Source: an uncultured Actinomycetes bacterium (GTDB lineage: Bacteria > Actinomycetota > Actinomycetes > S36-B12). Taken from it: 49,666 nt of DNA. This document shows positions 1 to 49,666 of the stretch, piece after piece (position 1 is the stretch's first letter; the number at the start of each line of letters is the position of its first letter). The translations under genes were made by a program, and so were the position numbers. The notes beneath the pieces are model-generated. The model ran no database searches and was not told where the DNA came from. It saw only the letters and a program-made list of their open reading frames with translations. The stretch lies in contig CAIKZY010000033.1 of NCBI GenBank assembly GCA_903832025.1, forward strand, positions 1 through 49,666. Direction: 5' to 3'.

Positions 1-167
1 ATCAAGGCCTCTCGGACCGGCAATCGCGAGACCCCGAGTTCGGCGGCAATGGCATCCTGGTCAACGCGTGTGCCCGGGCGCATTCGGCCGGTGAGGATCG
101 CCGCGCGAATGTAATCGGCCACGTCCTGGGCCAGATTGCGACGTCGAGGAGTCGGTGCCGTGGCCAT
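1..167 (-). CDS. GntR-family (FadR/FCD-type) transcriptional regulator, N-terminal part, truncated by window edge
   Basis: Reverse strand reads MATAPTPRRRNLAQDVADYIRAAILTGRMRPGTRVDQDAIAAELGVSRLPVREAL, a typical GntR winged-helix N-terminus. Confidence 0.85.
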   Translation of the reverse strand, partial: MATAPTPRRRNLAQDVADYIRAAILTGRMRPGTRVDQDAIAAELGVSRLPVREAL

Positions 168-217
168 CGTGCTCAACTCCCCTGCCGCTCGATTTGATAA
201 ATGATACAAATAGTCTC

Positions 218-1372
218 GTGAAACTCAGCGAGCTTCCCGAATATGACGATCTGCGCTCAGGCGTGCGACAGATCTGCGACCAGTTTCCTGGACAGTACTG
301 GCGTGACCTGGAACCGGACACGTACCCCCAAGAATTCGTCACCGAACTGACTGCCGCCGGGTACCTGGCCGCGTTGATTCCCGAGGAGTACGGCGGCGGC
401 GGAGCCAGCCTGACCGAAGCAGCCATCATCTTGGAGGAAATCGCAGCCTCCGGCGGGAACCCGGCCGCCTGCCACGCCCAGATGTACGTCATGGGGACGG
501 TGCTTCGTCACGGCAGCGCCGCGCAGAAGCAGGAATTCCTTCCCAAGATCGCTGCAGGGGAGCTGCGCCTGCAGGCCTTCGGCGTCACCGAGCCCGAGGC
601 CGGGTCGGAGACTACGGCGATCCGGACCAAGGCAGAACGCGTGCCGGATGGGTGGCGGATCAACGGGCAGAAAATCTGGACCTCGCGCGCCATGTATTCG
701 GACCTGATGCTGCTCCTGGCGCGCACAACTGCCGTTGAGCAGTGCGCCAAGCCGTCAGACGGACTGTCGACCTTCTTGATTGACATGCGTCAGGCAACCG
801 GCATCACGATCAATCCGATCAAGACAATGATGAATCACAACACCACCGAGGTGTTCTTCGATGACGTCATCGTTCCGGACGATGCGCTGGTGGGCGTTGA
901 AGGCAAAGGATTCAAGCAAATCCTCGATGGCATGAACGCCGAGCGCATTCTTATCGCATCCGAATGCCTGGGCGACGGCCGATTCTTGCTGGAGCGCTCG
1001 GTGAACTACGCCAAGGAGCGCGTGGTGTTCGGCAAGCCGATCGGGGCCAATCAGGGTGTGCAGTTCCCGCTCGCCCGCGCGTATGCACAGTTGCGTGCAG
1101 CCGACTTCGTCCGGCTGGAGGCAGCTCGCAAGTACGACGCGCACCTGCCATGCGGTGAGGAAGCGAATATGGCCAAATACCTGGCATCAGAGGCATCCTG
1201 GGCGGCGGCGAACGCGGCGATCGACACGCACGGCGGGTTTGGCTTTGCCGCTGAGTACGACATTGAGCGCAAGTTTCGTGAGACGCGGCTCTACCAAGTC
1301 GCACCGATCAATAACAACTTGATCCTGGCCTTCCTCGGGCAGCATGCACTAGGACTGCCCAAGTCCTATTAG
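218..1372 (+). CDS. Acyl-CoA dehydrogenase family protein
   Basis: ACAD motifs (GVTEPEAGSETTAIRTKAERV..GWRINGQKIWTSRA; DTHGGFGFAAEYDIERKFRE). Likely GTG start at 218; the supplied ORF start at 155 overlaps the divergent GntR start. Confidence 0.88.
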   Translation: MKLSELPEYDDLRSGVRQICDQFPGQYWRDLEPDTYPQEFVTELTAAGYLAALIPEEYGGGGASLTEAAIILEEIAASGGNPAACHAQMYVMGTVLRHGSAAQKQEFLPKIAAGELRLQAFGVTEPEAGSETTAIRTKAERVPDGWRINGQKIWTSRAMYSDLMLLLARTTAVEQCAKPSDGLSTFLIDMRQATGITINPIKTMMNHNTTEVFFDDVIVPDDALVGVEGKGFKQILDGMNAERILIASECLGDGRFLLERSVNYAKERVVFGKPIGANQGVQFPLARAYAQLRAADFVRLEAARKYDAHLPCGEEANMAKYLASEASWAAANAAIDTHGGFGFAAEYDIERKFRETRLYQVAPINNNLILAFLGQHALGLPKSY

Positions 1373-1421
1373 TTCAGCTTCTCGGTTCCGCTGAATTCAC
1401 TGACGCCGTCACAGGCCTTGG

Positions 1422-2600
1422 TCATTGCGCGCGGTCACTTCGCTGTCCTCGGCTGACCACCTCGTCGATGGTTGCCTGATCGTGCTCACCCAATGCCGGC
1501 ACCCATGACGATTGGGGCTGCCAGAGGCTGATGTTAAAGGGAGCGGTCAGCATCTCCATCGGGCCGCTTGGGGTGGGCACGTTGCGCAGGCGACCGCGGG
1601 CGCGCAACTGTTCGTGCTGCCAGACGTCGGCCAGGGTGTTGACAGATGCCGTGGCGATACCAGCCTGCGCAAGCCGTTCGCGGACGTCGTGAGCGGGTTG
1701 GTCTGCGAGCACCGCACTGATGATGGTCTCGAGCTCGTCCACGTGCGCAATCCGGTCGTCATTGGTCGAAAATCGAGCATCGGTCCCCAGTTCCGGGAGC
1801 CCGAGCACCTGAGAGGCCAGGGACAGCCATTCCCGATCATTTTGCACGGCGATCAGGATCGTTGACTGGTCGCCGAGCACGAATGTGCCGTATGGAGCGA
1901 TGGCATGGTGACGTCGTCCGGTTCGTGGTGCCTGGCCAGGTCCATGGACGGCCGTGTAGAGCGGTGCGGACATCCACTCGGTCAGTGATTCCAGCATCGA
2001 CACCTCAATGACCGCACCGACTCCGGTCCGATCCCGGCGCACGATTGCCGCCAGGATCGACGTCAGGGCGTACATCGCGGCGGCGATGTCAGCAGCGGAG
2101 AAACCGACCTTGGATTCGGTGGCATCACCGGTCACCGAGAAGACTCCCGCCTCGGCCTGGATCGCTAGGTCATAGGCCTTGTCCTCGCTGCGAGGTCCGG
2201 CCGATCCGTATCCGGAAATCTCGCAGGCAATGACATGCCGGTACCGCTCGTGCACGGTCGTGGCATCGATACCCAGCCGCTGTGCCGCTGCCGGGGCAAG
2301 GTTGTGCACGAAGACGTCGGCACCGGCAATCAGGGCCTCAAGCCGCGCCCTGCCTGCTGGCTGCTTGGCATCGATGATGACCGATTGCTTGCCGCGGTTG
2401 GCCCACACGAAGAATGCCGACTCACCAGCGACATCGTGGTCGTATTGACGTGCGAAATCACCCTCCGGGCGCTCGACCTTGATCACGGTTGCACCCAGAT
2501 CGGCGAGTTGTCGGGTAGCAAAAGGCGCGGAGATCGCCTGTTCCATGGACACCACGATCAGGCCGGCCAACGGTGCTTGATCGCGGTCGTGATCGGTCAT
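1422..2600 (-). CDS. CaiB/BaiF family (family III) CoA-transferase
   Basis: PLAGLIVVSMEQAISAPFATRQLADLGATVIKVERPEGDFAR...HNLAPAAAQRLGID...CEISGYG. Confidence 0.9.
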   Translation of the reverse strand: MTDHDRDQAPLAGLIVVSMEQAISAPFATRQLADLGATVIKVERPEGDFARQYDHDVAGESAFFVWANRGKQSVIIDAKQPAGRARLEALIAGADVFVHNLAPAAAQRLGIDATTVHERYRHVIACEISGYGSAGPRSEDKAYDLAIQAEAGVFSVTGDATESKVGFSAADIAAAMYALTSILAAIVRRDRTGVGAVIEVSMLESLTEWMSAPLYTAVHGPGQAPRTGRRHHAIAPYGTFVLGDQSTILIAVQNDREWLSLASQVLGLPELGTDARFSTNDDRIAHVDELETIISAVLADQPAHDVRERLAQAGIATASVNTLADVWQHEQLRARGRLRNVPTPSGPMEMLTAPFNISLWQPQSSWVPALGEHDQATIDEVVSRGQRSDRAQ

Positions 2601-3298
2601 GCATCCACCTGGGCGATCTCGCGAAGGAACCAGTCGACCAACTGTCGGCAGTTGGCTTCGGTGACCGGCTGTGCCTGGGTCAGCTCCTGGATGAGTTGAT
2701 CACCTGAGGTGTAGGCAGGGATGTGGTCTGGGCCGATCCGAATCCAGCCGGCCACGGTGGCAACATCGGCCTCGGGATGAAACTGCGTTCCGACTGCTCG
2801 GTTCTTGCGAAAGAGTTGGACAGCGTTGTCGGTTCGTGCCAGGACCTCGATATCCTCCGGCAAGACCATGCGGTCCTCGTGCCAGGTGAACCATGGTCCG
2901 GCCGGGATCGGCAGCCGATCGGCATCGGAGCCGATGCTGACCAATCCGATTTCCTCGCTCCCCTGGGGTGCGCGCTCGATCCAGCCTCCGACGGACTCGG
3001 CCAGCAACTGCCCGCCGAAGCAGATGCCCAAATAGGGCACGTCATCGTCGAGCGAACGTCGAATGAGGTTTATTTCGGCTTCCACCCAAGGCCGATGCCG
3101 TTCGTCATAGGCGTTGGCGAAGGACCCGAAGGCAAACACCGCGTCGAAGGTGTTGATGTCCGGGAAGTTGACATTCGGTGACGAGGCATCCGCCAGCACC
3201 ACGTGCGTGTGAATGTCGTGCCCGGCCTCCTGCAAGATCCGCCCGACAATGGCCGGTGCAGCTTCCGGCTCATGACTGATGAGCAGCAGCCGAGCCAC
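2597..3298 (-). CDS. Class-I glutamine amidotransferase-like protein
   Basis: YLGICFGGQLLAESVGG nucleophile elbow (C in GICFGGQ) and THFHPE-like end (GTQFHPEADV). Confidence 0.85.
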   Translation of the reverse strand: MARLLLISHEPEAAPAIVGRILQEAGHDIHTHVVLADASSPNVNFPDINTFDAVFAFGSFANAYDERHRPWVEAEINLIRRSLDDDVPYLGICFGGQLLAESVGGWIERAPQGSEEIGLVSIGSDADRLPIPAGPWFTWHEDRMVLPEDIEVLARTDNAVQLFRKNRAVGTQFHPEADVATVAGWIRIGPDHIPAYTSGDQLIQELTQAQPVTEANCRQLVDWFLREIAQVDA

Positions 3299-4642
3299 CT
3301 AGATGACCGCTCGGTAGCGTGCGATCTCCCATTGACTGACATCGTCGGACTGCTGGGCATTGTCGGCAAATTCCTGTGCCTCGCGCTGCTGCATGATCAG
3401 GAAGTTTTCCACGAAGGTGTCTCCGAAGACCTGCCGGGTAAATGGTGCGTCGAAGTTGGCGATTGCCCCATCGATGTCACCGGGAAGTCGCTCCCAGCGA
3501 TCGTCGACATGGGGATCGCCGACCACCTGATCCATCAGTTCGTAGTCGTGCTCCAGTCCGTCCAGACCTGCTCCCAGGCAGCCAGCCAGGACCAGGTACG
3601 GATTGGCGTCGGCTGCGGCCCAGCGCGCTTCCAGGCGATTGCCCGCCCCTGCTCCCACGATGCAGCGGACGCCGACCAGTCGGTGATCCAGTCCCCAGGT
3701 GACCTGCGTGGGGGAGAACGAGTAATCCTGCACGCGCTTGTAGCCACTGATGGTTGGCGTGGCGATCAGCTGCAGTTCCTTGTGATGAGCAAGCAGTCCG
3801 GTCAGGTACTTGCGCATCGTGGTGTTGCCCAGGATCGAGTCCTCGTCTGGTTCGGCGAACACGTTCTTTCCCTCACGGGTCAGCGATTGATGCACATGCA
3901 TTCCGTTGCCGGCTTCTTGAAGGAATGGCTTGGCCATGAAGGTGACATTCAGTCCGTGCCGCTTGGCCACCAGGCGGACGATGTACTTGAAGTAGACCGT
4001 GTCATCGGCCATCTTCATCATCGGGCCATAGCGCAGATTGATCTCCGTCTGCCCGGGACCGTACTCCACGTTGCATGCCTCGACTTCGATGTCGGTCTTG
4101 CGCAACGACTCTCGGATATCGAGCATGAATGGCTCCATCTCCGCCCCGCGAACAATGGAGTAGCAATTGATGTCGTCGTAGAGCGGCTTCCAGTCCTCGG
4201 TGAAGAAGTGGCACTCCAACTCCGTGGCCGCATCCACCCCGAACCCCATCTGAGCGGCCTTGGCCAATTGGACCTTGAGCATGTTGCGGGCATCCATGGC
4301 GATCGGCTCGTGGGTGTGCACATCCACGGTGTCACACATGACGATTGCGACCCCATCGGTCCAGCCGGCGATGCGAAAGCTGGACAGGTCCGGCACTGCG
4401 TGCATATCCGGAAATCCGTCGGTTTCATCAACCCAGGGAGTGGCGAAGATAAAGCACGTGGGATCCCACGTATAGATCACGTTGGCGATGGCGTACCCGC
4501 CGCCGCGCAAGAACTGCTTGACCGGGATGCGCTTGCCGCGGGCCATGCCCCAGGTGTCGACGATGACGCACTCCACGGTGTGGACAGCGAATTCCTCGCA
4601 CAAGGCCGCGACTCGATCACGCTCAGCCGGATCCCAGAACAT
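3299..4642 (-). CDS. Glutamine synthetase family protein (candidate gamma-glutamylamide synthetase)
   Basis: GS fold motifs (NVTFMAKPFLQEAGNGMHVHQSL; GADRHLVGVRCI-type region; RWAAADANPYLVLAGCL). ATG at 4642 with GGAGGAAG ribosome site. Confidence 0.87.
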   Translation of the reverse strand: MFWDPAERDRVAALCEEFAVHTVECVIVDTWGMARGKRIPVKQFLRGGGYAIANVIYTWDPTCFIFATPWVDETDGFPDMHAVPDLSSFRIAGWTDGVAIVMCDTVDVHTHEPIAMDARNMLKVQLAKAAQMGFGVDAATELECHFFTEDWKPLYDDINCYSIVRGAEMEPFMLDIRESLRKTDIEVEACNVEYGPGQTEINLRYGPMMKMADDTVYFKYIVRLVAKRHGLNVTFMAKPFLQEAGNGMHVHQSLTREGKNVFAEPDEDSILGNTTMRKYLTGLLAHHKELQLIATPTISGYKRVQDYSFSPTQVTWGLDHRLVGVRCIVGAGAGNRLEARWAAADANPYLVLAGCLGAGLDGLEHDYELMDQVVGDPHVDDRWERLPGDIDGAIANFDAPFTRQVFGDTFVENFLIMQQREAQEFADNAQQSDDVSQWEIARYRAVI

Positions 4643-4728
4643 TCTTCCTCCAAAACCCCACAATTAGATACTTGATAAATGTAGTGTCCGCTCAGCACGC
4701 GGACTCCGAATTCACGAAAGAAGGTGCC

Positions 4729-5715
4729 ATGCGCGCCGTCGTCCTCACCGCACCCGGGTCCCCCCTGGATTGCACCGAGGTGCCCGATCCAGTCATCGGA
4801 CCCGACAGCGGACCAGACCCGGTGATCGTCGATGTACTGGCCTGCGGCATCTGCCATTCGGACCTCCATGCCGCCGCCGGTGACTACCCGACCACACTGC
4901 CGGTGATCATGGGCCACGAGGTGGCCGCCATGCACCCCAAGCTCGGGCCGGTTCTGGTCTACGCATGCTGGGGGTGCCGTCAGGCGGACTGCTGGGCGTG
5001 CGCTTCAGGTCAGGAGATGATCTGCCCCCAAGCCACCGAGGCAGGCCTGCTCAGGGATGGCGGCTATGCAGAGCGGATGGTCATTCCCGATCAGCGATAT
5101 CTGGTGCCGTTGGGATCCCTTGATCCGGTGCAGGCCGCGCCACTGGCATGCGGCGGACTGACTGCGTATCGCGCGGTTGATCACACGCTGCAAACCCTGG
5201 CCGATGCGCGCCAGGCACGCGCACTGGTCATCGGCGCCGGTGGCCTGGGCCAGTTCGGATTGCAATTCCTGAAGATTCGCAGCGACGCTGAGGTCACGGT
5301 CGTGGATCCATCACCGGAAAAGCGTGCCATCGCGCTGCAGTTGGGTGCCGATTCGGCCCTGGCCCCCGAAGAGCTGGCCGGGTCGTTCACGGCCATCGTG
5401 GACTTCGTCGGTGCGCAGGCAACACTGACGGCCGCACGTGATCACATCACCCGTCAAGGCATCTGCGTGACCGTCGGATTATTCGGCGGATCGATTCCAT
5501 TCGGTTTTGGCCTGGTCCCACACGAGGCTCGCTTCATGACCAGCGTGTGGGGAACCCGCGATCAACTGGCCGATCTGGTTGCCCTTGCCCAGCAATACCC
5601 GCTGCACTCGCCGGTGGAAGTGATCGGCCTGGATCAGGTTGCCCGCGCGCACCAGCGGCTGCACGACGGCCAGGTCTCGGGTCGATTCGTCATCACCCCG
5701 GGAGACGGCGCATGA
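4729..5715 (+). CDS. Zinc-dependent MDR alcohol dehydrogenase
   Basis: GICHSDLHAAAGDYPTTLPVIMGHEVA; Rossmann motif ALVIGAGGLGQFGLQ. Confidence 0.88.
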   Translation: MRAVVLTAPGSPLDCTEVPDPVIGPDSGPDPVIVDVLACGICHSDLHAAAGDYPTTLPVIMGHEVAAMHPKLGPVLVYACWGCRQADCWACASGQEMICPQATEAGLLRDGGYAERMVIPDQRYLVPLGSLDPVQAAPLACGGLTAYRAVDHTLQTLADARQARALVIGAGGLGQFGLQFLKIRSDAEVTVVDPSPEKRAIALQLGADSALAPEELAGSFTAIVDFVGAQATLTAARDHITRQGICVTVGLFGGSIPFGFGLVPHEARFMTSVWGTRDQLADLVALAQQYPLHSPVEVIGLDQVARAHQRLHDGQVSGRFVITPGDGA

Positions 5716-6947
5716 GCGCAGCGCCCGATATCGAGATCACCGACGCCACGGCATATGACGATGGCATCCCCCACGAGGTCTTCACCTGGATGCGGCACAA
5801 CGACCCGATCGCTCGGCGACACCATGCAGGCACGCCCTACTGGGCGGTCACGCGGTACGCGGACCTGGTCACCGTCACGCGCGACCCGGCAACCTTCTCC
5901 AGCGCGCGCGGCATGACCAATCTGTGGGACCTGTCGCAAGAGGCAATGGACGCTCGTCGCTCCATCATTGACACCGATCCACCAGAGCACGTTCGCCTGC
6001 GCCGACTGGGGATGCCCGCATTCACCACCCGTCGTGTCAAGAGCTACGAGCAAGCCACGCGAGACATCGCCGATGAACTGCTGGACGACGCTGTGGGTGC
6101 GGGAACCATCGACGTCGTGCGCGCCATTTCCGCACCATTGCCCATTCGCGTGATCGTGGACATCCTCGGCGTTCCCGCCCAGGACGCCGACTACATGGTC
6201 GAGCTCAGCGACCACCTCGTCGAAGGTGGTGAATCCCTGGCACCGGATGCCTACGGAAACACCACCCCGCTGGAGCTGCTGCCCTTCAACTCCCCCGCGG
6301 CACATGCACTGTTCGAATACGGCCGAGCGCTCGGCGATGCCCGTCGCGCTGATCCGCATGATGACCTGGTGACCGCGCTGATCCAGGCCGAAGTTGATGG
6401 CGACCGACTCAGCGCGGTGGAGTACGCGAACATGTTTCAGCTCCTGGTGTTCGCCGGGAACGAGACGACGCGCACGGCGATCAGCAACGGCATCTGGGCG
6501 TTCATCACCAATCCGGATCAGCTCGAACTGCTCCATCAGGATCCGGGCCTGATCGATGGCGCCGTCGAGGAGATCATCCGCTATGCGACACCGATACTGC
6601 ACATGCGTCGCACTGCCACGACCGACACCGAGCTGGCCGGCGTGCGGATCGCCGAAGGCGACAAGGTGGTCATCTGGTACGCGTCAGCCAACTTCGATGA
6701 AAGCGTGTTCCCTGATCCGCTGCGCTTTGACATCACCCGGCCGGTCAAGCCGAAGATGGTCTCGTTCGGTGCGCAAGGCCCCCATCAATGCCTGGGCGCC
6801 CCGCTGGCACGTCTGGAAATCAAGATCCTGCTGGAGGGAATCGTCGCTCGGGGGTTGCGCTTCCATCACGCCGGGGACATCGTGCGAACGCGATCCAACT
6901 TCGTCAACGGCGTCGCTGCCCTGCCGGCCCGCGTCAGCCAACGCTGA
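5712..6947 (+). CDS. Cytochrome P450 (CYP124/125/142-like)
   Basis: LVFAGNETTRTAISNG I-helix, EEIIRYATP, heme loop FGAQGPHQCLGAPLARLE; ATG at 5712 overlaps upstream stop. Confidence 0.92.
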   Translation: MSAAPDIEITDATAYDDGIPHEVFTWMRHNDPIARRHHAGTPYWAVTRYADLVTVTRDPATFSSARGMTNLWDLSQEAMDARRSIIDTDPPEHVRLRRLGMPAFTTRRVKSYEQATRDIADELLDDAVGAGTIDVVRAISAPLPIRVIVDILGVPAQDADYMVELSDHLVEGGESLAPDAYGNTTPLELLPFNSPAAHALFEYGRALGDARRADPHDDLVTALIQAEVDGDRLSAVEYANMFQLLVFAGNETTRTAISNGIWAFITNPDQLELLHQDPGLIDGAVEEIIRYATPILHMRRTATTDTELAGVRIAEGDKVVIWYASANFDESVFPDPLRFDITRPVKPKMVSFGAQGPHQCLGAPLARLEIKILLEGIVARGLRFHHAGDIVRTRSNFVNGVAALPARVSQR

Positions 6948-7046
6948 TGCATCCGGAGCAAATAGGACGCAAGCGACACATTTGGGTTTTACCCCGCACG
7001 GTGACTTCAGTTTCGCCATACTTCCGCAATCACTTTGGAGGCAAAC

Positions 7047-8141
7047 ATGCGCGGCGCGTTCTTTGACGGCACCAACGTCCAGATTCGCGACGTGGAGTTG
7101 CAAGCGCCCAAGGCCGGCGAAGTCCTCGTCGACGTCACCGCGGCGGGAGTCTGCCACTCAGATTTGCACGTCATGCGCGGCGAGTGGGAACTGCCGCTGC
7201 CGCTGATCATGGGCCATGAAGGCGCCGGCATCGTTCGCCAGGTCGGCCCGGGCGTCACCGAGTTGTCCCCTGGTGACCATGTTGTGCTCTCATGGGTGCC
7301 GAACTGCGGAACCTGTCGCTATTGCCTGATCGGCAAGCCCGCGCAGTGCCAGGTCGTGGCAACGGTCGTGGCACCGGGAGGTGTCCTGTACGACGGCACC
7401 AGCCGCCTGTCCGTCGACGGTGCCACCGCGTACCACTACCTGGGTGTGTCCTCATTCGCCGAGCAGGTCGTGGTGCCGGTCTCGGGCGCGATCAAGGTCC
7501 GAGATGACGCACCGCTGGACCTCATCGCCCTGATCGGATGCGCAGTGGCTACCGGCGTCGGTGCAGTCCGCAACACCGCGGCCCAGCCGGCCGGGACCAC
7601 GTGCGCGGTCATCGGCTGCGGCGGAGTGGGTCTGGCGATCATCCAGGGAGCTCGCCTGCAGCAGGCCGAGGTCATCGTGGCAGTCGACATCGATGCGGCC
7701 AAGCTCGATCTTGCACGCACCCTTGGCGCCACGCACATTCTGCATGTCACACCGGGCCTTGATGTCCCGGCCGCGCTGGCAGAAATGGTGCCGCAGGGCT
7801 TGGACTTCGTCTACGACGCCATCGGCAAGATCGCCACGACCGAGCAGGCCATCGCCGCACTTGGTCTGGGCGGAGCTGCGGTCATCGTCGGCCTGCCACC
7901 CACCGGCCAGCATGCACGATTTGACCCACTGGCCCTGGCAGAGGCAGACCAGCGCATCCTGGGCTGCAATTACGGCTCCGCCGTACCGCAGCGCGATATC
8001 CCGGCGCTGGTGGACGAACTGATGTCCGGTGCGCTGGACCTGGAGTCCATGGTCTCTGCGCGTCGACCCCTGGCCGAGGTCGCAGAAGCCCTGCGTGACC
8101 TCGATGAGGGAACGGCACTACGGCAGTTGTTGATCCCATGA
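7047..8141 (+). CDS. Zinc-dependent MDR alcohol dehydrogenase (class III-like)
   Basis: GVCHSDLHVMRGEWELPLPLIMGHEGAG; structural Zn cysteines CGTCRYCLIGKPAQC; CAVIGCGGVGLAIIQGA. Confidence 0.88.
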   Translation: MRGAFFDGTNVQIRDVELQAPKAGEVLVDVTAAGVCHSDLHVMRGEWELPLPLIMGHEGAGIVRQVGPGVTELSPGDHVVLSWVPNCGTCRYCLIGKPAQCQVVATVVAPGGVLYDGTSRLSVDGATAYHYLGVSSFAEQVVVPVSGAIKVRDDAPLDLIALIGCAVATGVGAVRNTAAQPAGTTCAVIGCGGVGLAIIQGARLQQAEVIVAVDIDAAKLDLARTLGATHILHVTPGLDVPAALAEMVPQGLDFVYDAIGKIATTEQAIAALGLGGAAVIVGLPPTGQHARFDPLALAEADQRILGCNYGSAVPQRDIPALVDELMSGALDLESMVSARRPLAEVAEALRDLDEGTALRQLLIP

Positions 8142-8186
8142 CACACGTCGACATCCGACATGTGGGTACCCGGTGAAGGAGGAGCA

Positions 8187-9614
8187 GTGAGTAACACCAC
8201 CCAGGATCACTCCGGTGGTCTGGCAAAGGGGAGCATCACTCCCCTGGAAGTCGGCATGCAATCGGTGGCCAACGTGGCACCGTCGGCAGTCATCGCATTC
8301 ACGCCGGCAGCCATGGCTGCCTACGCCGGCAACGGCACCTGGTTTTCCTTCCTCATCGGCCTGGGCATCGTCCTGGTCATTGCCTACAGCATCTCCCAGA
8401 TTGCCCGGCGTCGTGCTGGCGCAGGATCGCTGGGCATCTTGGCGCGACCGGCGCTGGGCGCATCGGGCTCCTTTGCCACCGGATGGGCCTTGTTCATCGG
8501 CGTGGTGGCCATCACCGCCGGGTCCTTGCCCGGTGCGGCGTACTTCCTGTCCCGAGCACTGGACAACGTCCACGTCACCGGCTTTGACGGCAAGGGCGGT
8601 CAGATCATCCTGAACGTGCTCGTCCTGGTGGTCGCCACCTACCTGACCATCACGTCAATTCGACTCAGCGCTCGGGTCTCATCGATCCTTGAGTTGACGT
8701 CCATTGCGGTCATCGTGGTGGTCTTGGTGATCGTGCTGGTCAAGAGCGGCAACTTCTTCGACACCGCGCAGTGGAAGCTGACCGGGTCGACACTGAACGG
8801 CATCGTCTTTGCCATCGTGCTGGCAATCTTGGGATTCGTCGGCTTCGAAAGCGCTGCTGCCCTGGGCGAGGAATCACAAAACCCGTTCCGCGCCATTCCC
8901 AGAGCAATACGAGGCAGCGCCATCCTGGCCGGCGTGCTGTACATCTTCGCGGCGTATGCGCAGGTCGGCGCCTTCAAGGGCGGCCCATCGGCACTGGCGA
9001 CCAGCGCCTCACCGATGGATGACCTCGCGGTGCAATACGGCATTAGCTGGTTCCAGCTGCTGTTGAACCTGGGCATTACCGCCTCGTTCTTCGCCGTCGT
9101 GGTCGCCTGTATCAACGTGGCCGGCCGCCTGCTGTTCACCTGGGGCAATGAAGGGCTGATGGGCTCGTGGCTGGCACAGGCGCACCCCAAGCACCGCACT
9201 CCCTCACATGCGATCTACCTGGTCTTCATTCCGATCCTGATCCCGCCGGTGTGGTGCCTGCTTGCAGGGCTTGCACCGCTGGCTGTGGTGACATACATCG
9301 ATACCGTCGGAGTCTTCGGCTACATGGTGGCGTACACCCTGATCTGCCTGGCCGCCCCGATCTTCCTCCAGAAGATCAAGGCCAGGGAGGTTGCCCGTGC
9401 CTGGGTGATCGGTCTGATTGGTGCTGCGGCGCTGATCTACGTGTTCTACCGCAACATCTGGCCCATTCCGCCAAGCCCGGTGAACACATTGCCGTACTAC
9501 TTCCTGGTGCTGTTCATCCTGGGGCTGCTGGGCTTCTTCCTGGTGAAGATTCGCAGGCCGGCCGTGGCAGCCCAGGTGGGCACCTTCGCCGACGACAACC
9601 CGTCAGCGGTCTAG
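8187..9614 (+). CDS. APC-superfamily amino acid/amine permease
   Basis: About 12 hydrophobic segments; GFVGFESAAALGEESQNPFRAIPRAI motif of APC transporters; GTG start with GGAGGAG site. Confidence 0.9.
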   Translation: MSNTTQDHSGGLAKGSITPLEVGMQSVANVAPSAVIAFTPAAMAAYAGNGTWFSFLIGLGIVLVIAYSISQIARRRAGAGSLGILARPALGASGSFATGWALFIGVVAITAGSLPGAAYFLSRALDNVHVTGFDGKGGQIILNVLVLVVATYLTITSIRLSARVSSILELTSIAVIVVVLVIVLVKSGNFFDTAQWKLTGSTLNGIVFAIVLAILGFVGFESAAALGEESQNPFRAIPRAIRGSAILAGVLYIFAAYAQVGAFKGGPSALATSASPMDDLAVQYGISWFQLLLNLGITASFFAVVVACINVAGRLLFTWGNEGLMGSWLAQAHPKHRTPSHAIYLVFIPILIPPVWCLLAGLAPLAVVTYIDTVGVFGYMVAYTLICLAAPIFLQKIKAREVARAWVIGLIGAAALIYVFYRNIWPIPPSPVNTLPYYFLVLFILGLLGFFLVKIRRPAVAAQVGTFADDNPSAV

Positions 9615-9632
9615 TCACAGTTCACGCACGAC

Positions 9633-9675
9633 CACGATCGCCGATCCCAGCAACCTGCTGGGATCGGCGATCGTG
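9633..9675. terminator. Very strong hairpin, 20-bp perfect arms, 3-nt loop; likely bidirectional terminator or insulator
   Basis: CACGATCGCCGATCCCAGCA-ACC-TGCTGGGATCGGCGATCGTG, 19 bp after the permease stop; no U-tract. Confidence 0.7.
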
Positions 9676-9735
9676 CGAGGTGGCCCAGCGAGGATGAGGG
9701 TGACGGTCTGCGATTGGATCAGTTCGCAATAATTC

Positions 9736-9749
9736 GTTCGGACCCGAAC
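9736..9749. promoter_or_regulatory. Candidate MarR operator (copy 1)
   Basis: GTTCGGACCCGAAC, 23 bp upstream of ATG 9773; exact reverse complement of copy at 16419-16432. Confidence 0.65.
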
Positions 9750-9772
9750 CTTTTGCGTTACAGTTGGCGTCC

Positions 9773-10582
9773 ATGAGCGGACTGCACGGTTTCCTTCCCC
9801 CCTTCACTGCAACCGGCGGCTCAGCCTTGGTGCCGCAGATGCCCTGGCACTACTCCGGCACGCTGATGACGGTTGAGTACCGCACCGATCCCGCCAACGT
9901 GCGCGCCATCCTGCCGAACGAGCTTGACCTGGCACCGGAGGATCCGGGCGCAGTGGCGTTCATCTGGGCCGACTGGCAGTCCTGCTCCACCGGCGGAGCC
10001 GAGCTGCTGGACCCGTCGCGATCGCAGTACCTAGAGGCATTCGTCGTGGTGCGCTGTGCCTACCAGTCAGTGACGTACAGTCGATGCGTCCTGATCTGGG
10101 TGACCACTGATTTCGCGATCGGTCGCGGCTGGTTCCAGGGATACCCGAAGAAGCTCGGCAGTGTCCACGTCACTCGCCCCTACGCCAGGGGCATCGCAGC
10201 GCCGCGCATCGCCGCCGGGGGAACCTTCGGGGCCTCATTGGCCGCTTACGACCATCGACTGGCCAGTGCGAAGGTCACCCTGCGCGAGCCTGCGGCATCC
10301 AACGGTTTCGTCAACGGACACAAGATGCTGCACCACCGGGTGATGCCATCCATCGTGCCCGGCGCGGGGCTGTCGCTGAATCAAGTGGCAACCATGGGCG
10401 GTATCGACCTGGACCTGGGTCAACCGTGGGTCGGGGACGCCGAACTCACCTTGCATGACTCGCCCTGGGATCAGCCGGCATCACTGCTTCCGGTGCAGGA
10501 GATCATCGCCGGCTACTTCTGCGAGGTCGGCACGACCTTCAATGGCGGAACTCTGCTTCACGATGACTCTGCCGCGATCTGA
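9773..10582 (+). CDS. Acetoacetate decarboxylase-family protein
   Basis: VEYRTDPANVRAILPNELDL; GWFQGYPKKLGSVHVTRPY (active-site-like YPKK). Confidence 0.75.
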   Translation: MSGLHGFLPPFTATGGSALVPQMPWHYSGTLMTVEYRTDPANVRAILPNELDLAPEDPGAVAFIWADWQSCSTGGAELLDPSRSQYLEAFVVVRCAYQSVTYSRCVLIWVTTDFAIGRGWFQGYPKKLGSVHVTRPYARGIAAPRIAAGGTFGASLAAYDHRLASAKVTLREPAASNGFVNGHKMLHHRVMPSIVPGAGLSLNQVATMGGIDLDLGQPWVGDAELTLHDSPWDQPASLLPVQEIIAGYFCEVGTTFNGGTLLHDDSAAI

Positions 10583-10600
10583 TTTCGGAGAACGAACCCG

Positions 10601-11539
10601 ATGAGGCCCAAGCTGGTGAGCGTGCTCACTGAGAACTGGACCATGACGGATCCGCGAGATATTCGCAGCATCGTGCGCATGGCGCAGGAAGCTGAAGATG
10701 CCGGCTTCGACATGGTGATGGTCAGCGATCACGTGCTCCTAGGTCCATCGGCAGGCGCGAATGGTCGCATGGACAATCCGCGCGATTATGCGATGCCGGG
10801 CAATCAGGATCCGGCGACTGAGTGGCCATCGTCTCTGGTGCTGCTCAGCGCCATCGCCGCCGCCACCACCACGATTCGCGTCGGTGCGATCGCCCTGATC
10901 GCGCCGTTGCGTCATCCGCTGGTCCTGGCCAAGGACCTGGCCACCTTGGACTTGCTGGCTGAGGGCCGGCTGGTCATCCAGCCCACGGTGAGTTGGCACA
11001 AGGATGAGTACGACGCGCTCGGGGTTCCATTCACCAAGCGTGGCAGGATCCTCGATGAGGATCTGGAGATCTGGAGTCGGGTCTGGGCAGCATCGCCGGC
11101 GTCCTTCCATGGCGACTACTTCGACTTCACCGATGTCTATGTCGACCCCAAGCCACGCACTCCCAGCGGTCCGGCGATGTGGTTCGGCGGTGAATCACTG
11201 ACCGATCCGGTGCTGCATCGCCTGGTGAAATACGGCAGCGGTTACCACCCGCTGGGTCGACCGAAGGCAGATGATGTCGCCAAGCTGCGGGATGGGCTGG
11301 CTGCTGCGGGTCGGTCACTGGACGAGATCGAGATGGTTGGTGGCACCCGCGTGGAATTCCCCGATGACCATTCCCTCGCCCCACTTCCCGAAGCCCTTGC
11401 CGGCATCCCGGAGCAGATGGCCATGGGCTTTGGCACCTTTTGCATCAAGCCGTCGATCTTCATCGATGAGCGTGACCGTCATGCGCAGTTCTGTCGCGAG
11501 GTCGTGCAGCGGGTCGAGGCTCTGACGTCGACGCGTTGA
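10601..11539 (+). CDS. LLM-class (F420-dependent type) oxidoreductase
   Basis: Bacterial luciferase-like fold motifs: FDMVMVSDHVLLGP, TTIRVGAIALIAPLRHPLVLAKDLATLDLLAEGRL. Confidence 0.85.
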   Translation: MRPKLVSVLTENWTMTDPRDIRSIVRMAQEAEDAGFDMVMVSDHVLLGPSAGANGRMDNPRDYAMPGNQDPATEWPSSLVLLSAIAAATTTIRVGAIALIAPLRHPLVLAKDLATLDLLAEGRLVIQPTVSWHKDEYDALGVPFTKRGRILDEDLEIWSRVWAASPASFHGDYFDFTDVYVDPKPRTPSGPAMWFGGESLTDPVLHRLVKYGSGYHPLGRPKADDVAKLRDGLAAAGRSLDEIEMVGGTRVEFPDDHSLAPLPEALAGIPEQMAMGFGTFCIKPSIFIDERDRHAQFCREVVQRVEALTSTR

Positions 11540-11565
11540 CGTCGACGCGTTGACGTGGAGGCGTT
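11524..11565. repeat. 14-bp tandem repeat x3 spanning the stop codon of the upstream CDS
   Basis: GACGTCGACGCGTT / GACGTCGACGCGTT / GACGTGGAGGCGTT; TGA stop at 11537-11539. Confidence 0.9.
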
Positions 11566-11839
11566 GACCGCATAGGGAAGCGCTTGCCAACACGTCCGCG
11601 GGTCAACGACTCCTGGTTGTTCACTCATGCCCACGGGCCTGCAGGCAGTGTGCGTGACACCAAGCCGCTCGTCGACACATGTTCGACCTCATCCGCTTGT
11701 GCAGAACACATCAATTGACGTCACCGCCGTCTGTTCTCACTGCAAAGCTTCACGTGTTCATGCCCTTGTCCGCCAAGTCCTCGGTGACCGGTGCACCGCA
11801 CGCCTGGACAGCCGAAATTCTTGACGTTAGCGTTCGTGC

Positions 11840-12493
11840 ATGAGCAGTGTGGGTAAGTGCTTCCGAGTTGCCACCGCGGTTCTCCCGCTTTTTGCTGCAA
11901 CGGTCTTCACCGCTCATGCAGCATATGCGCGCACAGCAGACTGGGTGGTGACCACCAGTTGCGATGGTGACGCGCAGTTGCCGCTCCAAGCGCAGCCCGG
12001 TGACGTTATCGAAATTGATCTGGTGAATTGCACCGCGGGCGGAATTCTCGTGAACGTCAATGGGACGTTCCGCGCGCCGAATGCCACCGGGACGTCCTCT
12101 GGCTACTTTGGCGATCCCAACGTGTTCAACTCCCCAGGGCATGGTCCGACCGGGTTCCCAGAACTTGGCCCGGTCAATGACTGGTACGTCTTTGCGGCAA
12201 ATGGTCAAGTGACGACCATTTACGCCGAGCTGCAAGGCACTGATGGCGCAGGCAATCCGCTGCGACCCGGGGTGGCCCTTGCTGGGATTGGTAACACCGG
12301 CAACCCCAATTTCGTGCTGCGCTACGGCCCCCCGATAGATGCCGTGCCCGTGCCGATGTGGCTGCAAAGTTATGGCAGGAATGCGGCGGATGCCCCATGC
12401 CGTGAGGGGTGGGGTCCTTCGTGGGCTCAATGGATGAATGCCGGTGCTGGTGGTTGGACCTGCGATCGGCAGATTCCTGCGTACGGCCAGTAG
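11840..12493 (+). CDS. Secreted hypothetical protein with Cys/Trp/Gly C-terminal motif
   Basis: N-terminal signal peptide (VATAVLPLFAATVFTAHAAYA); C-term WLQSYGRNAADAPCREGWGPSWAQWMNAGAGGWTCDRQ. Confidence 0.75.
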   Translation: MSSVGKCFRVATAVLPLFAATVFTAHAAYARTADWVVTTSCDGDAQLPLQAQPGDVIEIDLVNCTAGGILVNVNGTFRAPNATGTSSGYFGDPNVFNSPGHGPTGFPELGPVNDWYVFAANGQVTTIYAELQGTDGAGNPLRPGVALAGIGNTGNPNFVLRYGPPIDAVPVPMWLQSYGRNAADAPCREGWGPSWAQWMNAGAGGWTCDRQIPAYGQ

Positions 12494-12852
12494 TTGTACC
12501 AATCGGGAACTGCACAAGCGTTGTTCACCCCGATACATTCTCGCTTGCGCGGCTTCCATCAATTCCACGCGCCTGGGGGCACCGTGGGCGTGTGCGAGCC
12601 ACGCCATGAGCCACGATGACGCACACGAGCATGGGTACCGAACGGGGGTGATCTTCCAGGTGCACAGACCATCGGGATTGCTCACCACGCACGCCACCAC
12701 CATGTACGCCACATCCCGGGCGCCGTCGCGCCCCGAAGCAACTCGCAGGGCCGACGTCATGTGGCCCGCAAGCGGGATCACGTGGTCGGAGAACCAGCGG
12801 CAGAGCCAAAGATCTGTGGCACAGGCGCCTCGACTGCCATCACGTGACGGGC

Positions 12853-14202
12853 CTAGAAATCTTCCAGGTATTCGGCAATCTCCCACTCGGTCACTTCGCG
12901 AGTAGTCGGATCCGCGACCGCTTCCTCATATCGGCGGACCTCATCGCGCTTGAGAGTCTCGAATGCCTGCACGAACGGCTCACCGAGCAACTCGACCAGG
13001 AACGTGTCGGCGCGCATGGCGTCCAGGGAGTCGGTCAAGGTCATGGGCAGCGTCGGGCGTGAGTCGTCGGTGTAGGACCAGCCTTCGGAGGCCGGCGGGC
13101 AGTCGAGCTGCCTGCGCAGTCCATCGAGTGCGGCAGCCAAGATCACTGCGATCATGATGTACGGGTTTGCCGCGCCGTCGCCGATCCGTACCTCCAACCG
13201 CGTGCCCGCCCCGCGCTCTGGCGGGATGCGCACGAAGGTGGTCCGGTTGTCATATCCCCAACTCGACCGATGCGGGGCCATGGTGTCCGGTCCCAGTCGC
13301 TTGTAGGCGTTGATCGTGGGGTTGCAGAAGGCCACCAGCGCCGGTGCGTGCTCCAAGATCCCGGCCATCATGCGCATCGCGATCAGCGACAGGCTGCCAT
13401 CTGCATCACCCATCAGATTGGCGCCATTGACATCGGTGACCGACAGGTGGAGATGGAATCCACTGCCGCCTTCGTCGCTCCATGGCTTCCCGATGAAGGT
13501 GCTCATGAGGCCACGACGTGCCGTGACGTCCTTGATGGCGGTCTTGAACAAGAAGGTGCGGTCAGCGGCATCGAGTGCATCGCCATGCCACAGGTTGATC
13601 TCGTACTGCGACGGACAGAATTCATGATTGCCGGCGAAGGCACCGATGTTGAGCCGATCCAGCATGCGCAGCAGGTACAAGAACGTGCCATCAGGATCCA
13701 CCAGGGCCCCGGTCTGGTAGACCCGACCGGTCTTGTTCAGCACGCGCTCCCATTGACCGTGTGGCCTGTGCGCCAGGTAGAACTCCAGTTCCGGACCGAC
13801 AACCGGCAGCAGCCCCAGGGCCTTGTATTCCTCGATGACTCGCCGCAGCAGGGTGCGCGGTGCGATGGCGTTGGGCGATCCGTCCGGCTCGTCGATATCA
13901 GCGATCGCGTACGCGACTCCCTCCTCCCAGGGCAATGGTCGAATGGTGGTCGCATCCAGTCGGGACACCATGTCGGACAGTCCGTCCTGCAGGCTCCCAT
14001 GGCCATCGAGGACATCCCCGCGCGTGGTGGTCGTCCAGGTCGCCTGGCAGAACGCCGGTCCGTGCCCGGCGGCCCGCTCCAACTGCGAGACGGTGATGTC
14101 TTTGGAGCGCGGCAGGCCCAGCACATCTGGCCACAGCAAGCGCAAGATGTCGATGCCCTGGGTCTCCAGATCCCTTCGGACGTCTGCCAGTTCTTGCTGC
14201 AT
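12853..14202 (-). CDS. Glutamine synthetase family protein (second paralogue)
   Basis: STFIGKPWSDEGGSGFHLHLSV; RRLGPDTMAPHRSSWGYDNRTTFVRIP; GDGAANPYIMIAVILAA. Confidence 0.87.
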   Translation of the reverse strand: MQQELADVRRDLETQGIDILRLLWPDVLGLPRSKDITVSQLERAAGHGPAFCQATWTTTTRGDVLDGHGSLQDGLSDMVSRLDATTIRPLPWEEGVAYAIADIDEPDGSPNAIAPRTLLRRVIEEYKALGLLPVVGPELEFYLAHRPHGQWERVLNKTGRVYQTGALVDPDGTFLYLLRMLDRLNIGAFAGNHEFCPSQYEINLWHGDALDAADRTFLFKTAIKDVTARRGLMSTFIGKPWSDEGGSGFHLHLSVTDVNGANLMGDADGSLSLIAMRMMAGILEHAPALVAFCNPTINAYKRLGPDTMAPHRSSWGYDNRTTFVRIPPERGAGTRLEVRIGDGAANPYIMIAVILAAALDGLRRQLDCPPASEGWSYTDDSRPTLPMTLTDSLDAMRADTFLVELLGEPFVQAFETLKRDEVRRYEEAVADPTTREVTEWEIAEYLEDF

Positions 14203-14242
14203 GTGCTGCCCCTTGTCGCCGGTACCAGTATCGTAGGAGATC

Positions 14243-14256
14243 GTTCGGCCCCCAAC
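14243..14256. promoter_or_regulatory. Candidate MarR operator (copy 2, 12/14 match) inside an 8-bp-arm inverted repeat
   Basis: GTTCGGCCCCCAAC; flanking AGATCGTT...AACGATCT (14238-14261) in a divergent promoter. Confidence 0.5.
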
Positions 14257-14318
14257 GATCTCGAAATCCTATGTCGAATCGTGCGCCGACGGGGCCACTT
14301 TGGGAGAGGATGTGCCGC

Positions 14319-15047
14319 ATGCGCGTCCTATTCATGCAGCACGATGCCTTCAGCCCGCCCCGGCTGCTGTCCGAGCGTTTCGCCGAGCTCGGCTTTGAGG
14401 TCGTGGAAGAGCTCATCGTGGAATCAACGCACTACGACACACCCGGCACGGTCACCTACGACTTTCCTGACCCGAAGAGCGTCGACGTCATCGTGCCTAT
14501 GGGCTCACCGTGGGGTGCCTGGGATGACGACACCATCGGCTCGTGGCTGTTACCGGAGTTGCAGTGGCTGCGCGACGCCGATGCCGCAGGCGTTCCGGTC
14601 CTGGGCATCTGCTTCGGCGGCCAGCTGCTGGCACGGGCACATGGCGGATCGGTCGGGCGCGCACCGGACTGCGAGATCGGCTGGACCAGCGTGTGGAGTG
14701 AGGACGAGACCATCGTCCCGACCGGACCGTGGTTTTCATTCCATTTCGACCGGTGGGCACTGCCACCGGGTGCGACCGAAATCGCCCGCACCTCGCGGGC
14801 ATCCCAGGCGTTTACCCTGCGCAAGAACCTGGCACTGCAATTCCATCCCGAGCTGACCGGCCCGATGCTGCAGGGCTGGTACGACTCACCGGGCGATGCA
14901 CGCTCACTGATTTCCCGCGACGGCCAGGACCCGGACGTGCTCCTGGCCTACACCTACGCCGAGCAGGCCAAGGCCCGCATGCGCGCGCATCACCTCGTCG
15001 ACAACTTCCTGATCCATGTTGCCGGCCTGGGACATCTGCTGTCGTAG
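14319..15047 (+). CDS. Class-I glutamine amidotransferase-like protein
   Basis: VLGICFGGQLLARAHGG and LALQFHPELTGPM; ATG 14319 (MRVLFMQHDAF) favoured over ORF start 14271. Confidence 0.85.
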   Translation: MRVLFMQHDAFSPPRLLSERFAELGFEVVEELIVESTHYDTPGTVTYDFPDPKSVDVIVPMGSPWGAWDDDTIGSWLLPELQWLRDADAAGVPVLGICFGGQLLARAHGGSVGRAPDCEIGWTSVWSEDETIVPTGPWFSFHFDRWALPPGATEIARTSRASQAFTLRKNLALQFHPELTGPMLQGWYDSPGDARSLISRDGQDPDVLLAYTYAEQAKARMRAHHLVDNFLIHVAGLGHLLS

Positions 15048-15051
15048 CGGC

Positions 15052-15087
15052 CAGCAGTCCGTGTAGCAGTGCGTGCAGCAGTCTCCA
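15052..15087. repeat. Degenerate 12-bp tandem repeat x3
   Basis: CAGCAGTCCGTG / TAGCAGTGCGTG / CAGCAGTCTCCA just after stop codon of 14319-15047. Confidence 0.65.
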
Positions 15088-15112
15088 TCACCACGTGGTC
15101 GCGATCGCCAGC

Positions 15113-15152
15113 CCTGGCGGACGGAGCTCAGGCCTGGCGGACGGAGCTTAGG
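15113..15152. repeat. 20-bp tandem duplication spanning the stop codon of the P450
   Basis: CCTGGCGGACGGAGCTCAGG / CCTGGCGGACGGAGCTTAGG; stop (tta on + strand) at 15148-15150. Confidence 0.88.
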
Positions 15153-16392
15153 CCTGCCGAACCGGCAGGCGCTTGAAGCCATGCACGAAGTTGGACAGCA
15201 CGTAGTCCGGTGTCCCATCGGGTTGCAGGTTCACGTCCCGGGCAATCAGGTCCTCGAACATGATCTGAATCTCCAGTCGTGCCAATGAGTTGCCCAGGCA
15301 CATGTGCGGACCGCCGCGGCCGAAGGACATGTGCTCATTGGGATGGCGTTGCACGTCGAACCGATACGGGTCGGCGAAGACGTCCTCGTCTCGGTTGCCC
15401 GAGCCGAACCACACCACCACCTTGTCACCGGCGGCGATCTCCTGACCGTTCAGCACTGTCGCCTGTCGTGCCGTACGCCGGAAGTGATGTACCGGCGATG
15501 CCATCCGCAAGAACTCCTCCACCGCCCAGGGGATCAGCTCCGGGCGCTCGCGCAAGATGGCCAGTTGGTCCGGATTGGCCATCAGGTTGTTCATCGTGTG
15601 CGTAATGGTGTGGCGTGTCGTCTCATTGCCGGCAACCACCAGCAACAGGAAATAGTTCCGGAAATCACGGGCATCCAGCGGGATGCCGTCTGCGGGCTCG
15701 GTGTTCAGCAGGACCGACACCAGGTCCGAGCCGTTGCCGCCCTTGCGATTCCATGCCAGTTCGTAGCCGTACTCGAACACCTCAAGTGCTGCCGGGGAAC
15801 GGAACGGCAGGTCACGGAACTGCTCGCTTTCGGGGCTGTCAGCAAGGACATCGGCATGCTCGGGATCCTGGTTGCCCACCATCTTGTTGCCCCATTTGAT
15901 GAGGTTCGGGATGTCGGACTCAGGGACATCGAGCAACTGAGCCAGCACGCGTATGGGGAAGTCGGCCGCAACCTCGGCTACGAAATCGAATCGATCCTGT
16001 GTCAGGGCCCGATCCAGCGTGGTCGCGGTGATGCCGCGCAGGAACGTCTCATATCCCGCCAAGGCACGCGGGGTGAACTGCGGCTGGAGCATCTTGCGCA
16101 GCGTGCGATGGCGATCACCGTCCGTCTCAAGAATTGACTTGCGAATCTCCAGCTGCCGGGTGTCCAGTTCCTCCAGGTTGGCCGCGCCGATCTCGCTGGA
16201 GTACGTCTGGGTGTCCCGGAGGACTTCGACGATGTCGGCATACCTGGTCACCGACCAGAAGCCATGGTTGGGGGCTTCCTCGACATTCCAGTGCACCGGT
16301 GACTGCCGACGCAGCTCCTCGAACACCGACCACGGCGCCCCGTTGCTGAACAGGCTCAGGTCAGCCAGGGTGATATCGGTCAAGGTTGCCAT
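15148..16392 (-). CDS. Cytochrome P450 (CYP124/125/142-like)
   Basis: LVVAGNETTRHTITH, EEFLRMASPVHHFRRTA, heme loop FGRGGPHMCLGNSLARLE. Confidence 0.92.
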   Translation of the reverse strand: MATLTDITLADLSLFSNGAPWSVFEELRRQSPVHWNVEEAPNHGFWSVTRYADIVEVLRDTQTYSSEIGAANLEELDTRQLEIRKSILETDGDRHRTLRKMLQPQFTPRALAGYETFLRGITATTLDRALTQDRFDFVAEVAADFPIRVLAQLLDVPESDIPNLIKWGNKMVGNQDPEHADVLADSPESEQFRDLPFRSPAALEVFEYGYELAWNRKGGNGSDLVSVLLNTEPADGIPLDARDFRNYFLLLVVAGNETTRHTITHTMNNLMANPDQLAILRERPELIPWAVEEFLRMASPVHHFRRTARQATVLNGQEIAAGDKVVVWFGSGNRDEDVFADPYRFDVQRHPNEHMSFGRGGPHMCLGNSLARLEIQIMFEDLIARDVNLQPDGTPDYVLSNFVHGFKRLPVRQA

Positions 16393-16418
16393 GTGTTCCT
16401 CCGGGCACGTTCACGATC

Positions 16419-16432
16419 GTTCGGGTCCGAAC
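16419..16432. promoter_or_regulatory. Candidate MarR operator (copy 3)
   Basis: GTTCGGGTCCGAAC in divergent P450/marR promoter, 26 bp from P450 start. Confidence 0.7.
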
Positions 16433-16527
16433 TATCTGCATAGAGTAGACCTGCCAGGGGCGATACGGGCACACTTGGGCAAGTTCGGTCCGATGGCCGG
16501 GCGTTCAACCTGTGTCATGGAGGTCCG

Positions 16528-17022
16528 GTGCCCGGTCAACACACGCTCGCTGAAACCGAGAATCAGGTCACCACTCGACTGGCCGGCATGGACTTGGACT
16601 TCGATGCCATGGCCGTGACGTCGAACCTGTTTCGCGCGGCAAACTCAGCCCGTAACTACCTCGAACGCACGGTGCTTGCCCGGGTGAACCTGACGTGGAC
16701 GGCATTTGTCGTGCTGTGGGTGGCGTGGATCTGGGAGACCGGTGAGACGCGCGAGATCGCGGCGGAGACCGGTGTATCCAAGGCGACCTTGTCCGGAGTG
16801 CTGGCCACCCTCGAAGGGCGCGGCCTGCTCACGCGCACGCGTGGCAAGCACGACGGTCGATTGGTGGTGGTCGAGCTGACACCGGCCGGCAAGCGCGTGA
16901 TGAAGCGGCTGTTCCCGGAATTCAATGCCGCCGAGCGCGAGGTGACTCGGTTGATCGCCAAGGAGCATCTGGGCGATGCCGCTCAGTACCTGCGGACCAT
17001 CACCACCGCAACGCAGGTATAG
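16528..17022 (+). CDS. MarR-family transcriptional regulator
   Basis: Winged HTH: IAAETGVSKATLSGVLATLEGRGLLTRTRGKHDGRLVVVELTPAGKRVMKRLFP. Confidence 0.88.
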   Translation: MPGQHTLAETENQVTTRLAGMDLDFDAMAVTSNLFRAANSARNYLERTVLARVNLTWTAFVVLWVAWIWETGETREIAAETGVSKATLSGVLATLEGRGLLTRTRGKHDGRLVVVELTPAGKRVMKRLFPEFNAAEREVTRLIAKEHLGDAAQYLRTITTATQV

Positions 17023-17056
17023 CCCAACGCAGGTATAGCCCAACGCAGGGATAGCG
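17009..17056. repeat. 16-bp tandem repeat x3 spanning the marR stop codon
   Basis: CAACGCAGGTATAGCC x2 + CAACGCAGGGATAGCG; TAG stop at 17020-17022. Confidence 0.9.
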
Positions 17057-17104
17057 CGCGGCCAGGATCGTATGAGTAACGCGCGCGGGGCTTGAGCTCG
17101 CGCG

Positions 17105-17800
17105 TTACCGCCGGTCGCATGCTGCAACGAACGCCCTGGCCACCGAGAGCTGGTCAGGATCAACGTCCCAGGTGTCCTCCGGATGCCACTGGACTCCGGC
17201 GGTCCATGCCGGCGCCGGACACCACACGGCTTCCACCGTTTCGTCCTCGGCCCTGCCCACGACCTCCAGGCCTTCGGCAACGACGTCGATAGCCTGATGG
17301 TGATAGCACGATCCGCGAACAGTGTCACCGCGCAGACCCATCATCGGGGCATTGCCGGTCAGCGCGACGGTGCGAACCTGGTGCCGGTGGTGCTGCGGCA
17401 TGTCCACGATCAGGCGTCCACCCAGGGCGGTGTTGAGCACGTGCAGACCGCGGCAGACCGCAAGGAGGGGGATTGCGGTGTCCAGGCAGTAGCGCACCAG
17501 GGTGATATCGGATTCATCCTGGACATCGTCCATGTCGTACAGCGATGGATGGCCGTCCGAGCAGCCGTAGCGGGTCGGTCGGATGTCACCGCCGCCGGGC
17601 ATCAGCACGCCATCAACCCCGGCAAGCCGTTCGGCCCAGTTCAGGGCATCCGGGTCGTTTCCCGGCAGCAGGGTGATCGGGTCGCCGCCGGCGGCCCAGA
17701 TCCATTCGGCAAGTGCTCGGGAGGTGACCACTCCCCGGTAGCGCAAGGCGCTGGCCGACTCGGTGAACCTGCCGAGGATGGCAATCTTCGGACGTGGCAT
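17105..17800 (-). CDS. Peptidase C26 / gamma-glutamyl-GABA hydrolase (PuuD-like)
   Basis: LLAVCRGLHVLNTALGGRLIVDMPQH; CYHHQAID; GVQWHPEDTW. Confidence 0.85.
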   Translation of the reverse strand: MPRPKIAILGRFTESASALRYRGVVTSRALAEWIWAAGGDPITLLPGNDPDALNWAERLAGVDGVLMPGGGDIRPTRYGCSDGHPSLYDMDDVQDESDITLVRYCLDTAIPLLAVCRGLHVLNTALGGRLIVDMPQHHRHQVRTVALTGNAPMMGLRGDTVRGSCYHHQAIDVVAEGLEVVGRAEDETVEAVWCPAPAWTAGVQWHPEDTWDVDPDQLSVARAFVAACDRR

Positions 17801-17837
17801 GAAACCTCCAAGTAGGTGGTGGCCGGGCCGATAATTT

Positions 17838-17851
17838 GTTAGGGTCCAAAC
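17838..17851. promoter_or_regulatory. Candidate MarR operator (copy 4, variant)
   Basis: GTTAGGGTCCAAAC between divergent C26 hydrolase and ALDH genes. Confidence 0.6.
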
Positions 17852-17911
17852 GATTTCCCTGAGAAGTATGGCACTGCCGACTTCTCATCGTCTCGAACAT
17901 GGAGCAGCCGC

Positions 17912-19375
17912 ATGTCCCTGATCACCGTCGCCGGAGTGAGCGTCGACACCCGCCACTGGATCGGTGGTCAACGTGTGTCCTCGTCGTCAACGTTTGAATC
18001 CGTCAGTCCGGTCGACGGCACCGTGCTCGGCGCGGTGGCACGAGGGGGCAAGGACGAGGCTGATGCCGCCGTGGCCGCAGCCAAGGCGGCGTTCACCCAA
18101 TGGTCTCGCATGGGCGCCCAGGCCCGTGCAGAGATCCTGTTCCGACTGGCCGACCTGGTCGAGGAGCACGTGGAGCCACTGGCACAGCTGGAAACGATGG
18201 ACAACGGCTCACTGCTGCGCAGCCACCGACGCGGAGTCATGCCTCGGGTCGCGATGAACATTCGTTTCTTCGCCGAGTACGCCGCGACCTCGTTGCACCA
18301 TCCGGAGTTCCAGACCCGCGGGCACACCAACCATGTGAGCTGGGATCCCTCGGGAGTGGCAGTGATCATCACCCCGTGGAATGCCCCGCTGATGCTGGCC
18401 ACCTGGCGCATCGGCCCGGCACTGGCATCAGGGGACACCGTGGTGGCCAAGCCGCCGGAGTGGGCACCGTTGACAGCGTCGTACTTCGCCGACCTCACCC
18501 ATCAAGCCGGCCTGCCCGCCGGGGTGTTCAATGTCGTGCAAGGCCTGGGAACCGAGGCGGGAGCGGCCCTGACCGCGAACCGGGACGTCTCGCGCATCTG
18601 CTTCACCGGATCGGTGCCGACGGCCAAAGTGATCGCGCACGCCGCCGCCGACAACCTCATCCCGTGCTCATTCGAGCTCGGCGGAAAGAGTCCGACCGTC
18701 ATCTTCGATGATGCCGATCTTGACCTGGCGGTTGACCTGGCCATCGAGCAGTACGACAACGCCGGGCAGGTATGCCTGGCCGGGACGCGACTGCTGGTGC
18801 AGGACACCATCGCCGAGGCCTTCACCGAGCGCTTCGTGGAGCGGGCACGAACGATCCGGCAAGGCGATCCCCGTGATGAGGACACGCAGATCGGTCCGAA
18901 TATTCACCTGGCGCACGTGGAGCGGGTGCGCGGATTCATCGATCGCGCGCAGGCCGACGGTGCCACGGTGGTCTATGGGGGCCAGGTCAATGCCGAGCTC
19001 GGGCCGCACTACCTGCAACCGACCTTGATCCGCGATGCCGCACCGGGCAGTGAAATCCTGACGCAGGAGGTGTTCGGCCCGGTGCTGACCATGCAGACAT
19101 TCAGCACCGAGGAGCAGGTCCTGGAACTGGCCAACGGCACCGAATTCGGCCTGGCGGCATGCGTCGTGACCGGTGACCGCAGCAGGGCCGAGCGATTCTG
19201 CGAGCACCTGGTGGCCGGCACGATCTGGGTGAACTGCTTCTTCGTCCGCGACCTGTCCGCGCCGTTTGGCGGTTCGAAGAAGTCCGGCATCGGCCGCGAG
19301 GGCGGACTGTGGTCCTTCGACTTCTATGCCGACGTGAAGAACACCGTCTATGCGCCCACCGGCTGGAAGGCCTAG
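17912..19375 (+). CDS. Aldehyde dehydrogenase (HpaE/betaine-aldehyde-DH-like)
   Basis: FELGGKSPTVIFDDADLDLAVD, NAGQVCLAGTRLLVQ, FGGSKKSGIGREGG. Confidence 0.93.
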   Translation: MSLITVAGVSVDTRHWIGGQRVSSSSTFESVSPVDGTVLGAVARGGKDEADAAVAAAKAAFTQWSRMGAQARAEILFRLADLVEEHVEPLAQLETMDNGSLLRSHRRGVMPRVAMNIRFFAEYAATSLHHPEFQTRGHTNHVSWDPSGVAVIITPWNAPLMLATWRIGPALASGDTVVAKPPEWAPLTASYFADLTHQAGLPAGVFNVVQGLGTEAGAALTANRDVSRICFTGSVPTAKVIAHAAADNLIPCSFELGGKSPTVIFDDADLDLAVDLAIEQYDNAGQVCLAGTRLLVQDTIAEAFTERFVERARTIRQGDPRDEDTQIGPNIHLAHVERVRGFIDRAQADGATVVYGGQVNAELGPHYLQPTLIRDAAPGSEILTQEVFGPVLTMQTFSTEEQVLELANGTEFGLAACVVTGDRSRAERFCEHLVAGTIWVNCFFVRDLSAPFGGSKKSGIGREGGLWSFDFYADVKNTVYAPTGWKA

Positions 19376-19377
19376 CC

Positions 19378-20277
19378 ATGGGTGAGGTTGTCGCGGCAGG
19401 ACTGCTGTCCCACGTCCCCACGATCATGCTGCCCAAGGCCACGCGCCTGGAGCTCAATGCGGGCAAGGAGATTTCCCTGGTCCCCGCCCTGGAGCAGCTG
19501 CGGGCGGATGTGTTCGACACCTACGACTACGACACGGTGCTGCTGATCGACTCGCACTGGTTCACCACCGTTGAATTCGTCATCACCGCCCAGGATCGTC
19601 GCTCGGGCCTGTTCACTGCCGAGGAGCTGCCGCGCGGCATGTGCCGCATTCCGTACGACTGGCGAGGTGACCCGGAACTTGCCCATGCCATCGCCGAGCA
19701 GGGACAGCCGCATGGCACCTGGATCACGGCCAATGATGACCACTACCTGCCGCTGTACTACCCATCGGTGAACCTGTGGAGCTACCTGGGCAAGGGCAAC
19801 GATGACAAGGCCTGGATGTCGATGAGCGTGTGCCAGACCGGTGACACCGAGGACTTCCTGCGCGTGGGCCGCGCGATCGGCGCCGCGATCACCGCCAGTG
19901 AGCGCAAGGTGATCATCATCGCGACCGGCTCGATGTCCCATACCTTCTACCCGCTGCGCGAGCTGCGCAAGCACGAGGCCAGCGATCCGTCCCATATCTT
20001 CAGCCCCCAGGCACGCGAGGCCGACCTGCAGCGACTGCAATGGTTTGCGCTGGGCCGCCATGATCTGGTGCTGGACACCATGGGTGAGTTCATGCAGTAC
20101 CGCCCGGAGGGCAAGTTCGCGCACTACCTGATGATGGCGGCGGCCCTGGGTGAGGCAGACTTCTGCGCACCGGGCGTGCAGCTCTCCGATTACGAGAATT
20201 CCATCGGCACGTCCCAGGTCCATGTGTGGTTCGACCGGCCGGCCACTGGCTGGACACGAAAGGAAGCAGCGGTATGA
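19378..20277 (+). CDS. Class III (LigB-type) extradiol ring-cleavage dioxygenase, HpaD-like
   Basis: GLLSHVPTIMLP, LLIDSHWFTTVEFVI, IIIATGSMSHTFYPLRE; upstream ALDH and downstream FAH gene order. Confidence 0.82.
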   Translation: MGEVVAAGLLSHVPTIMLPKATRLELNAGKEISLVPALEQLRADVFDTYDYDTVLLIDSHWFTTVEFVITAQDRRSGLFTAEELPRGMCRIPYDWRGDPELAHAIAEQGQPHGTWITANDDHYLPLYYPSVNLWSYLGKGNDDKAWMSMSVCQTGDTEDFLRVGRAIGAAITASERKVIIIATGSMSHTFYPLRELRKHEASDPSHIFSPQAREADLQRLQWFALGRHDLVLDTMGEFMQYRPEGKFAHYLMMAAALGEADFCAPGVQLSDYENSIGTSQVHVWFDRPATGWTRKEAAV

Positions 20278-21152
20278 GTGAGTTCCGACGGATCCTGCTC
20301 GGCGGAGCACCGGTGCTCACCGAACGCCACGGTGATGAACTGGTTGCCGGTGATGGCCGTACGGTGGACATCAACCAGGCCATCCACCTGGCACCGGTGG
20401 AGCCAACCAAGATCATCTGCGTGCACCTGAACTATGACTCGCGCACCCGGGAATTCATGACCAAGCTGCCACCGGCGCCGACGTACTTTCATAAGCCCAT
20501 CACCGCGCTGAACTCGCACATGGGTGAGGTGGTACGCCCCCAAGGGTGCAAGTGGCTGAATTACGAAGGCGAGATCGTCATCGTGATCGGTCGGACCTGC
20601 CGCAATATCTCCCCCGACCAGGCTGCCGACTACATCGCCGGCTACACCGTGGGCAATGACTACGGTCTGCATGACTTCCGTGACACTGATGCCGGCTCCA
20701 TGCTGCGCGTGAAGGGAGCGGACACCCTGGCGCCGATCGGTCCGGGCCTGGTGACCGACTGGGATTTCCGCAACAAGGGCATCCGCACCATCGTCAATGG
20801 CCAGGTCAAGCAGGACTCCACCACCGCTGAGATGGAGTGGGACATGCACTACCTGGTGGCCGATATTGCCCGCACCATCACCTTGGTCCCCGGCGACATC
20901 CTGTTCTCCGGCACCCCGGCCTTCTCCCGGACCGTGTACCCCGGCGACGTGGTGACGGTCGAGGTGGAAGGCCTGGGCGCACTGACCAACACGATCGTGG
21001 AAGGCCCGACGCCCATTCGCGCCGACGTCGGGGCTCAGCCCACCGAGAGCGAAGAGGTCATCTCGACCGCCATGGGCGGGGACTGGGAGTTTCGCGGCAT
21101 CCGTACCCCATCGAAGGATCTGTACCCATCAACGATTGAGGAGAAGTCATGA
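20274..21152 (+). CDS. Fumarylacetoacetate hydrolase family protein (HpaG/HHDD isomerase-like)
   Basis: KIICVHLNYDSRTREF, LNYEGEIVIVIGRTCRNI, GYTVGNDYGLHDFR, GDILFSGTPAFSR. Confidence 0.85.
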   Translation: MSEFRRILLGGAPVLTERHGDELVAGDGRTVDINQAIHLAPVEPTKIICVHLNYDSRTREFMTKLPPAPTYFHKPITALNSHMGEVVRPQGCKWLNYEGEIVIVIGRTCRNISPDQAADYIAGYTVGNDYGLHDFRDTDAGSMLRVKGADTLAPIGPGLVTDWDFRNKGIRTIVNGQVKQDSTTAEMEWDMHYLVADIARTITLVPGDILFSGTPAFSRTVYPGDVVTVEVEGLGALTNTIVEGPTPIRADVGAQPTESEEVISTAMGGDWEFRGIRTPSKDLYPSTIEEKS

Positions 21153-21334
21153 AGGTCACCGTTGACATGGACAAGTGCCAGCACTACGGACAGTGCTGCT
21201 TCGAGGCACCGGACGTCTTCGAACTCGATGCGGACGGCAAGTTGCAGTACGTGGCCGACGTCGCCGAGGAGCGACGCGCCGATGTGGAAAGCGCCGCTGA
21301 CGTCTGCCCCATGCAGGCAATCGTCGTCGAGTAG
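21149..21334 (+). CDS. Single-cluster ferredoxin
   Basis: MDKCQHYGQCCFEAPDVFELD...ADVCPMQAIVV, typical of P450-partner ferredoxins. Confidence 0.9.
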   Translation: MKVTVDMDKCQHYGQCCFEAPDVFELDADGKLQYVADVAEERRADVESAADVCPMQAIVVE

Positions 21335-21337
21335 TCG

Positions 21338-22516
21338 ATGACCGGCATCGTCATCGTCGGCGCCGGCCTCGGCGGCCTGCGCACCGCGGAGTCTGCTCGT
21401 GCAGCGGGCTACCAGGGACCGATCACCATCGTTGGCGAGGAATCCCATCTGCCGTACAACCGTCCACCCCTGTCCAAGGAAGCACTGTCCACCGGTGTGG
21501 CAGTGGACGACCTGCATTTTCGGCGCAAGCCATCAGTCGACGATGTCACCTGGCATCTGGGTGCACCGGCAATCGGCAGTGACCTGGTCGCACGGACGGT
21601 GACCCTGGCCGATGGAACCGTGCTTTCCTTCCAGGCCTTGGTCGCGGCCACCGGCATCCGCCCGCGCCGACTGCCGATCGATGGTCCTCAGGCCGGATGC
21701 ATCGTGCTGCGCACCGCAGATGATGCCCTGCAGTTGCGTGAGCGACTGATTCCCGGTGCGCAGGTGGTCATCCTGGGGGCAGGATTCATCGGCTGCGAGG
21801 TTGCCGCCACGGCGATCAAGCTCGGCTGCACCGTGCATGTGGTGGCCATCGATACCGAGCCGATGATCCGGCCACTGGGAGCTGAGCTCGGCTCGGCCAT
21901 GCGGGTGCGGCATGAGCACCACGGCGTGCACTTTCACCTCGGCCGCTTCGTGACCGGCTTCGTCGGCGATGAGCAGATCACCCGAGTGACCGTGGATGAC
22001 GGAACCGAACTGGCCGCAGACGTGGTCGTGGAGGCCGTGGGGTCGGTGGCCAACGTGGAGTGGCTGGCCGGGAACGGACTGGACCTGTCCGACGGGCTGC
22101 TGGTCGACGACGCCATGGCGGTCATCGATGCACCATGCCCGATGTTTGCCGTTGGCGATATCGCCCGCCATCCCAACGCCTGGTTCCCCGGCCCGGCCAG
22201 GCGCATCGAGCACTGGAATATGCCAACCGAGACCGGCAAGCGGGCCGGGCAATCACTGGCGGCGGTGCTGTCCGGTGCGCCGATGGACACCGCCGCATTT
22301 GCTGCCATGCCGTCCTTCTGGTCCGACCAGTACAGCCACAAGCTGCAGTCATTCGGCATGCCGGGCCTGGCTGACCACATCACCGTTGTCGCCGGATCAC
22401 CGGACGGCCCGTGTATCGCTGAGTACCGCCGTGACGGGCAGCTCGTCGGGGTGGTCGGCATCGACATGACGGCCGAACTGGCTCCCTATCGCAAGCAGCT
22501 CATGGGTCAGCAGTAA
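21338..22516 (+). CDS. FAD-dependent ferredoxin reductase
   Basis: GIVIVGAGLGGLRTAESAR, LPYNRPPLSKE, VVILGAGFIGCEVAA, FAVGDIA. Confidence 0.92.
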   Translation: MTGIVIVGAGLGGLRTAESARAAGYQGPITIVGEESHLPYNRPPLSKEALSTGVAVDDLHFRRKPSVDDVTWHLGAPAIGSDLVARTVTLADGTVLSFQALVAATGIRPRRLPIDGPQAGCIVLRTADDALQLRERLIPGAQVVILGAGFIGCEVAATAIKLGCTVHVVAIDTEPMIRPLGAELGSAMRVRHEHHGVHFHLGRFVTGFVGDEQITRVTVDDGTELAADVVVEAVGSVANVEWLAGNGLDLSDGLLVDDAMAVIDAPCPMFAVGDIARHPNAWFPGPARRIEHWNMPTETGKRAGQSLAAVLSGAPMDTAAFAAMPSFWSDQYSHKLQSFGMPGLADHITVVAGSPDGPCIAEYRRDGQLVGVVGIDMTAELAPYRKQLMGQQ

Positions 22517-22535
22517 CAGGGGTTATCCTCGTGCA

Positions 22536-24071
22536 ATGGCCGACGACCAAGCGTCAGGACTGCGCTTTCCGGCCGGCTCAGACGGCCACCGCAGTACCAG
22601 TGCCACCGGCCGGGCGCTGTTCGCCGATGCCGCGCGTGCGGTCAACGCCGACCTCGCCTCGGCGATCGAGCACACCAGCACCTGGCGCACCGGGTATATC
22701 CCCGCGCTGAGGGATGTGGTGATCGCCGAATCGGCGTCACCGAGTGCGGCATACGCTGTCGCTGAGGCGGGACTGGCATCTGCCCATCGGCGCTTTCGCG
22801 CGCGCAGCAACAATGACGACATCTCGGTCCACCTGTGGATGGGACAGCGGGGCGAGTCCGTGGGCTCAGTGGACGTGATCGGCCGGGAAGCACCTGCGGA
22901 AGGCCTGTCGGTGCCCTACGCCGGTCGGCTGCTGCAGGGGGATCACCTCCGGCGACAGGTCGATGCCTGGGTGGACCGCGGAATCGCGGAGCCGGGATTC
23001 GCCGAAGCGATCCATACCGTGATCGACAACCCCGACTGGCTGCAGTTGCACGGTCAGACGTTTGCCATCCTGGGTGCCGGCGCCGAGATGGCACCCACGC
23101 GCGCACTACTGCGCTGGGGTGCCACCGTCCAGGCAATAGACCTTGCTCGTCCGGCACCATGGCTGTCGTTGATCGAAGCGACCCGGGCAAGTGCCGGCCG
23201 GTTGCGCATTCCGATCGTGGCCGGTCCCGATGGACAGTTCCCATTCACCGTCGAGGGCGTGGTGCATCCGCAGGACGACGACATCATTGCCGGGGCGGCG
23301 GGGCTGAACCTGCTGACGCAGGCACCGGCGGCAGCACGATGGCTGTCTGCCATCGATGAACCCTTCGTGCTGGGCACCTACGCCTACGCCGACGGTGCAG
23401 CGCATGCATTGCTGTCCATGGCCGCAGACGCCATCATCAGCGCAATCCACGACCACGGCAAGGATCCCGCACTGGCGTTCCTGGCCACCCCGACCGATGT
23501 CTTCATGGTGCCCATTGAGGTGGTGGCGATGGCCCAGCACGCATGGGACACACGCGGCCTGGCCGGGCTAGTCCAGCGGCCACTGCGGCTGCTCGGCCAA
23601 TTCACTCCCAACTATCCCGATGTGTATCTGACTCCAGCAGACCGCGCGGTCGGATTCAACGACAGTCTGGTCTCCCAGCAAGGGCCCAATTACGCACTGG
23701 CCAAGCGCCTGCAACGCTGGCGGGCAGTGCACTCACGCGCACGTGGATCGGTGGTATCGATGAACCTGGCACCGGCAACGCGCACCACATCCGTGGTCCG
23801 CAATCGAGCCCTTGCCGCTGCGTATGCCGGCGCCGGCCGATTCGGTGTGGAGGTATTCGATCCGGACACCAGTTCGACCCTGATGACCGCCATGCTGATT
23901 CATGATCTTCGCAATCCTGAGTCCGTGGCCCAGCCCGGCACCGCATTGGACTCCCCGCTGGATCAGTTCAGTGCCTGCGCGCTGCACGGTGGGCTGTGGC
24001 GGTCGGCGTACGCACCACGATCGGTGATGACGATTGCCGCATTGACCGGCATGCTGGACCGGGGATCATGA
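22536..24071 (+). CDS. Hypothetical protein with Rossmann-like segment
   Basis: Long ORF adjacent to the reductase; FAILGAGAEMAPTRALLRWGATVQAIDL resembles a dinucleotide-binding turn; otherwise no family recognised. Confidence 0.75.
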   Translation: MADDQASGLRFPAGSDGHRSTSATGRALFADAARAVNADLASAIEHTSTWRTGYIPALRDVVIAESASPSAAYAVAEAGLASAHRRFRARSNNDDISVHLWMGQRGESVGSVDVIGREAPAEGLSVPYAGRLLQGDHLRRQVDAWVDRGIAEPGFAEAIHTVIDNPDWLQLHGQTFAILGAGAEMAPTRALLRWGATVQAIDLARPAPWLSLIEATRASAGRLRIPIVAGPDGQFPFTVEGVVHPQDDDIIAGAAGLNLLTQAPAAARWLSAIDEPFVLGTYAYADGAAHALLSMAADAIISAIHDHGKDPALAFLATPTDVFMVPIEVVAMAQHAWDTRGLAGLVQRPLRLLGQFTPNYPDVYLTPADRAVGFNDSLVSQQGPNYALAKRLQRWRAVHSRARGSVVSMNLAPATRTTSVVRNRALAAAYAGAGRFGVEVFDPDTSSTLMTAMLIHDLRNPESVAQPGTALDSPLDQFSACALHGGLWRSAYAPRSVMTIAALTGMLDRGS

Positions 24072-24880
24072 TCAGCACGTCCAATCACCCGGCCATCTTC
24101 GGCAGGCTGCGCACCGGTCGCGTGCTTCCTCCACGCACGGGTCGCATGACTGGTCGGCTCATTGGCATGATGCCCGGCTTGCTCGCCGGCTTGCTTGCCG
24201 GCTTGCTCGCTGTGACGGTGGCCACGGCGCCCGCGCACGCCGATACCGCAAACGCCGGCAGCGGGAATCTGAGCGATCTGCATCTGACGACCAATGCTGC
24301 CGGGCCGCAGGTGATGCTGCTGCAGGTTCGGTTGAGTTGGCTCGGGTACCACCTGGATCCCCAAGAGACCGCCGCCATGGTGTACGGGCCATCCACAACG
24401 GCAGCGGTCACGGCCCTGCAGGAAAAATGGCAGCTTCCTGCCACCGGTGACGTCGATGGCACCACGTGGACCACGATCCGCAGCGCGGCCGGTTCCGTGG
24501 GGACGGTACCTGCCGCCTGCGTGCGCGCCACCGCCATCTGCGTGGACATCACTGCCCGTCTGGTGCGCCTAGTCCGCAACGGCCGCATCGTGGCCAGTGG
24601 TGACGCTCGGTTCGGTGCAGCCGCCGACGCAACGGCCGTCGGCGTGTTTTCCGTGCAGTCCAAGGATGCCCGGCACGTGTCTACCGCCTATCACACCCCG
24701 ATGCCGTACTCACTGTTCTTTTATCGTGCACAGGCGATCCACTACTCCCCGATGTTTGCCCGGGATGGCTACAACGGCGCCTCGCATGGCTGCATCAATC
24801 TGCGCGACCGAGCCTTTGCCCAACGCCTGTTCGCCGTCAGTCCGCTGGGCACACCAGTGGTGGTCTATCGGTCAGCGTGA
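24068..24880 (+). CDS. Peptidoglycan-binding / L,D-transpeptidase (YkuD) protein, secreted
   Basis: Signal peptide, PG_binding_1 repeat, YkuD motif HYSPMFARDGYNGASHGCINLRDRAFAQRLF. Confidence 0.88.
   Translation: MISTSNHPAIFGRLRTGRVLPPRTGRMTGRLIGMMPGLLAGLLAGLLAVTVATAPAHADTANAGSGNLSDLHLTTNAAGPQVMLLQVRLSWLGYHLDPQETAAMVYGPSTTAAVTALQEKWQLPATGDVDGTTWTTIRSAAGSVGTVPAACVRATAICVDITARLVRLVRNGRIVASGDARFGAAADATAVGVFSVQSKDARHVSTAYHTPMPYSLFFYRAQAIHYSPMFARDGYNGASHGCINLRDRAFAQRLFAVSPLGTPVVVYRSA
24176..24211 (+). repeat. In-frame 12-bp tandem repeat in signal peptide
   Basis: GGCTTGCTCGCC/GGCTTGCTTGCC/GGCTTGCTCGCT encoding (GLLA)3. Confidence 0.85.
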
Positions 24881-25108
24881 ATGATCACTCGGGCTGGTTG
24901 CCCGTAAGCCCTCAGGCGAACACCGATGACCATTCTCGGGCACTGCATGCTCGGACGGTTCGAGAGATGGCCCTGCTGAATCGGCCCCCCGATCGGGCCT
25001 GCTGCGTCGACGCCAAGCGTCGTGGCTGACACCCAGCGCTCCTAGTTGCCGACGCTGGCGATGAGTCTTCCCGGCCGGTCAACGCCAGATCCCCGGGACA
25101 GACCATGA

Positions 25109-25882
25109 TCAGAGCACGGACTCCAGGAACAGCTGGGTGCGCTCATGCTGGGGGTTGTCCAGCACATCGGCGGGCTTGCCGGATTCCACCACCACGCCGC
25201 CATCCATGAACACCATCCGGTCGGCAACCTCACGTGAGAAGCCGATCTCGTGCGTCACCACGATCATCGTCATGCCGCTGGCCGCCAGGTCCCGCATCAC
25301 GTCCAGCACGTCACCGACCAGTTCAGGATCAAGCGCCGAGGTCGGCTCATCGAAGAGCATCAGCTTGGGCTCCATGGCCAGCGCGCGCGCAATCGCCACG
25401 CGCTGCTGCTGCCCGCCGGACAATTGGGCGGGATAGGCATCGACACGATCGGCAAGGCCCACGCGCTCCAGGAGGGCAACCGCGCGCTCGCGCGCCTGCG
25501 CCTTGGGCACGCCCGAAACACCCTGCGGTGCTTCCACGATGTTGTCTAGTGCCGTCAGGTGCGGGAACAGGTTGAATCGCTGGAAGACCATGCCGATGCC
25601 TCGGCGCTGGCGCGCGATTTCCTTCGGCTTCATCTCATGCAGCTTGTCCCCGCGCTGGGTGTAGCCAATGAGCTCGCCATCGACGGAGATTCGACCACCG
25701 TCGATGGTCTCTAGATGGTTGATGCACCGCAGGAACGTGCTCTTGCCTGATCCCGATGGTCCCAGCAGGCACAGCACCTGTCCGCGGGGCACTTCCAGCG
25801 AGATCGACTTCAACACCTCGTTGCTGCCGAACCACTTGCGCACGCTGCGCGCCTCGACCATGTTCTGCGACGGCTGCGTCAT
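25109..25882 (-). CDS. Polar amino acid ABC transporter ATPase
   Basis: [46 protein letters not shown]. Confidence 0.95.
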
Positions 25883-26844
25883 GACAGCGACCCCTTCTGC
25901 AGTTGCGCCACCTCACGTCGACTATTGGATCGACCGCGACCACGAGCGATGGCTGCCTTGAGTTGCTGGAACGGGGTCAACGGCAGTTCGCGTGCAGTGC
26001 CACGGCCGAAGCGGCGCTCGAGGTAGTACTGCGGGATCGACAGGACCGTGGTCATGAACAAATACCAGGCACTGGCCACGATGAGCAGTTCGACCTGGCG
26101 CAGATTCTGGGCCGAGATCTGCGTTGCCGCCGTGTAGAGCTCGGCAACGGCAACCACCGCCAGCAACGATGTGTTCTTCAGCATCGAGATGGTCTCGTTG
26201 CCCATCGGGGGAATGATCACCTTCATCGCCTGCGGCAGCACGATGCGACGCAACGTGTACCCGGGGCCCATGCCCAAGGAGTACGCCGCCTCGCGCTGGC
26301 CATGGTCAATCGACAGCAGGCCGGCCCGAACGATCTCCGCCGCATAAGCCGCCTCGTTCAATGACAGGGCGATCACCCCTCCGACCAGGGCGGGAATCAG
26401 GGTGTTGGTGTCAATGGCAAAGAACTGGATGCTGGTGAACGGAATCCCGGCGGCGATCTGCGAGTACAGCAGGCCCAGGTAGCCCCAGAACACGATCTGC
26501 ACCAGCAGCGGGGTTCCCCGGAAGAACCAGATGTAGCCAAACGACACCGCACGCAAAACGGGGTTGGCGGACATGCGCATGACTGCCAGCACGATGGCCA
26601 AGATCGTGGCAATCACCATCGAGACCACGGTGATGAAGATCGTCAGTCCGACGCCCTTGATGATGCGGGGATCGAACAAGAACTCGGTGATCGAGGAATG
26701 GATGATGTTGGTGTTCGTCCACAACGAGTGAATCAGTGCAGCCAGGACCAGCAGGATTGCCACTGCGGCGATCCACCGACCCGGATGACGAAGAGGGACT
26801 GCCACGACATCATCGGAGTCGTCGAAATCGACTCGATCGGTCAT
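25879..26844 (-). CDS. Polar amino acid ABC transporter permease
   Basis: HisM/GlnP-type: [43 protein letters not shown]. Confidence 0.93.
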
Positions 26845-26906
26845 GGCAGTCCCTTCCTCGTGCGGTGACTGAAGTCAGTGTCCCTTCAGCCGTCGTTGGC
26901 GCGTGC

Positions 26907-27881
26907 TTACTTGCCGTTGATCGTTGCCGAGGTCACCGCGTAGGCGCCCAGGTTGTACTTATCCAGCAGCTGCTTGTAGGTGCCGTTCTGGATCAGGTTC
27001 TGCAGCGCACCCTGCAACGCCTTGGTCAGATCGGCGTCCTTCTTCAGCACCCCGATGCCGGTGGGAACCGTGGAGACTCCGGACGGGTTCGCCGGATCGA
27101 TCACGACATCGAAGTACTGGCCATTGCCCGCGGTCTGGGCGCTGTAGGCGGCAGTGGGCGCATCGAGCAGGTCGGCAGCAGCCTTGCCTGCGCGCACGGC
27201 GGTCTGTGCATCGCCGTCGGTGGGAAGCAGCATCAAGGTGATCGTCTGGCCATTGGGGCACTTGGCCGAGGCCGCCTTGATCAGGTCGATCTGCGACACC
27301 GCGCTTTCCTCCGCGACGGTCTTTCCGCACAGGTCGGCCAGGGTCTTGATGTTCTGCGGATTGCCCTTCTTGACCAGCAGGTTGAACCCGCCGTTGAAGT
27401 AGTCGACGAAGTCCAGCACCTTCTCCCGGTCGGGGGTGTCATTCATGCTGGACATGATGATGTCGTGCTTGCCCGACTGCAGCGAGGCGATGATCGTGTC
27501 GAAGCCCTGCTTGTTGAAGGAGAAGGTCACGCCCAGCTGCTGCGCCAGTGCCTGCGACAGGTCGTAGTCGAAGCCGGTGGTGGCGCCGCTGGCAGTGGTG
27601 AACTCCATCGGCGGGTATGGGATGTCGCTGGCGACGTTGACCACGCCCTTTGCCTTCCAGGCGGCCGGCAGCAAGGACGCCGCCGAACCTGCACCGGCAG
27701 ATCCGGCCGCTGCCGGTGAGCCCGAGGCAGCCGGGGCTGATGCAGCAGCCGAGGCGGCAGGTGCCGAAGAGGGTGCAGATGAAGTGCTTGATGAGCCCGA
27801 GGAGCTCGATGAGCAGGCGGCCAGCAGCAGGCCTGCAGCAGCCACGGCGGCCAGTGCGGCGCCGGTACGACGATTAACCAT
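26907..27881 (-). CDS. ABC transporter substrate-binding lipoprotein
   Basis: Lipobox LLLAAC, Ser/Ala-rich linker, SBP_bac_3-like GFDYDLSQALAQQLGV. Confidence 0.9.
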   Translation of the reverse strand: MVNRRTGAALAAVAAAGLLLAACSSSSSGSSSTSSAPSSAPAASAAASAPAASGSPAAAGSAGAGSAASLLPAAWKAKGVVNVASDIPYPPMEFTTASGATTGFDYDLSQALAQQLGVTFSFNKQGFDTIIASLQSGKHDIIMSSMNDTPDREKVLDFVDYFNGGFNLLVKKGNPQNIKTLADLCGKTVAEESAVSQIDLIKAASAKCPNGQTITLMLLPTDGDAQTAVRAGKAAADLLDAPTAAYSAQTAGNGQYFDVVIDPANPSGVSTVPTGIGVLKKDADLTKALQGALQNLIQNGTYKQLLDKYNLGAYAVTSATINGK

Positions 27882-28050
27882 GTATGTCTCCATTTATCGC
27901 GGGGCGTGCCCATGAATACCGAGCGGCTCTGAGCCTATGCGAGGTGCCTTTCCGATGGGTGTTGGATTGCGATTTCGTCCCGTATGTGGCTTTACCCCGG
28001 CTTAATGGCGCATTGACCCACCTCGTAACGCTGCCAGGAACACTGAGACC

Positions 28051-29379
28051 ATGACCGATCACGTTCGGCTGCTGCCGGCAGACCCGGCAACCCGACGCCT
28101 GCTGGACCTGCGGCGCCTGGAAGCTCACACTGCCCACTTCGGTCCGCTCCCGACAGTGCCCGGCCCCAAGGAGGGTCGACCTGGCCCCCTGGCCGAGCAG
28201 GTGGGGATCGCAGGACTTCGCGGGCGAGGCGGCGGCTGGTTTCCCACCGCCCGAAAGCTGCATGCGGTGGTGGAAAGCGCCGGGGCCAAGGGCGCGATTG
28301 CTCGGGGCAACAAGCCGGTCGTGATCGCCAACGCCATGGAGGGTGAGCACCTGAGCAACAAGGACAAGGTTCTGATCACCCATGCCCCCCACCTGGTCCT
28401 GGACGGTATCCAGGCAGCCGCCACGACGATCGGGGCAACCAGCGCGTTCATCGCCGTTCACCGCGGCTCGCCGCTGGTATCGATCCTGGACCTGGCGATC
28501 GCCGAGCGCGCACGCATCGACAGTGTCAGGGTCGAAGTCATTACCCCGCCGGAACGGTATGTCGCCAGTGAGGAGACCGCACTGGCCCACTGGGCTACGG
28601 ACGGCGTCGCCGTGCCGGTCTACGGAGCACGGCCGTTCCAGAAGGGCATGAACGGCCGACCGACCCTGGTCGACAACGCCGAGACACTGGCCCACCTGGC
28701 GCTGATCACGCGCCACGGCGGTGCGTGGTTTGCCTCCATCGGCGATCCGCAGGCTCCGGGAACCACGCTGGTGACCGTGGCCGGTGCCGTCACCCACGCC
28801 GGGGTCATTGAGGTGGCAACCGGTACCCCGGTGGTCGACATCCTGGCGCGCTGCGGCGGCGCTGCGATCGGCGTGCGCGGATTCCTCACCGGCGGATACG
28901 GCGGAGCCTGGGCGCGCACCGATGACGTGCTGGCTGCACAGTGGACACCGGTTTCCATGGCCGCCCAAGGAGCAGTGATCGGCGCAGGCGTCCTGTGGGC
29001 ACTGGAGCCCGACAGCTGCCCGCTGCGCGAGCTCGCCCGCATCGCCGCCTACATGGCCGGTGAGTCCGCCGGGCAGTGCGGACCATGCCGGTTTGGCTTA
29101 CCGTCAGTGGCTGACGACCTGTCCCTGCTCGCCACCGCGCATGTGGGGCCCGAGGACACGCACCGACTGCACGAGCGGCTGGCCCTGATCGTCGGCCGCG
29201 GTGGCTGCAAGCATCCCGACGGCACTGCGCGGCTCATCAGCACCGGGCTGCATGCATTCCAGGACGAGGTAGCCCATCATCTGAATGGGCGCTGCTCGGC
29301 CCGGACCACCGCACCGTCGATTCCGCTACCCCCGGGTCGATCCATTCCCGTTGCCCGTGCGGGCAAGGACTTCAAGTAG
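28051..29379 (+). CDS. NuoF/RnfC-like NADH-oxidoreductase flavoprotein
   Basis: GLRGRGGGWFPTARKL, NKPVVIANAMEGEHLSNKDKVL, CGPCRFGLPSVADDL. Confidence 0.8.
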   Translation: MTDHVRLLPADPATRRLLDLRRLEAHTAHFGPLPTVPGPKEGRPGPLAEQVGIAGLRGRGGGWFPTARKLHAVVESAGAKGAIARGNKPVVIANAMEGEHLSNKDKVLITHAPHLVLDGIQAAATTIGATSAFIAVHRGSPLVSILDLAIAERARIDSVRVEVITPPERYVASEETALAHWATDGVAVPVYGARPFQKGMNGRPTLVDNAETLAHLALITRHGGAWFASIGDPQAPGTTLVTVAGAVTHAGVIEVATGTPVVDILARCGGAAIGVRGFLTGGYGGAWARTDDVLAAQWTPVSMAAQGAVIGAGVLWALEPDSCPLRELARIAAYMAGESAGQCGPCRFGLPSVADDLSLLATAHVGPEDTHRLHERLALIVGRGGCKHPDGTARLISTGLHAFQDEVAHHLNGRCSARTTAPSIPLPPGRSIPVARAGKDFK

Positions 29380-29387
29380 GAGCCTGC

Positions 29388-29618
29388 ATGAGCACCCATC
29401 GCGTGACCCGACTGCACATCGATCCCACGGTGTGCGACGGCAAGGGATTTTGCGCCGAGCTCCTGCCCGAGCTCATCGGACTGGACGAATGGGAGTTCCC
29501 GGTCATCTTGACCGGGGGGCTGTCCACGGATGTGCCCGCTGAGCTGCTGCCCGATGCCAAGCGGTCCGTCGCGGCATGCCCCGTGGGCGCGATTCGCCTG
29601 AGCAAGGCAACCAAGTAG
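29388..29618 (+). CDS. Ferredoxin
   Basis: HIDPTVCDGKGFCAELLPELIGLDEW...AVAACPVGAIRL. Confidence 0.82.
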   Translation: MSTHRVTRLHIDPTVCDGKGFCAELLPELIGLDEWEFPVILTGGLSTDVPAELLPDAKRSVAACPVGAIRLSKATK

Positions 29619-29727
29619 CACGTTCGCTTGCCCAACCGTCAGTTCTGCGGGAAGTGTGGGGCCACGGCAAGCGATCCGCCGTGGAGGCCGTATTCGATCC
29701 GCGCATACAGCAACAGCGAAGCACCTG

Positions 29728-30492
29728 CTACTCCGACAGCGCGCGGTACCGGGCGATGATCTCGGTGCCCGTGCGGCCCGGTTCGTCCATCGCAGCGTCG
29801 TAGGTGTCCCGCATTGCCTCATGCACCAACTGCGCATACAGGTCCGGGTAGGCATTGGTTGAACCGGCGTATGTCGCATCCAATGCTGCGCGCGCGACAT
29901 CCACCGGATCGGCCTTGGCGATGTCGTAATCAGCGATGATGTCGGTGTTCGTGAATCCTGGATAGACGTTGGTGACGGTGAGACCCATTGGCGCCAGCGA
30001 CTCGCGCAGTCCCAGACCCAGCATCATCGATGCAGCCTTGCTCGCGCTGTACAGCGGACCACCACGGGACAGCGACATTGCCGCGGTGCTGTGCACCAGC
30101 ATGATGCGACTCCCACCGGGCATGCCGACAGCAAGGCCTCGGATCAACCGCAGCGGACCGTGGACATGCACCTCGAACAGGTCACGGACGTGATCGTCGG
30201 GGAGGGTGAGCACATCGCCGTACCCCTCTCGACCGGCATTGGAGATCACCAGGTCGACCTCGGTGCAGGCCGCGACCACCGCATCGATGTCCTGGGGCTT
30301 GGTCAGGTCCAATCTCAACGGCACGACCACGTCGGGAGCCGATTCCACCAGCGGCTGCAGGGATGATGTCGATCGCGCACAGGCATACAGCCGCTGCACG
30401 CCTGAGGCAAGGAGTACCTGGCAAAACGCCCGACCGATGCCTCGATTGGCCCCGGTGACGACCGCGACGTTCGACGACTGCAGCACCGACAC
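29728..30492 (-). CDS. Short-chain dehydrogenase/reductase
   Basis: VVTGANRGIGRAFCQ, ISNAGREG, YSASKAA. Confidence 0.9.
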   Translation of the reverse strand: MSVLQSSNVAVVTGANRGIGRAFCQVLLASGVQRLYACARSTSSLQPLVESAPDVVVPLRLDLTKPQDIDAVVAACTEVDLVISNAGREGYGDVLTLPDDHVRDLFEVHVHGPLRLIRGLAVGMPGGSRIMLVHSTAAMSLSRGGPLYSASKAASMMLGLGLRESLAPMGLTVTNVYPGFTNTDIIADYDIAKADPVDVARAALDATYAGSTNAYPDLYAQLVHEAMRDTYDAAMDEPGRTGTEIIARYRALSE

Positions 30493-30576
30493 CCCTTAGT
30501 CACGGTTCCTTGACGCCGCCATCAGGCACCGCAGGAAACTCAGGTCTTGTTCCGCCTCGAATGGTAACTTGACTCA

Positions 30577-31398
30577 GTGTCCAAAAACTCCGCTTTGATC
30601 GACTCGATCGAGTTGGCTCGTCGCGCACGCATCAGCGCGGTCACCATGTGCGCGACCGCCGGTGCCTCGCACATCGGCTCGGCACTGTCGGTCATCGACA
30701 TCCTGGCCGTGCTCTACAGCGGGTCCGCCAATGTCGATGCCGGGCGTGCCAACGATCCCGATCGTGACTTCGTCCTGATCTCCAAGGGCCACTCCGCTGC
30801 CGGGGTGTACTCGATCCTGGGCAACACCGGCTACTTCCCGATGCAGTGGCTGGATCAGTACTGCGCTGACGGTGCTCCACTGGGCGGGCACGTGACCGCG
30901 CACGGTGTTCCCGGGGTGGAGTTCTCCACCGGCGCCCTGGGTCACGCACTTCCGTTCGGCGTCGGCATTGCCTTGACCAGTGCGCGCGACGGCAACGACC
31001 GCCACGTCTTCGTGGTGCTGTCCGATGGCGAATGCCAGGAGGGCAGCAATTGGGAGGCAGCGATGCTGGCCGCCCACCATGGACTGGGCAATCTGACGGC
31101 GATCATCGATCGCAATCGACTGCAGATTCTGGACTCCACTGAGGGCATCAGTTCCCTGGAGCCATTCGCCGACAAGTGGGCGGCATTCGGCTGGGACGTC
31201 GTGGAAGTTGACGGCCACGATCACGATCAATTACGGGCACGGCTCAGTCAGCCACACGCGCAGCCAAGGGTCATCATCGCCAACACCATCAAGGGCAAGG
31301 GTGTTGACTTCATGGAGAACCAGGTTCCCTGGCACACCCTGTCTCCCGATGCGGCGCAGGCAGCGGCCGCCGTGGCGCAATTGGAGGCCGGCGCATGA
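30577..31398 (+). CDS. Transketolase-like, N-terminal (TPP-binding) subunit
   Basis: GASHIGSALSVIDILAVLY, SKGHSAAGVYS, LSDGECQEGSNWEA; likely non-ATG start within reported ORF. Confidence 0.92.
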   Translation: MSKNSALIDSIELARRARISAVTMCATAGASHIGSALSVIDILAVLYSGSANVDAGRANDPDRDFVLISKGHSAAGVYSILGNTGYFPMQWLDQYCADGAPLGGHVTAHGVPGVEFSTGALGHALPFGVGIALTSARDGNDRHVFVVLSDGECQEGSNWEAAMLAAHHGLGNLTAIIDRNRLQILDSTEGISSLEPFADKWAAFGWDVVEVDGHDHDQLRARLSQPHAQPRVIIANTIKGKGVDFMENQVPWHTLSPDAAQAAAAVAQLEAGA

Positions 31399-32315
31399 GA
31401 GACGCATTCATGGCCGTGCTCACCGAGCAGGCACAGGCCGATCCCACCGTCAACCTGATCATCGCTGACATCGGGTTCAAGGTCGTCGATCCATTCGTTG
31501 CCGCGATGCCCGACCAGTTCCTCAATGTCGGCATCGCCGAGCAGACCATGATCGGGGTTGCCGCGGGCATGGCGATGCTGGGCAAGCGGCCATTCGCGTA
31601 CTCACTCGGCAACTTCCCCACCATCCGTTGCCTGGAGCAGATTCGCAATGATCTGTGCTACCACAACCTGGATGTCACCGTCGTCAGCGTCGGCGCCGGA
31701 CTGGCGTACGGATCACTGGGCTACACCCATCACACGGTGGAGGACATCGCGCTGATGCGCGCGCTGCCGAATATGCACGTGTACTCCCCTGCTGATGCCC
31801 AAGAGGTTCGCGGCCTCATGGAGCTCATGGCCAGCACGGCCGGCCCGAAGTACCTGCGCCTGGGCAAGAACCGAGAACCGGTGCTCCATCGGACGGTTCC
31901 GGACTTGCGTGCCGGTGAACCGGTCCTGCTGCGCGATGGCTCCGACATCACCCTGGCCGTTACCGGGCCGATCGCCTCGACCGTCCTGGAGGCAGCAGCA
32001 TTGCTGGCAGCTCAGGGGATCAGCGCACGCGTGCTGAGCGTTCCGGTGGTCAAGCCGTTGAATGCGCAGGCGCTGGCTGACGCAGCATCGGGCACAACGT
32101 GCATGGTCACCGTCGAGGAGCACAACGCCATCGGCGGCTTCGGATCGGCGGTGCTGGAAGGGTTCAACCGGCTGGACATCGATATGCGAGTGAAGATCAT
32201 GGGTCTGCCGGATCTGGCGACGTCAGCGATCGGCAGCCAGGAGTACCTGCGCGACCAGGCCGGGCTCTCCGCCGCCGATATCTGCACTCAGGCCCAGGCA
32301 TCGCTCGCTCGCTGA
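31395..32315 (+). CDS. Transketolase-like, C-terminal subunit
   Basis: NVGIAEQTMIGVAAGMA, GSLGYTHHTVEDIALMRALPNM; 4-bp overlap with upstream gene. Confidence 0.92.
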   Translation: MRDAFMAVLTEQAQADPTVNLIIADIGFKVVDPFVAAMPDQFLNVGIAEQTMIGVAAGMAMLGKRPFAYSLGNFPTIRCLEQIRNDLCYHNLDVTVVSVGAGLAYGSLGYTHHTVEDIALMRALPNMHVYSPADAQEVRGLMELMASTAGPKYLRLGKNREPVLHRTVPDLRAGEPVLLRDGSDITLAVTGPIASTVLEAAALLAAQGISARVLSVPVVKPLNAQALADAASGTTCMVTVEEHNAIGGFGSAVLEGFNRLDIDMRVKIMGLPDLATSAIGSQEYLRDQAGLSAADICTQAQASLAR

Positions 32316-32529
32316 CGCACCGGGCCCACGGAAACAGTTCCGGCTGGATCAGCGCGGTCGGACGCAACCGTGTGCACTGCCTGAGCCATGGACGAAGTGC
32401 ACCTGCACGCGAAGAAGTGATGCCCGAATGCTCACATGGTGCAATCGACGAAGCCTTCGGGCATCGGCCACCGGTCAGCACGTGCGCGTCCACACTGCAT
32501 CGTCAGGAAGTGAGATGCAGCACCGGAGC

Positions 32530-33864
32530 TCAGGTCACCGAGCGGATCAGCTTCTTGTTGATGAACTCCTCGATTCCCAGCGTGCCCAGTTCACGACCGA
32601 AACCTGAGCGCTTGGTGCCACCGAACGGCAGGTCAGGAGCATCGAGTCCCACACCATTGATGAACACCATGCCGGTATCCAGCCGGTTGGCTACCCGCAT
32701 TGCCTGCGCCTGATCGGTGGTGAACACGTATGAGCCCAAGCCGTATGGTGTGTCATTCGCGAGCCGGATGGCGTCATTCTCATCAGCGGCTCGATACACC
32801 TGCGCGACGGGGCCGAACAGTTCCTCGCGATAGACCGGATTGTCCGACGTGACCTCGGTGAGCACGCCTGCAGGGAAGAAGCAGCCCTGGCGTTCCCCGC
32901 CGGTCACCAGCTTCGCTCCTGCGGCAACAGCGCGATCCACTTGGCCTGCCAGGTTTGCCGCTGCCGCCGCAGAGGACAACGGGCTGGCTGCCGGTAGCGC
33001 CAGCATCTTGGCAGTGAACGCCTCCAGGAACGCGTCATAGAGCCCATCAATGATGATGAACCGTTTCGCGGCGTTGCATGCCTGACCGGTGTTATCGGTG
33101 CGAGCGAAGACTGCTGCGTCAACCGTTGCCTCAAGGTCATCCGTGCTCAGCAGGATGAACGGGTCAGATCCGCCGAGCTCAAGCACGACCTTCTTCAGGT
33201 GTCGACCGGCGATCTCGGCCACTGCAGCACCGGCTCGCTCGGAGCCGGTCAGGGAGACTCCACGGATACTCGGTTCGGCAATGATGTCGGCAATCTGCTC
33301 ATTGGTCGCATAGATGTTGGTGTACACCCCGTCAGGCACCCCGGCGTCGACGAAGATCTTGGCAATGGCTGCCGCCGATTCCGGACATTGGGGCGCATGC
33401 TTGAGGAGCACGGTATTGCCCAGGGCAAGATTCGGTCCGGCAAAGCGCGCCACCTGGTAGGCAGGGAAGTTCCACGGCATGATGCCAAGGATCGTTCCCA
33501 CCGATGATGGTCGAATGCAGGCCGTTCCCTCACCGTCGGCCATGGCGATGGGCTGGTCCGCCAGGAGTCGCTCGGCGTTCTCGGCGTAGTAGTCATAGAT
33601 CGCCCCGCTGAATTCGACCTCGCCGACCGCATCCGCAAGTGGCTTGCCCATCTCGCGCACGATGATCGCGCCCAGTTCCTGCGCACGCTCGATGTGCAAT
33701 TGCCCGATGCGGCGGACCACTGCCGCGCGCTCGGCAATGGACCCAGCCGCCCACGCTTCATGGGAGGCTGCGGCAGCATCTACCGCGGTTCGAATCTGGG
33801 AATCGGTCGCGGTTGGGTAGCTCTGCACCGTCTGGCCGGTGGCCGGGTCGACAACTGCGTACAT
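32530..33864 (-). CDS. NAD(P)-dependent aldehyde / succinate-semialdehyde dehydrogenase
   Basis: VLELGGSDPFILLSTDDLEATVD, NTGQACNAAKRFI, FGGTKRSGFGRELG. Confidence 0.9.
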   Translation of the reverse strand: MYAVVDPATGQTVQSYPTATDSQIRTAVDAAAASHEAWAAGSIAERAAVVRRIGQLHIERAQELGAIIVREMGKPLADAVGEVEFSGAIYDYYAENAERLLADQPIAMADGEGTACIRPSSVGTILGIMPWNFPAYQVARFAGPNLALGNTVLLKHAPQCPESAAAIAKIFVDAGVPDGVYTNIYATNEQIADIIAEPSIRGVSLTGSERAGAAVAEIAGRHLKKVVLELGGSDPFILLSTDDLEATVDAAVFARTDNTGQACNAAKRFIIIDGLYDAFLEAFTAKMLALPAASPLSSAAAAANLAGQVDRAVAAGAKLVTGGERQGCFFPAGVLTEVTSDNPVYREELFGPVAQVYRAADENDAIRLANDTPYGLGSYVFTTDQAQAMRVANRLDTGMVFINGVGLDAPDLPFGGTKRSGFGRELGTLGIEEFINKKLIRSVT

Positions 33865-34234
33865 GGGACTACCTCTCATTCATTGCTGCTACTGGCTTCG
33901 TTCTCCGGGGCGATCAAGCGCTGAAACCACTCTACGACGGTGTCGATCACACCGTGCCATGTTTGACCCATCGGCGGCCCCAACGTAGACATTCATCGAG
34001 GCCCCGCTGCCACACGTGGCGGACGGTGGCAATGCGTTGCGCTCCTAGAACCGTGGCGGGCCATACCGGCACGGGTCCTACCGGGCTATGACTTGCGCGG
34101 TGAAGTCCTGCTGGCTTGGGTCTTACCTTCGGGGCGATCGATGGGCACGGTGATGCCCGGCCCGCGTACGGGAAAGTTGACGATCGCCCAATGCTCGAAT
34201 GGTCAACGAACATTGCCTTTCACGGACAAACTGC

Positions 34235-34279
34235 TGGTGGGTCGCCCGGGGCTCGAACCCGGAACCTACGGATTAAAAG
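34235..34279 (-). other. 3' half of tRNA-Lys(UUU), candidate att (integration) remnant
   Basis: Minus strand CTTTTAA-TCCGT-AGGTT-CCGGG-TTCGAGC-CCCGG-GCGACCC-A-CCA (anticodon loop to CCA); adjacent 5' half does not fold as tRNA. Confidence 0.82.
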
Positions 34280-34369
34280 AGGATTTGGACGAAACTCCAA
34301 CACCCCAAAACGTTTGAAAACAAAGGGTTTTCGCGCATCCAGGCACACCGAGAACCGCTCAGAATGATA

Positions 34370-34391
34370 AAGAAAGGGCCAAGAAAGGGCC
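34370..34391. repeat. 11-bp direct repeat next to att remnant
   Basis: AAGAAAGGGCC x2. Confidence 0.7.
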
Positions 34392-34667
34392 ACATATTGG
34401 TTGCATTCGGTTCGCGTGGAAACCCGCCTTGCAAACGGAAAGTAATCCCAAACGGCTGCAGACGGATCGTGCGTATTGTCTCGCGCAACTTCGTCAATTG
34501 CGAGGAGTCAAGGCGTCGCATGGCACCTCAAGGATCCTGCTCCACGTGGCCGTTACTCAAAGTGCCAACCGTGACCTGCAGTGTTAATAGACTGGCGCGA
34601 GTTTGGACGGCTCAGAGGCATACCTCCTCACCCATCCGAACCGATCACGGATCAGGGGGATATTCGA

Positions 34668-36962
34668 ATGTTGAAGAAGTTCGTGAGTATCGAAAACCTG
34701 GGGCTTCTGCACGATTCTGGTAATAGCCCAACTTTCAAGAAGACCACCCTCATATTCGCCGAGAATGGTCGCGGCAAGTCCACTCTCTGTTCCTTGCTTC
34801 GATCGCTCGAATTGAACGACACGACTGAGCTGAAGAAGCGCCAAACGGTAGATCGCTCAGGAAACCCAGCCGCCCATATCGTGTTTGGCACTGGTGCCAA
34901 CGTCAGCCTCCTTCAGAACGGTGTGTGGGACCACCCTCGCCCGAATATCCGCGTCTTCGATACTGCGTTTGTACGCGCCAATGTCCACGCTGGCCCTGGT
35001 GTTCAGGCGGAGAATCGACGGAGCCTTCTCCAATTTGCTCTTGGTGACACGGCAGTCGAGGCAGCGCTGGCAGAGGTTGCAGCCAACGGGCTTGCGCGAG
35101 ATATCCGCGAACGAATCCGTCAACACGAAGCCGCGCTCTCGTCACGGCATGTAGGAATAACGCTCGACGCATTCATTGCGCTGCCGACATTCACCGACAT
35201 CGCGGGCCTGCTTCGAGAAGTCGATGCCAAGATCCGTGCTACGGAATCTGCCGCAGCAATCTTGAGGCGATCGTCACCGGAGGAGATCGCTTTACCCACA
35301 TGGGACCTCTCAGCCCTTTTCGGCCTTTTTTCACGCGATATCGAAACAGTCAGCGCATCCGCTCAGGCTCTAACCCAAGCGCACCTCACGAGAATCGGCT
35401 TGCCGAATGCGGAGGGTTGGATCCGAGAGGGCCAGGAGTTCGAGAAGGAAGCCTTGTGCCCATACTGCGGTCAGGACATCGAGCACTCAGATCTACTCGC
35501 GGCTTTCCGTGCGATCTTCACCGACGAGTACCGCCAACTCGTTGCCGACTTAGACGCGGCTGACATCTCGTATTTGGCCGCGACCTCCCCTCAGTCGCTC
35601 GAGGCGATTCAGGCGGGATTGCAGGTTCAGAACGCACGCATCTCCGCGTGGGCAGACGTCCTCGACCTTGAGCCAGTTACTGTTTCTGACGAAGACGTGA
35701 TCGCCGCTCTCTCGACACTTGACTTGACCATTCACCCGCTCATTGCGGCCAAGCGCGCAGCGCCCCTGGAAACCACGACCGTTGAAGACCTCGCTGAGGC
35801 ACGTGCGAAGGCGGAGGCCAATTGGGCCGCCGTTCGCTCAATCTTCGACAAAGTCAACGAGGAGCTGCGCGACCGCAAAACGAAGATTGCTGAATATCGG
35901 CTGAGCCTCACGGCAGCGGACATCACAGAACTCAAAGCCGAGCGGGCAGGCTTGCAACGAAGCGAATCCAGGCACCTCGCTGATGTCACTCTCGTAGTTG
36001 ACGAACTCCTGAGTGAGAGAGTCCAACTCAGAATTGCCGAGCGCGCTGCGGACGAAGCCCGCGAAGCCGTACGAGCCTTGATGAATGCGACGCTCACTCA
36101 ATATCAGAGCAAAATCAATTCGCTGCTCACCGCCTTCGGCGCAGAATTCCAGATCGAACAGATGCGCGCCAACTTCAGAGGCGAACCACCACAGTCTGAG
36201 TACCGTCTCAACCTGCGCAATACGTCAGTGCCTCTGCAACATGACGAAGGCCCCGATTTCGACTCGGCCCTGAGCGATGGCGACAAGCGGACCTTGGCGT
36301 TGGCCTTCTTCACGGCCTCGGTACTCAACGACCCGAATCTCAGTTCTCAGATTGTCGTGATCGACGACCCAATGAGCAGCTTGGATAGAAATCGCAGGGA
36401 ACATACTGCCAATCTTCTTTGCGAAATGAATGACAATTCACTGCAATTGATCGTGAGTGGGCACGACTCGCTCTTCCTCCGGCAAGTACAGCAGCAGGTC
36501 CGCCGGGCCGACTCGGCGGCCGAAATCGCCGAGATCGCGCTTCAACGTGGGGCCCATGGATACAGCAAGTGGGAACCTGTGTCTCTCGAAGAACTCTGTG
36601 AATCCGAGTGGCTTTCGAAGTATCGAGAACTCGAGACATACATCAAAGATGGAACCGGTTCACCGCGAACCGTCGCTACGCACATCCGTCCAGTGCTTGA
36701 GGGATATCTGCACAGGCGCTTCCCAAGGCACATCTCTGAAGGACTCATGCTGGGACAGGTACTCACATTGGTCCAGGAGGCAACGTCACCCAGCCCACTA
36801 GTCTTCGCCTCGGGTTCACTCGATGAACTTCGGCAAATCAACGCCTACGCGGGCAAGTTCCATCACGAGACCAATGCTGGCTTCGCTACCGCCCCGGTTG
36901 TAGACCAAGAGGTCCTCACCTACGCCCGGCGAACGATGGACGTCATCCACGGGAAACCCTAA
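34668..36962 (+). CDS. AAA_13-type zinc-hook ATPase, RloC/PrrC-like (candidate anticodon nuclease)
   Basis: Walker A FAENGRGKST, CPYCGQ zinc hook in coiled coil, SDGDKRTLALAFF signature, Walker B IVVIDDPMSSLDRNRR; C-terminal RPVLEGYL...KFHHETN. ATG 34668 with AGGGGG site. Confidence 0.75.
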   Translation: MLKKFVSIENLGLLHDSGNSPTFKKTTLIFAENGRGKSTLCSLLRSLELNDTTELKKRQTVDRSGNPAAHIVFGTGANVSLLQNGVWDHPRPNIRVFDTAFVRANVHAGPGVQAENRRSLLQFALGDTAVEAALAEVAANGLARDIRERIRQHEAALSSRHVGITLDAFIALPTFTDIAGLLREVDAKIRATESAAAILRRSSPEEIALPTWDLSALFGLFSRDIETVSASAQALTQAHLTRIGLPNAEGWIREGQEFEKEALCPYCGQDIEHSDLLAAFRAIFTDEYRQLVADLDAADISYLAATSPQSLEAIQAGLQVQNARISAWADVLDLEPVTVSDEDVIAALSTLDLTIHPLIAAKRAAPLETTTVEDLAEARAKAEANWAAVRSIFDKVNEELRDRKTKIAEYRLSLTAADITELKAERAGLQRSESRHLADVTLVVDELLSERVQLRIAERAADEAREAVRALMNATLTQYQSKINSLLTAFGAEFQIEQMRANFRGEPPQSEYRLNLRNTSVPLQHDEGPDFDSALSDGDKRTLALAFFTASVLNDPNLSSQIVVIDDPMSSLDRNRREHTANLLCEMNDNSLQLIVSGHDSLFLRQVQQQVRRADSAAEIAEIALQRGAHGYSKWEPVSLEELCESEWLSKYRELETYIKDGTGSPRTVATHIRPVLEGYLHRRFPRHISEGLMLGQVLTLVQEATSPSPLVFASGSLDELRQINAYAGKFHHETNAGFATAPVVDQEVLTYARRTMDVIHGKP

Positions 36963-37154
36963 GGTCCGAAACTGGACAACAGCGCAGGTCCCGCATTTCA
37001 CAAACCGCCTGAAATACAAGGGTCTTGGTGGACCCGCACGAGAGCAACTGCTGGCCCTAGGTTGGTTTTCCAGGTTGGAACCTGCGACATCCCAAGTTGG
37101 CAGGCCATCGTTGTCTTACCAGCCAGGTGCAATTTCGACCCGCCTTGTTGCTCT

Positions 37155-38630
37155 CTACTCGGCGTCGGGTCCGACGAGTGCTTCGGCAATAGCCGCGAAC
37201 TCATTCAGCGCGGCCTGCAGTTCCTCGACGATCTCCTGAGCAATGACCTCGGGCGCCGGGAGGTCTTCAGCGTCTTCAAATGAGTTGTCCTTCAGCCAGA
37301 TGATGTCGAGGTTCGCCTTATCCCGCGCCATGATTTCGTCGTATGTGAAGGATTTGAATCTCTCGGACTCCACGCGTTTGTGTTGCTTGCCTGGCTTGTA
37401 GACATCCACGAAATTCTGAAGATGCTCTCGGCGCAATGGGTTCTGCTTCATCGTGAAGTGCTCATTCGTGCGGAAGTCATACACCCACAGAGTCCGCGTC
37501 CATGGTGCTTCGGCTGCAGGCTTCTTGTCGAAGAACAGCACATTTGCTTTCACGCCGCCGGCATAGAAGATTCCCGTCGGGAGTCGAAGAAGGGTGTGAA
37601 CATTGAACTCTCGAAGGAGTCGGCGCCGAAGAGTCTCCCCGGCTCCTCCTTCGAATAGAACGTTGTCCGGCAGGACAACTGCAGCTCTACCATTGATGTC
37701 CAGAATCGTCTTGATATGTTGTAAGAAGTTCAACTGTTTGTTGCTTGTTGTCACCCAGAAGTCGTCTCGGACAATCTCAAGATTGCTCCTCGACTCACGT
37801 CCATCGGCGCCGATCATCGTCACGCTGGACTTAGTGCCGAACGGTGGATTAGCAAGCACCACGGAATATCGAGTGCCAGGATCGGCCGTGAGCGCATCCT
37901 TCACATCAATCAGACTTTCTCCGTCGGCGGTGCCGATCCCGTGAAGCAGCATGTTCATCGACGCCAACCGGGCAGTTCCATCCACTAACTCAACACCGTG
38001 AACGAAGGTGTCCCGCAGGTGCGCGCGCTGATCGGGAGCAAGGTTCTCAACATCCCGCGTCGCGTGCTCATATGCAACGAGCAGGAATCCACCTGTCCCG
38101 CACGCCGGGTCACACACAGTGTCCTCAACACTCGGACGTACGACATCGACGATGGCGTGAATCAACGAGCGAGGAGTGAAGTACTGGCCAGCACCGGACT
38201 TGATGTCCTCAGCGCCCTTCTGCAGCAACTCCTCATATGCATCGCCTTTGAGATCCACTCCAGACGCAGACCAATTCTCCTTATCAATCAGATCAACGAT
38301 CAGCCGCTTAAGTTTCGCCGGGTCTTGAATTTTGTTCTGAGCCTTACGAAAGATGACCCCGAGGGTTCCCTTGGAACGCCCGAGGCTTTCAAGGATGTAG
38401 CGGTAGGTCTTCTCAAGTTCCTCCCCATCCGCATCCAGTAATCGCTGCCAAGAACAATCAGCGGGAACGATGTGCTCGGGATTCAGGGAACGTGTCTCAC
38501 GCTCATGCGCCATTTTCAAGAACAGGAGATACGTGAGTTGCTCGGTGTAATCGATAGTAGACACCCCGTCGTCACGAAGGACGTTGCAGTACGACCACAG
38601 TTTCTCCACAAGCCTTCTCGATTCATACAT
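37155..38630 (-). CDS. hsdM: Type I restriction-modification, DNA methylase subunit
   Basis: GQYFTPRSLIHAIVDVV, VCDPACGTGGFLL, VVLANPPFGTKS. Confidence 0.95.
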   Translation of the reverse strand: MYESRRLVEKLWSYCNVLRDDGVSTIDYTEQLTYLLFLKMAHERETRSLNPEHIVPADCSWQRLLDADGEELEKTYRYILESLGRSKGTLGVIFRKAQNKIQDPAKLKRLIVDLIDKENWSASGVDLKGDAYEELLQKGAEDIKSGAGQYFTPRSLIHAIVDVVRPSVEDTVCDPACGTGGFLLVAYEHATRDVENLAPDQRAHLRDTFVHGVELVDGTARLASMNMLLHGIGTADGESLIDVKDALTADPGTRYSVVLANPPFGTKSSVTMIGADGRESRSNLEIVRDDFWVTTSNKQLNFLQHIKTILDINGRAAVVLPDNVLFEGGAGETLRRRLLREFNVHTLLRLPTGIFYAGGVKANVLFFDKKPAAEAPWTRTLWVYDFRTNEHFTMKQNPLRREHLQNFVDVYKPGKQHKRVESERFKSFTYDEIMARDKANLDIIWLKDNSFEDAEDLPAPEVIAQEIVEELQAALNEFAAIAEALVGPDAE

Positions 38631-39858
38631 CGGAGTGTTCCGGTGCCTTCCTTGTCAACTCACCTGAAAATGCTGCCTGGAGGAGCGAGCGGCGAAGACC
38701 GTGCGATTTTGCTTCTGCCCGAGCAAGTTCATCCTCCATCCTCATTCGAAACTGTGTGATTGTCGATGTCTTGAATAGAAGCTGCTCGCGAAGTGTTTCC
38801 TGTGGTATCGGCACTTGAATGGCCTTGATCAAACCCAAATTCAAGTTCGGTTGCACCCCACCTGCAGCTAGTGTTCGAAGGGCGAAGTAGTTAACTCTAA
38901 GTACAAGATGCACCCAATCTTTGAGCGACGCGTATCGATCCAAGAAAGTTATAGCCGCGCATGCCTGATTGGTAGTGGCAGGGACACCGAGTTCAGCCAC
39001 AGTACCCCGCGTTTTCCCCTCGCCATACATTGCAACGAGCAAGGACCCCGCAGGGAGCATTTTGATCGAAGTTTCGCTCAATGCAGATTCGGTCACGTAT
39101 TGCTTCGGCAGAGTTACCAACCCCTGCCCAAGTTCACCACTAGTTATCCAAGGGATATTCCCACCTGTGTAATATCCCCGGTTCGACTTGAGTGGTGTAG
39201 CACCACTGGTCACGCGGCCAAGGTCCGCGATAGTCAACGAAGTTGACCCGGGATCTTTGGTAGCTAGTCTGACTGCAGACTCAATAGAGGAACGCTCAAG
39301 CGCTATCAATTGAATGCGCGTCCGGGCTAAGGCGCTGTCAGCGGAGTTCAGTCGGCTGACTTGGTCGTCGAGAATGCCGACAATGCGCAGCTGCTCATCG
39401 AGCGGCGGTAAAGGTACTTCCTGCTTGAGGATTCCATCAGCCTTGGCACGAGTATGACTTCCTGTTACCCCCGTGACCTCCGAAACTATCCACTCTCTAA
39501 AGCGAGGGCTGGATAGAAAATATTGGAGATACATCGATGACACGGCTGACTTGTCGCGCGCGCGCAGAACGAGCCACTCCGGCGACGCTATCCGCGGCAG
39601 ACCGCTCTCCCTCTCAGTCACTCGCCACACTCGATTGATTCTCGGGTTTATTTTGCACACAAGCACGTCATCGACTTCCACCGACAATTTGGCGCTTCCA
39701 ATATCCTGGCCAGCCGCGATCTCAGGGCATCCCTCAGCAAATGAAGGAACACTCCACAGCTCATATGTGACACCTGATTGAGGACTTATTGAATCCCGAA
39801 CTGAAACACCAAGTTCACTCAAAGGGACCAAATCCCAGCCTTCTTGCAACTCACTCAT
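38623..39858 (-). CDS. hsdS: Type I restriction-modification, specificity subunit
   Basis: Two TRD-like halves with PLPPLDEQLRIVGILDDQVSRLNSADS and VPIPQETLREQLLF conserved regions; overlaps hsdM by 8 bp. Confidence 0.92.
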   Translation of the reverse strand: MSELQEGWDLVPLSELGVSVRDSISPQSGVTYELWSVPSFAEGCPEIAAGQDIGSAKLSVEVDDVLVCKINPRINRVWRVTERESGLPRIASPEWLVLRARDKSAVSSMYLQYFLSSPRFREWIVSEVTGVTGSHTRAKADGILKQEVPLPPLDEQLRIVGILDDQVSRLNSADSALARTRIQLIALERSSIESAVRLATKDPGSTSLTIADLGRVTSGATPLKSNRGYYTGGNIPWITSGELGQGLVTLPKQYVTESALSETSIKMLPAGSLLVAMYGEGKTRGTVAELGVPATTNQACAAITFLDRYASLKDWVHLVLRVNYFALRTLAAGGVQPNLNLGLIKAIQVPIPQETLREQLLFKTSTITQFRMRMEDELARAEAKSHGLRRSLLQAAFSGELTRKAPEHSDV

Positions 39859-42620
39859 GCCGTAAGTCCTTGCTGTAGCCCGTCGAGCACCGACGCCACT
39901 CCCGCGCCGAGGTCACGGACGGCCCCGTCTGTGCCGCCGCGCTCAGTGAAGGGTGGAAGTTCGAGATCGGTGGTGTTGAAGTCACCCGATTGAATTACTA
40001 CGTCCTTGATGCGTTCGAGCCACCATATTTCGGTGTCTGTGAACTCGATTCCCGCTAGTGCCTGCTGTGCAAGCCAGTTACTCCAGCGTTGCTCGATGGT
40101 GCTGGCGTATGGGATGAGCTCGTTGTCGTAGCCAAGGGCGAACCGGATGAGTCCGACGAGGTCGGTCGTAGTATGGCGAGCTGAACGCTGCACTCTTCCT
40201 TCGTCGATGGCTTCGTACGCATGCCAGAGGCTGTCAACGGTCCACCTGTAGGGCGGGCGTTGGATGCGTTCGGCGAGGTCGCGCAGTTCGCCATAGGCAA
40301 CTTTCAGCACTTTGGGTTGGGAGTAGACGGTCTCGATCGCGGAGATTTCATCGCGATGTTCGTCGAGGAAAGCCCGCCACGAGGTGACCGTTTCCCGGGC
40401 CTTGTCTCGATCGACATGACCAGAGGCTTCTATGAGCGTGTCTTTGGAAGCTTCGTCGATGAGGAGGTCGTGCGCTGTTCTGAGTTCAAGGAGTCGCTGC
40501 CGTAAGGGCGCGTTACCAGCGATGGGTTCAATGGCCTTCTGGACGAGAGCGCTCATTGCTGCGGCCTCATCTGGCTTTCCGCTCTTCATCGGCGCGACAG
40601 CAATTGCTTTGGCGATCACGTCGGGGTCAGTGACCGTGATCAGGGAAGCGATCACTGCGGTGAACGGTTGGCCTGCGACTTGGTTAATCTCGGCGCGCTC
40701 GGCGGGGGTGAGCTGACGCTCCAGTCGTGCAAGTCGCGAAGCCAGCGTCGATGTTTCCTCGGAGGTGATCGTGAAAGTCGCTGCTTTGTCGAGAAGTTTC
40801 TTCAGGCTGATGATGCGATCGCGTTGCAGAGGTGGATCGACAAAGGCGTGCTCCGTGACACCTACTGCGTCAACGATGACAAACCTGTCCTTGGATAGCG
40901 CGTCAGGGGTCATCGTTTGAAAGGTGGCACTGTCGATAGTGCGAGCGCCACGCCCTTTCATCTGCTCGAAGTAGGAAGCCGACCGGACATCGCGCATGAA
41001 GAACACGCACTCAATTGGTTTTACGTCAGTACCGGTGGCGATCATGTCGACGGTGACAGCGAATCGAAGTGTCGAGGAGTTACGGAACTGCTGAAGCAGA
41101 GCCTTAGGATCTTTGGCGTTATAGGTGATCTTGGCTGCGAAATCGTTGCCTTTGCCGAAGACCTCCTTGATCTGAGTGACGATCTCCTCGGCGTGGTTAT
41201 CGTCCTTGGCAAATACGAGGGTCTTTGGAACAACTGACCGGCCGGGAAATATTTCAGTAAACAGTCGGTCCTTGAACGCGGTCAGCACGGTGCGGATCTG
41301 GTCTTTGCTCATCACTTTGCGATCAAGTTCGCTGGAGCCGTAAAGCACATCTTCGTCGAGAGCTTCATATCGCTGCCGGCGGGTGCGCTTATCCATCACC
41401 GGGACCACGATGCCCGCCTCAATAGTCGAGCCACCCTCAGTAATCTCAGTTTTGATGCGGTAGATATCGAAATCTACGTTCACGCCATCGGCTACAGATT
41501 CCGTGTAGGTGTATTCGGCGACAAGGTTCTGATTGAAGAAGGCGAACGTCTGCTTCATCGGGGTAGCCGTCAATCCGACGACATGAGCATCGAAGTACTC
41601 GATCACCCCCCTCCACAATCCATAAATGGATCGGTGGCATTCATCAACGATCACCAGGTCGAAAGCCTCAGGTGGCAGCAAAGGGTTGTACTGAATTTCC
41701 ACAGGTGAATCCGGTGTGAATTCATCGATGTTTGGGTCTTCCGTGTCCGGAACCTCCTGACCTTTCAATACTGACCAGACGCGCTGGATAGTGGAGATAA
41801 CGACCTTGCTCGACCCAAGAGTGCCTGCTGAGGTGAGCTTGTCCACGTTATACAAATCGGTGAATTTCCGGCCATCATCCGGGGTGGTCCAGTCCCTGAA
41901 CTCGCGCAGTGTTTGGTCAGCCAAATTGTTGCGATCAACGAGAAACAGCACGCGGTTCACTCCACCGAATTTCAGGAGTCGGTAGCACTCGGCCACAGCC
42001 ATGCGGGTTTTCCCAGCACCCGTGGCCATCTGCACGAGCGAACGCAGCTTGCCACTCGCCATTGAGGCTTCAACTGCCTTCACGGATCGCTCCGATGCTG
42101 GGCGAAGGTCATAGTCATCCAGCGGTGGCATTCGACGAACCTTGGCACGCCACGTTGCCGCTTCAGGATCCGTTTCCGCATCACGAATGAAACGAGCAAG
42201 AGTTTCCGGTCGAGGGAATGCGAAGACCCGCCGCGATGCCGAGTCAGGGTCAAAGAGGTTCGTGAAGACAGTCTCTGAACCACTTGCCTCAAACAGAAAC
42301 GGAAGTCTTCCTTCGACGAGAACTGCTCCCAAGCGCATCTGCGGGGGAAGTCCTTCGGCGTATCGAGAGGTTTGCCACTGCACGCCCGTCAGTGGAGTTC
42401 CCTCAGGTTTGGCTTCGATGACTCCGACGACGCGCCGTTTGACGTACAAGAGATAGTCCGCCCGACCGGCGTCCCCGAGCGTGACTTCTCGAACGGCGAC
42501 GCCCTCGTGATTCACTAGGTCCACGGCGTCCTGGTTGCAGACGAACCAGCCGGACTCTTCAAGCTGTCGATCAATCGTCAGTCGGGCAGACGCCTCCGGC
42601 GTCAATCCCCCAGGCGTCAT
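39855..42620 (-). CDS. hsdR: Type I restriction-modification, restriction/translocase subunit
   Basis: Nuclease motif GRADYLLYVKRRVVGVIEAKPEG, helicase MATGAGKTRMAV, VIVDECHRSIYGLWRGV. Confidence 0.95.
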   Translation of the reverse strand: MTPGGLTPEASARLTIDRQLEESGWFVCNQDAVDLVNHEGVAVREVTLGDAGRADYLLYVKRRVVGVIEAKPEGTPLTGVQWQTSRYAEGLPPQMRLGAVLVEGRLPFLFEASGSETVFTNLFDPDSASRRVFAFPRPETLARFIRDAETDPEAATWRAKVRRMPPLDDYDLRPASERSVKAVEASMASGKLRSLVQMATGAGKTRMAVAECYRLLKFGGVNRVLFLVDRNNLADQTLREFRDWTTPDDGRKFTDLYNVDKLTSAGTLGSSKVVISTIQRVWSVLKGQEVPDTEDPNIDEFTPDSPVEIQYNPLLPPEAFDLVIVDECHRSIYGLWRGVIEYFDAHVVGLTATPMKQTFAFFNQNLVAEYTYTESVADGVNVDFDIYRIKTEITEGGSTIEAGIVVPVMDKRTRRQRYEALDEDVLYGSSELDRKVMSKDQIRTVLTAFKDRLFTEIFPGRSVVPKTLVFAKDDNHAEEIVTQIKEVFGKGNDFAAKITYNAKDPKALLQQFRNSSTLRFAVTVDMIATGTDVKPIECVFFMRDVRSASYFEQMKGRGARTIDSATFQTMTPDALSKDRFVIVDAVGVTEHAFVDPPLQRDRIISLKKLLDKAATFTITSEETSTLASRLARLERQLTPAERAEINQVAGQPFTAVIASLITVTDPDVIAKAIAVAPMKSGKPDEAAAMSALVQKAIEPIAGNAPLRQRLLELRTAHDLLIDEASKDTLIEASGHVDRDKARETVTSWRAFLDEHRDEISAIETVYSQPKVLKVAYGELRDLAERIQRPPYRWTVDSLWHAYEAIDEGRVQRSARHTTTDLVGLIRFALGYDNELIPYASTIEQRWSNWLAQQALAGIEFTDTEIWWLERIKDVVIQSGDFNTTDLELPPFTERGGTDGAVRDLGAGVASVLDGLQQGLTA

Positions 42621-42907
42621 ACACCCCCCAAACTGCCGTTAAATGCCTTAGGTTAACGGCTTGGACTTCCACAGTAGGGAGGGATGGCTCCGAATAACTG
42701 CCCGTGTTCACAGAGTCGCGTGATATCGAGAGATACAAGACTTGAAGGGTGGCTTTTCTATGCTGAATGGAAGACGCCCGAGTGGTCTTTCTTGATGGCC
42801 GAAATTGACAATCCGTCGAATCCCGAGAGGTCTGGCAGACCTCAAGTTTCAGACGCGACCCAATCCCAACAGACGTAGGTGCCAAGCCCCTATTTCGTGA
42901 CTATTTC

Positions 42908-43037
42908 TTATCCACAGGGTATTTCGGATTTCTACGCTCACCGAGGGTCAACTCTTAGGTGGCCGTCCACAGACGGCTCCACATGTATCCCCACAAATCT
43001 TGAGGTTTTGTACAGGTTATCCACAAAGATATCCACA
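42908..43037. promoter_or_regulatory. Cluster of DnaA-box-like sites
   Basis: Perfect TTATCCACA at 42908-42916 and 43017-43025; near matches CCGTCCACA (42963-42971) and ATATCCACA (43029-43037). Confidence 0.6.
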
Positions 43038-43084
43038 GGATTAGTTGCACTCGTGTAATTCGCTGCCTAGCCTCAGTAATGAAC

Positions 43085-43130
43085 GAACCCCGCTCGAAAT
43101 CCGACGGGGGTCGAGTATCGAGCGGGGTTC
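43085..43130. repeat. 13-bp-arm inverted repeat
   Basis: GAACCCCGCTCGA (43085-43097) / TCGAGCGGGGTTC (43118-43130), 20-nt loop. Confidence 0.8.
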
Positions 43131-43239
43131 ACGAATTTGCCGGGAAGCAAGACGTGAATCTACATCGGCCTACGAGCCGATGGCGCCAATTGGCAGGTCG
43201 AACTCGCGTTCGGATGCCCACGGGCAGAAGGGCCACGTC

Positions 43240-43407
43240 ATGGCCAAGTCGAATAAGCCGGGAACCCCGGCACCAGCCAGCGGACAGTACAAACCCAGCG
43301 GCGGTGGTAAGACTGAGATCACAGCGATCCAGGGCAAGCCGCTTCCACCTACCCCCAAGCCGGGACAATCGTGGAATTTGGTCGACCCGACTAAGCACAA
43401 GAAGTAG
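43240..43407 (+). CDS. Small YjzC-like protein
   Basis: MAKSNKPGTPAPASGQYKPSGGGKTEITAIQGKPLPPTPKPGQSWNLVDPTKHKK; resembles the PASGQY...PLPPTPKPGQ...LVDPTKHK pattern of YjzC-like proteins. Confidence 0.65.
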   Translation: MAKSNKPGTPAPASGQYKPSGGGKTEITAIQGKPLPPTPKPGQSWNLVDPTKHKK

Positions 43408-43411
43408 GAAG

Positions 43412-43451
43412 TGCCAGGGGTGGGATGCGGCTGCTTGTCCCACCCCTGGCA
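43412..43451. terminator. Hairpin terminator after YjzC-like gene
   Basis: TGCCAGGGGTGGGA...TCCCACCCCTGGCA, 14-bp perfect arms. Confidence 0.75.
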
Positions 43452-43499
43452 TCCCTGTCTTATAGAGCAACTGTCAAGTCGTCCTGACCAGCGAATCTG

Positions 43500-44282
43500 T
43501 TGAAGTCCATGAATCACCCACGACCTAAGCGCACAAAATGCGTGTTCTGCGGCGGAACGCGAATGAGTAAAGAGCACGTATACCCAAGATGGCTTCGTAC
43601 AAACTTTGGTGAAGTTGAGAGTGTCACGACACTAATGCAAGTAGCGGATGGCCCCATCAAGCGAGGTGCCCCTGAAGTTCCGTTTGATGCCACCGTTCAG
43701 TCCGTGTGTCAAGTTTGCAACAACGGGTGGATGTCGCGCTTAGAGCTCGATGTTCAGCCGCTGGTAACTTCGATGCTCCGCATGGTGGAACTCAAACTCG
43801 CAATTCACGAGCGGCGCTCGTTAGCGGCATGGATATTCAAGACGGTTCTCATGCTGCAGGAACAAGTTCGCGCTGAAGTACCGCTAATTCCTCAATCGCA
43901 TTACTCGCAACTTTTCATGCAACACGAGCCGCCAAGCGCCGCAAGAATATGGCTATGTTCGTTGGATGAACCGCTTTCGGCCGACCTCGTAGTTGTCCGA
44001 AGTTTCGGCCAAAGATTGATGTATTCCGGTGAGAGTTTCCGCGGAATGGAACAGGGTGTCCTGTTTTACGGCTATTCCATTTCGCTGGGTCCGCTTATGA
44101 CCTGCATACTCGGGAACACCCAAGGCTCATTTGTGCCGAATCGGGCCATGGCTCTAATCGGTGAGCCTATGGCCTCGCTGTGGCCACTCGCCGAGTCGAA
44201 GGATCTTGTGTGGCCGCCGAAATCCACTGTCAGCAAGTTGGGTGGCTTCAATGGTGTACATAGCCTGATGTTCATGCAATGA
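43500..44282 (+). CDS. HNH-like zinc-finger protein, function unknown
   Basis: CVFCGGTRMSKEHVYPRWL...CQVCNNGWMSRLE: paired CxxC with EHV..P and C..CN.gW, as in HNH endonuclease-like proteins. Confidence 0.6.
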   Translation: MKSMNHPRPKRTKCVFCGGTRMSKEHVYPRWLRTNFGEVESVTTLMQVADGPIKRGAPEVPFDATVQSVCQVCNNGWMSRLELDVQPLVTSMLRMVELKLAIHERRSLAAWIFKTVLMLQEQVRAEVPLIPQSHYSQLFMQHEPPSAARIWLCSLDEPLSADLVVVRSFGQRLMYSGESFRGMEQGVLFYGYSISLGPLMTCILGNTQGSFVPNRAMALIGEPMASLWPLAESKDLVWPPKSTVSKLGGFNGVHSLMFMQ

Positions 44283-44532
44283 ATGGAGCAGCGCTCGTAG
44301 GGCGTGAGAGGAATCTCTGTAGTTGCGAGGTACCGAGGCCGCCGCACCGTTAACTACGCATGACTCGAATTTTGCGTCGAATACCAATCGTCCAAGAAGT
44401 AGGACTCACTCCAAGACCACCATCACATTTCACAGGCCAAGAACCCAAAACTAGAACTCAAGCCAACCCAGACGAATCAAGACCATTCAAACAAGGCACG
44501 ACCCACTCACGGACTGAAATCATCTATCCGGC

Positions 44533-47500
44533 TTGGAATCCGGATTCTCCGGCGTCGTCGTGAGTACGCATGCGAAGGTCACGACGATCGCACACACTGC
44601 CGCGGGGATGGGCCAGGTTTGGTACCGGGTAACCGGGCAGGTTGGGGTGGTCAGTGTTCAGGTCGCTTACCGATCTGGGATCTCGACCGCGAGCGTTCGT
44701 CGGGTGCGGTTTGTCGGTGCGGGTGGGACCGCTGATCTGTTGGGGTTCCGGCCAGGTGAGCTCGTGATCACGGAGGCTGACCTTGCGTTGATCGAGCGGT
44801 CCTTCAGTGGTGACCATCTTTCGCATGGGGTGAAGACGCAAAGGTCGAAGCTTGCTCGGGTTCCTGCCGGGCCGATCCGTGATGTTGTCGTCGCCGCACT
44901 TGCCCGCGCGGGCATGGAGCCCGAGCAGGTCTTCACTTCGCGGGACGCGTGCAACTGGTGGCAGGCAATCGACCGGGCCGGTGAACGCAATCGGTCGGTG
45001 TCGTTCCTCTCAGCAGCCGGGGCGCTTAGGGTTTTGGCCCGGGCCGGAGCGGAGGTCGCAGCGGACGAGTTGTATGCAGTCTTGGGCGAGCACGTTCGTT
45101 CGGTTGCAGCGGGCCCGGTGGATGCGCGTCGTCGCCGAGACGCGGTCACTTCGCTGCTGTCCTCGGACGATTTCCTGGCAACCGCCTGCAACGCCGATCT
45201 GGGCGAACAGCTCTGGACGGCGGCCGGGGCCGCCGCGGGCAAGCATGACCCGGTTGGCAATGCAGGCTATGAGGTGACGTTGACGCTGCCGAAGTCGATC
45301 TCGCTGTTTGCCATTTCCGGGGACACTGCAGATGCGGAAGCGTGGTTTGACGTGATGGAAGCCGGAGCGACTCGAGCGCTGGAGGCACTCATGGCTGAAG
45401 CGGGCTTCTGCTCGACAGGTCACCGCGGCGATGGCGAAGACGTAAACATCATGCCCGCAGATGGATGGGCCGGGTTCATCGCGACGGAGATCTCCTCTCG
45501 GGCGGGAGACCCACACTTGCACGTGCACTGCACCTTGCCCAACGTCTTGGTCGGTCGCGATGGGCTGGTGCGGACAATGGCCGATGGCGGACGCGAGCTG
45601 ATCGTGAACGCTTCGCGGTTCGCCGCGTGGGGTCAGGCATTCGTGATCGACGAAGCCAAGCAGCGAGGGCTCATTGACGGAGCCTGGTTCGATCCGGTCT
45701 CGTGGCAGTGGCAGGTCGGTGGATTCAGTGACGACACCATCACGGCATTCAGTCGCGGGCGCCAAGGCGTGCTGGCAGAACTTGACGAATCCGAGGATGA
45801 GCAGGCGACCACCGCGCGGTCCAGATCGAAGCGCGATCGCGCAGCCAAGTCCCGAGTGACCGCAGCGAAAGCTAGCGAGCAGCCGTCATGGACGCAGATG
45901 TGCGCGACGATCGCCGCCCGCGCGGCAGGACTCGGCCTGGACATCGAAGCTGAGCGCGCTGGCAACGGAATGGAGTTCACACAACCTGCGCAGTGGGATG
46001 ACGCCACCTGGGTCGCATGCGTACTGCAAGTCGCATGCGAGCATGACTCAACTGCGTCCTTGGCGAAGATCCGTGCCCTGGTCGACCTGGCCGGAGCCGA
46101 ACTACCAGCAGAAGAGCGGCTGCGGATCACGCGCATGGTTCTGGATCAGGGATTCGTCCGCGGCCACGAATCACGAGACCTGGGCATGAAGACTGGCGGG
46201 CAAAGGTGGATCTCTGGCCAGGCCCTCGCGGCAGAACAGTGGCTGCTCGACACCTTCGAACAGCAGTGTGTAGTCCCGGCTCCCAAAGATTTCTCCAGTC
46301 GGACCGTCACAGGATTACGTGCGACTTCGTCCTCAAATGGGTGGCTGCTCAGCACGGAGCAGGCCCACGCCGTCTCCGCAATCGTTGACGGCCTTGCACC
46401 CATCACGCTGATCTCAGGCGTCGCTGGGTCCGGTAAGACCACGGTTCTCAAGGCCGCACGCATCGCGCTGTCGTCGACCCACTCACGGATGCTCGTTGCA
46501 TCAACGGCGACGCTGGCGGCATCCACAGCCGGACACGAATCTGGAGCCAGCTGGTCAAACTTGGCTGCCCTGCGACGCGACATTGAAGTGGGCAAGCCGC
46601 CTCGCGCACGAGTGATCGTCATCGACGAAGCGTCCATGGCCGACGTCGTCTCGGTTGCCCGCGTCGCGCGCTGGTGCATCGAGAACAACAAGCGGCTGGT
46701 GCTACAAGGCGATCCGGCCCAACTTGGTGCCGTCGCTGCGGGTGATGCGTTCAGTGTGTTGTGCCAGCGGTTCCCCGACCAGGTCGTCCACTTGACGACG
46801 AACCAGCGGCAGCGCACGGACGACGGGCAAGTCATCGCCGCCGCGCTGCATACAGGCGATATCGATGCAGCCTGGGCAAGGCTTACCGCAACTGGCTCGG
46901 TCGTTGTCGCTCGGCACCGAGAGCACAAGCTCGATCTGGTCGCTGATCTGGTCGTCGAGCAGGCTGGTGTACACGGTGCAGATTCAGTCACGTGTGATGC
47001 GGTCACCAATGCCGAAGTGGGCGAACTCAACACGCGCATCCACGACAAGTTGATTGCATCCGGTCAGATCGATCCTGCGACCGTACTCACATATCGGAAC
47101 GCCTCTGGCGATACGAAGATCGGGGCTGGGACTGCTCTGCGGGTTACAAAGCCGACACCCGGCAAGGACAGCGGCCGTCTGGTGCGTGGTGATCGAGTCA
47201 CTGTTGTGGATACCGGACACGATCGTGTCCGTCTGCGATTCGATGATGGTCGCGAGCAGTCCATGACTCCGCGGAGGCTGCTCGCGCATTTCGACTATGG
47301 CTACGCCGGAACCACCCACAAGGTGCAAGGCCAGACCAGTGCCGTACACATCGGATCACTGGACCGCAACAAGAACCGCTCCAGTCTCTACGTCACCGCC
47401 ACACGCGGACGCGATCGGACGATCCTGGTCGCCGATGCCCGCGACTGGCTAAAGCAAGCAGAGATGGCCCAAGCCCTCAACTGGAGCACGGGTCAACTAG

Positions 47501-47640
47501 ATGACGAAGTCCTCGAACGAGTTCAGGCGCATCTCACAGGCAGGACCGAGTCGATCGACTCACCTGGTCAGGCCCTCACTCCGCTGCGTATGGGGATTGT
47601 CCAGCCCATCTCTAGACCGGGGTTCGGGCTGGCTGGATGA
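44533..47640 (+). CDS. MobF (TraA/TrwC-type) conjugative relaxase-helicase
   Basis: TrwC relaxase motifs LPKSISLFA and DPHLHVHCTLPN, then helicase ISGVAGSGKTTVLKAA, VIDEASMADV, YAGTTHKVQGQT; exact start uncertain. Confidence 0.88.
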   Translation: MESGFSGVVVSTHAKVTTIAHTAAGMGQVWYRVTGQVGVVSVQVAYRSGISTASVRRVRFVGAGGTADLLGFRPGELVITEADLALIERSFSGDHLSHGVKTQRSKLARVPAGPIRDVVVAALARAGMEPEQVFTSRDACNWWQAIDRAGERNRSVSFLSAAGALRVLARAGAEVAADELYAVLGEHVRSVAAGPVDARRRRDAVTSLLSSDDFLATACNADLGEQLWTAAGAAAGKHDPVGNAGYEVTLTLPKSISLFAISGDTADAEAWFDVMEAGATRALEALMAEAGFCSTGHRGDGEDVNIMPADGWAGFIATEISSRAGDPHLHVHCTLPNVLVGRDGLVRTMADGGRELIVNASRFAAWGQAFVIDEAKQRGLIDGAWFDPVSWQWQVGGFSDDTITAFSRGRQGVLAELDESEDEQATTARSRSKRDRAAKSRVTAAKASEQPSWTQMCATIAARAAGLGLDIEAERAGNGMEFTQPAQWDDATWVACVLQVACEHDSTASLAKIRALVDLAGAELPAEERLRITRMVLDQGFVRGHESRDLGMKTGGQRWISGQALAAEQWLLDTFEQQCVVPAPKDFSSRTVTGLRATSSSNGWLLSTEQAHAVSAIVDGLAPITLISGVAGSGKTTVLKAARIALSSTHSRMLVASTATLAASTAGHESGASWSNLAALRRDIEVGKPPRARVIVIDEASMADVVSVARVARWCIENNKRLVLQGDPAQLGAVAAGDAFSVLCQRFPDQVVHLTTNQRQRTDDGQVIAAALHTGDIDAAWARLTATGSVVVARHREHKLDLVADLVVEQAGVHGADSVTCDAVTNAEVGELNTRIHDKLIASGQIDPATVLTYRNASGDTKIGAGTALRVTKPTPGKDSGRLVRGDRVTVVDTGHDRVRLRFDDGREQSMTPRRLLAHFDYGYAGTTHKVQGQTSAVHIGSLDRNKNRSSLYVTATRGRDRTILVADARDWLKQAEMAQALNWSTGQLDDEVLERVQAHLTGRTESIDSPGQALTPLRMGIVQPISRPGFGLAG

Positions 47641-47787
47641 AATCGCTGGAGTCCGACATAGCCAATGTTGCCTGCGCCTACCCGGCGTCTATGACGATTA
47701 CCTGGGCTTGATCTCTTCACCACAACGGAGCCCAAAACTGCCCACTGAGGTGATGGAAGCCGGTCTGGAAGCTTGGCGATCTGAGCG

Positions 47788-48486
47788 CTATCCATGGAGC
47801 ATCAACATGTGGCGGGCGCCCACCTGGAATTCATAGGGGACGGCGACGACCTCGGTTGTGATGCCGCACTCGTTGTGAAGTCTGGTTCGAAGGTTTGACA
47901 GGAACTCGACTGGCTCTCCGGTTCCTTGGAGTACGAGCGGGAAGACCCGGACTTCTTCGGCTACCCGGCACAGTTCCACGAGCGCTGCGAGGTGCCATTG
48001 CTCGTCTAGCTGCGTGGCCCACGTAAACAGCAGGTGCGAGCACAACGCAAGATCGAACGCTGCATTCGCGAAGGGCAGTTCGGGAAGGGCTGCGGCGATG
48101 TATCGGTCGGGATAGGTGTGGTGGTGCTCCTGAAACGTGACCAGGGCCGCTCGGCGTATCTCGGCACGACGTTGTGGAGTTTGATACCAGTCGAAGACGA
48201 ACCGATCGGAGTTGGCATCAATCATCGAGTTGCCACTGGGTACTCCTGCTTTCGCACGATCGGCAAGGGCTTCTGGGGCGAGGGCATAGACCGGGTCCAC
48301 GGCAACGGCATCCGTACCTCGTGCATGCGCTTCGGCCACGAAACTCGAAGCACCGGCAGAGCAGTCCAGAATGCGGGCAGGGAGCGCCTGCGCGTCTAGG
48401 TCAAAGAATGCGACGTATTCCGCGAATGATCTTGAGCTCACCAGGATGTCGTCGGTCTTATTCGAATCACTTCGAGATGTATCCAT
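47788..48486 (-). CDS. Class I SAM-dependent methyltransferase-like protein
   Basis: RILDCSAGASSFVAEAHARGTDAVAVDP, LPFANAAFDLALCSHLLF; start MDTSRSD at 48486 preceded by AAGGGA site. Confidence 0.78.
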   Translation of the reverse strand: MDTSRSDSNKTDDILVSSRSFAEYVAFFDLDAQALPARILDCSAGASSFVAEAHARGTDAVAVDPVYALAPEALADRAKAGVPSGNSMIDANSDRFVFDWYQTPQRRAEIRRAALVTFQEHHHTYPDRYIAAALPELPFANAAFDLALCSHLLFTWATQLDEQWHLAALVELCRVAEEVRVFPLVLQGTGEPVEFLSNLRTRLHNECGITTEVVAVPYEFQVGARHMLMLHG

Positions 48487-48502
48487 TTGGAGTCCCTTCG
48501 TT

Positions 48503-49543
48503 CTAGTAGACAGTTCGCATTGCTTCACGGACTTCTGTCAGGGTGTTTTCTGCCACATGATTTGCGACTTCGTTTCCTCGCTTGAGGACTTCATGCACGA
48601 GACCTTCGTGGACTGCCAACTGTTGTCGCCGCTTCCTCAATGGGCCCAGGAATTCGTTGACGGCCATCGCAGTCACATTTTTCAGTTCGCTACTTCCGCC
48701 ATCACCGACGTCGTCGGCGACCTGCGTCGGCTCCAGTCCCAGGCATAACGCCGCCGTTGACAACAGTGCCGAAACACCGGGCCTTCTTTCGGGATCGAAC
48801 GTGATGCGCCTTTCTTGATCCGTTTGAGTCTGACGAATTACGGCAACCGTTTCATCAGCGGTCATCGACAGAGCGATGGTGTTTCCGTAGCTCTTCGACA
48901 TCTTGCGTCCATCGAGCCCCGGGACCTCTGGTGATGAAGTGATCAGTGCATCTGGGATCGGGAAGACCTCCCCGTATCGTGCGTTGAATCGTCGGGCGAT
49001 CACCCTCGTCATCTCCACGTGGGGAAGATTGTCTTTCCCAACAGGAACTAGGTTGCCCTTGCAGAACAAGATGTCAGCCGCCTGGTGGACCGGATAAGTC
49101 AGTAGCAGCCCACTCAACGCACGACCGGACGCGGCGAGTTCTGCTTTCACCGTGGGATTGCGATGCAACTCCGCTTCAGTGACCAGACTGAGGAACGGCA
49201 GCATCAACTGGTTCAGCGCCGGCACAGACGAGTGCGTGAAGATCGTCGTCTGATCCAGGTCCATGCCCGCTGCTAGATAGTCGAGGACAGCCCCATACAC
49301 ATTCTCGCGAACGTGAGCGGTGGTGTCTCGGTCCGTGATGACTTGGTAGTCCGCCAGCACGAGGAAGGTTTCGACTCCGAGCTGCTGTAGTCGCAGCCGC
49401 TCCCGGATGCTTCCGAAGTAATGCCCCAGGTGCAGCGGACCGGTCGGCCGCTCACCGGTGAGCACTCGGAAGTGTTCAGGGTGTTGGGACGCAGCTGCCG
49501 CGACTGCATCCGAACGCAGCGCGGTTGTGGCGAAGGATTCCAT
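48503..49543 (-). CDS. trpS: Tryptophanyl-tRNA synthetase (candidate auxiliary/inducible)
   Basis: GERPTGPLHLGHYFGSI (HIGH-like), GRKMSKSYGNTI (KMSKS), HQAADILFCKGNLVPVGKDNLPHVEMTR. Confidence 0.93.
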   Translation of the reverse strand: MESFATTALRSDAVAAAASQHPEHFRVLTGERPTGPLHLGHYFGSIRERLRLQQLGVETFLVLADYQVITDRDTTAHVRENVYGAVLDYLAAGMDLDQTTIFTHSSVPALNQLMLPFLSLVTEAELHRNPTVKAELAASGRALSGLLLTYPVHQAADILFCKGNLVPVGKDNLPHVEMTRVIARRFNARYGEVFPIPDALITSSPEVPGLDGRKMSKSYGNTIALSMTADETVAVIRQTQTDQERRITFDPERRPGVSALLSTAALCLGLEPTQVADDVGDGGSSELKNVTAMAVNEFLGPLRKRRQQLAVHEGLVHEVLKRGNEVANHVAENTLTEVREAMRTVY

Positions 49544-49588
49544 TCGTGTCTCCCCATCAATTGGGAGCTACACGGAGTTCTCGAGACG

Positions 49589-49617
49589 GTTCACGAGCTG
49601 CCGTGCAGCCCGTGAAC
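49589..49617 (-). terminator. Attenuator terminator hairpin (3:4 stem) upstream of trpS
   Basis: Plus strand GTTCACGAGCTGC-CGT-GCAGCCCGTGAAC (one mismatch). Confidence 0.75.
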
Positions 49618-49633
49618 ATGCTTCAACCGGCTG

Positions 49634-49666
49634 CTATCGCAGCCACCACCAAGCGGAACGGTTGAA
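49634..49666 (-). CDS. trp leader peptide, C-terminal part (...FNRSAWWWLR*)
   Basis: Minus strand TTC AAC CGT TCC GCT TGG TGG TGG CTG CGA TAG, three consecutive Trp codons followed by stop; start lies outside window. Confidence 0.8.
   Translation of the reverse strand, partial: FNRSAWWWLR

Follow-up and report, generated by a model that had tools for sequence, protein, structure and literature searches.

A displaced 3′ half of tRNA-Lys(UUU) marks one end of a probable integrative mobilizable element in an uncultured actinobacterium

Among the genomic islands that occupy tRNA genes, those catalogued by Islander include an anticodon-centred "A" class of crossover sites (PMC4383910), and for the Mx8 and SSV integrases the reading frame runs into the tRNA itself (PMC4383910). 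Fragments of tRNA genes can arise in different ways (PMC9897764). Of the accessory genes relevant to the locus described here, RloC is characterised by a published triad Arg-X3-Glu-X36-52-His (PMC2610378), and auxiliary tryptophanyl-tRNA synthetases (TrpRSs) can confer indolmycin resistance (reviewed in PMC6804068). The locus lies in the genome of a freshwater-type actinobacterium (G000; 2.21 Mb in 187 contigs), probably in or near the Nanopelagicales, a lineage known mostly from metagenome-assembled genomes. Here it is interpreted, with high confidence, as attR of an integrative mobilizable element that a tyrosine integrase inserted into the only tRNA-Lys(UUU) gene, within its 3′ half.

The window, that is the whole stretch of DNA analysed, is the entire 49,666-nt contig C33 of G000. 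Its minus strand from 34279 to 34235 reads CTTTTAATCCGTAGGTTCCGGGTTCGAGCCCCGGGCGACCCACCA, which comprises the anticodon loop CTTTTAA, the 3′ anticodon stem, the variable region, the T-arm, the 3′ acceptor strand and CCA, beginning exactly with the first loop base and running to the CCA. These parts and coordinates are exactly those given in the initial annotation, which had named a 3′ half of tRNA-Lys(UUU), and all 45 of the 45 bases are those of the intact tRNA-Lys(UUU) of G001 and G002, both of the same genus as G000. Because none of 100 first-order Markov versions of the window matched this 45-mer at more than 27 positions, against the 45 observed, a chance origin is excluded. The claim that the preceding sequence cannot form the 5′ half was borne out, since the stretch that lies 5′ of it (TTTCGTCCAAATCCT) contains no tRNA 5′ half and ARAGORN called no tRNA gene in the whole window. 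A search of Rfam at E≤1 did not report the fragment, presumably since that model requires more sequence than half a tRNA offers. The initial annotation had further seen no intact tRNA-Lys or integrase in the window and had predicted that the other end would lie past 49666; C33 stops at that position, so the other end could not show in the window, and an intact tRNA-Lys was found on contig C67. The features of the window are as follows.

32530 to 33879, minus strand: aldehyde dehydrogenase gene, chromosomal flank beyond the junction (Pfam Aldedh 6e-125)
34235 to 34279, minus strand: attR, displaced 3′ half of tRNA-Lys(UUU), with the chromosomal allele (T-stem CCGGG/CCCGG; 45/45 to two congeners)
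34262 to 34279, minus strand: 18-bp core CTTTTAATCCGTAGGTTC, common to attL, attR and attB (from the attR/attL alignment)
34280 to 49666, no strand: probable integrated element, the part held by C33, with the remainder on C67 and in unassembled sequence
34370 to 34392, minus strand: putative integrase arm-type site, tandem TGGCCCTTTCTT-GGCCCTTTCTT, with the same motif near attL (L003:2102) and at both G021 ends
34668 to 36962, plus strand: RloC-like AAA_13/ABC ATPase (Pfam AAA_13 4e-40; PADLOC PDC-S06 3e-57, PrrC 1e-7)
37155 to 38630, minus strand: hsdM, type I DNA methyltransferase (Pfam N6_Mtase, HsdM_N; MTase_I 2e-188; 84% DNA identity to G021)
38623 to 39858, minus strand: hsdS, type I specificity subunit, diverged from that of G021 (Pfam Methylase_S)
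39855 to 42620, minus strand: hsdR, type I restriction subunit (Pfam ResIII, EcoEI_R_C; 86% DNA identity to G021)
44533 to 47640, plus strand: MobF-type relaxase-helicase (Pfam TrwC 8.5e-22, AAA_30; NCBIfam MobF 8e-23, below the curated cut-off)
47788 to 48528, minus strand: class I SAM methyltransferase-like gene, overlapping trpS (Pfam Methyltransf_11 3e-4)
48503 to 49543, minus strand: trpS, auxiliary tryptophanyl-tRNA synthetase, TrpRS II-like (NCBIfam trpS 4e-69)

The only intact tRNA-Lys(UUU) in G000 is on C67 (L003:1955-2029, plus strand), a contig of 5609 bp, and it is the sole other close match to the fragment in this genome. Directly 3′ of it, and convergent with it, is a tyrosine integrase gene (L003:1973-3541, minus strand) that is 89% identical to its counterpart in G021, a genome of the same family and another genus; the G021 copy matches Phage_integrase at 6.5e-8. 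The integrase gene is followed by an excisionase-family gene (NCBIfam TIGR01764 excise, 29.9 bits against a cut-off of 28.8), another small HTH-like gene and then a two-gene pair, which reads like a DUF1778/acetyltransferase toxin-antitoxin and gave no match in NCBIfam. This arrangement, with the integrase, the excisionase and the intact tRNA-Lys together in L003:1955-5609, is the attL expected for an island that has the window fragment as attR, and the intact tRNA-Lys(UUU) with an adjoining integrase, which the initial annotation had sought outside the window, is thus present on C67. On the 5′ side of the tRNA, L003:721-1244 carries a gene for a YefM-like antitoxin (NCBIfam) and a probable YoeB-like partner, and this stretch is unmatched in the congeners' flank.

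A whole homologous element is present on a single contig of G021, where an intact tRNA-Lys (C2:11788-11863) and a 3′ fragment (C2:43897-43940) are 32.1 kb apart; the element is at least 19 kb long in G000 (15.4 kb in the window and 3.6 kb on C67). From the integrase end, the counterpart of C67 (88.6% DNA identity across 3.5 kb) is followed by AbiEi-like, GrpB, DJ-1/PfpI, citrate synthase-like and DUF2332 genes, then by homologues of trpS and its neighbouring methyltransferase gene, three metabolic genes, the relaxase, hsdR, hsdS and hsdM, and last by candidate defence genes (PADLOC PDC-S65 and PDC-S11) and the element end. The attR-side end is 90% identical to window positions 34226-34413 (188 bp, the fragment and the adjoining element end). 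This gene order indicates that trpS and the relaxase belong to the element and that a single element is divided between C33 and C67, the joining of the two G000 ends, which lie on separate contigs, resting on G021. When the missing middle was sought in G000 with G021:C2:15000-20000, C67 was the sole match. The initial annotation had placed the element at higher coordinates than the fragment, and it is there that the GC content drops, from about 0.64 to 0.54-0.57 on the right of the junction, and that the genes match those of the complete G021 element in order.

On the chromosomal side, the aldehyde dehydrogenase gene of the window has 80% and 76% DNA identity to the genes beside the intact tRNA-Lys in G001 and G002, respectively, where it is oriented as in the window and lies 0.9 kb (G001) or 4.4 kb (G002) from the tRNA. 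No match to the element was found between the two genes in either congener, and this locus is read as the empty site; a comparison with related genomes lacking the island, as the initial annotation had proposed, thus found the site uninterrupted in both. Neither of the observations it had named as contrary, a fragment without an element to its right or an intact tRNA-Lys without an integrase, was made. The aldehyde dehydrogenase gene is the only window gene in the stretches of G001 and G002 fetched on that side of the tRNA, and window positions 20-34 kb match G002:C1 in blocks with order mostly, and strand, kept. The chromosomal flank 5′ of the tRNA-Lys on C67 does not match G001, and the flank on the other side of the G001 tRNA-Lys matches G000 contig C6, which falls short of C67 and leaves this side of the site less fully covered.

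Two further observations concern the history of the site. The 42 bp on the chromosomal side of the fragment (34193-34234) are similar to the flank of attL in G021, as though the site had once been occupied by an earlier, related element. Extra partial tRNA-Lys-like matches occur near the longer match on the same contig in G031:C109, G010:C4 and G033:C41, which suggests that tRNA-Lys may be a hotspot where integration has left tandem arrays or relics in relatives.

The first seven bases of the 18-bp core, which are the anticodon loop, are likely to be the overlap region. Past the core, attL and attR differ at two mutually compensating positions in the T-stem, which is CGGGG/CCCCG in the C67 tRNA and CCGGG/CCCGG in the fragment, the two having 91% identity overall. 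The expectation that the intact tRNA would have an identical 3′ end of about 45 bp was thus only partly upheld, in that the 3′ ends match and strict identity fails at the two T-stem positions, the shared core being 18 bp. Since the tRNA-Lys of the congeners has the T-stem of the fragment, attR bears the chromosomal allele, whereas the regenerated C67 tRNA has its 3′ half from the element, and the allele difference places the crossover within the 18-bp core, the first base of which is also that of the anticodon loop. The alleles of G021 are reversed relative to those of G000, and G108 and G110, of the same genus as G021, share the allele of its attR, again as would be expected for a chromosomal attR allele. 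On the minus strand of the window the left flank of the element reads ...GTCCAAATCCT, followed by the core. The element-side flank TTTCGTCCAAATCCT is identical in the attR of G000 and G021, and when TTTCGTCCAAATCCT was extended by CTTTTAATCCG and at most two mismatches were allowed, it was found only in these two among 167 genomes of the order. A direct-repeat motif, tandem TGGCCCTTTCTT-(T)-GGCCCTTTCTT, lies about 70-115 bp inside each of the four ends in the two genomes, and these motifs may be the integrase arm sites.

In both elements the integrase frame runs across the core into the tRNA; in G000 it crosses the core at L003:1973-2168 and stops inside the host tRNA, and in the excised circle it would enter the other arm. 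Substitutions at the three codon positions number 16/15/20 in codons 441-503, against 27/20/182 before them. Because they are spread so evenly, the tail before the tRNA (the last ~60 codons) is probably not functional protein, and the idea that integration alters the C-terminus of the integrase, as it does in phage Mx8, was rejected. A related integrase in a Candidatus Nanopelagicales MAG is 64% identical, and it is on this match that G000 is placed, probably, in or near that order; plasmid and phage records gave only distant integrase matches (25-28%), and a scan of viral contigs with the element end gave no match. The four closest integrases within the order (G000, G021, G100 and G101) all adjoin tRNA-Lys(UUU) and the more distant ones are beside tRNA-Thr(CGT) or have tRNA-Phe(GAA) nearby, so that site choice tracks integrase lineage. 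A second, more distant member of the family in G000 itself (C73:5394-6752), near tRNA-Phe(GAA), likely belongs to a second element.

Much of the cargo in the window is a type I restriction-modification (R-M) locus. The comparison of hsdM and hsdR with G021 showed a strong third-position bias; hsdS found no match in G021 by blastn and had 52% identity in a forced alignment, and it has thus been exchanged. The slot next to attR holds the RloC-like gene in G000 and other candidate defence genes in G021, the complete element of which lacks the RloC-like gene. This gene has one partial relative in the order, and its protein matched no solved structure by sequence. The protein contains a Walker A motif (AENGRGKS, residue 30), a CPYC (CxxC) zinc hook (263) between Walker A and the signature, the signature LSDGD (534) and Walker B (VVIDDP, 562), and it offers two C-terminal candidates for the triad, R673-X3-E677-X53-H731 and R686-X3-E690-X40-H731, where the published spacing is X36-52. 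The gene at 34668-36962 probably serves in defence as an anticodon nuclease, in a cargo slot whose content varies. As PrrC cuts tRNA-Lys, a connection of the RloC-like gene with the tRNA-Lys site was considered; it was rejected, since G021 has the site without the gene and integration leaves the anticodon loop unchanged; the presence of the gene at this site is probably a coincidence.

The putative relaxase has a homologue at the matching place in G021 and 25-28% identity to plasmid MobF proteins, its assignment being based on the TrwC and MobF matches. Among the scanned larger ORFs of the complete G021 element there was no VirB4/VirD4/FtsK-type match. With an integrase, an excisionase and a MobF-type relaxase, and with no conjugation apparatus recognised in the complete G021 copy, the element looks like an integrative mobilizable element.

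The fragment might instead be the relic of an old element, the sequence now to its right being an unrelated insertion or plain chromosome, and both the other tRNA-Lys 3′ fragments near tRNA-Lys in relatives (e.g. G031:C109 and G010:C4) and the likeness of 34193-34234 to the G021 attL flank would suit such a history. However, the 188 bp spanning the junction are 90% identical to the G021 attR, the genes to the right match the very G021 element that holds the integrase of C67, and the arm motif is at the right distance on both sides, so that a relic is very unlikely. Since tRNA gene fragments do not all have one origin (PMC9897764), a partial duplication of tRNA-Lys, made without an integrase, also has to be considered. 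It is already refuted by the complete G021 element; the adjacent GC shift, integrase, excisionase, arm motifs, empty site and complete homologue all fit integration, as does a fragment that starts exactly at the anticodon loop, where one known class of crossovers falls (PMC4383910), and a duplication is given almost no credence. The reading as attR of an integrated element is preferred, and the G021 homologue, the empty site and the C67 attL agree with the initial proposal that integration into a tRNA 3′ end left the remnant at the distal junction.

How far this element extends to the right depends on trpS, which could be an ordinary chromosomal gene if the element ended before 47.8 kb. No trpS other than the window copy was found in the G000 assembly, but its G021 homologue (C2:22643-23683, at the matching place) is inside the element, and G021 has a second, normal trpS elsewhere (348 bits). 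The window copy scores 233 bits against at least 308 in all other relatives searched, and its product is only about 33% identical to the TrpRS of G001 and G002. Moreover, G000 contig C148 (L076), which carries the upstream neighbour of the chromosomal trpS (reference G001:C25, L067), stops about 180 bp short of trpS, and the chromosomal gene was probably lost in an assembly gap. A chromosomal origin of the window copy is thus extremely unlikely, and replacement of the chromosomal trpS by the element copy is unsupported, given where C148 ends. In the integrated element, trpS and the overlapping methyltransferase gene are conserved together with G021 (88% and 87% DNA identity, respectively); substitutions in trpS show a third-position bias (14/13/95), and its product is under purifying selection. 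The GERPTG...HLGH and KMSKS motifs are kept, and the nearest solved structures include TrpRS II (2a4m), these TrpRS II entries being from Deinococcus. That this TrpRS is functional, inhibitor-insensitive and the only one of the host, which would make the mobile element essential, seems very unlikely.

In the mechanism proposed, the tyrosine integrase would recombine the element into tRNA-Lys(UUU) at the anticodon loop. As the sequences show, the element's own tRNA 3′ half completed the tRNA-Lys again at the integrase end (attL, C67), while the chromosomal 3′ half was displaced to the far end (attR, 34235-34279), beside the aldehyde dehydrogenase gene. The integrase may bind the arm sites (tandem GGCCCTTTCTT) of each end and, with the neighbouring excisionase-like protein, may excise a circle, which the MobF relaxase could render mobilisable by conjugation functions provided in trans; the element is thus predicted to be mobile. 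Most of its cargo concerns phage defence (a type I R-M locus whose specificity subunit, hsdS, can be exchanged, and the variable slot at the attR end), together with the auxiliary TrpRS that it bears. Both ends, the core, the arm sites, an empty site and a complete relative have been mapped precisely, and the exchanged T-stem alleles show cleanly, in a natural case, that elements of this kind substitute their own sequence for half of a host tRNA. The mode of insertion is well known, and nothing here overturns what is known of tRNA-targeting elements; the instance is new and is resolved in unusual detail.

Compared with described systems, the RloC-like protein shares with RloC and PrrC (PMC2610378) the ABC motifs, the CxxC zinc hook, a candidate C-terminal R-X3-E...H and a place beside a type I R-M locus, and differs from RloC in that its Glu-to-His spacing is 53 for one candidate pair, one outside the published range, and 40, inside it, for the other. 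The TrpRS resembles auxiliary TrpRS II-type enzymes in its nearest structures, in its two motifs and, in G021, in being a second enzyme beside a normal TrpRS; unlike them, the window copy is borne by an integrative element and lies beside a methyltransferase gene. With integrative mobilizable elements the locus has in common an integrase, an excisionase and a relaxase, no conjugation apparatus being found in the complete G021 copy, although its relaxase is only remotely related to the MobF proteins of plasmids. As with Mx8 and SSV (PMC4383910), the integrase frame enters the tRNA, but here the last ~60 codons are without coding bias. The element also resembles Islander tDNA islands (PMC4383910): an intact tRNA gene, the island and a displaced, co-oriented downstream 3′ fragment (on one contig in G021, on C67 and C33 in G000), a tyrosine integrase inside the island by the regenerated tRNA, a length within 2-200 kb, a crossover at the anticodon loop and an uninterrupted site in G001 and G002. 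From these islands the element differs in nothing essential, and here the T-stem allele difference allows the crossover to be mapped from sequence.

Follow-up and report, generated by a model that had tools for sequence, protein, structure and literature searches.

Auxiliary tryptophanyl-tRNA synthetase (TrpRS) genes are known chiefly from antibiotic-making streptomycetes, in whose chromosomes they serve for self-resistance or as a backup. Our literature search returned no account of such an enzyme being carried by mobile elements, which does not in itself prove absence. Among the systems described are the Streptomyces auxiliary TrpRS1 enzymes with a ribosome-mediated attenuator, e.g. in S. 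coelicolor, S. griseus (SGR_3809), S. avermitilis (trpS2), and S. lividans (trpL2-trpS), and the examples covered include indolmycin-resistant auxiliary enzymes (PMC6804068, PMC9437257). Comparable, too, is the mupirocin-resistant second synthetase IleRS2 (mupA type), which is plasmid-borne, inhibitor-insensitive, and horizontally acquired (PMC9437257).

The window analyzed here, a stretch of 49,666 nucleotides, comprises all of contig C33 from G000, an actinobacterial genome assembly of 2.2 Mb in 187 contigs (98% complete), and carries at its right end a trpS gene followed by a methyltransferase gene. Much of this locus is shared with Streptomyces TrpRS1, such as a divergent second TrpRS (Streptomyces plasmid members are 57-60% identical to the window enzyme) and a near-leaderless Trp-codon leader with hairpins (PMC8079986, PMC1262725). 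Unlike TrpRS1, the window gene belongs to an integrative mobilizable element inserted at tRNA-Lys, its host is an actinobacterium with a small genome, and a methyltransferase gene is predicted to be co-transcribed with it. The trpS genes on plasmids A/B of Microbacterium sp. No. 7 (TrpRS 82% identical, same leader) and on plasmids of Rhodococcus sp. DN22/YL-1 (72% identical, same layout) are similar; these copies have IS elements close by and, unlike the window, no methyltransferase. Compared with mupA-type IleRS2, synthetase and drug differ, and IleRS2 has neither a Trp attenuator nor a methyltransferase. On balance, we consider it fairly probable that the locus represents an inducible spare TrpRS, carried as cargo of a mobilizable element of ~19 kb, that would take over the charging of tRNA-Trp once an inhibitor blocks the resident enzyme.

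The gene pair and the element at tRNA-Lys

The auxiliary trpS (48503-49543, minus strand) encodes 346 aa and was identified by a profile search against TIGR00233 (233 bits, cutoff 176.75). It is followed on the same strand by a gene for a class I SAM-dependent methyltransferase of 232 aa (47788-48486), whose reading frame opens at GTG 48528, while ATG 48486, preceded by GAAGGGA, is the likelier start. The 16-nt spacer in between (48487-48502, minus strand) contains this Shine-Dalgarno sequence, and both its length and the Shine-Dalgarno are identical in the related element of a second genome, G021. No terminator is apparent by eye in the spacer, hence a single trpS-methyltransferase transcript is expected. 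The initial annotation had placed the methyltransferase just after trpS on the same strand, under a common Trp attenuator and near a MobF relaxase. The first and the last of these points were borne out (16 nt from the trpS stop to the ATG; a TrwC match of 78.5 bits against a cutoff of 25, in a gene convergent with the methyltransferase), and co-transcription under the attenuator gains support from the conserved spacer and from the leader and attenuator-type hairpins before trpS. An Rfam search of the window gave no match, and no tRNA genes were found in the window or beside trpS, hence no cognate tRNA-Trp there.

The window from 34.24 to 49.67 kb forms one side of the integrative mobilizable element, while the other end is located on contig C67. 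The attR site (34236-34279, minus strand), with chromosome to its left and element to its right, is a 44-nt 3' fragment of tRNA-Lys(TTT), and the same core recurs at the tRNA-Lys(TTT) of the other end (C67 1955-2029) as well as at the two ends of the element in G021. C67 continues from this tRNA with a tyrosine recombinase (89% identical to the G021 recombinase, itself a PF00589 match), a GNAT-type gene paired with a small one, and the trpS leader. Its last seven bases overlap the first seven of the window's reverse strand, and joining the two contigs by this overlap gives the element its size of ~19 kb. Within the window, attR is followed by an AAA ATPase (34581-36962, plus strand), a candidate defence protein (PADLOC PDC-S06, E=2.8e-57; PrrC weak, E=1.2e-7), and type I restriction-modification genes on the minus strand, i.e. 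hsdM (37155-38630, PADLOC E=1.9e-188, 84% DNA identity to the G021 element), hsdS (38623-39858, E=5.6e-35), and hsdR (39855-42620, E=4.7e-38, 86% DNA identity to the G021 element). A possible HNH-like protein (43500-44282, plus strand) shows a CxxC...EHVYPRWL motif by eye and has no Pfam, NCBIfam, or PADLOC match. The MobF-type relaxase/helicase (44533-47640, plus strand) also matches AAA_30 (106 bits) and is 74% identical in amino acids to its counterpart in G021. As a side observation, the PrrC-like ATPase is situated beside type I restriction genes on an element that integrates at tRNA-Lys, which is possibly a coincidence; the PrrC anticodon nuclease of E. coli cleaves tRNA-Lys.

The window from 37.2 to 49.7 kb is collinear, in reverse, with contig C2 of G021, with a DNA identity of 88% for the trpS-methyltransferase pair and 78% for MobF over most of its length. 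Beyond the collinear block, a 90% match to G021 follows at the window boundary of 34.2-34.4 kb. The G021 block is bounded on one side by tRNA-Lys(TTT), next to which a tyrosine recombinase (PF00589) is encoded, and on the other by a second tRNA-Lys 3' fragment ~32 kb away. Upstream of trpS, the G021 element has ~7 kb of additional genes, and further candidate defence genes were noted between its hsdM and attR, encoding one SIR2-like protein (PDC-S65) as well as PDC-S11 proteins (L043 13730-15748, 16800-17843). The GNAT gene and its small partner have a toxin-antitoxin-like layout (L126 4517-5397; L042 9351-10231), and the GNAT gene is nearly identical in both elements (dS 0.05) while the other genes are far more diverged, pointing to a recent exchange.

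Related relaxases with 58-61% identity are encoded on contig C11 of G021 and, in two copies, in genome G018. The proximity of tRNA-His to the former (L133 3416) and of tRNA-Gly to one of the latter (L136 1802) suggests a family of mobilizable elements with varied integration sites. None of these three related loci has trpS or the methyltransferase nearby, and the auxiliary trpS was found in just two of 85 family genomes; the pair is thus best regarded as cargo. The idea that it is mobile cargo and not a housekeeping locus, put forward in the initial annotation, is supported by these relatives, the tRNA-Lys att sites, the integrase, and the collinear copy in G021. The 3' duplication of tRNA-Lys, the recombinase adjoining the tRNA, the MobF relaxase, and the restriction and defence cargo are all typical of integrative and mobilizable elements, from which this one differs in its trpS-methyltransferase cargo. 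No T4SS genes were identified. The element is predicted to be transferable. The chromosomal side of the window (155-33879) appears, from translations only, to hold catabolic genes, e.g. for two glutamine synthetase-like proteins, P450s, alcohol dehydrogenases, an amino-acid ABC transporter, and extradiol-type ring cleavage.

A tryptophan leader with attenuator-type hairpins

The 3' part of a leader peptide, MNFNRSAWWWLR ending in a stop codon, occupies 49634-49666 on the minus strand with three Trp codons at 49643-49651. The peptide is near-leaderless; its ATG is found on contig C67, as is a candidate -10 box (TAGCAT) a few bases ahead of it. The assembly of G000 broke exactly inside the attenuator hairpin TTCAACC...GGTTGAA (end of C67, window 49666), which is why the leader start, promoter, and integrase are missing from the window. 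An identical leader in G021 and in the Microbacterium plasmid copies of trpS, together with a diverged counterpart in Rhodococcus (VFVIRQAWWRLLSQPV, likewise ending in a stop codon), argues for more than a chance reading frame. Diverged WW leaders also precede the trpS relatives in Streptomyces, Embleya, and Nonomuraea, while no comparable corroborated leader was found at the family housekeeping trpS and the examined Coriobacteriia trpS loci, where scattered WW reading frames look like chance.

Folding predicts a 1:2 hairpin (TTCAACC...GGCTGC/GCAGCC...GGTTGAA, 49621-49666, minus strand) and a 3:4 terminator-type hairpin (GTTCACGGGCTGC/GCAGCTCGTGAAC, 49589-49617, minus strand). The GCAGCC of the former can alternatively pair with a GGCTGC of the 3:4 stem (2:3 pairing, 6 bp here and 9 bp in Rhodococcus), so that mutually exclusive 1:2, 2:3, and 3:4 pairings are present. 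The Rhodococcus copy shows compensatory changes in these pairings, including the 3:4 stem. A further hairpin predicted by folding (CGTGT-CTCCC/GGGAG-ACACG, 49545-49574, minus strand) pairs with the Shine-Dalgarno of trpS, and folding gives a comparable one for the G021, Microbacterium, and Rhodococcus copies. The 3:4 stem is not followed by a T-run, i.e. the U-tract of an intrinsic terminator, which lowers the case for a classical transcription attenuator. The trpS leader of S. lividans (trpL2) is likewise reported to have no U-tract (PMC8079986), and attenuators before Streptomyces trpS have been predicted before (PMC1262725). Simple minimum free energy folding with the footprint of a stalled ribosome removed restored the 2:3 pairing solely in the Microbacterium leader, hence the switching step itself is a prediction.

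Induction by uncharged tRNA-Trp would proceed as follows. Inhibition of the resident TrpRS or a shortage of Trp-tRNA might stall the ribosome on the three Trp codons of the leader, leaving segment 2 available for pairing with segment 3. This would block the 3:4 hairpin and let transcription, and possibly translation, continue into trpS and the methyltransferase gene.

The methyltransferase and its link to trpS

The methyltransferase matches Methyltransf_11 (PF08241) weakly but above the cutoff (21.9 bits, cutoff 21.2), as do 18 of the 20 members of its family. The family shares 17 invariant columns, including G45, D64, L134-P135, H151, E171, R174, R180, and P183, and has conserved SAM-binding and motif IV-like regions. 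The enzyme is therefore a class I methyltransferase from a coherent but unnamed family, judging by these profiles. Comparison with G021 indicates purifying selection (dN/dS 0.207). Members are thinly spread over Actinomycetota, Bacillota, Pseudomonadota, Campylobacterota, cyanobacteria, and a haloarchaeon, and no relatives were found in phages and viral contigs, so there is no link to trpS there.

Any connection of this gene with tryptophan would be tentative, as its link to trpS was found in two related elements and there are close homologues elsewhere with no trpS beside them. There is about an even chance that it is an unrelated passenger on the trpS promoter with a substrate unconnected to tryptophan. 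Most of the family occurs without trpS, including the nearest homologues outside the elements (G028 and JAUSQD010000054, 71-73% identity). Its patchy distribution comes with no constant neighbour on the plasmids of Rhodococcus, Acinetobacter, Sulfuricurvum, Niallia, Haloarcula, Priestia, and Synechocystis, and linkage to trpS was seen solely in G000 and G021, with no recurrence in independent lineages. The initial annotation had suggested surveying trpS neighbours for the same methyltransferase, its counter-case being that the two are never conserved together. Our survey confirmed the arrangement in G000 and G021, but not on the Microbacterium, Rhodococcus, and Streptomyces plasmids or in Coriobacteriia, so that co-conservation holds weakly. 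Against a mere passenger, however, gene order and spacer are kept in both elements, and dS between them is lower for the methyltransferase (0.37) and trpS (0.48) than for hsdR (0.75) and mobF (1.1), which suggests that the two genes moved together. On the Rhodococcus plasmids, the gene behind trpS belongs to the DinB family and is separated from it by ~190 bp (L039 9176-9664), i.e. the mobile trpS is trailed by different cargo in different hosts.

A role in which the methyltransferase inactivates a tryptophan-like inhibitor, or modifies a tryptophan metabolite or tRNA-Trp, would turn the pair into a two-component cassette for target bypass and drug modification. We regard this as rather doubtful. 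It would fit the Trp-sensing leader shared by the operon, the weak profile matches to small-molecule methyltransferases (UbiE/BioC/YcgJ-like) within the class I profile, and the position of some relatives near GNAT, MarR/TetR, or drug-export genes. However, the trpS-linked cases number two, direct evidence is absent, and the AlphaFold model, built from a two-sequence alignment, reached a pLDDT of 39.5. Modification of a small molecule would be the most plausible activity of the co-transcribed enzyme, and a joint contribution with trpS is possible, as judged from one pair of related elements.

Origin and predicted role of the spare TrpRS

The window TrpRS is only ~33% identical to each housekeeping TrpRS of the same genus and family, and G021 possesses both kinds, the housekeeping trpS as well as one that matches the window trpS at 94% (dN/dS 0.064). 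In our tree, the window enzyme groups with those of G021 and of the Microbacterium and Rhodococcus plasmids (support 100/98), followed outward by Coriobacteriia and then Streptomyces-type enzymes, while the housekeeping group is far off. The phylogenetic check called for by the initial annotation thus shows no clustering with the vertically inherited housekeeping trpS, and by its sequence the enzyme is foreign to the lineage and not the housekeeping TrpRS of its host. Among the Microbacterium plasmid genes, an IS21 element starts 9 nt past the intact copy, and plasmid B carries a second, truncated trpS with the same leader near an IS256 transposase (L038 3895-4596), 88% identical to the window TrpRS over residues 1-234.

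At the position of His43 in Bacillus stearothermophilus TrpRS, where a change to Asn confers indolmycin resistance (PMC4899734), the window enzyme and all clade members have Gln and all family housekeeping enzymes have His. This substitution differs from the Asn assayed in the literature. Moreover, Gln43 also occurs in Coriobacteriia, where this enzyme type gives one strong match per genome, and need not have evolved for resistance. The change from His to Gln may therefore be read as a signature of inhibitor resistance and not as proof. Being an auxiliary enzyme that carries Gln here, the spare TrpRS is predicted to keep charging tRNA-Trp despite tryptophan-analogue inhibitors, e.g. indolmycin. 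Its insensitivity is suggested by the analogy to auxiliary TrpRS enzymes already known and to the mobile IleRS that resists mupirocin.

It is unlikely that the spare enzyme mainly serves fitness under tryptophan starvation or stress, as a feedback backup or through a TrpRS II-like interaction with nitric oxide synthase (NOS), rather than antibiotic tolerance. Such a role would agree with an attenuator that senses charged tRNA-Trp and no antibiotic, with the lack of any visible TrpRS-inhibitor biosynthetic cluster on the element, and with the closest solved structures (1YI8, 2A4M), which belong to Deinococcus radiodurans TrpRS II, an auxiliary enzyme with Gln in the matching ADxQ motif that is reported to work with NOS (PMC9437257). 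Yet unlike in Deinococcus, no NOS partner gene was seen on the element, and the repeated carriage on plasmids and islands, the divergence of the enzyme, and Gln43 recall auxiliary synthetases known to tolerate inhibitors. Quite unlikely, too, is the most far-reaching version of the preferred reading, a mobile cassette of two genes under a single Trp-sensing attenuator, which would induce both an inhibitor-insensitive TrpRS and an antibiotic-inactivating methyltransferase, with mobilizable elements that target tRNA genes as its vehicles.

The contigs of G000 yielded no housekeeping trpS, leaving the auxiliary copy as the sole trpS detected in a nearly complete genome. In G002 from the same genus, trpS comes after a CBS-domain (hemolysin C-like) gene, and contig C148 of G000 keeps this gene order and ends inside the CBS-domain gene, ~120 to 180 bp before the expected trpS start. 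The housekeeping gene was thus probably lost to an assembly gap, and the auxiliary trpS as housekeeping gene of the host was downgraded as a candidate because the housekeeping flank is cut off at the contig end. Replacement of the housekeeping gene by the mobile TrpRS, now essential under attenuator feedback and no resistance gene, is very unlikely even with a single trpS in G000 and single strong matches in Coriobacteriia, given this gap and the coexistence of both trpS genes with a near-identical element in G021.

The spare TrpRS, together with its own tRNA-sensing switch, is now found on an integrative mobilizable element and on Microbacterium and Rhodococcus plasmids, and a trait best known from Streptomyces appears as mobile cargo. 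By analogy, the window trpS looks like the tryptophan counterpart of the mobile mupirocin-resistant IleRS. If true, this would imply environmental selection by TrpRS inhibitors beyond their producers and would bear on indolmycin or chuangxinmycin as drug leads.
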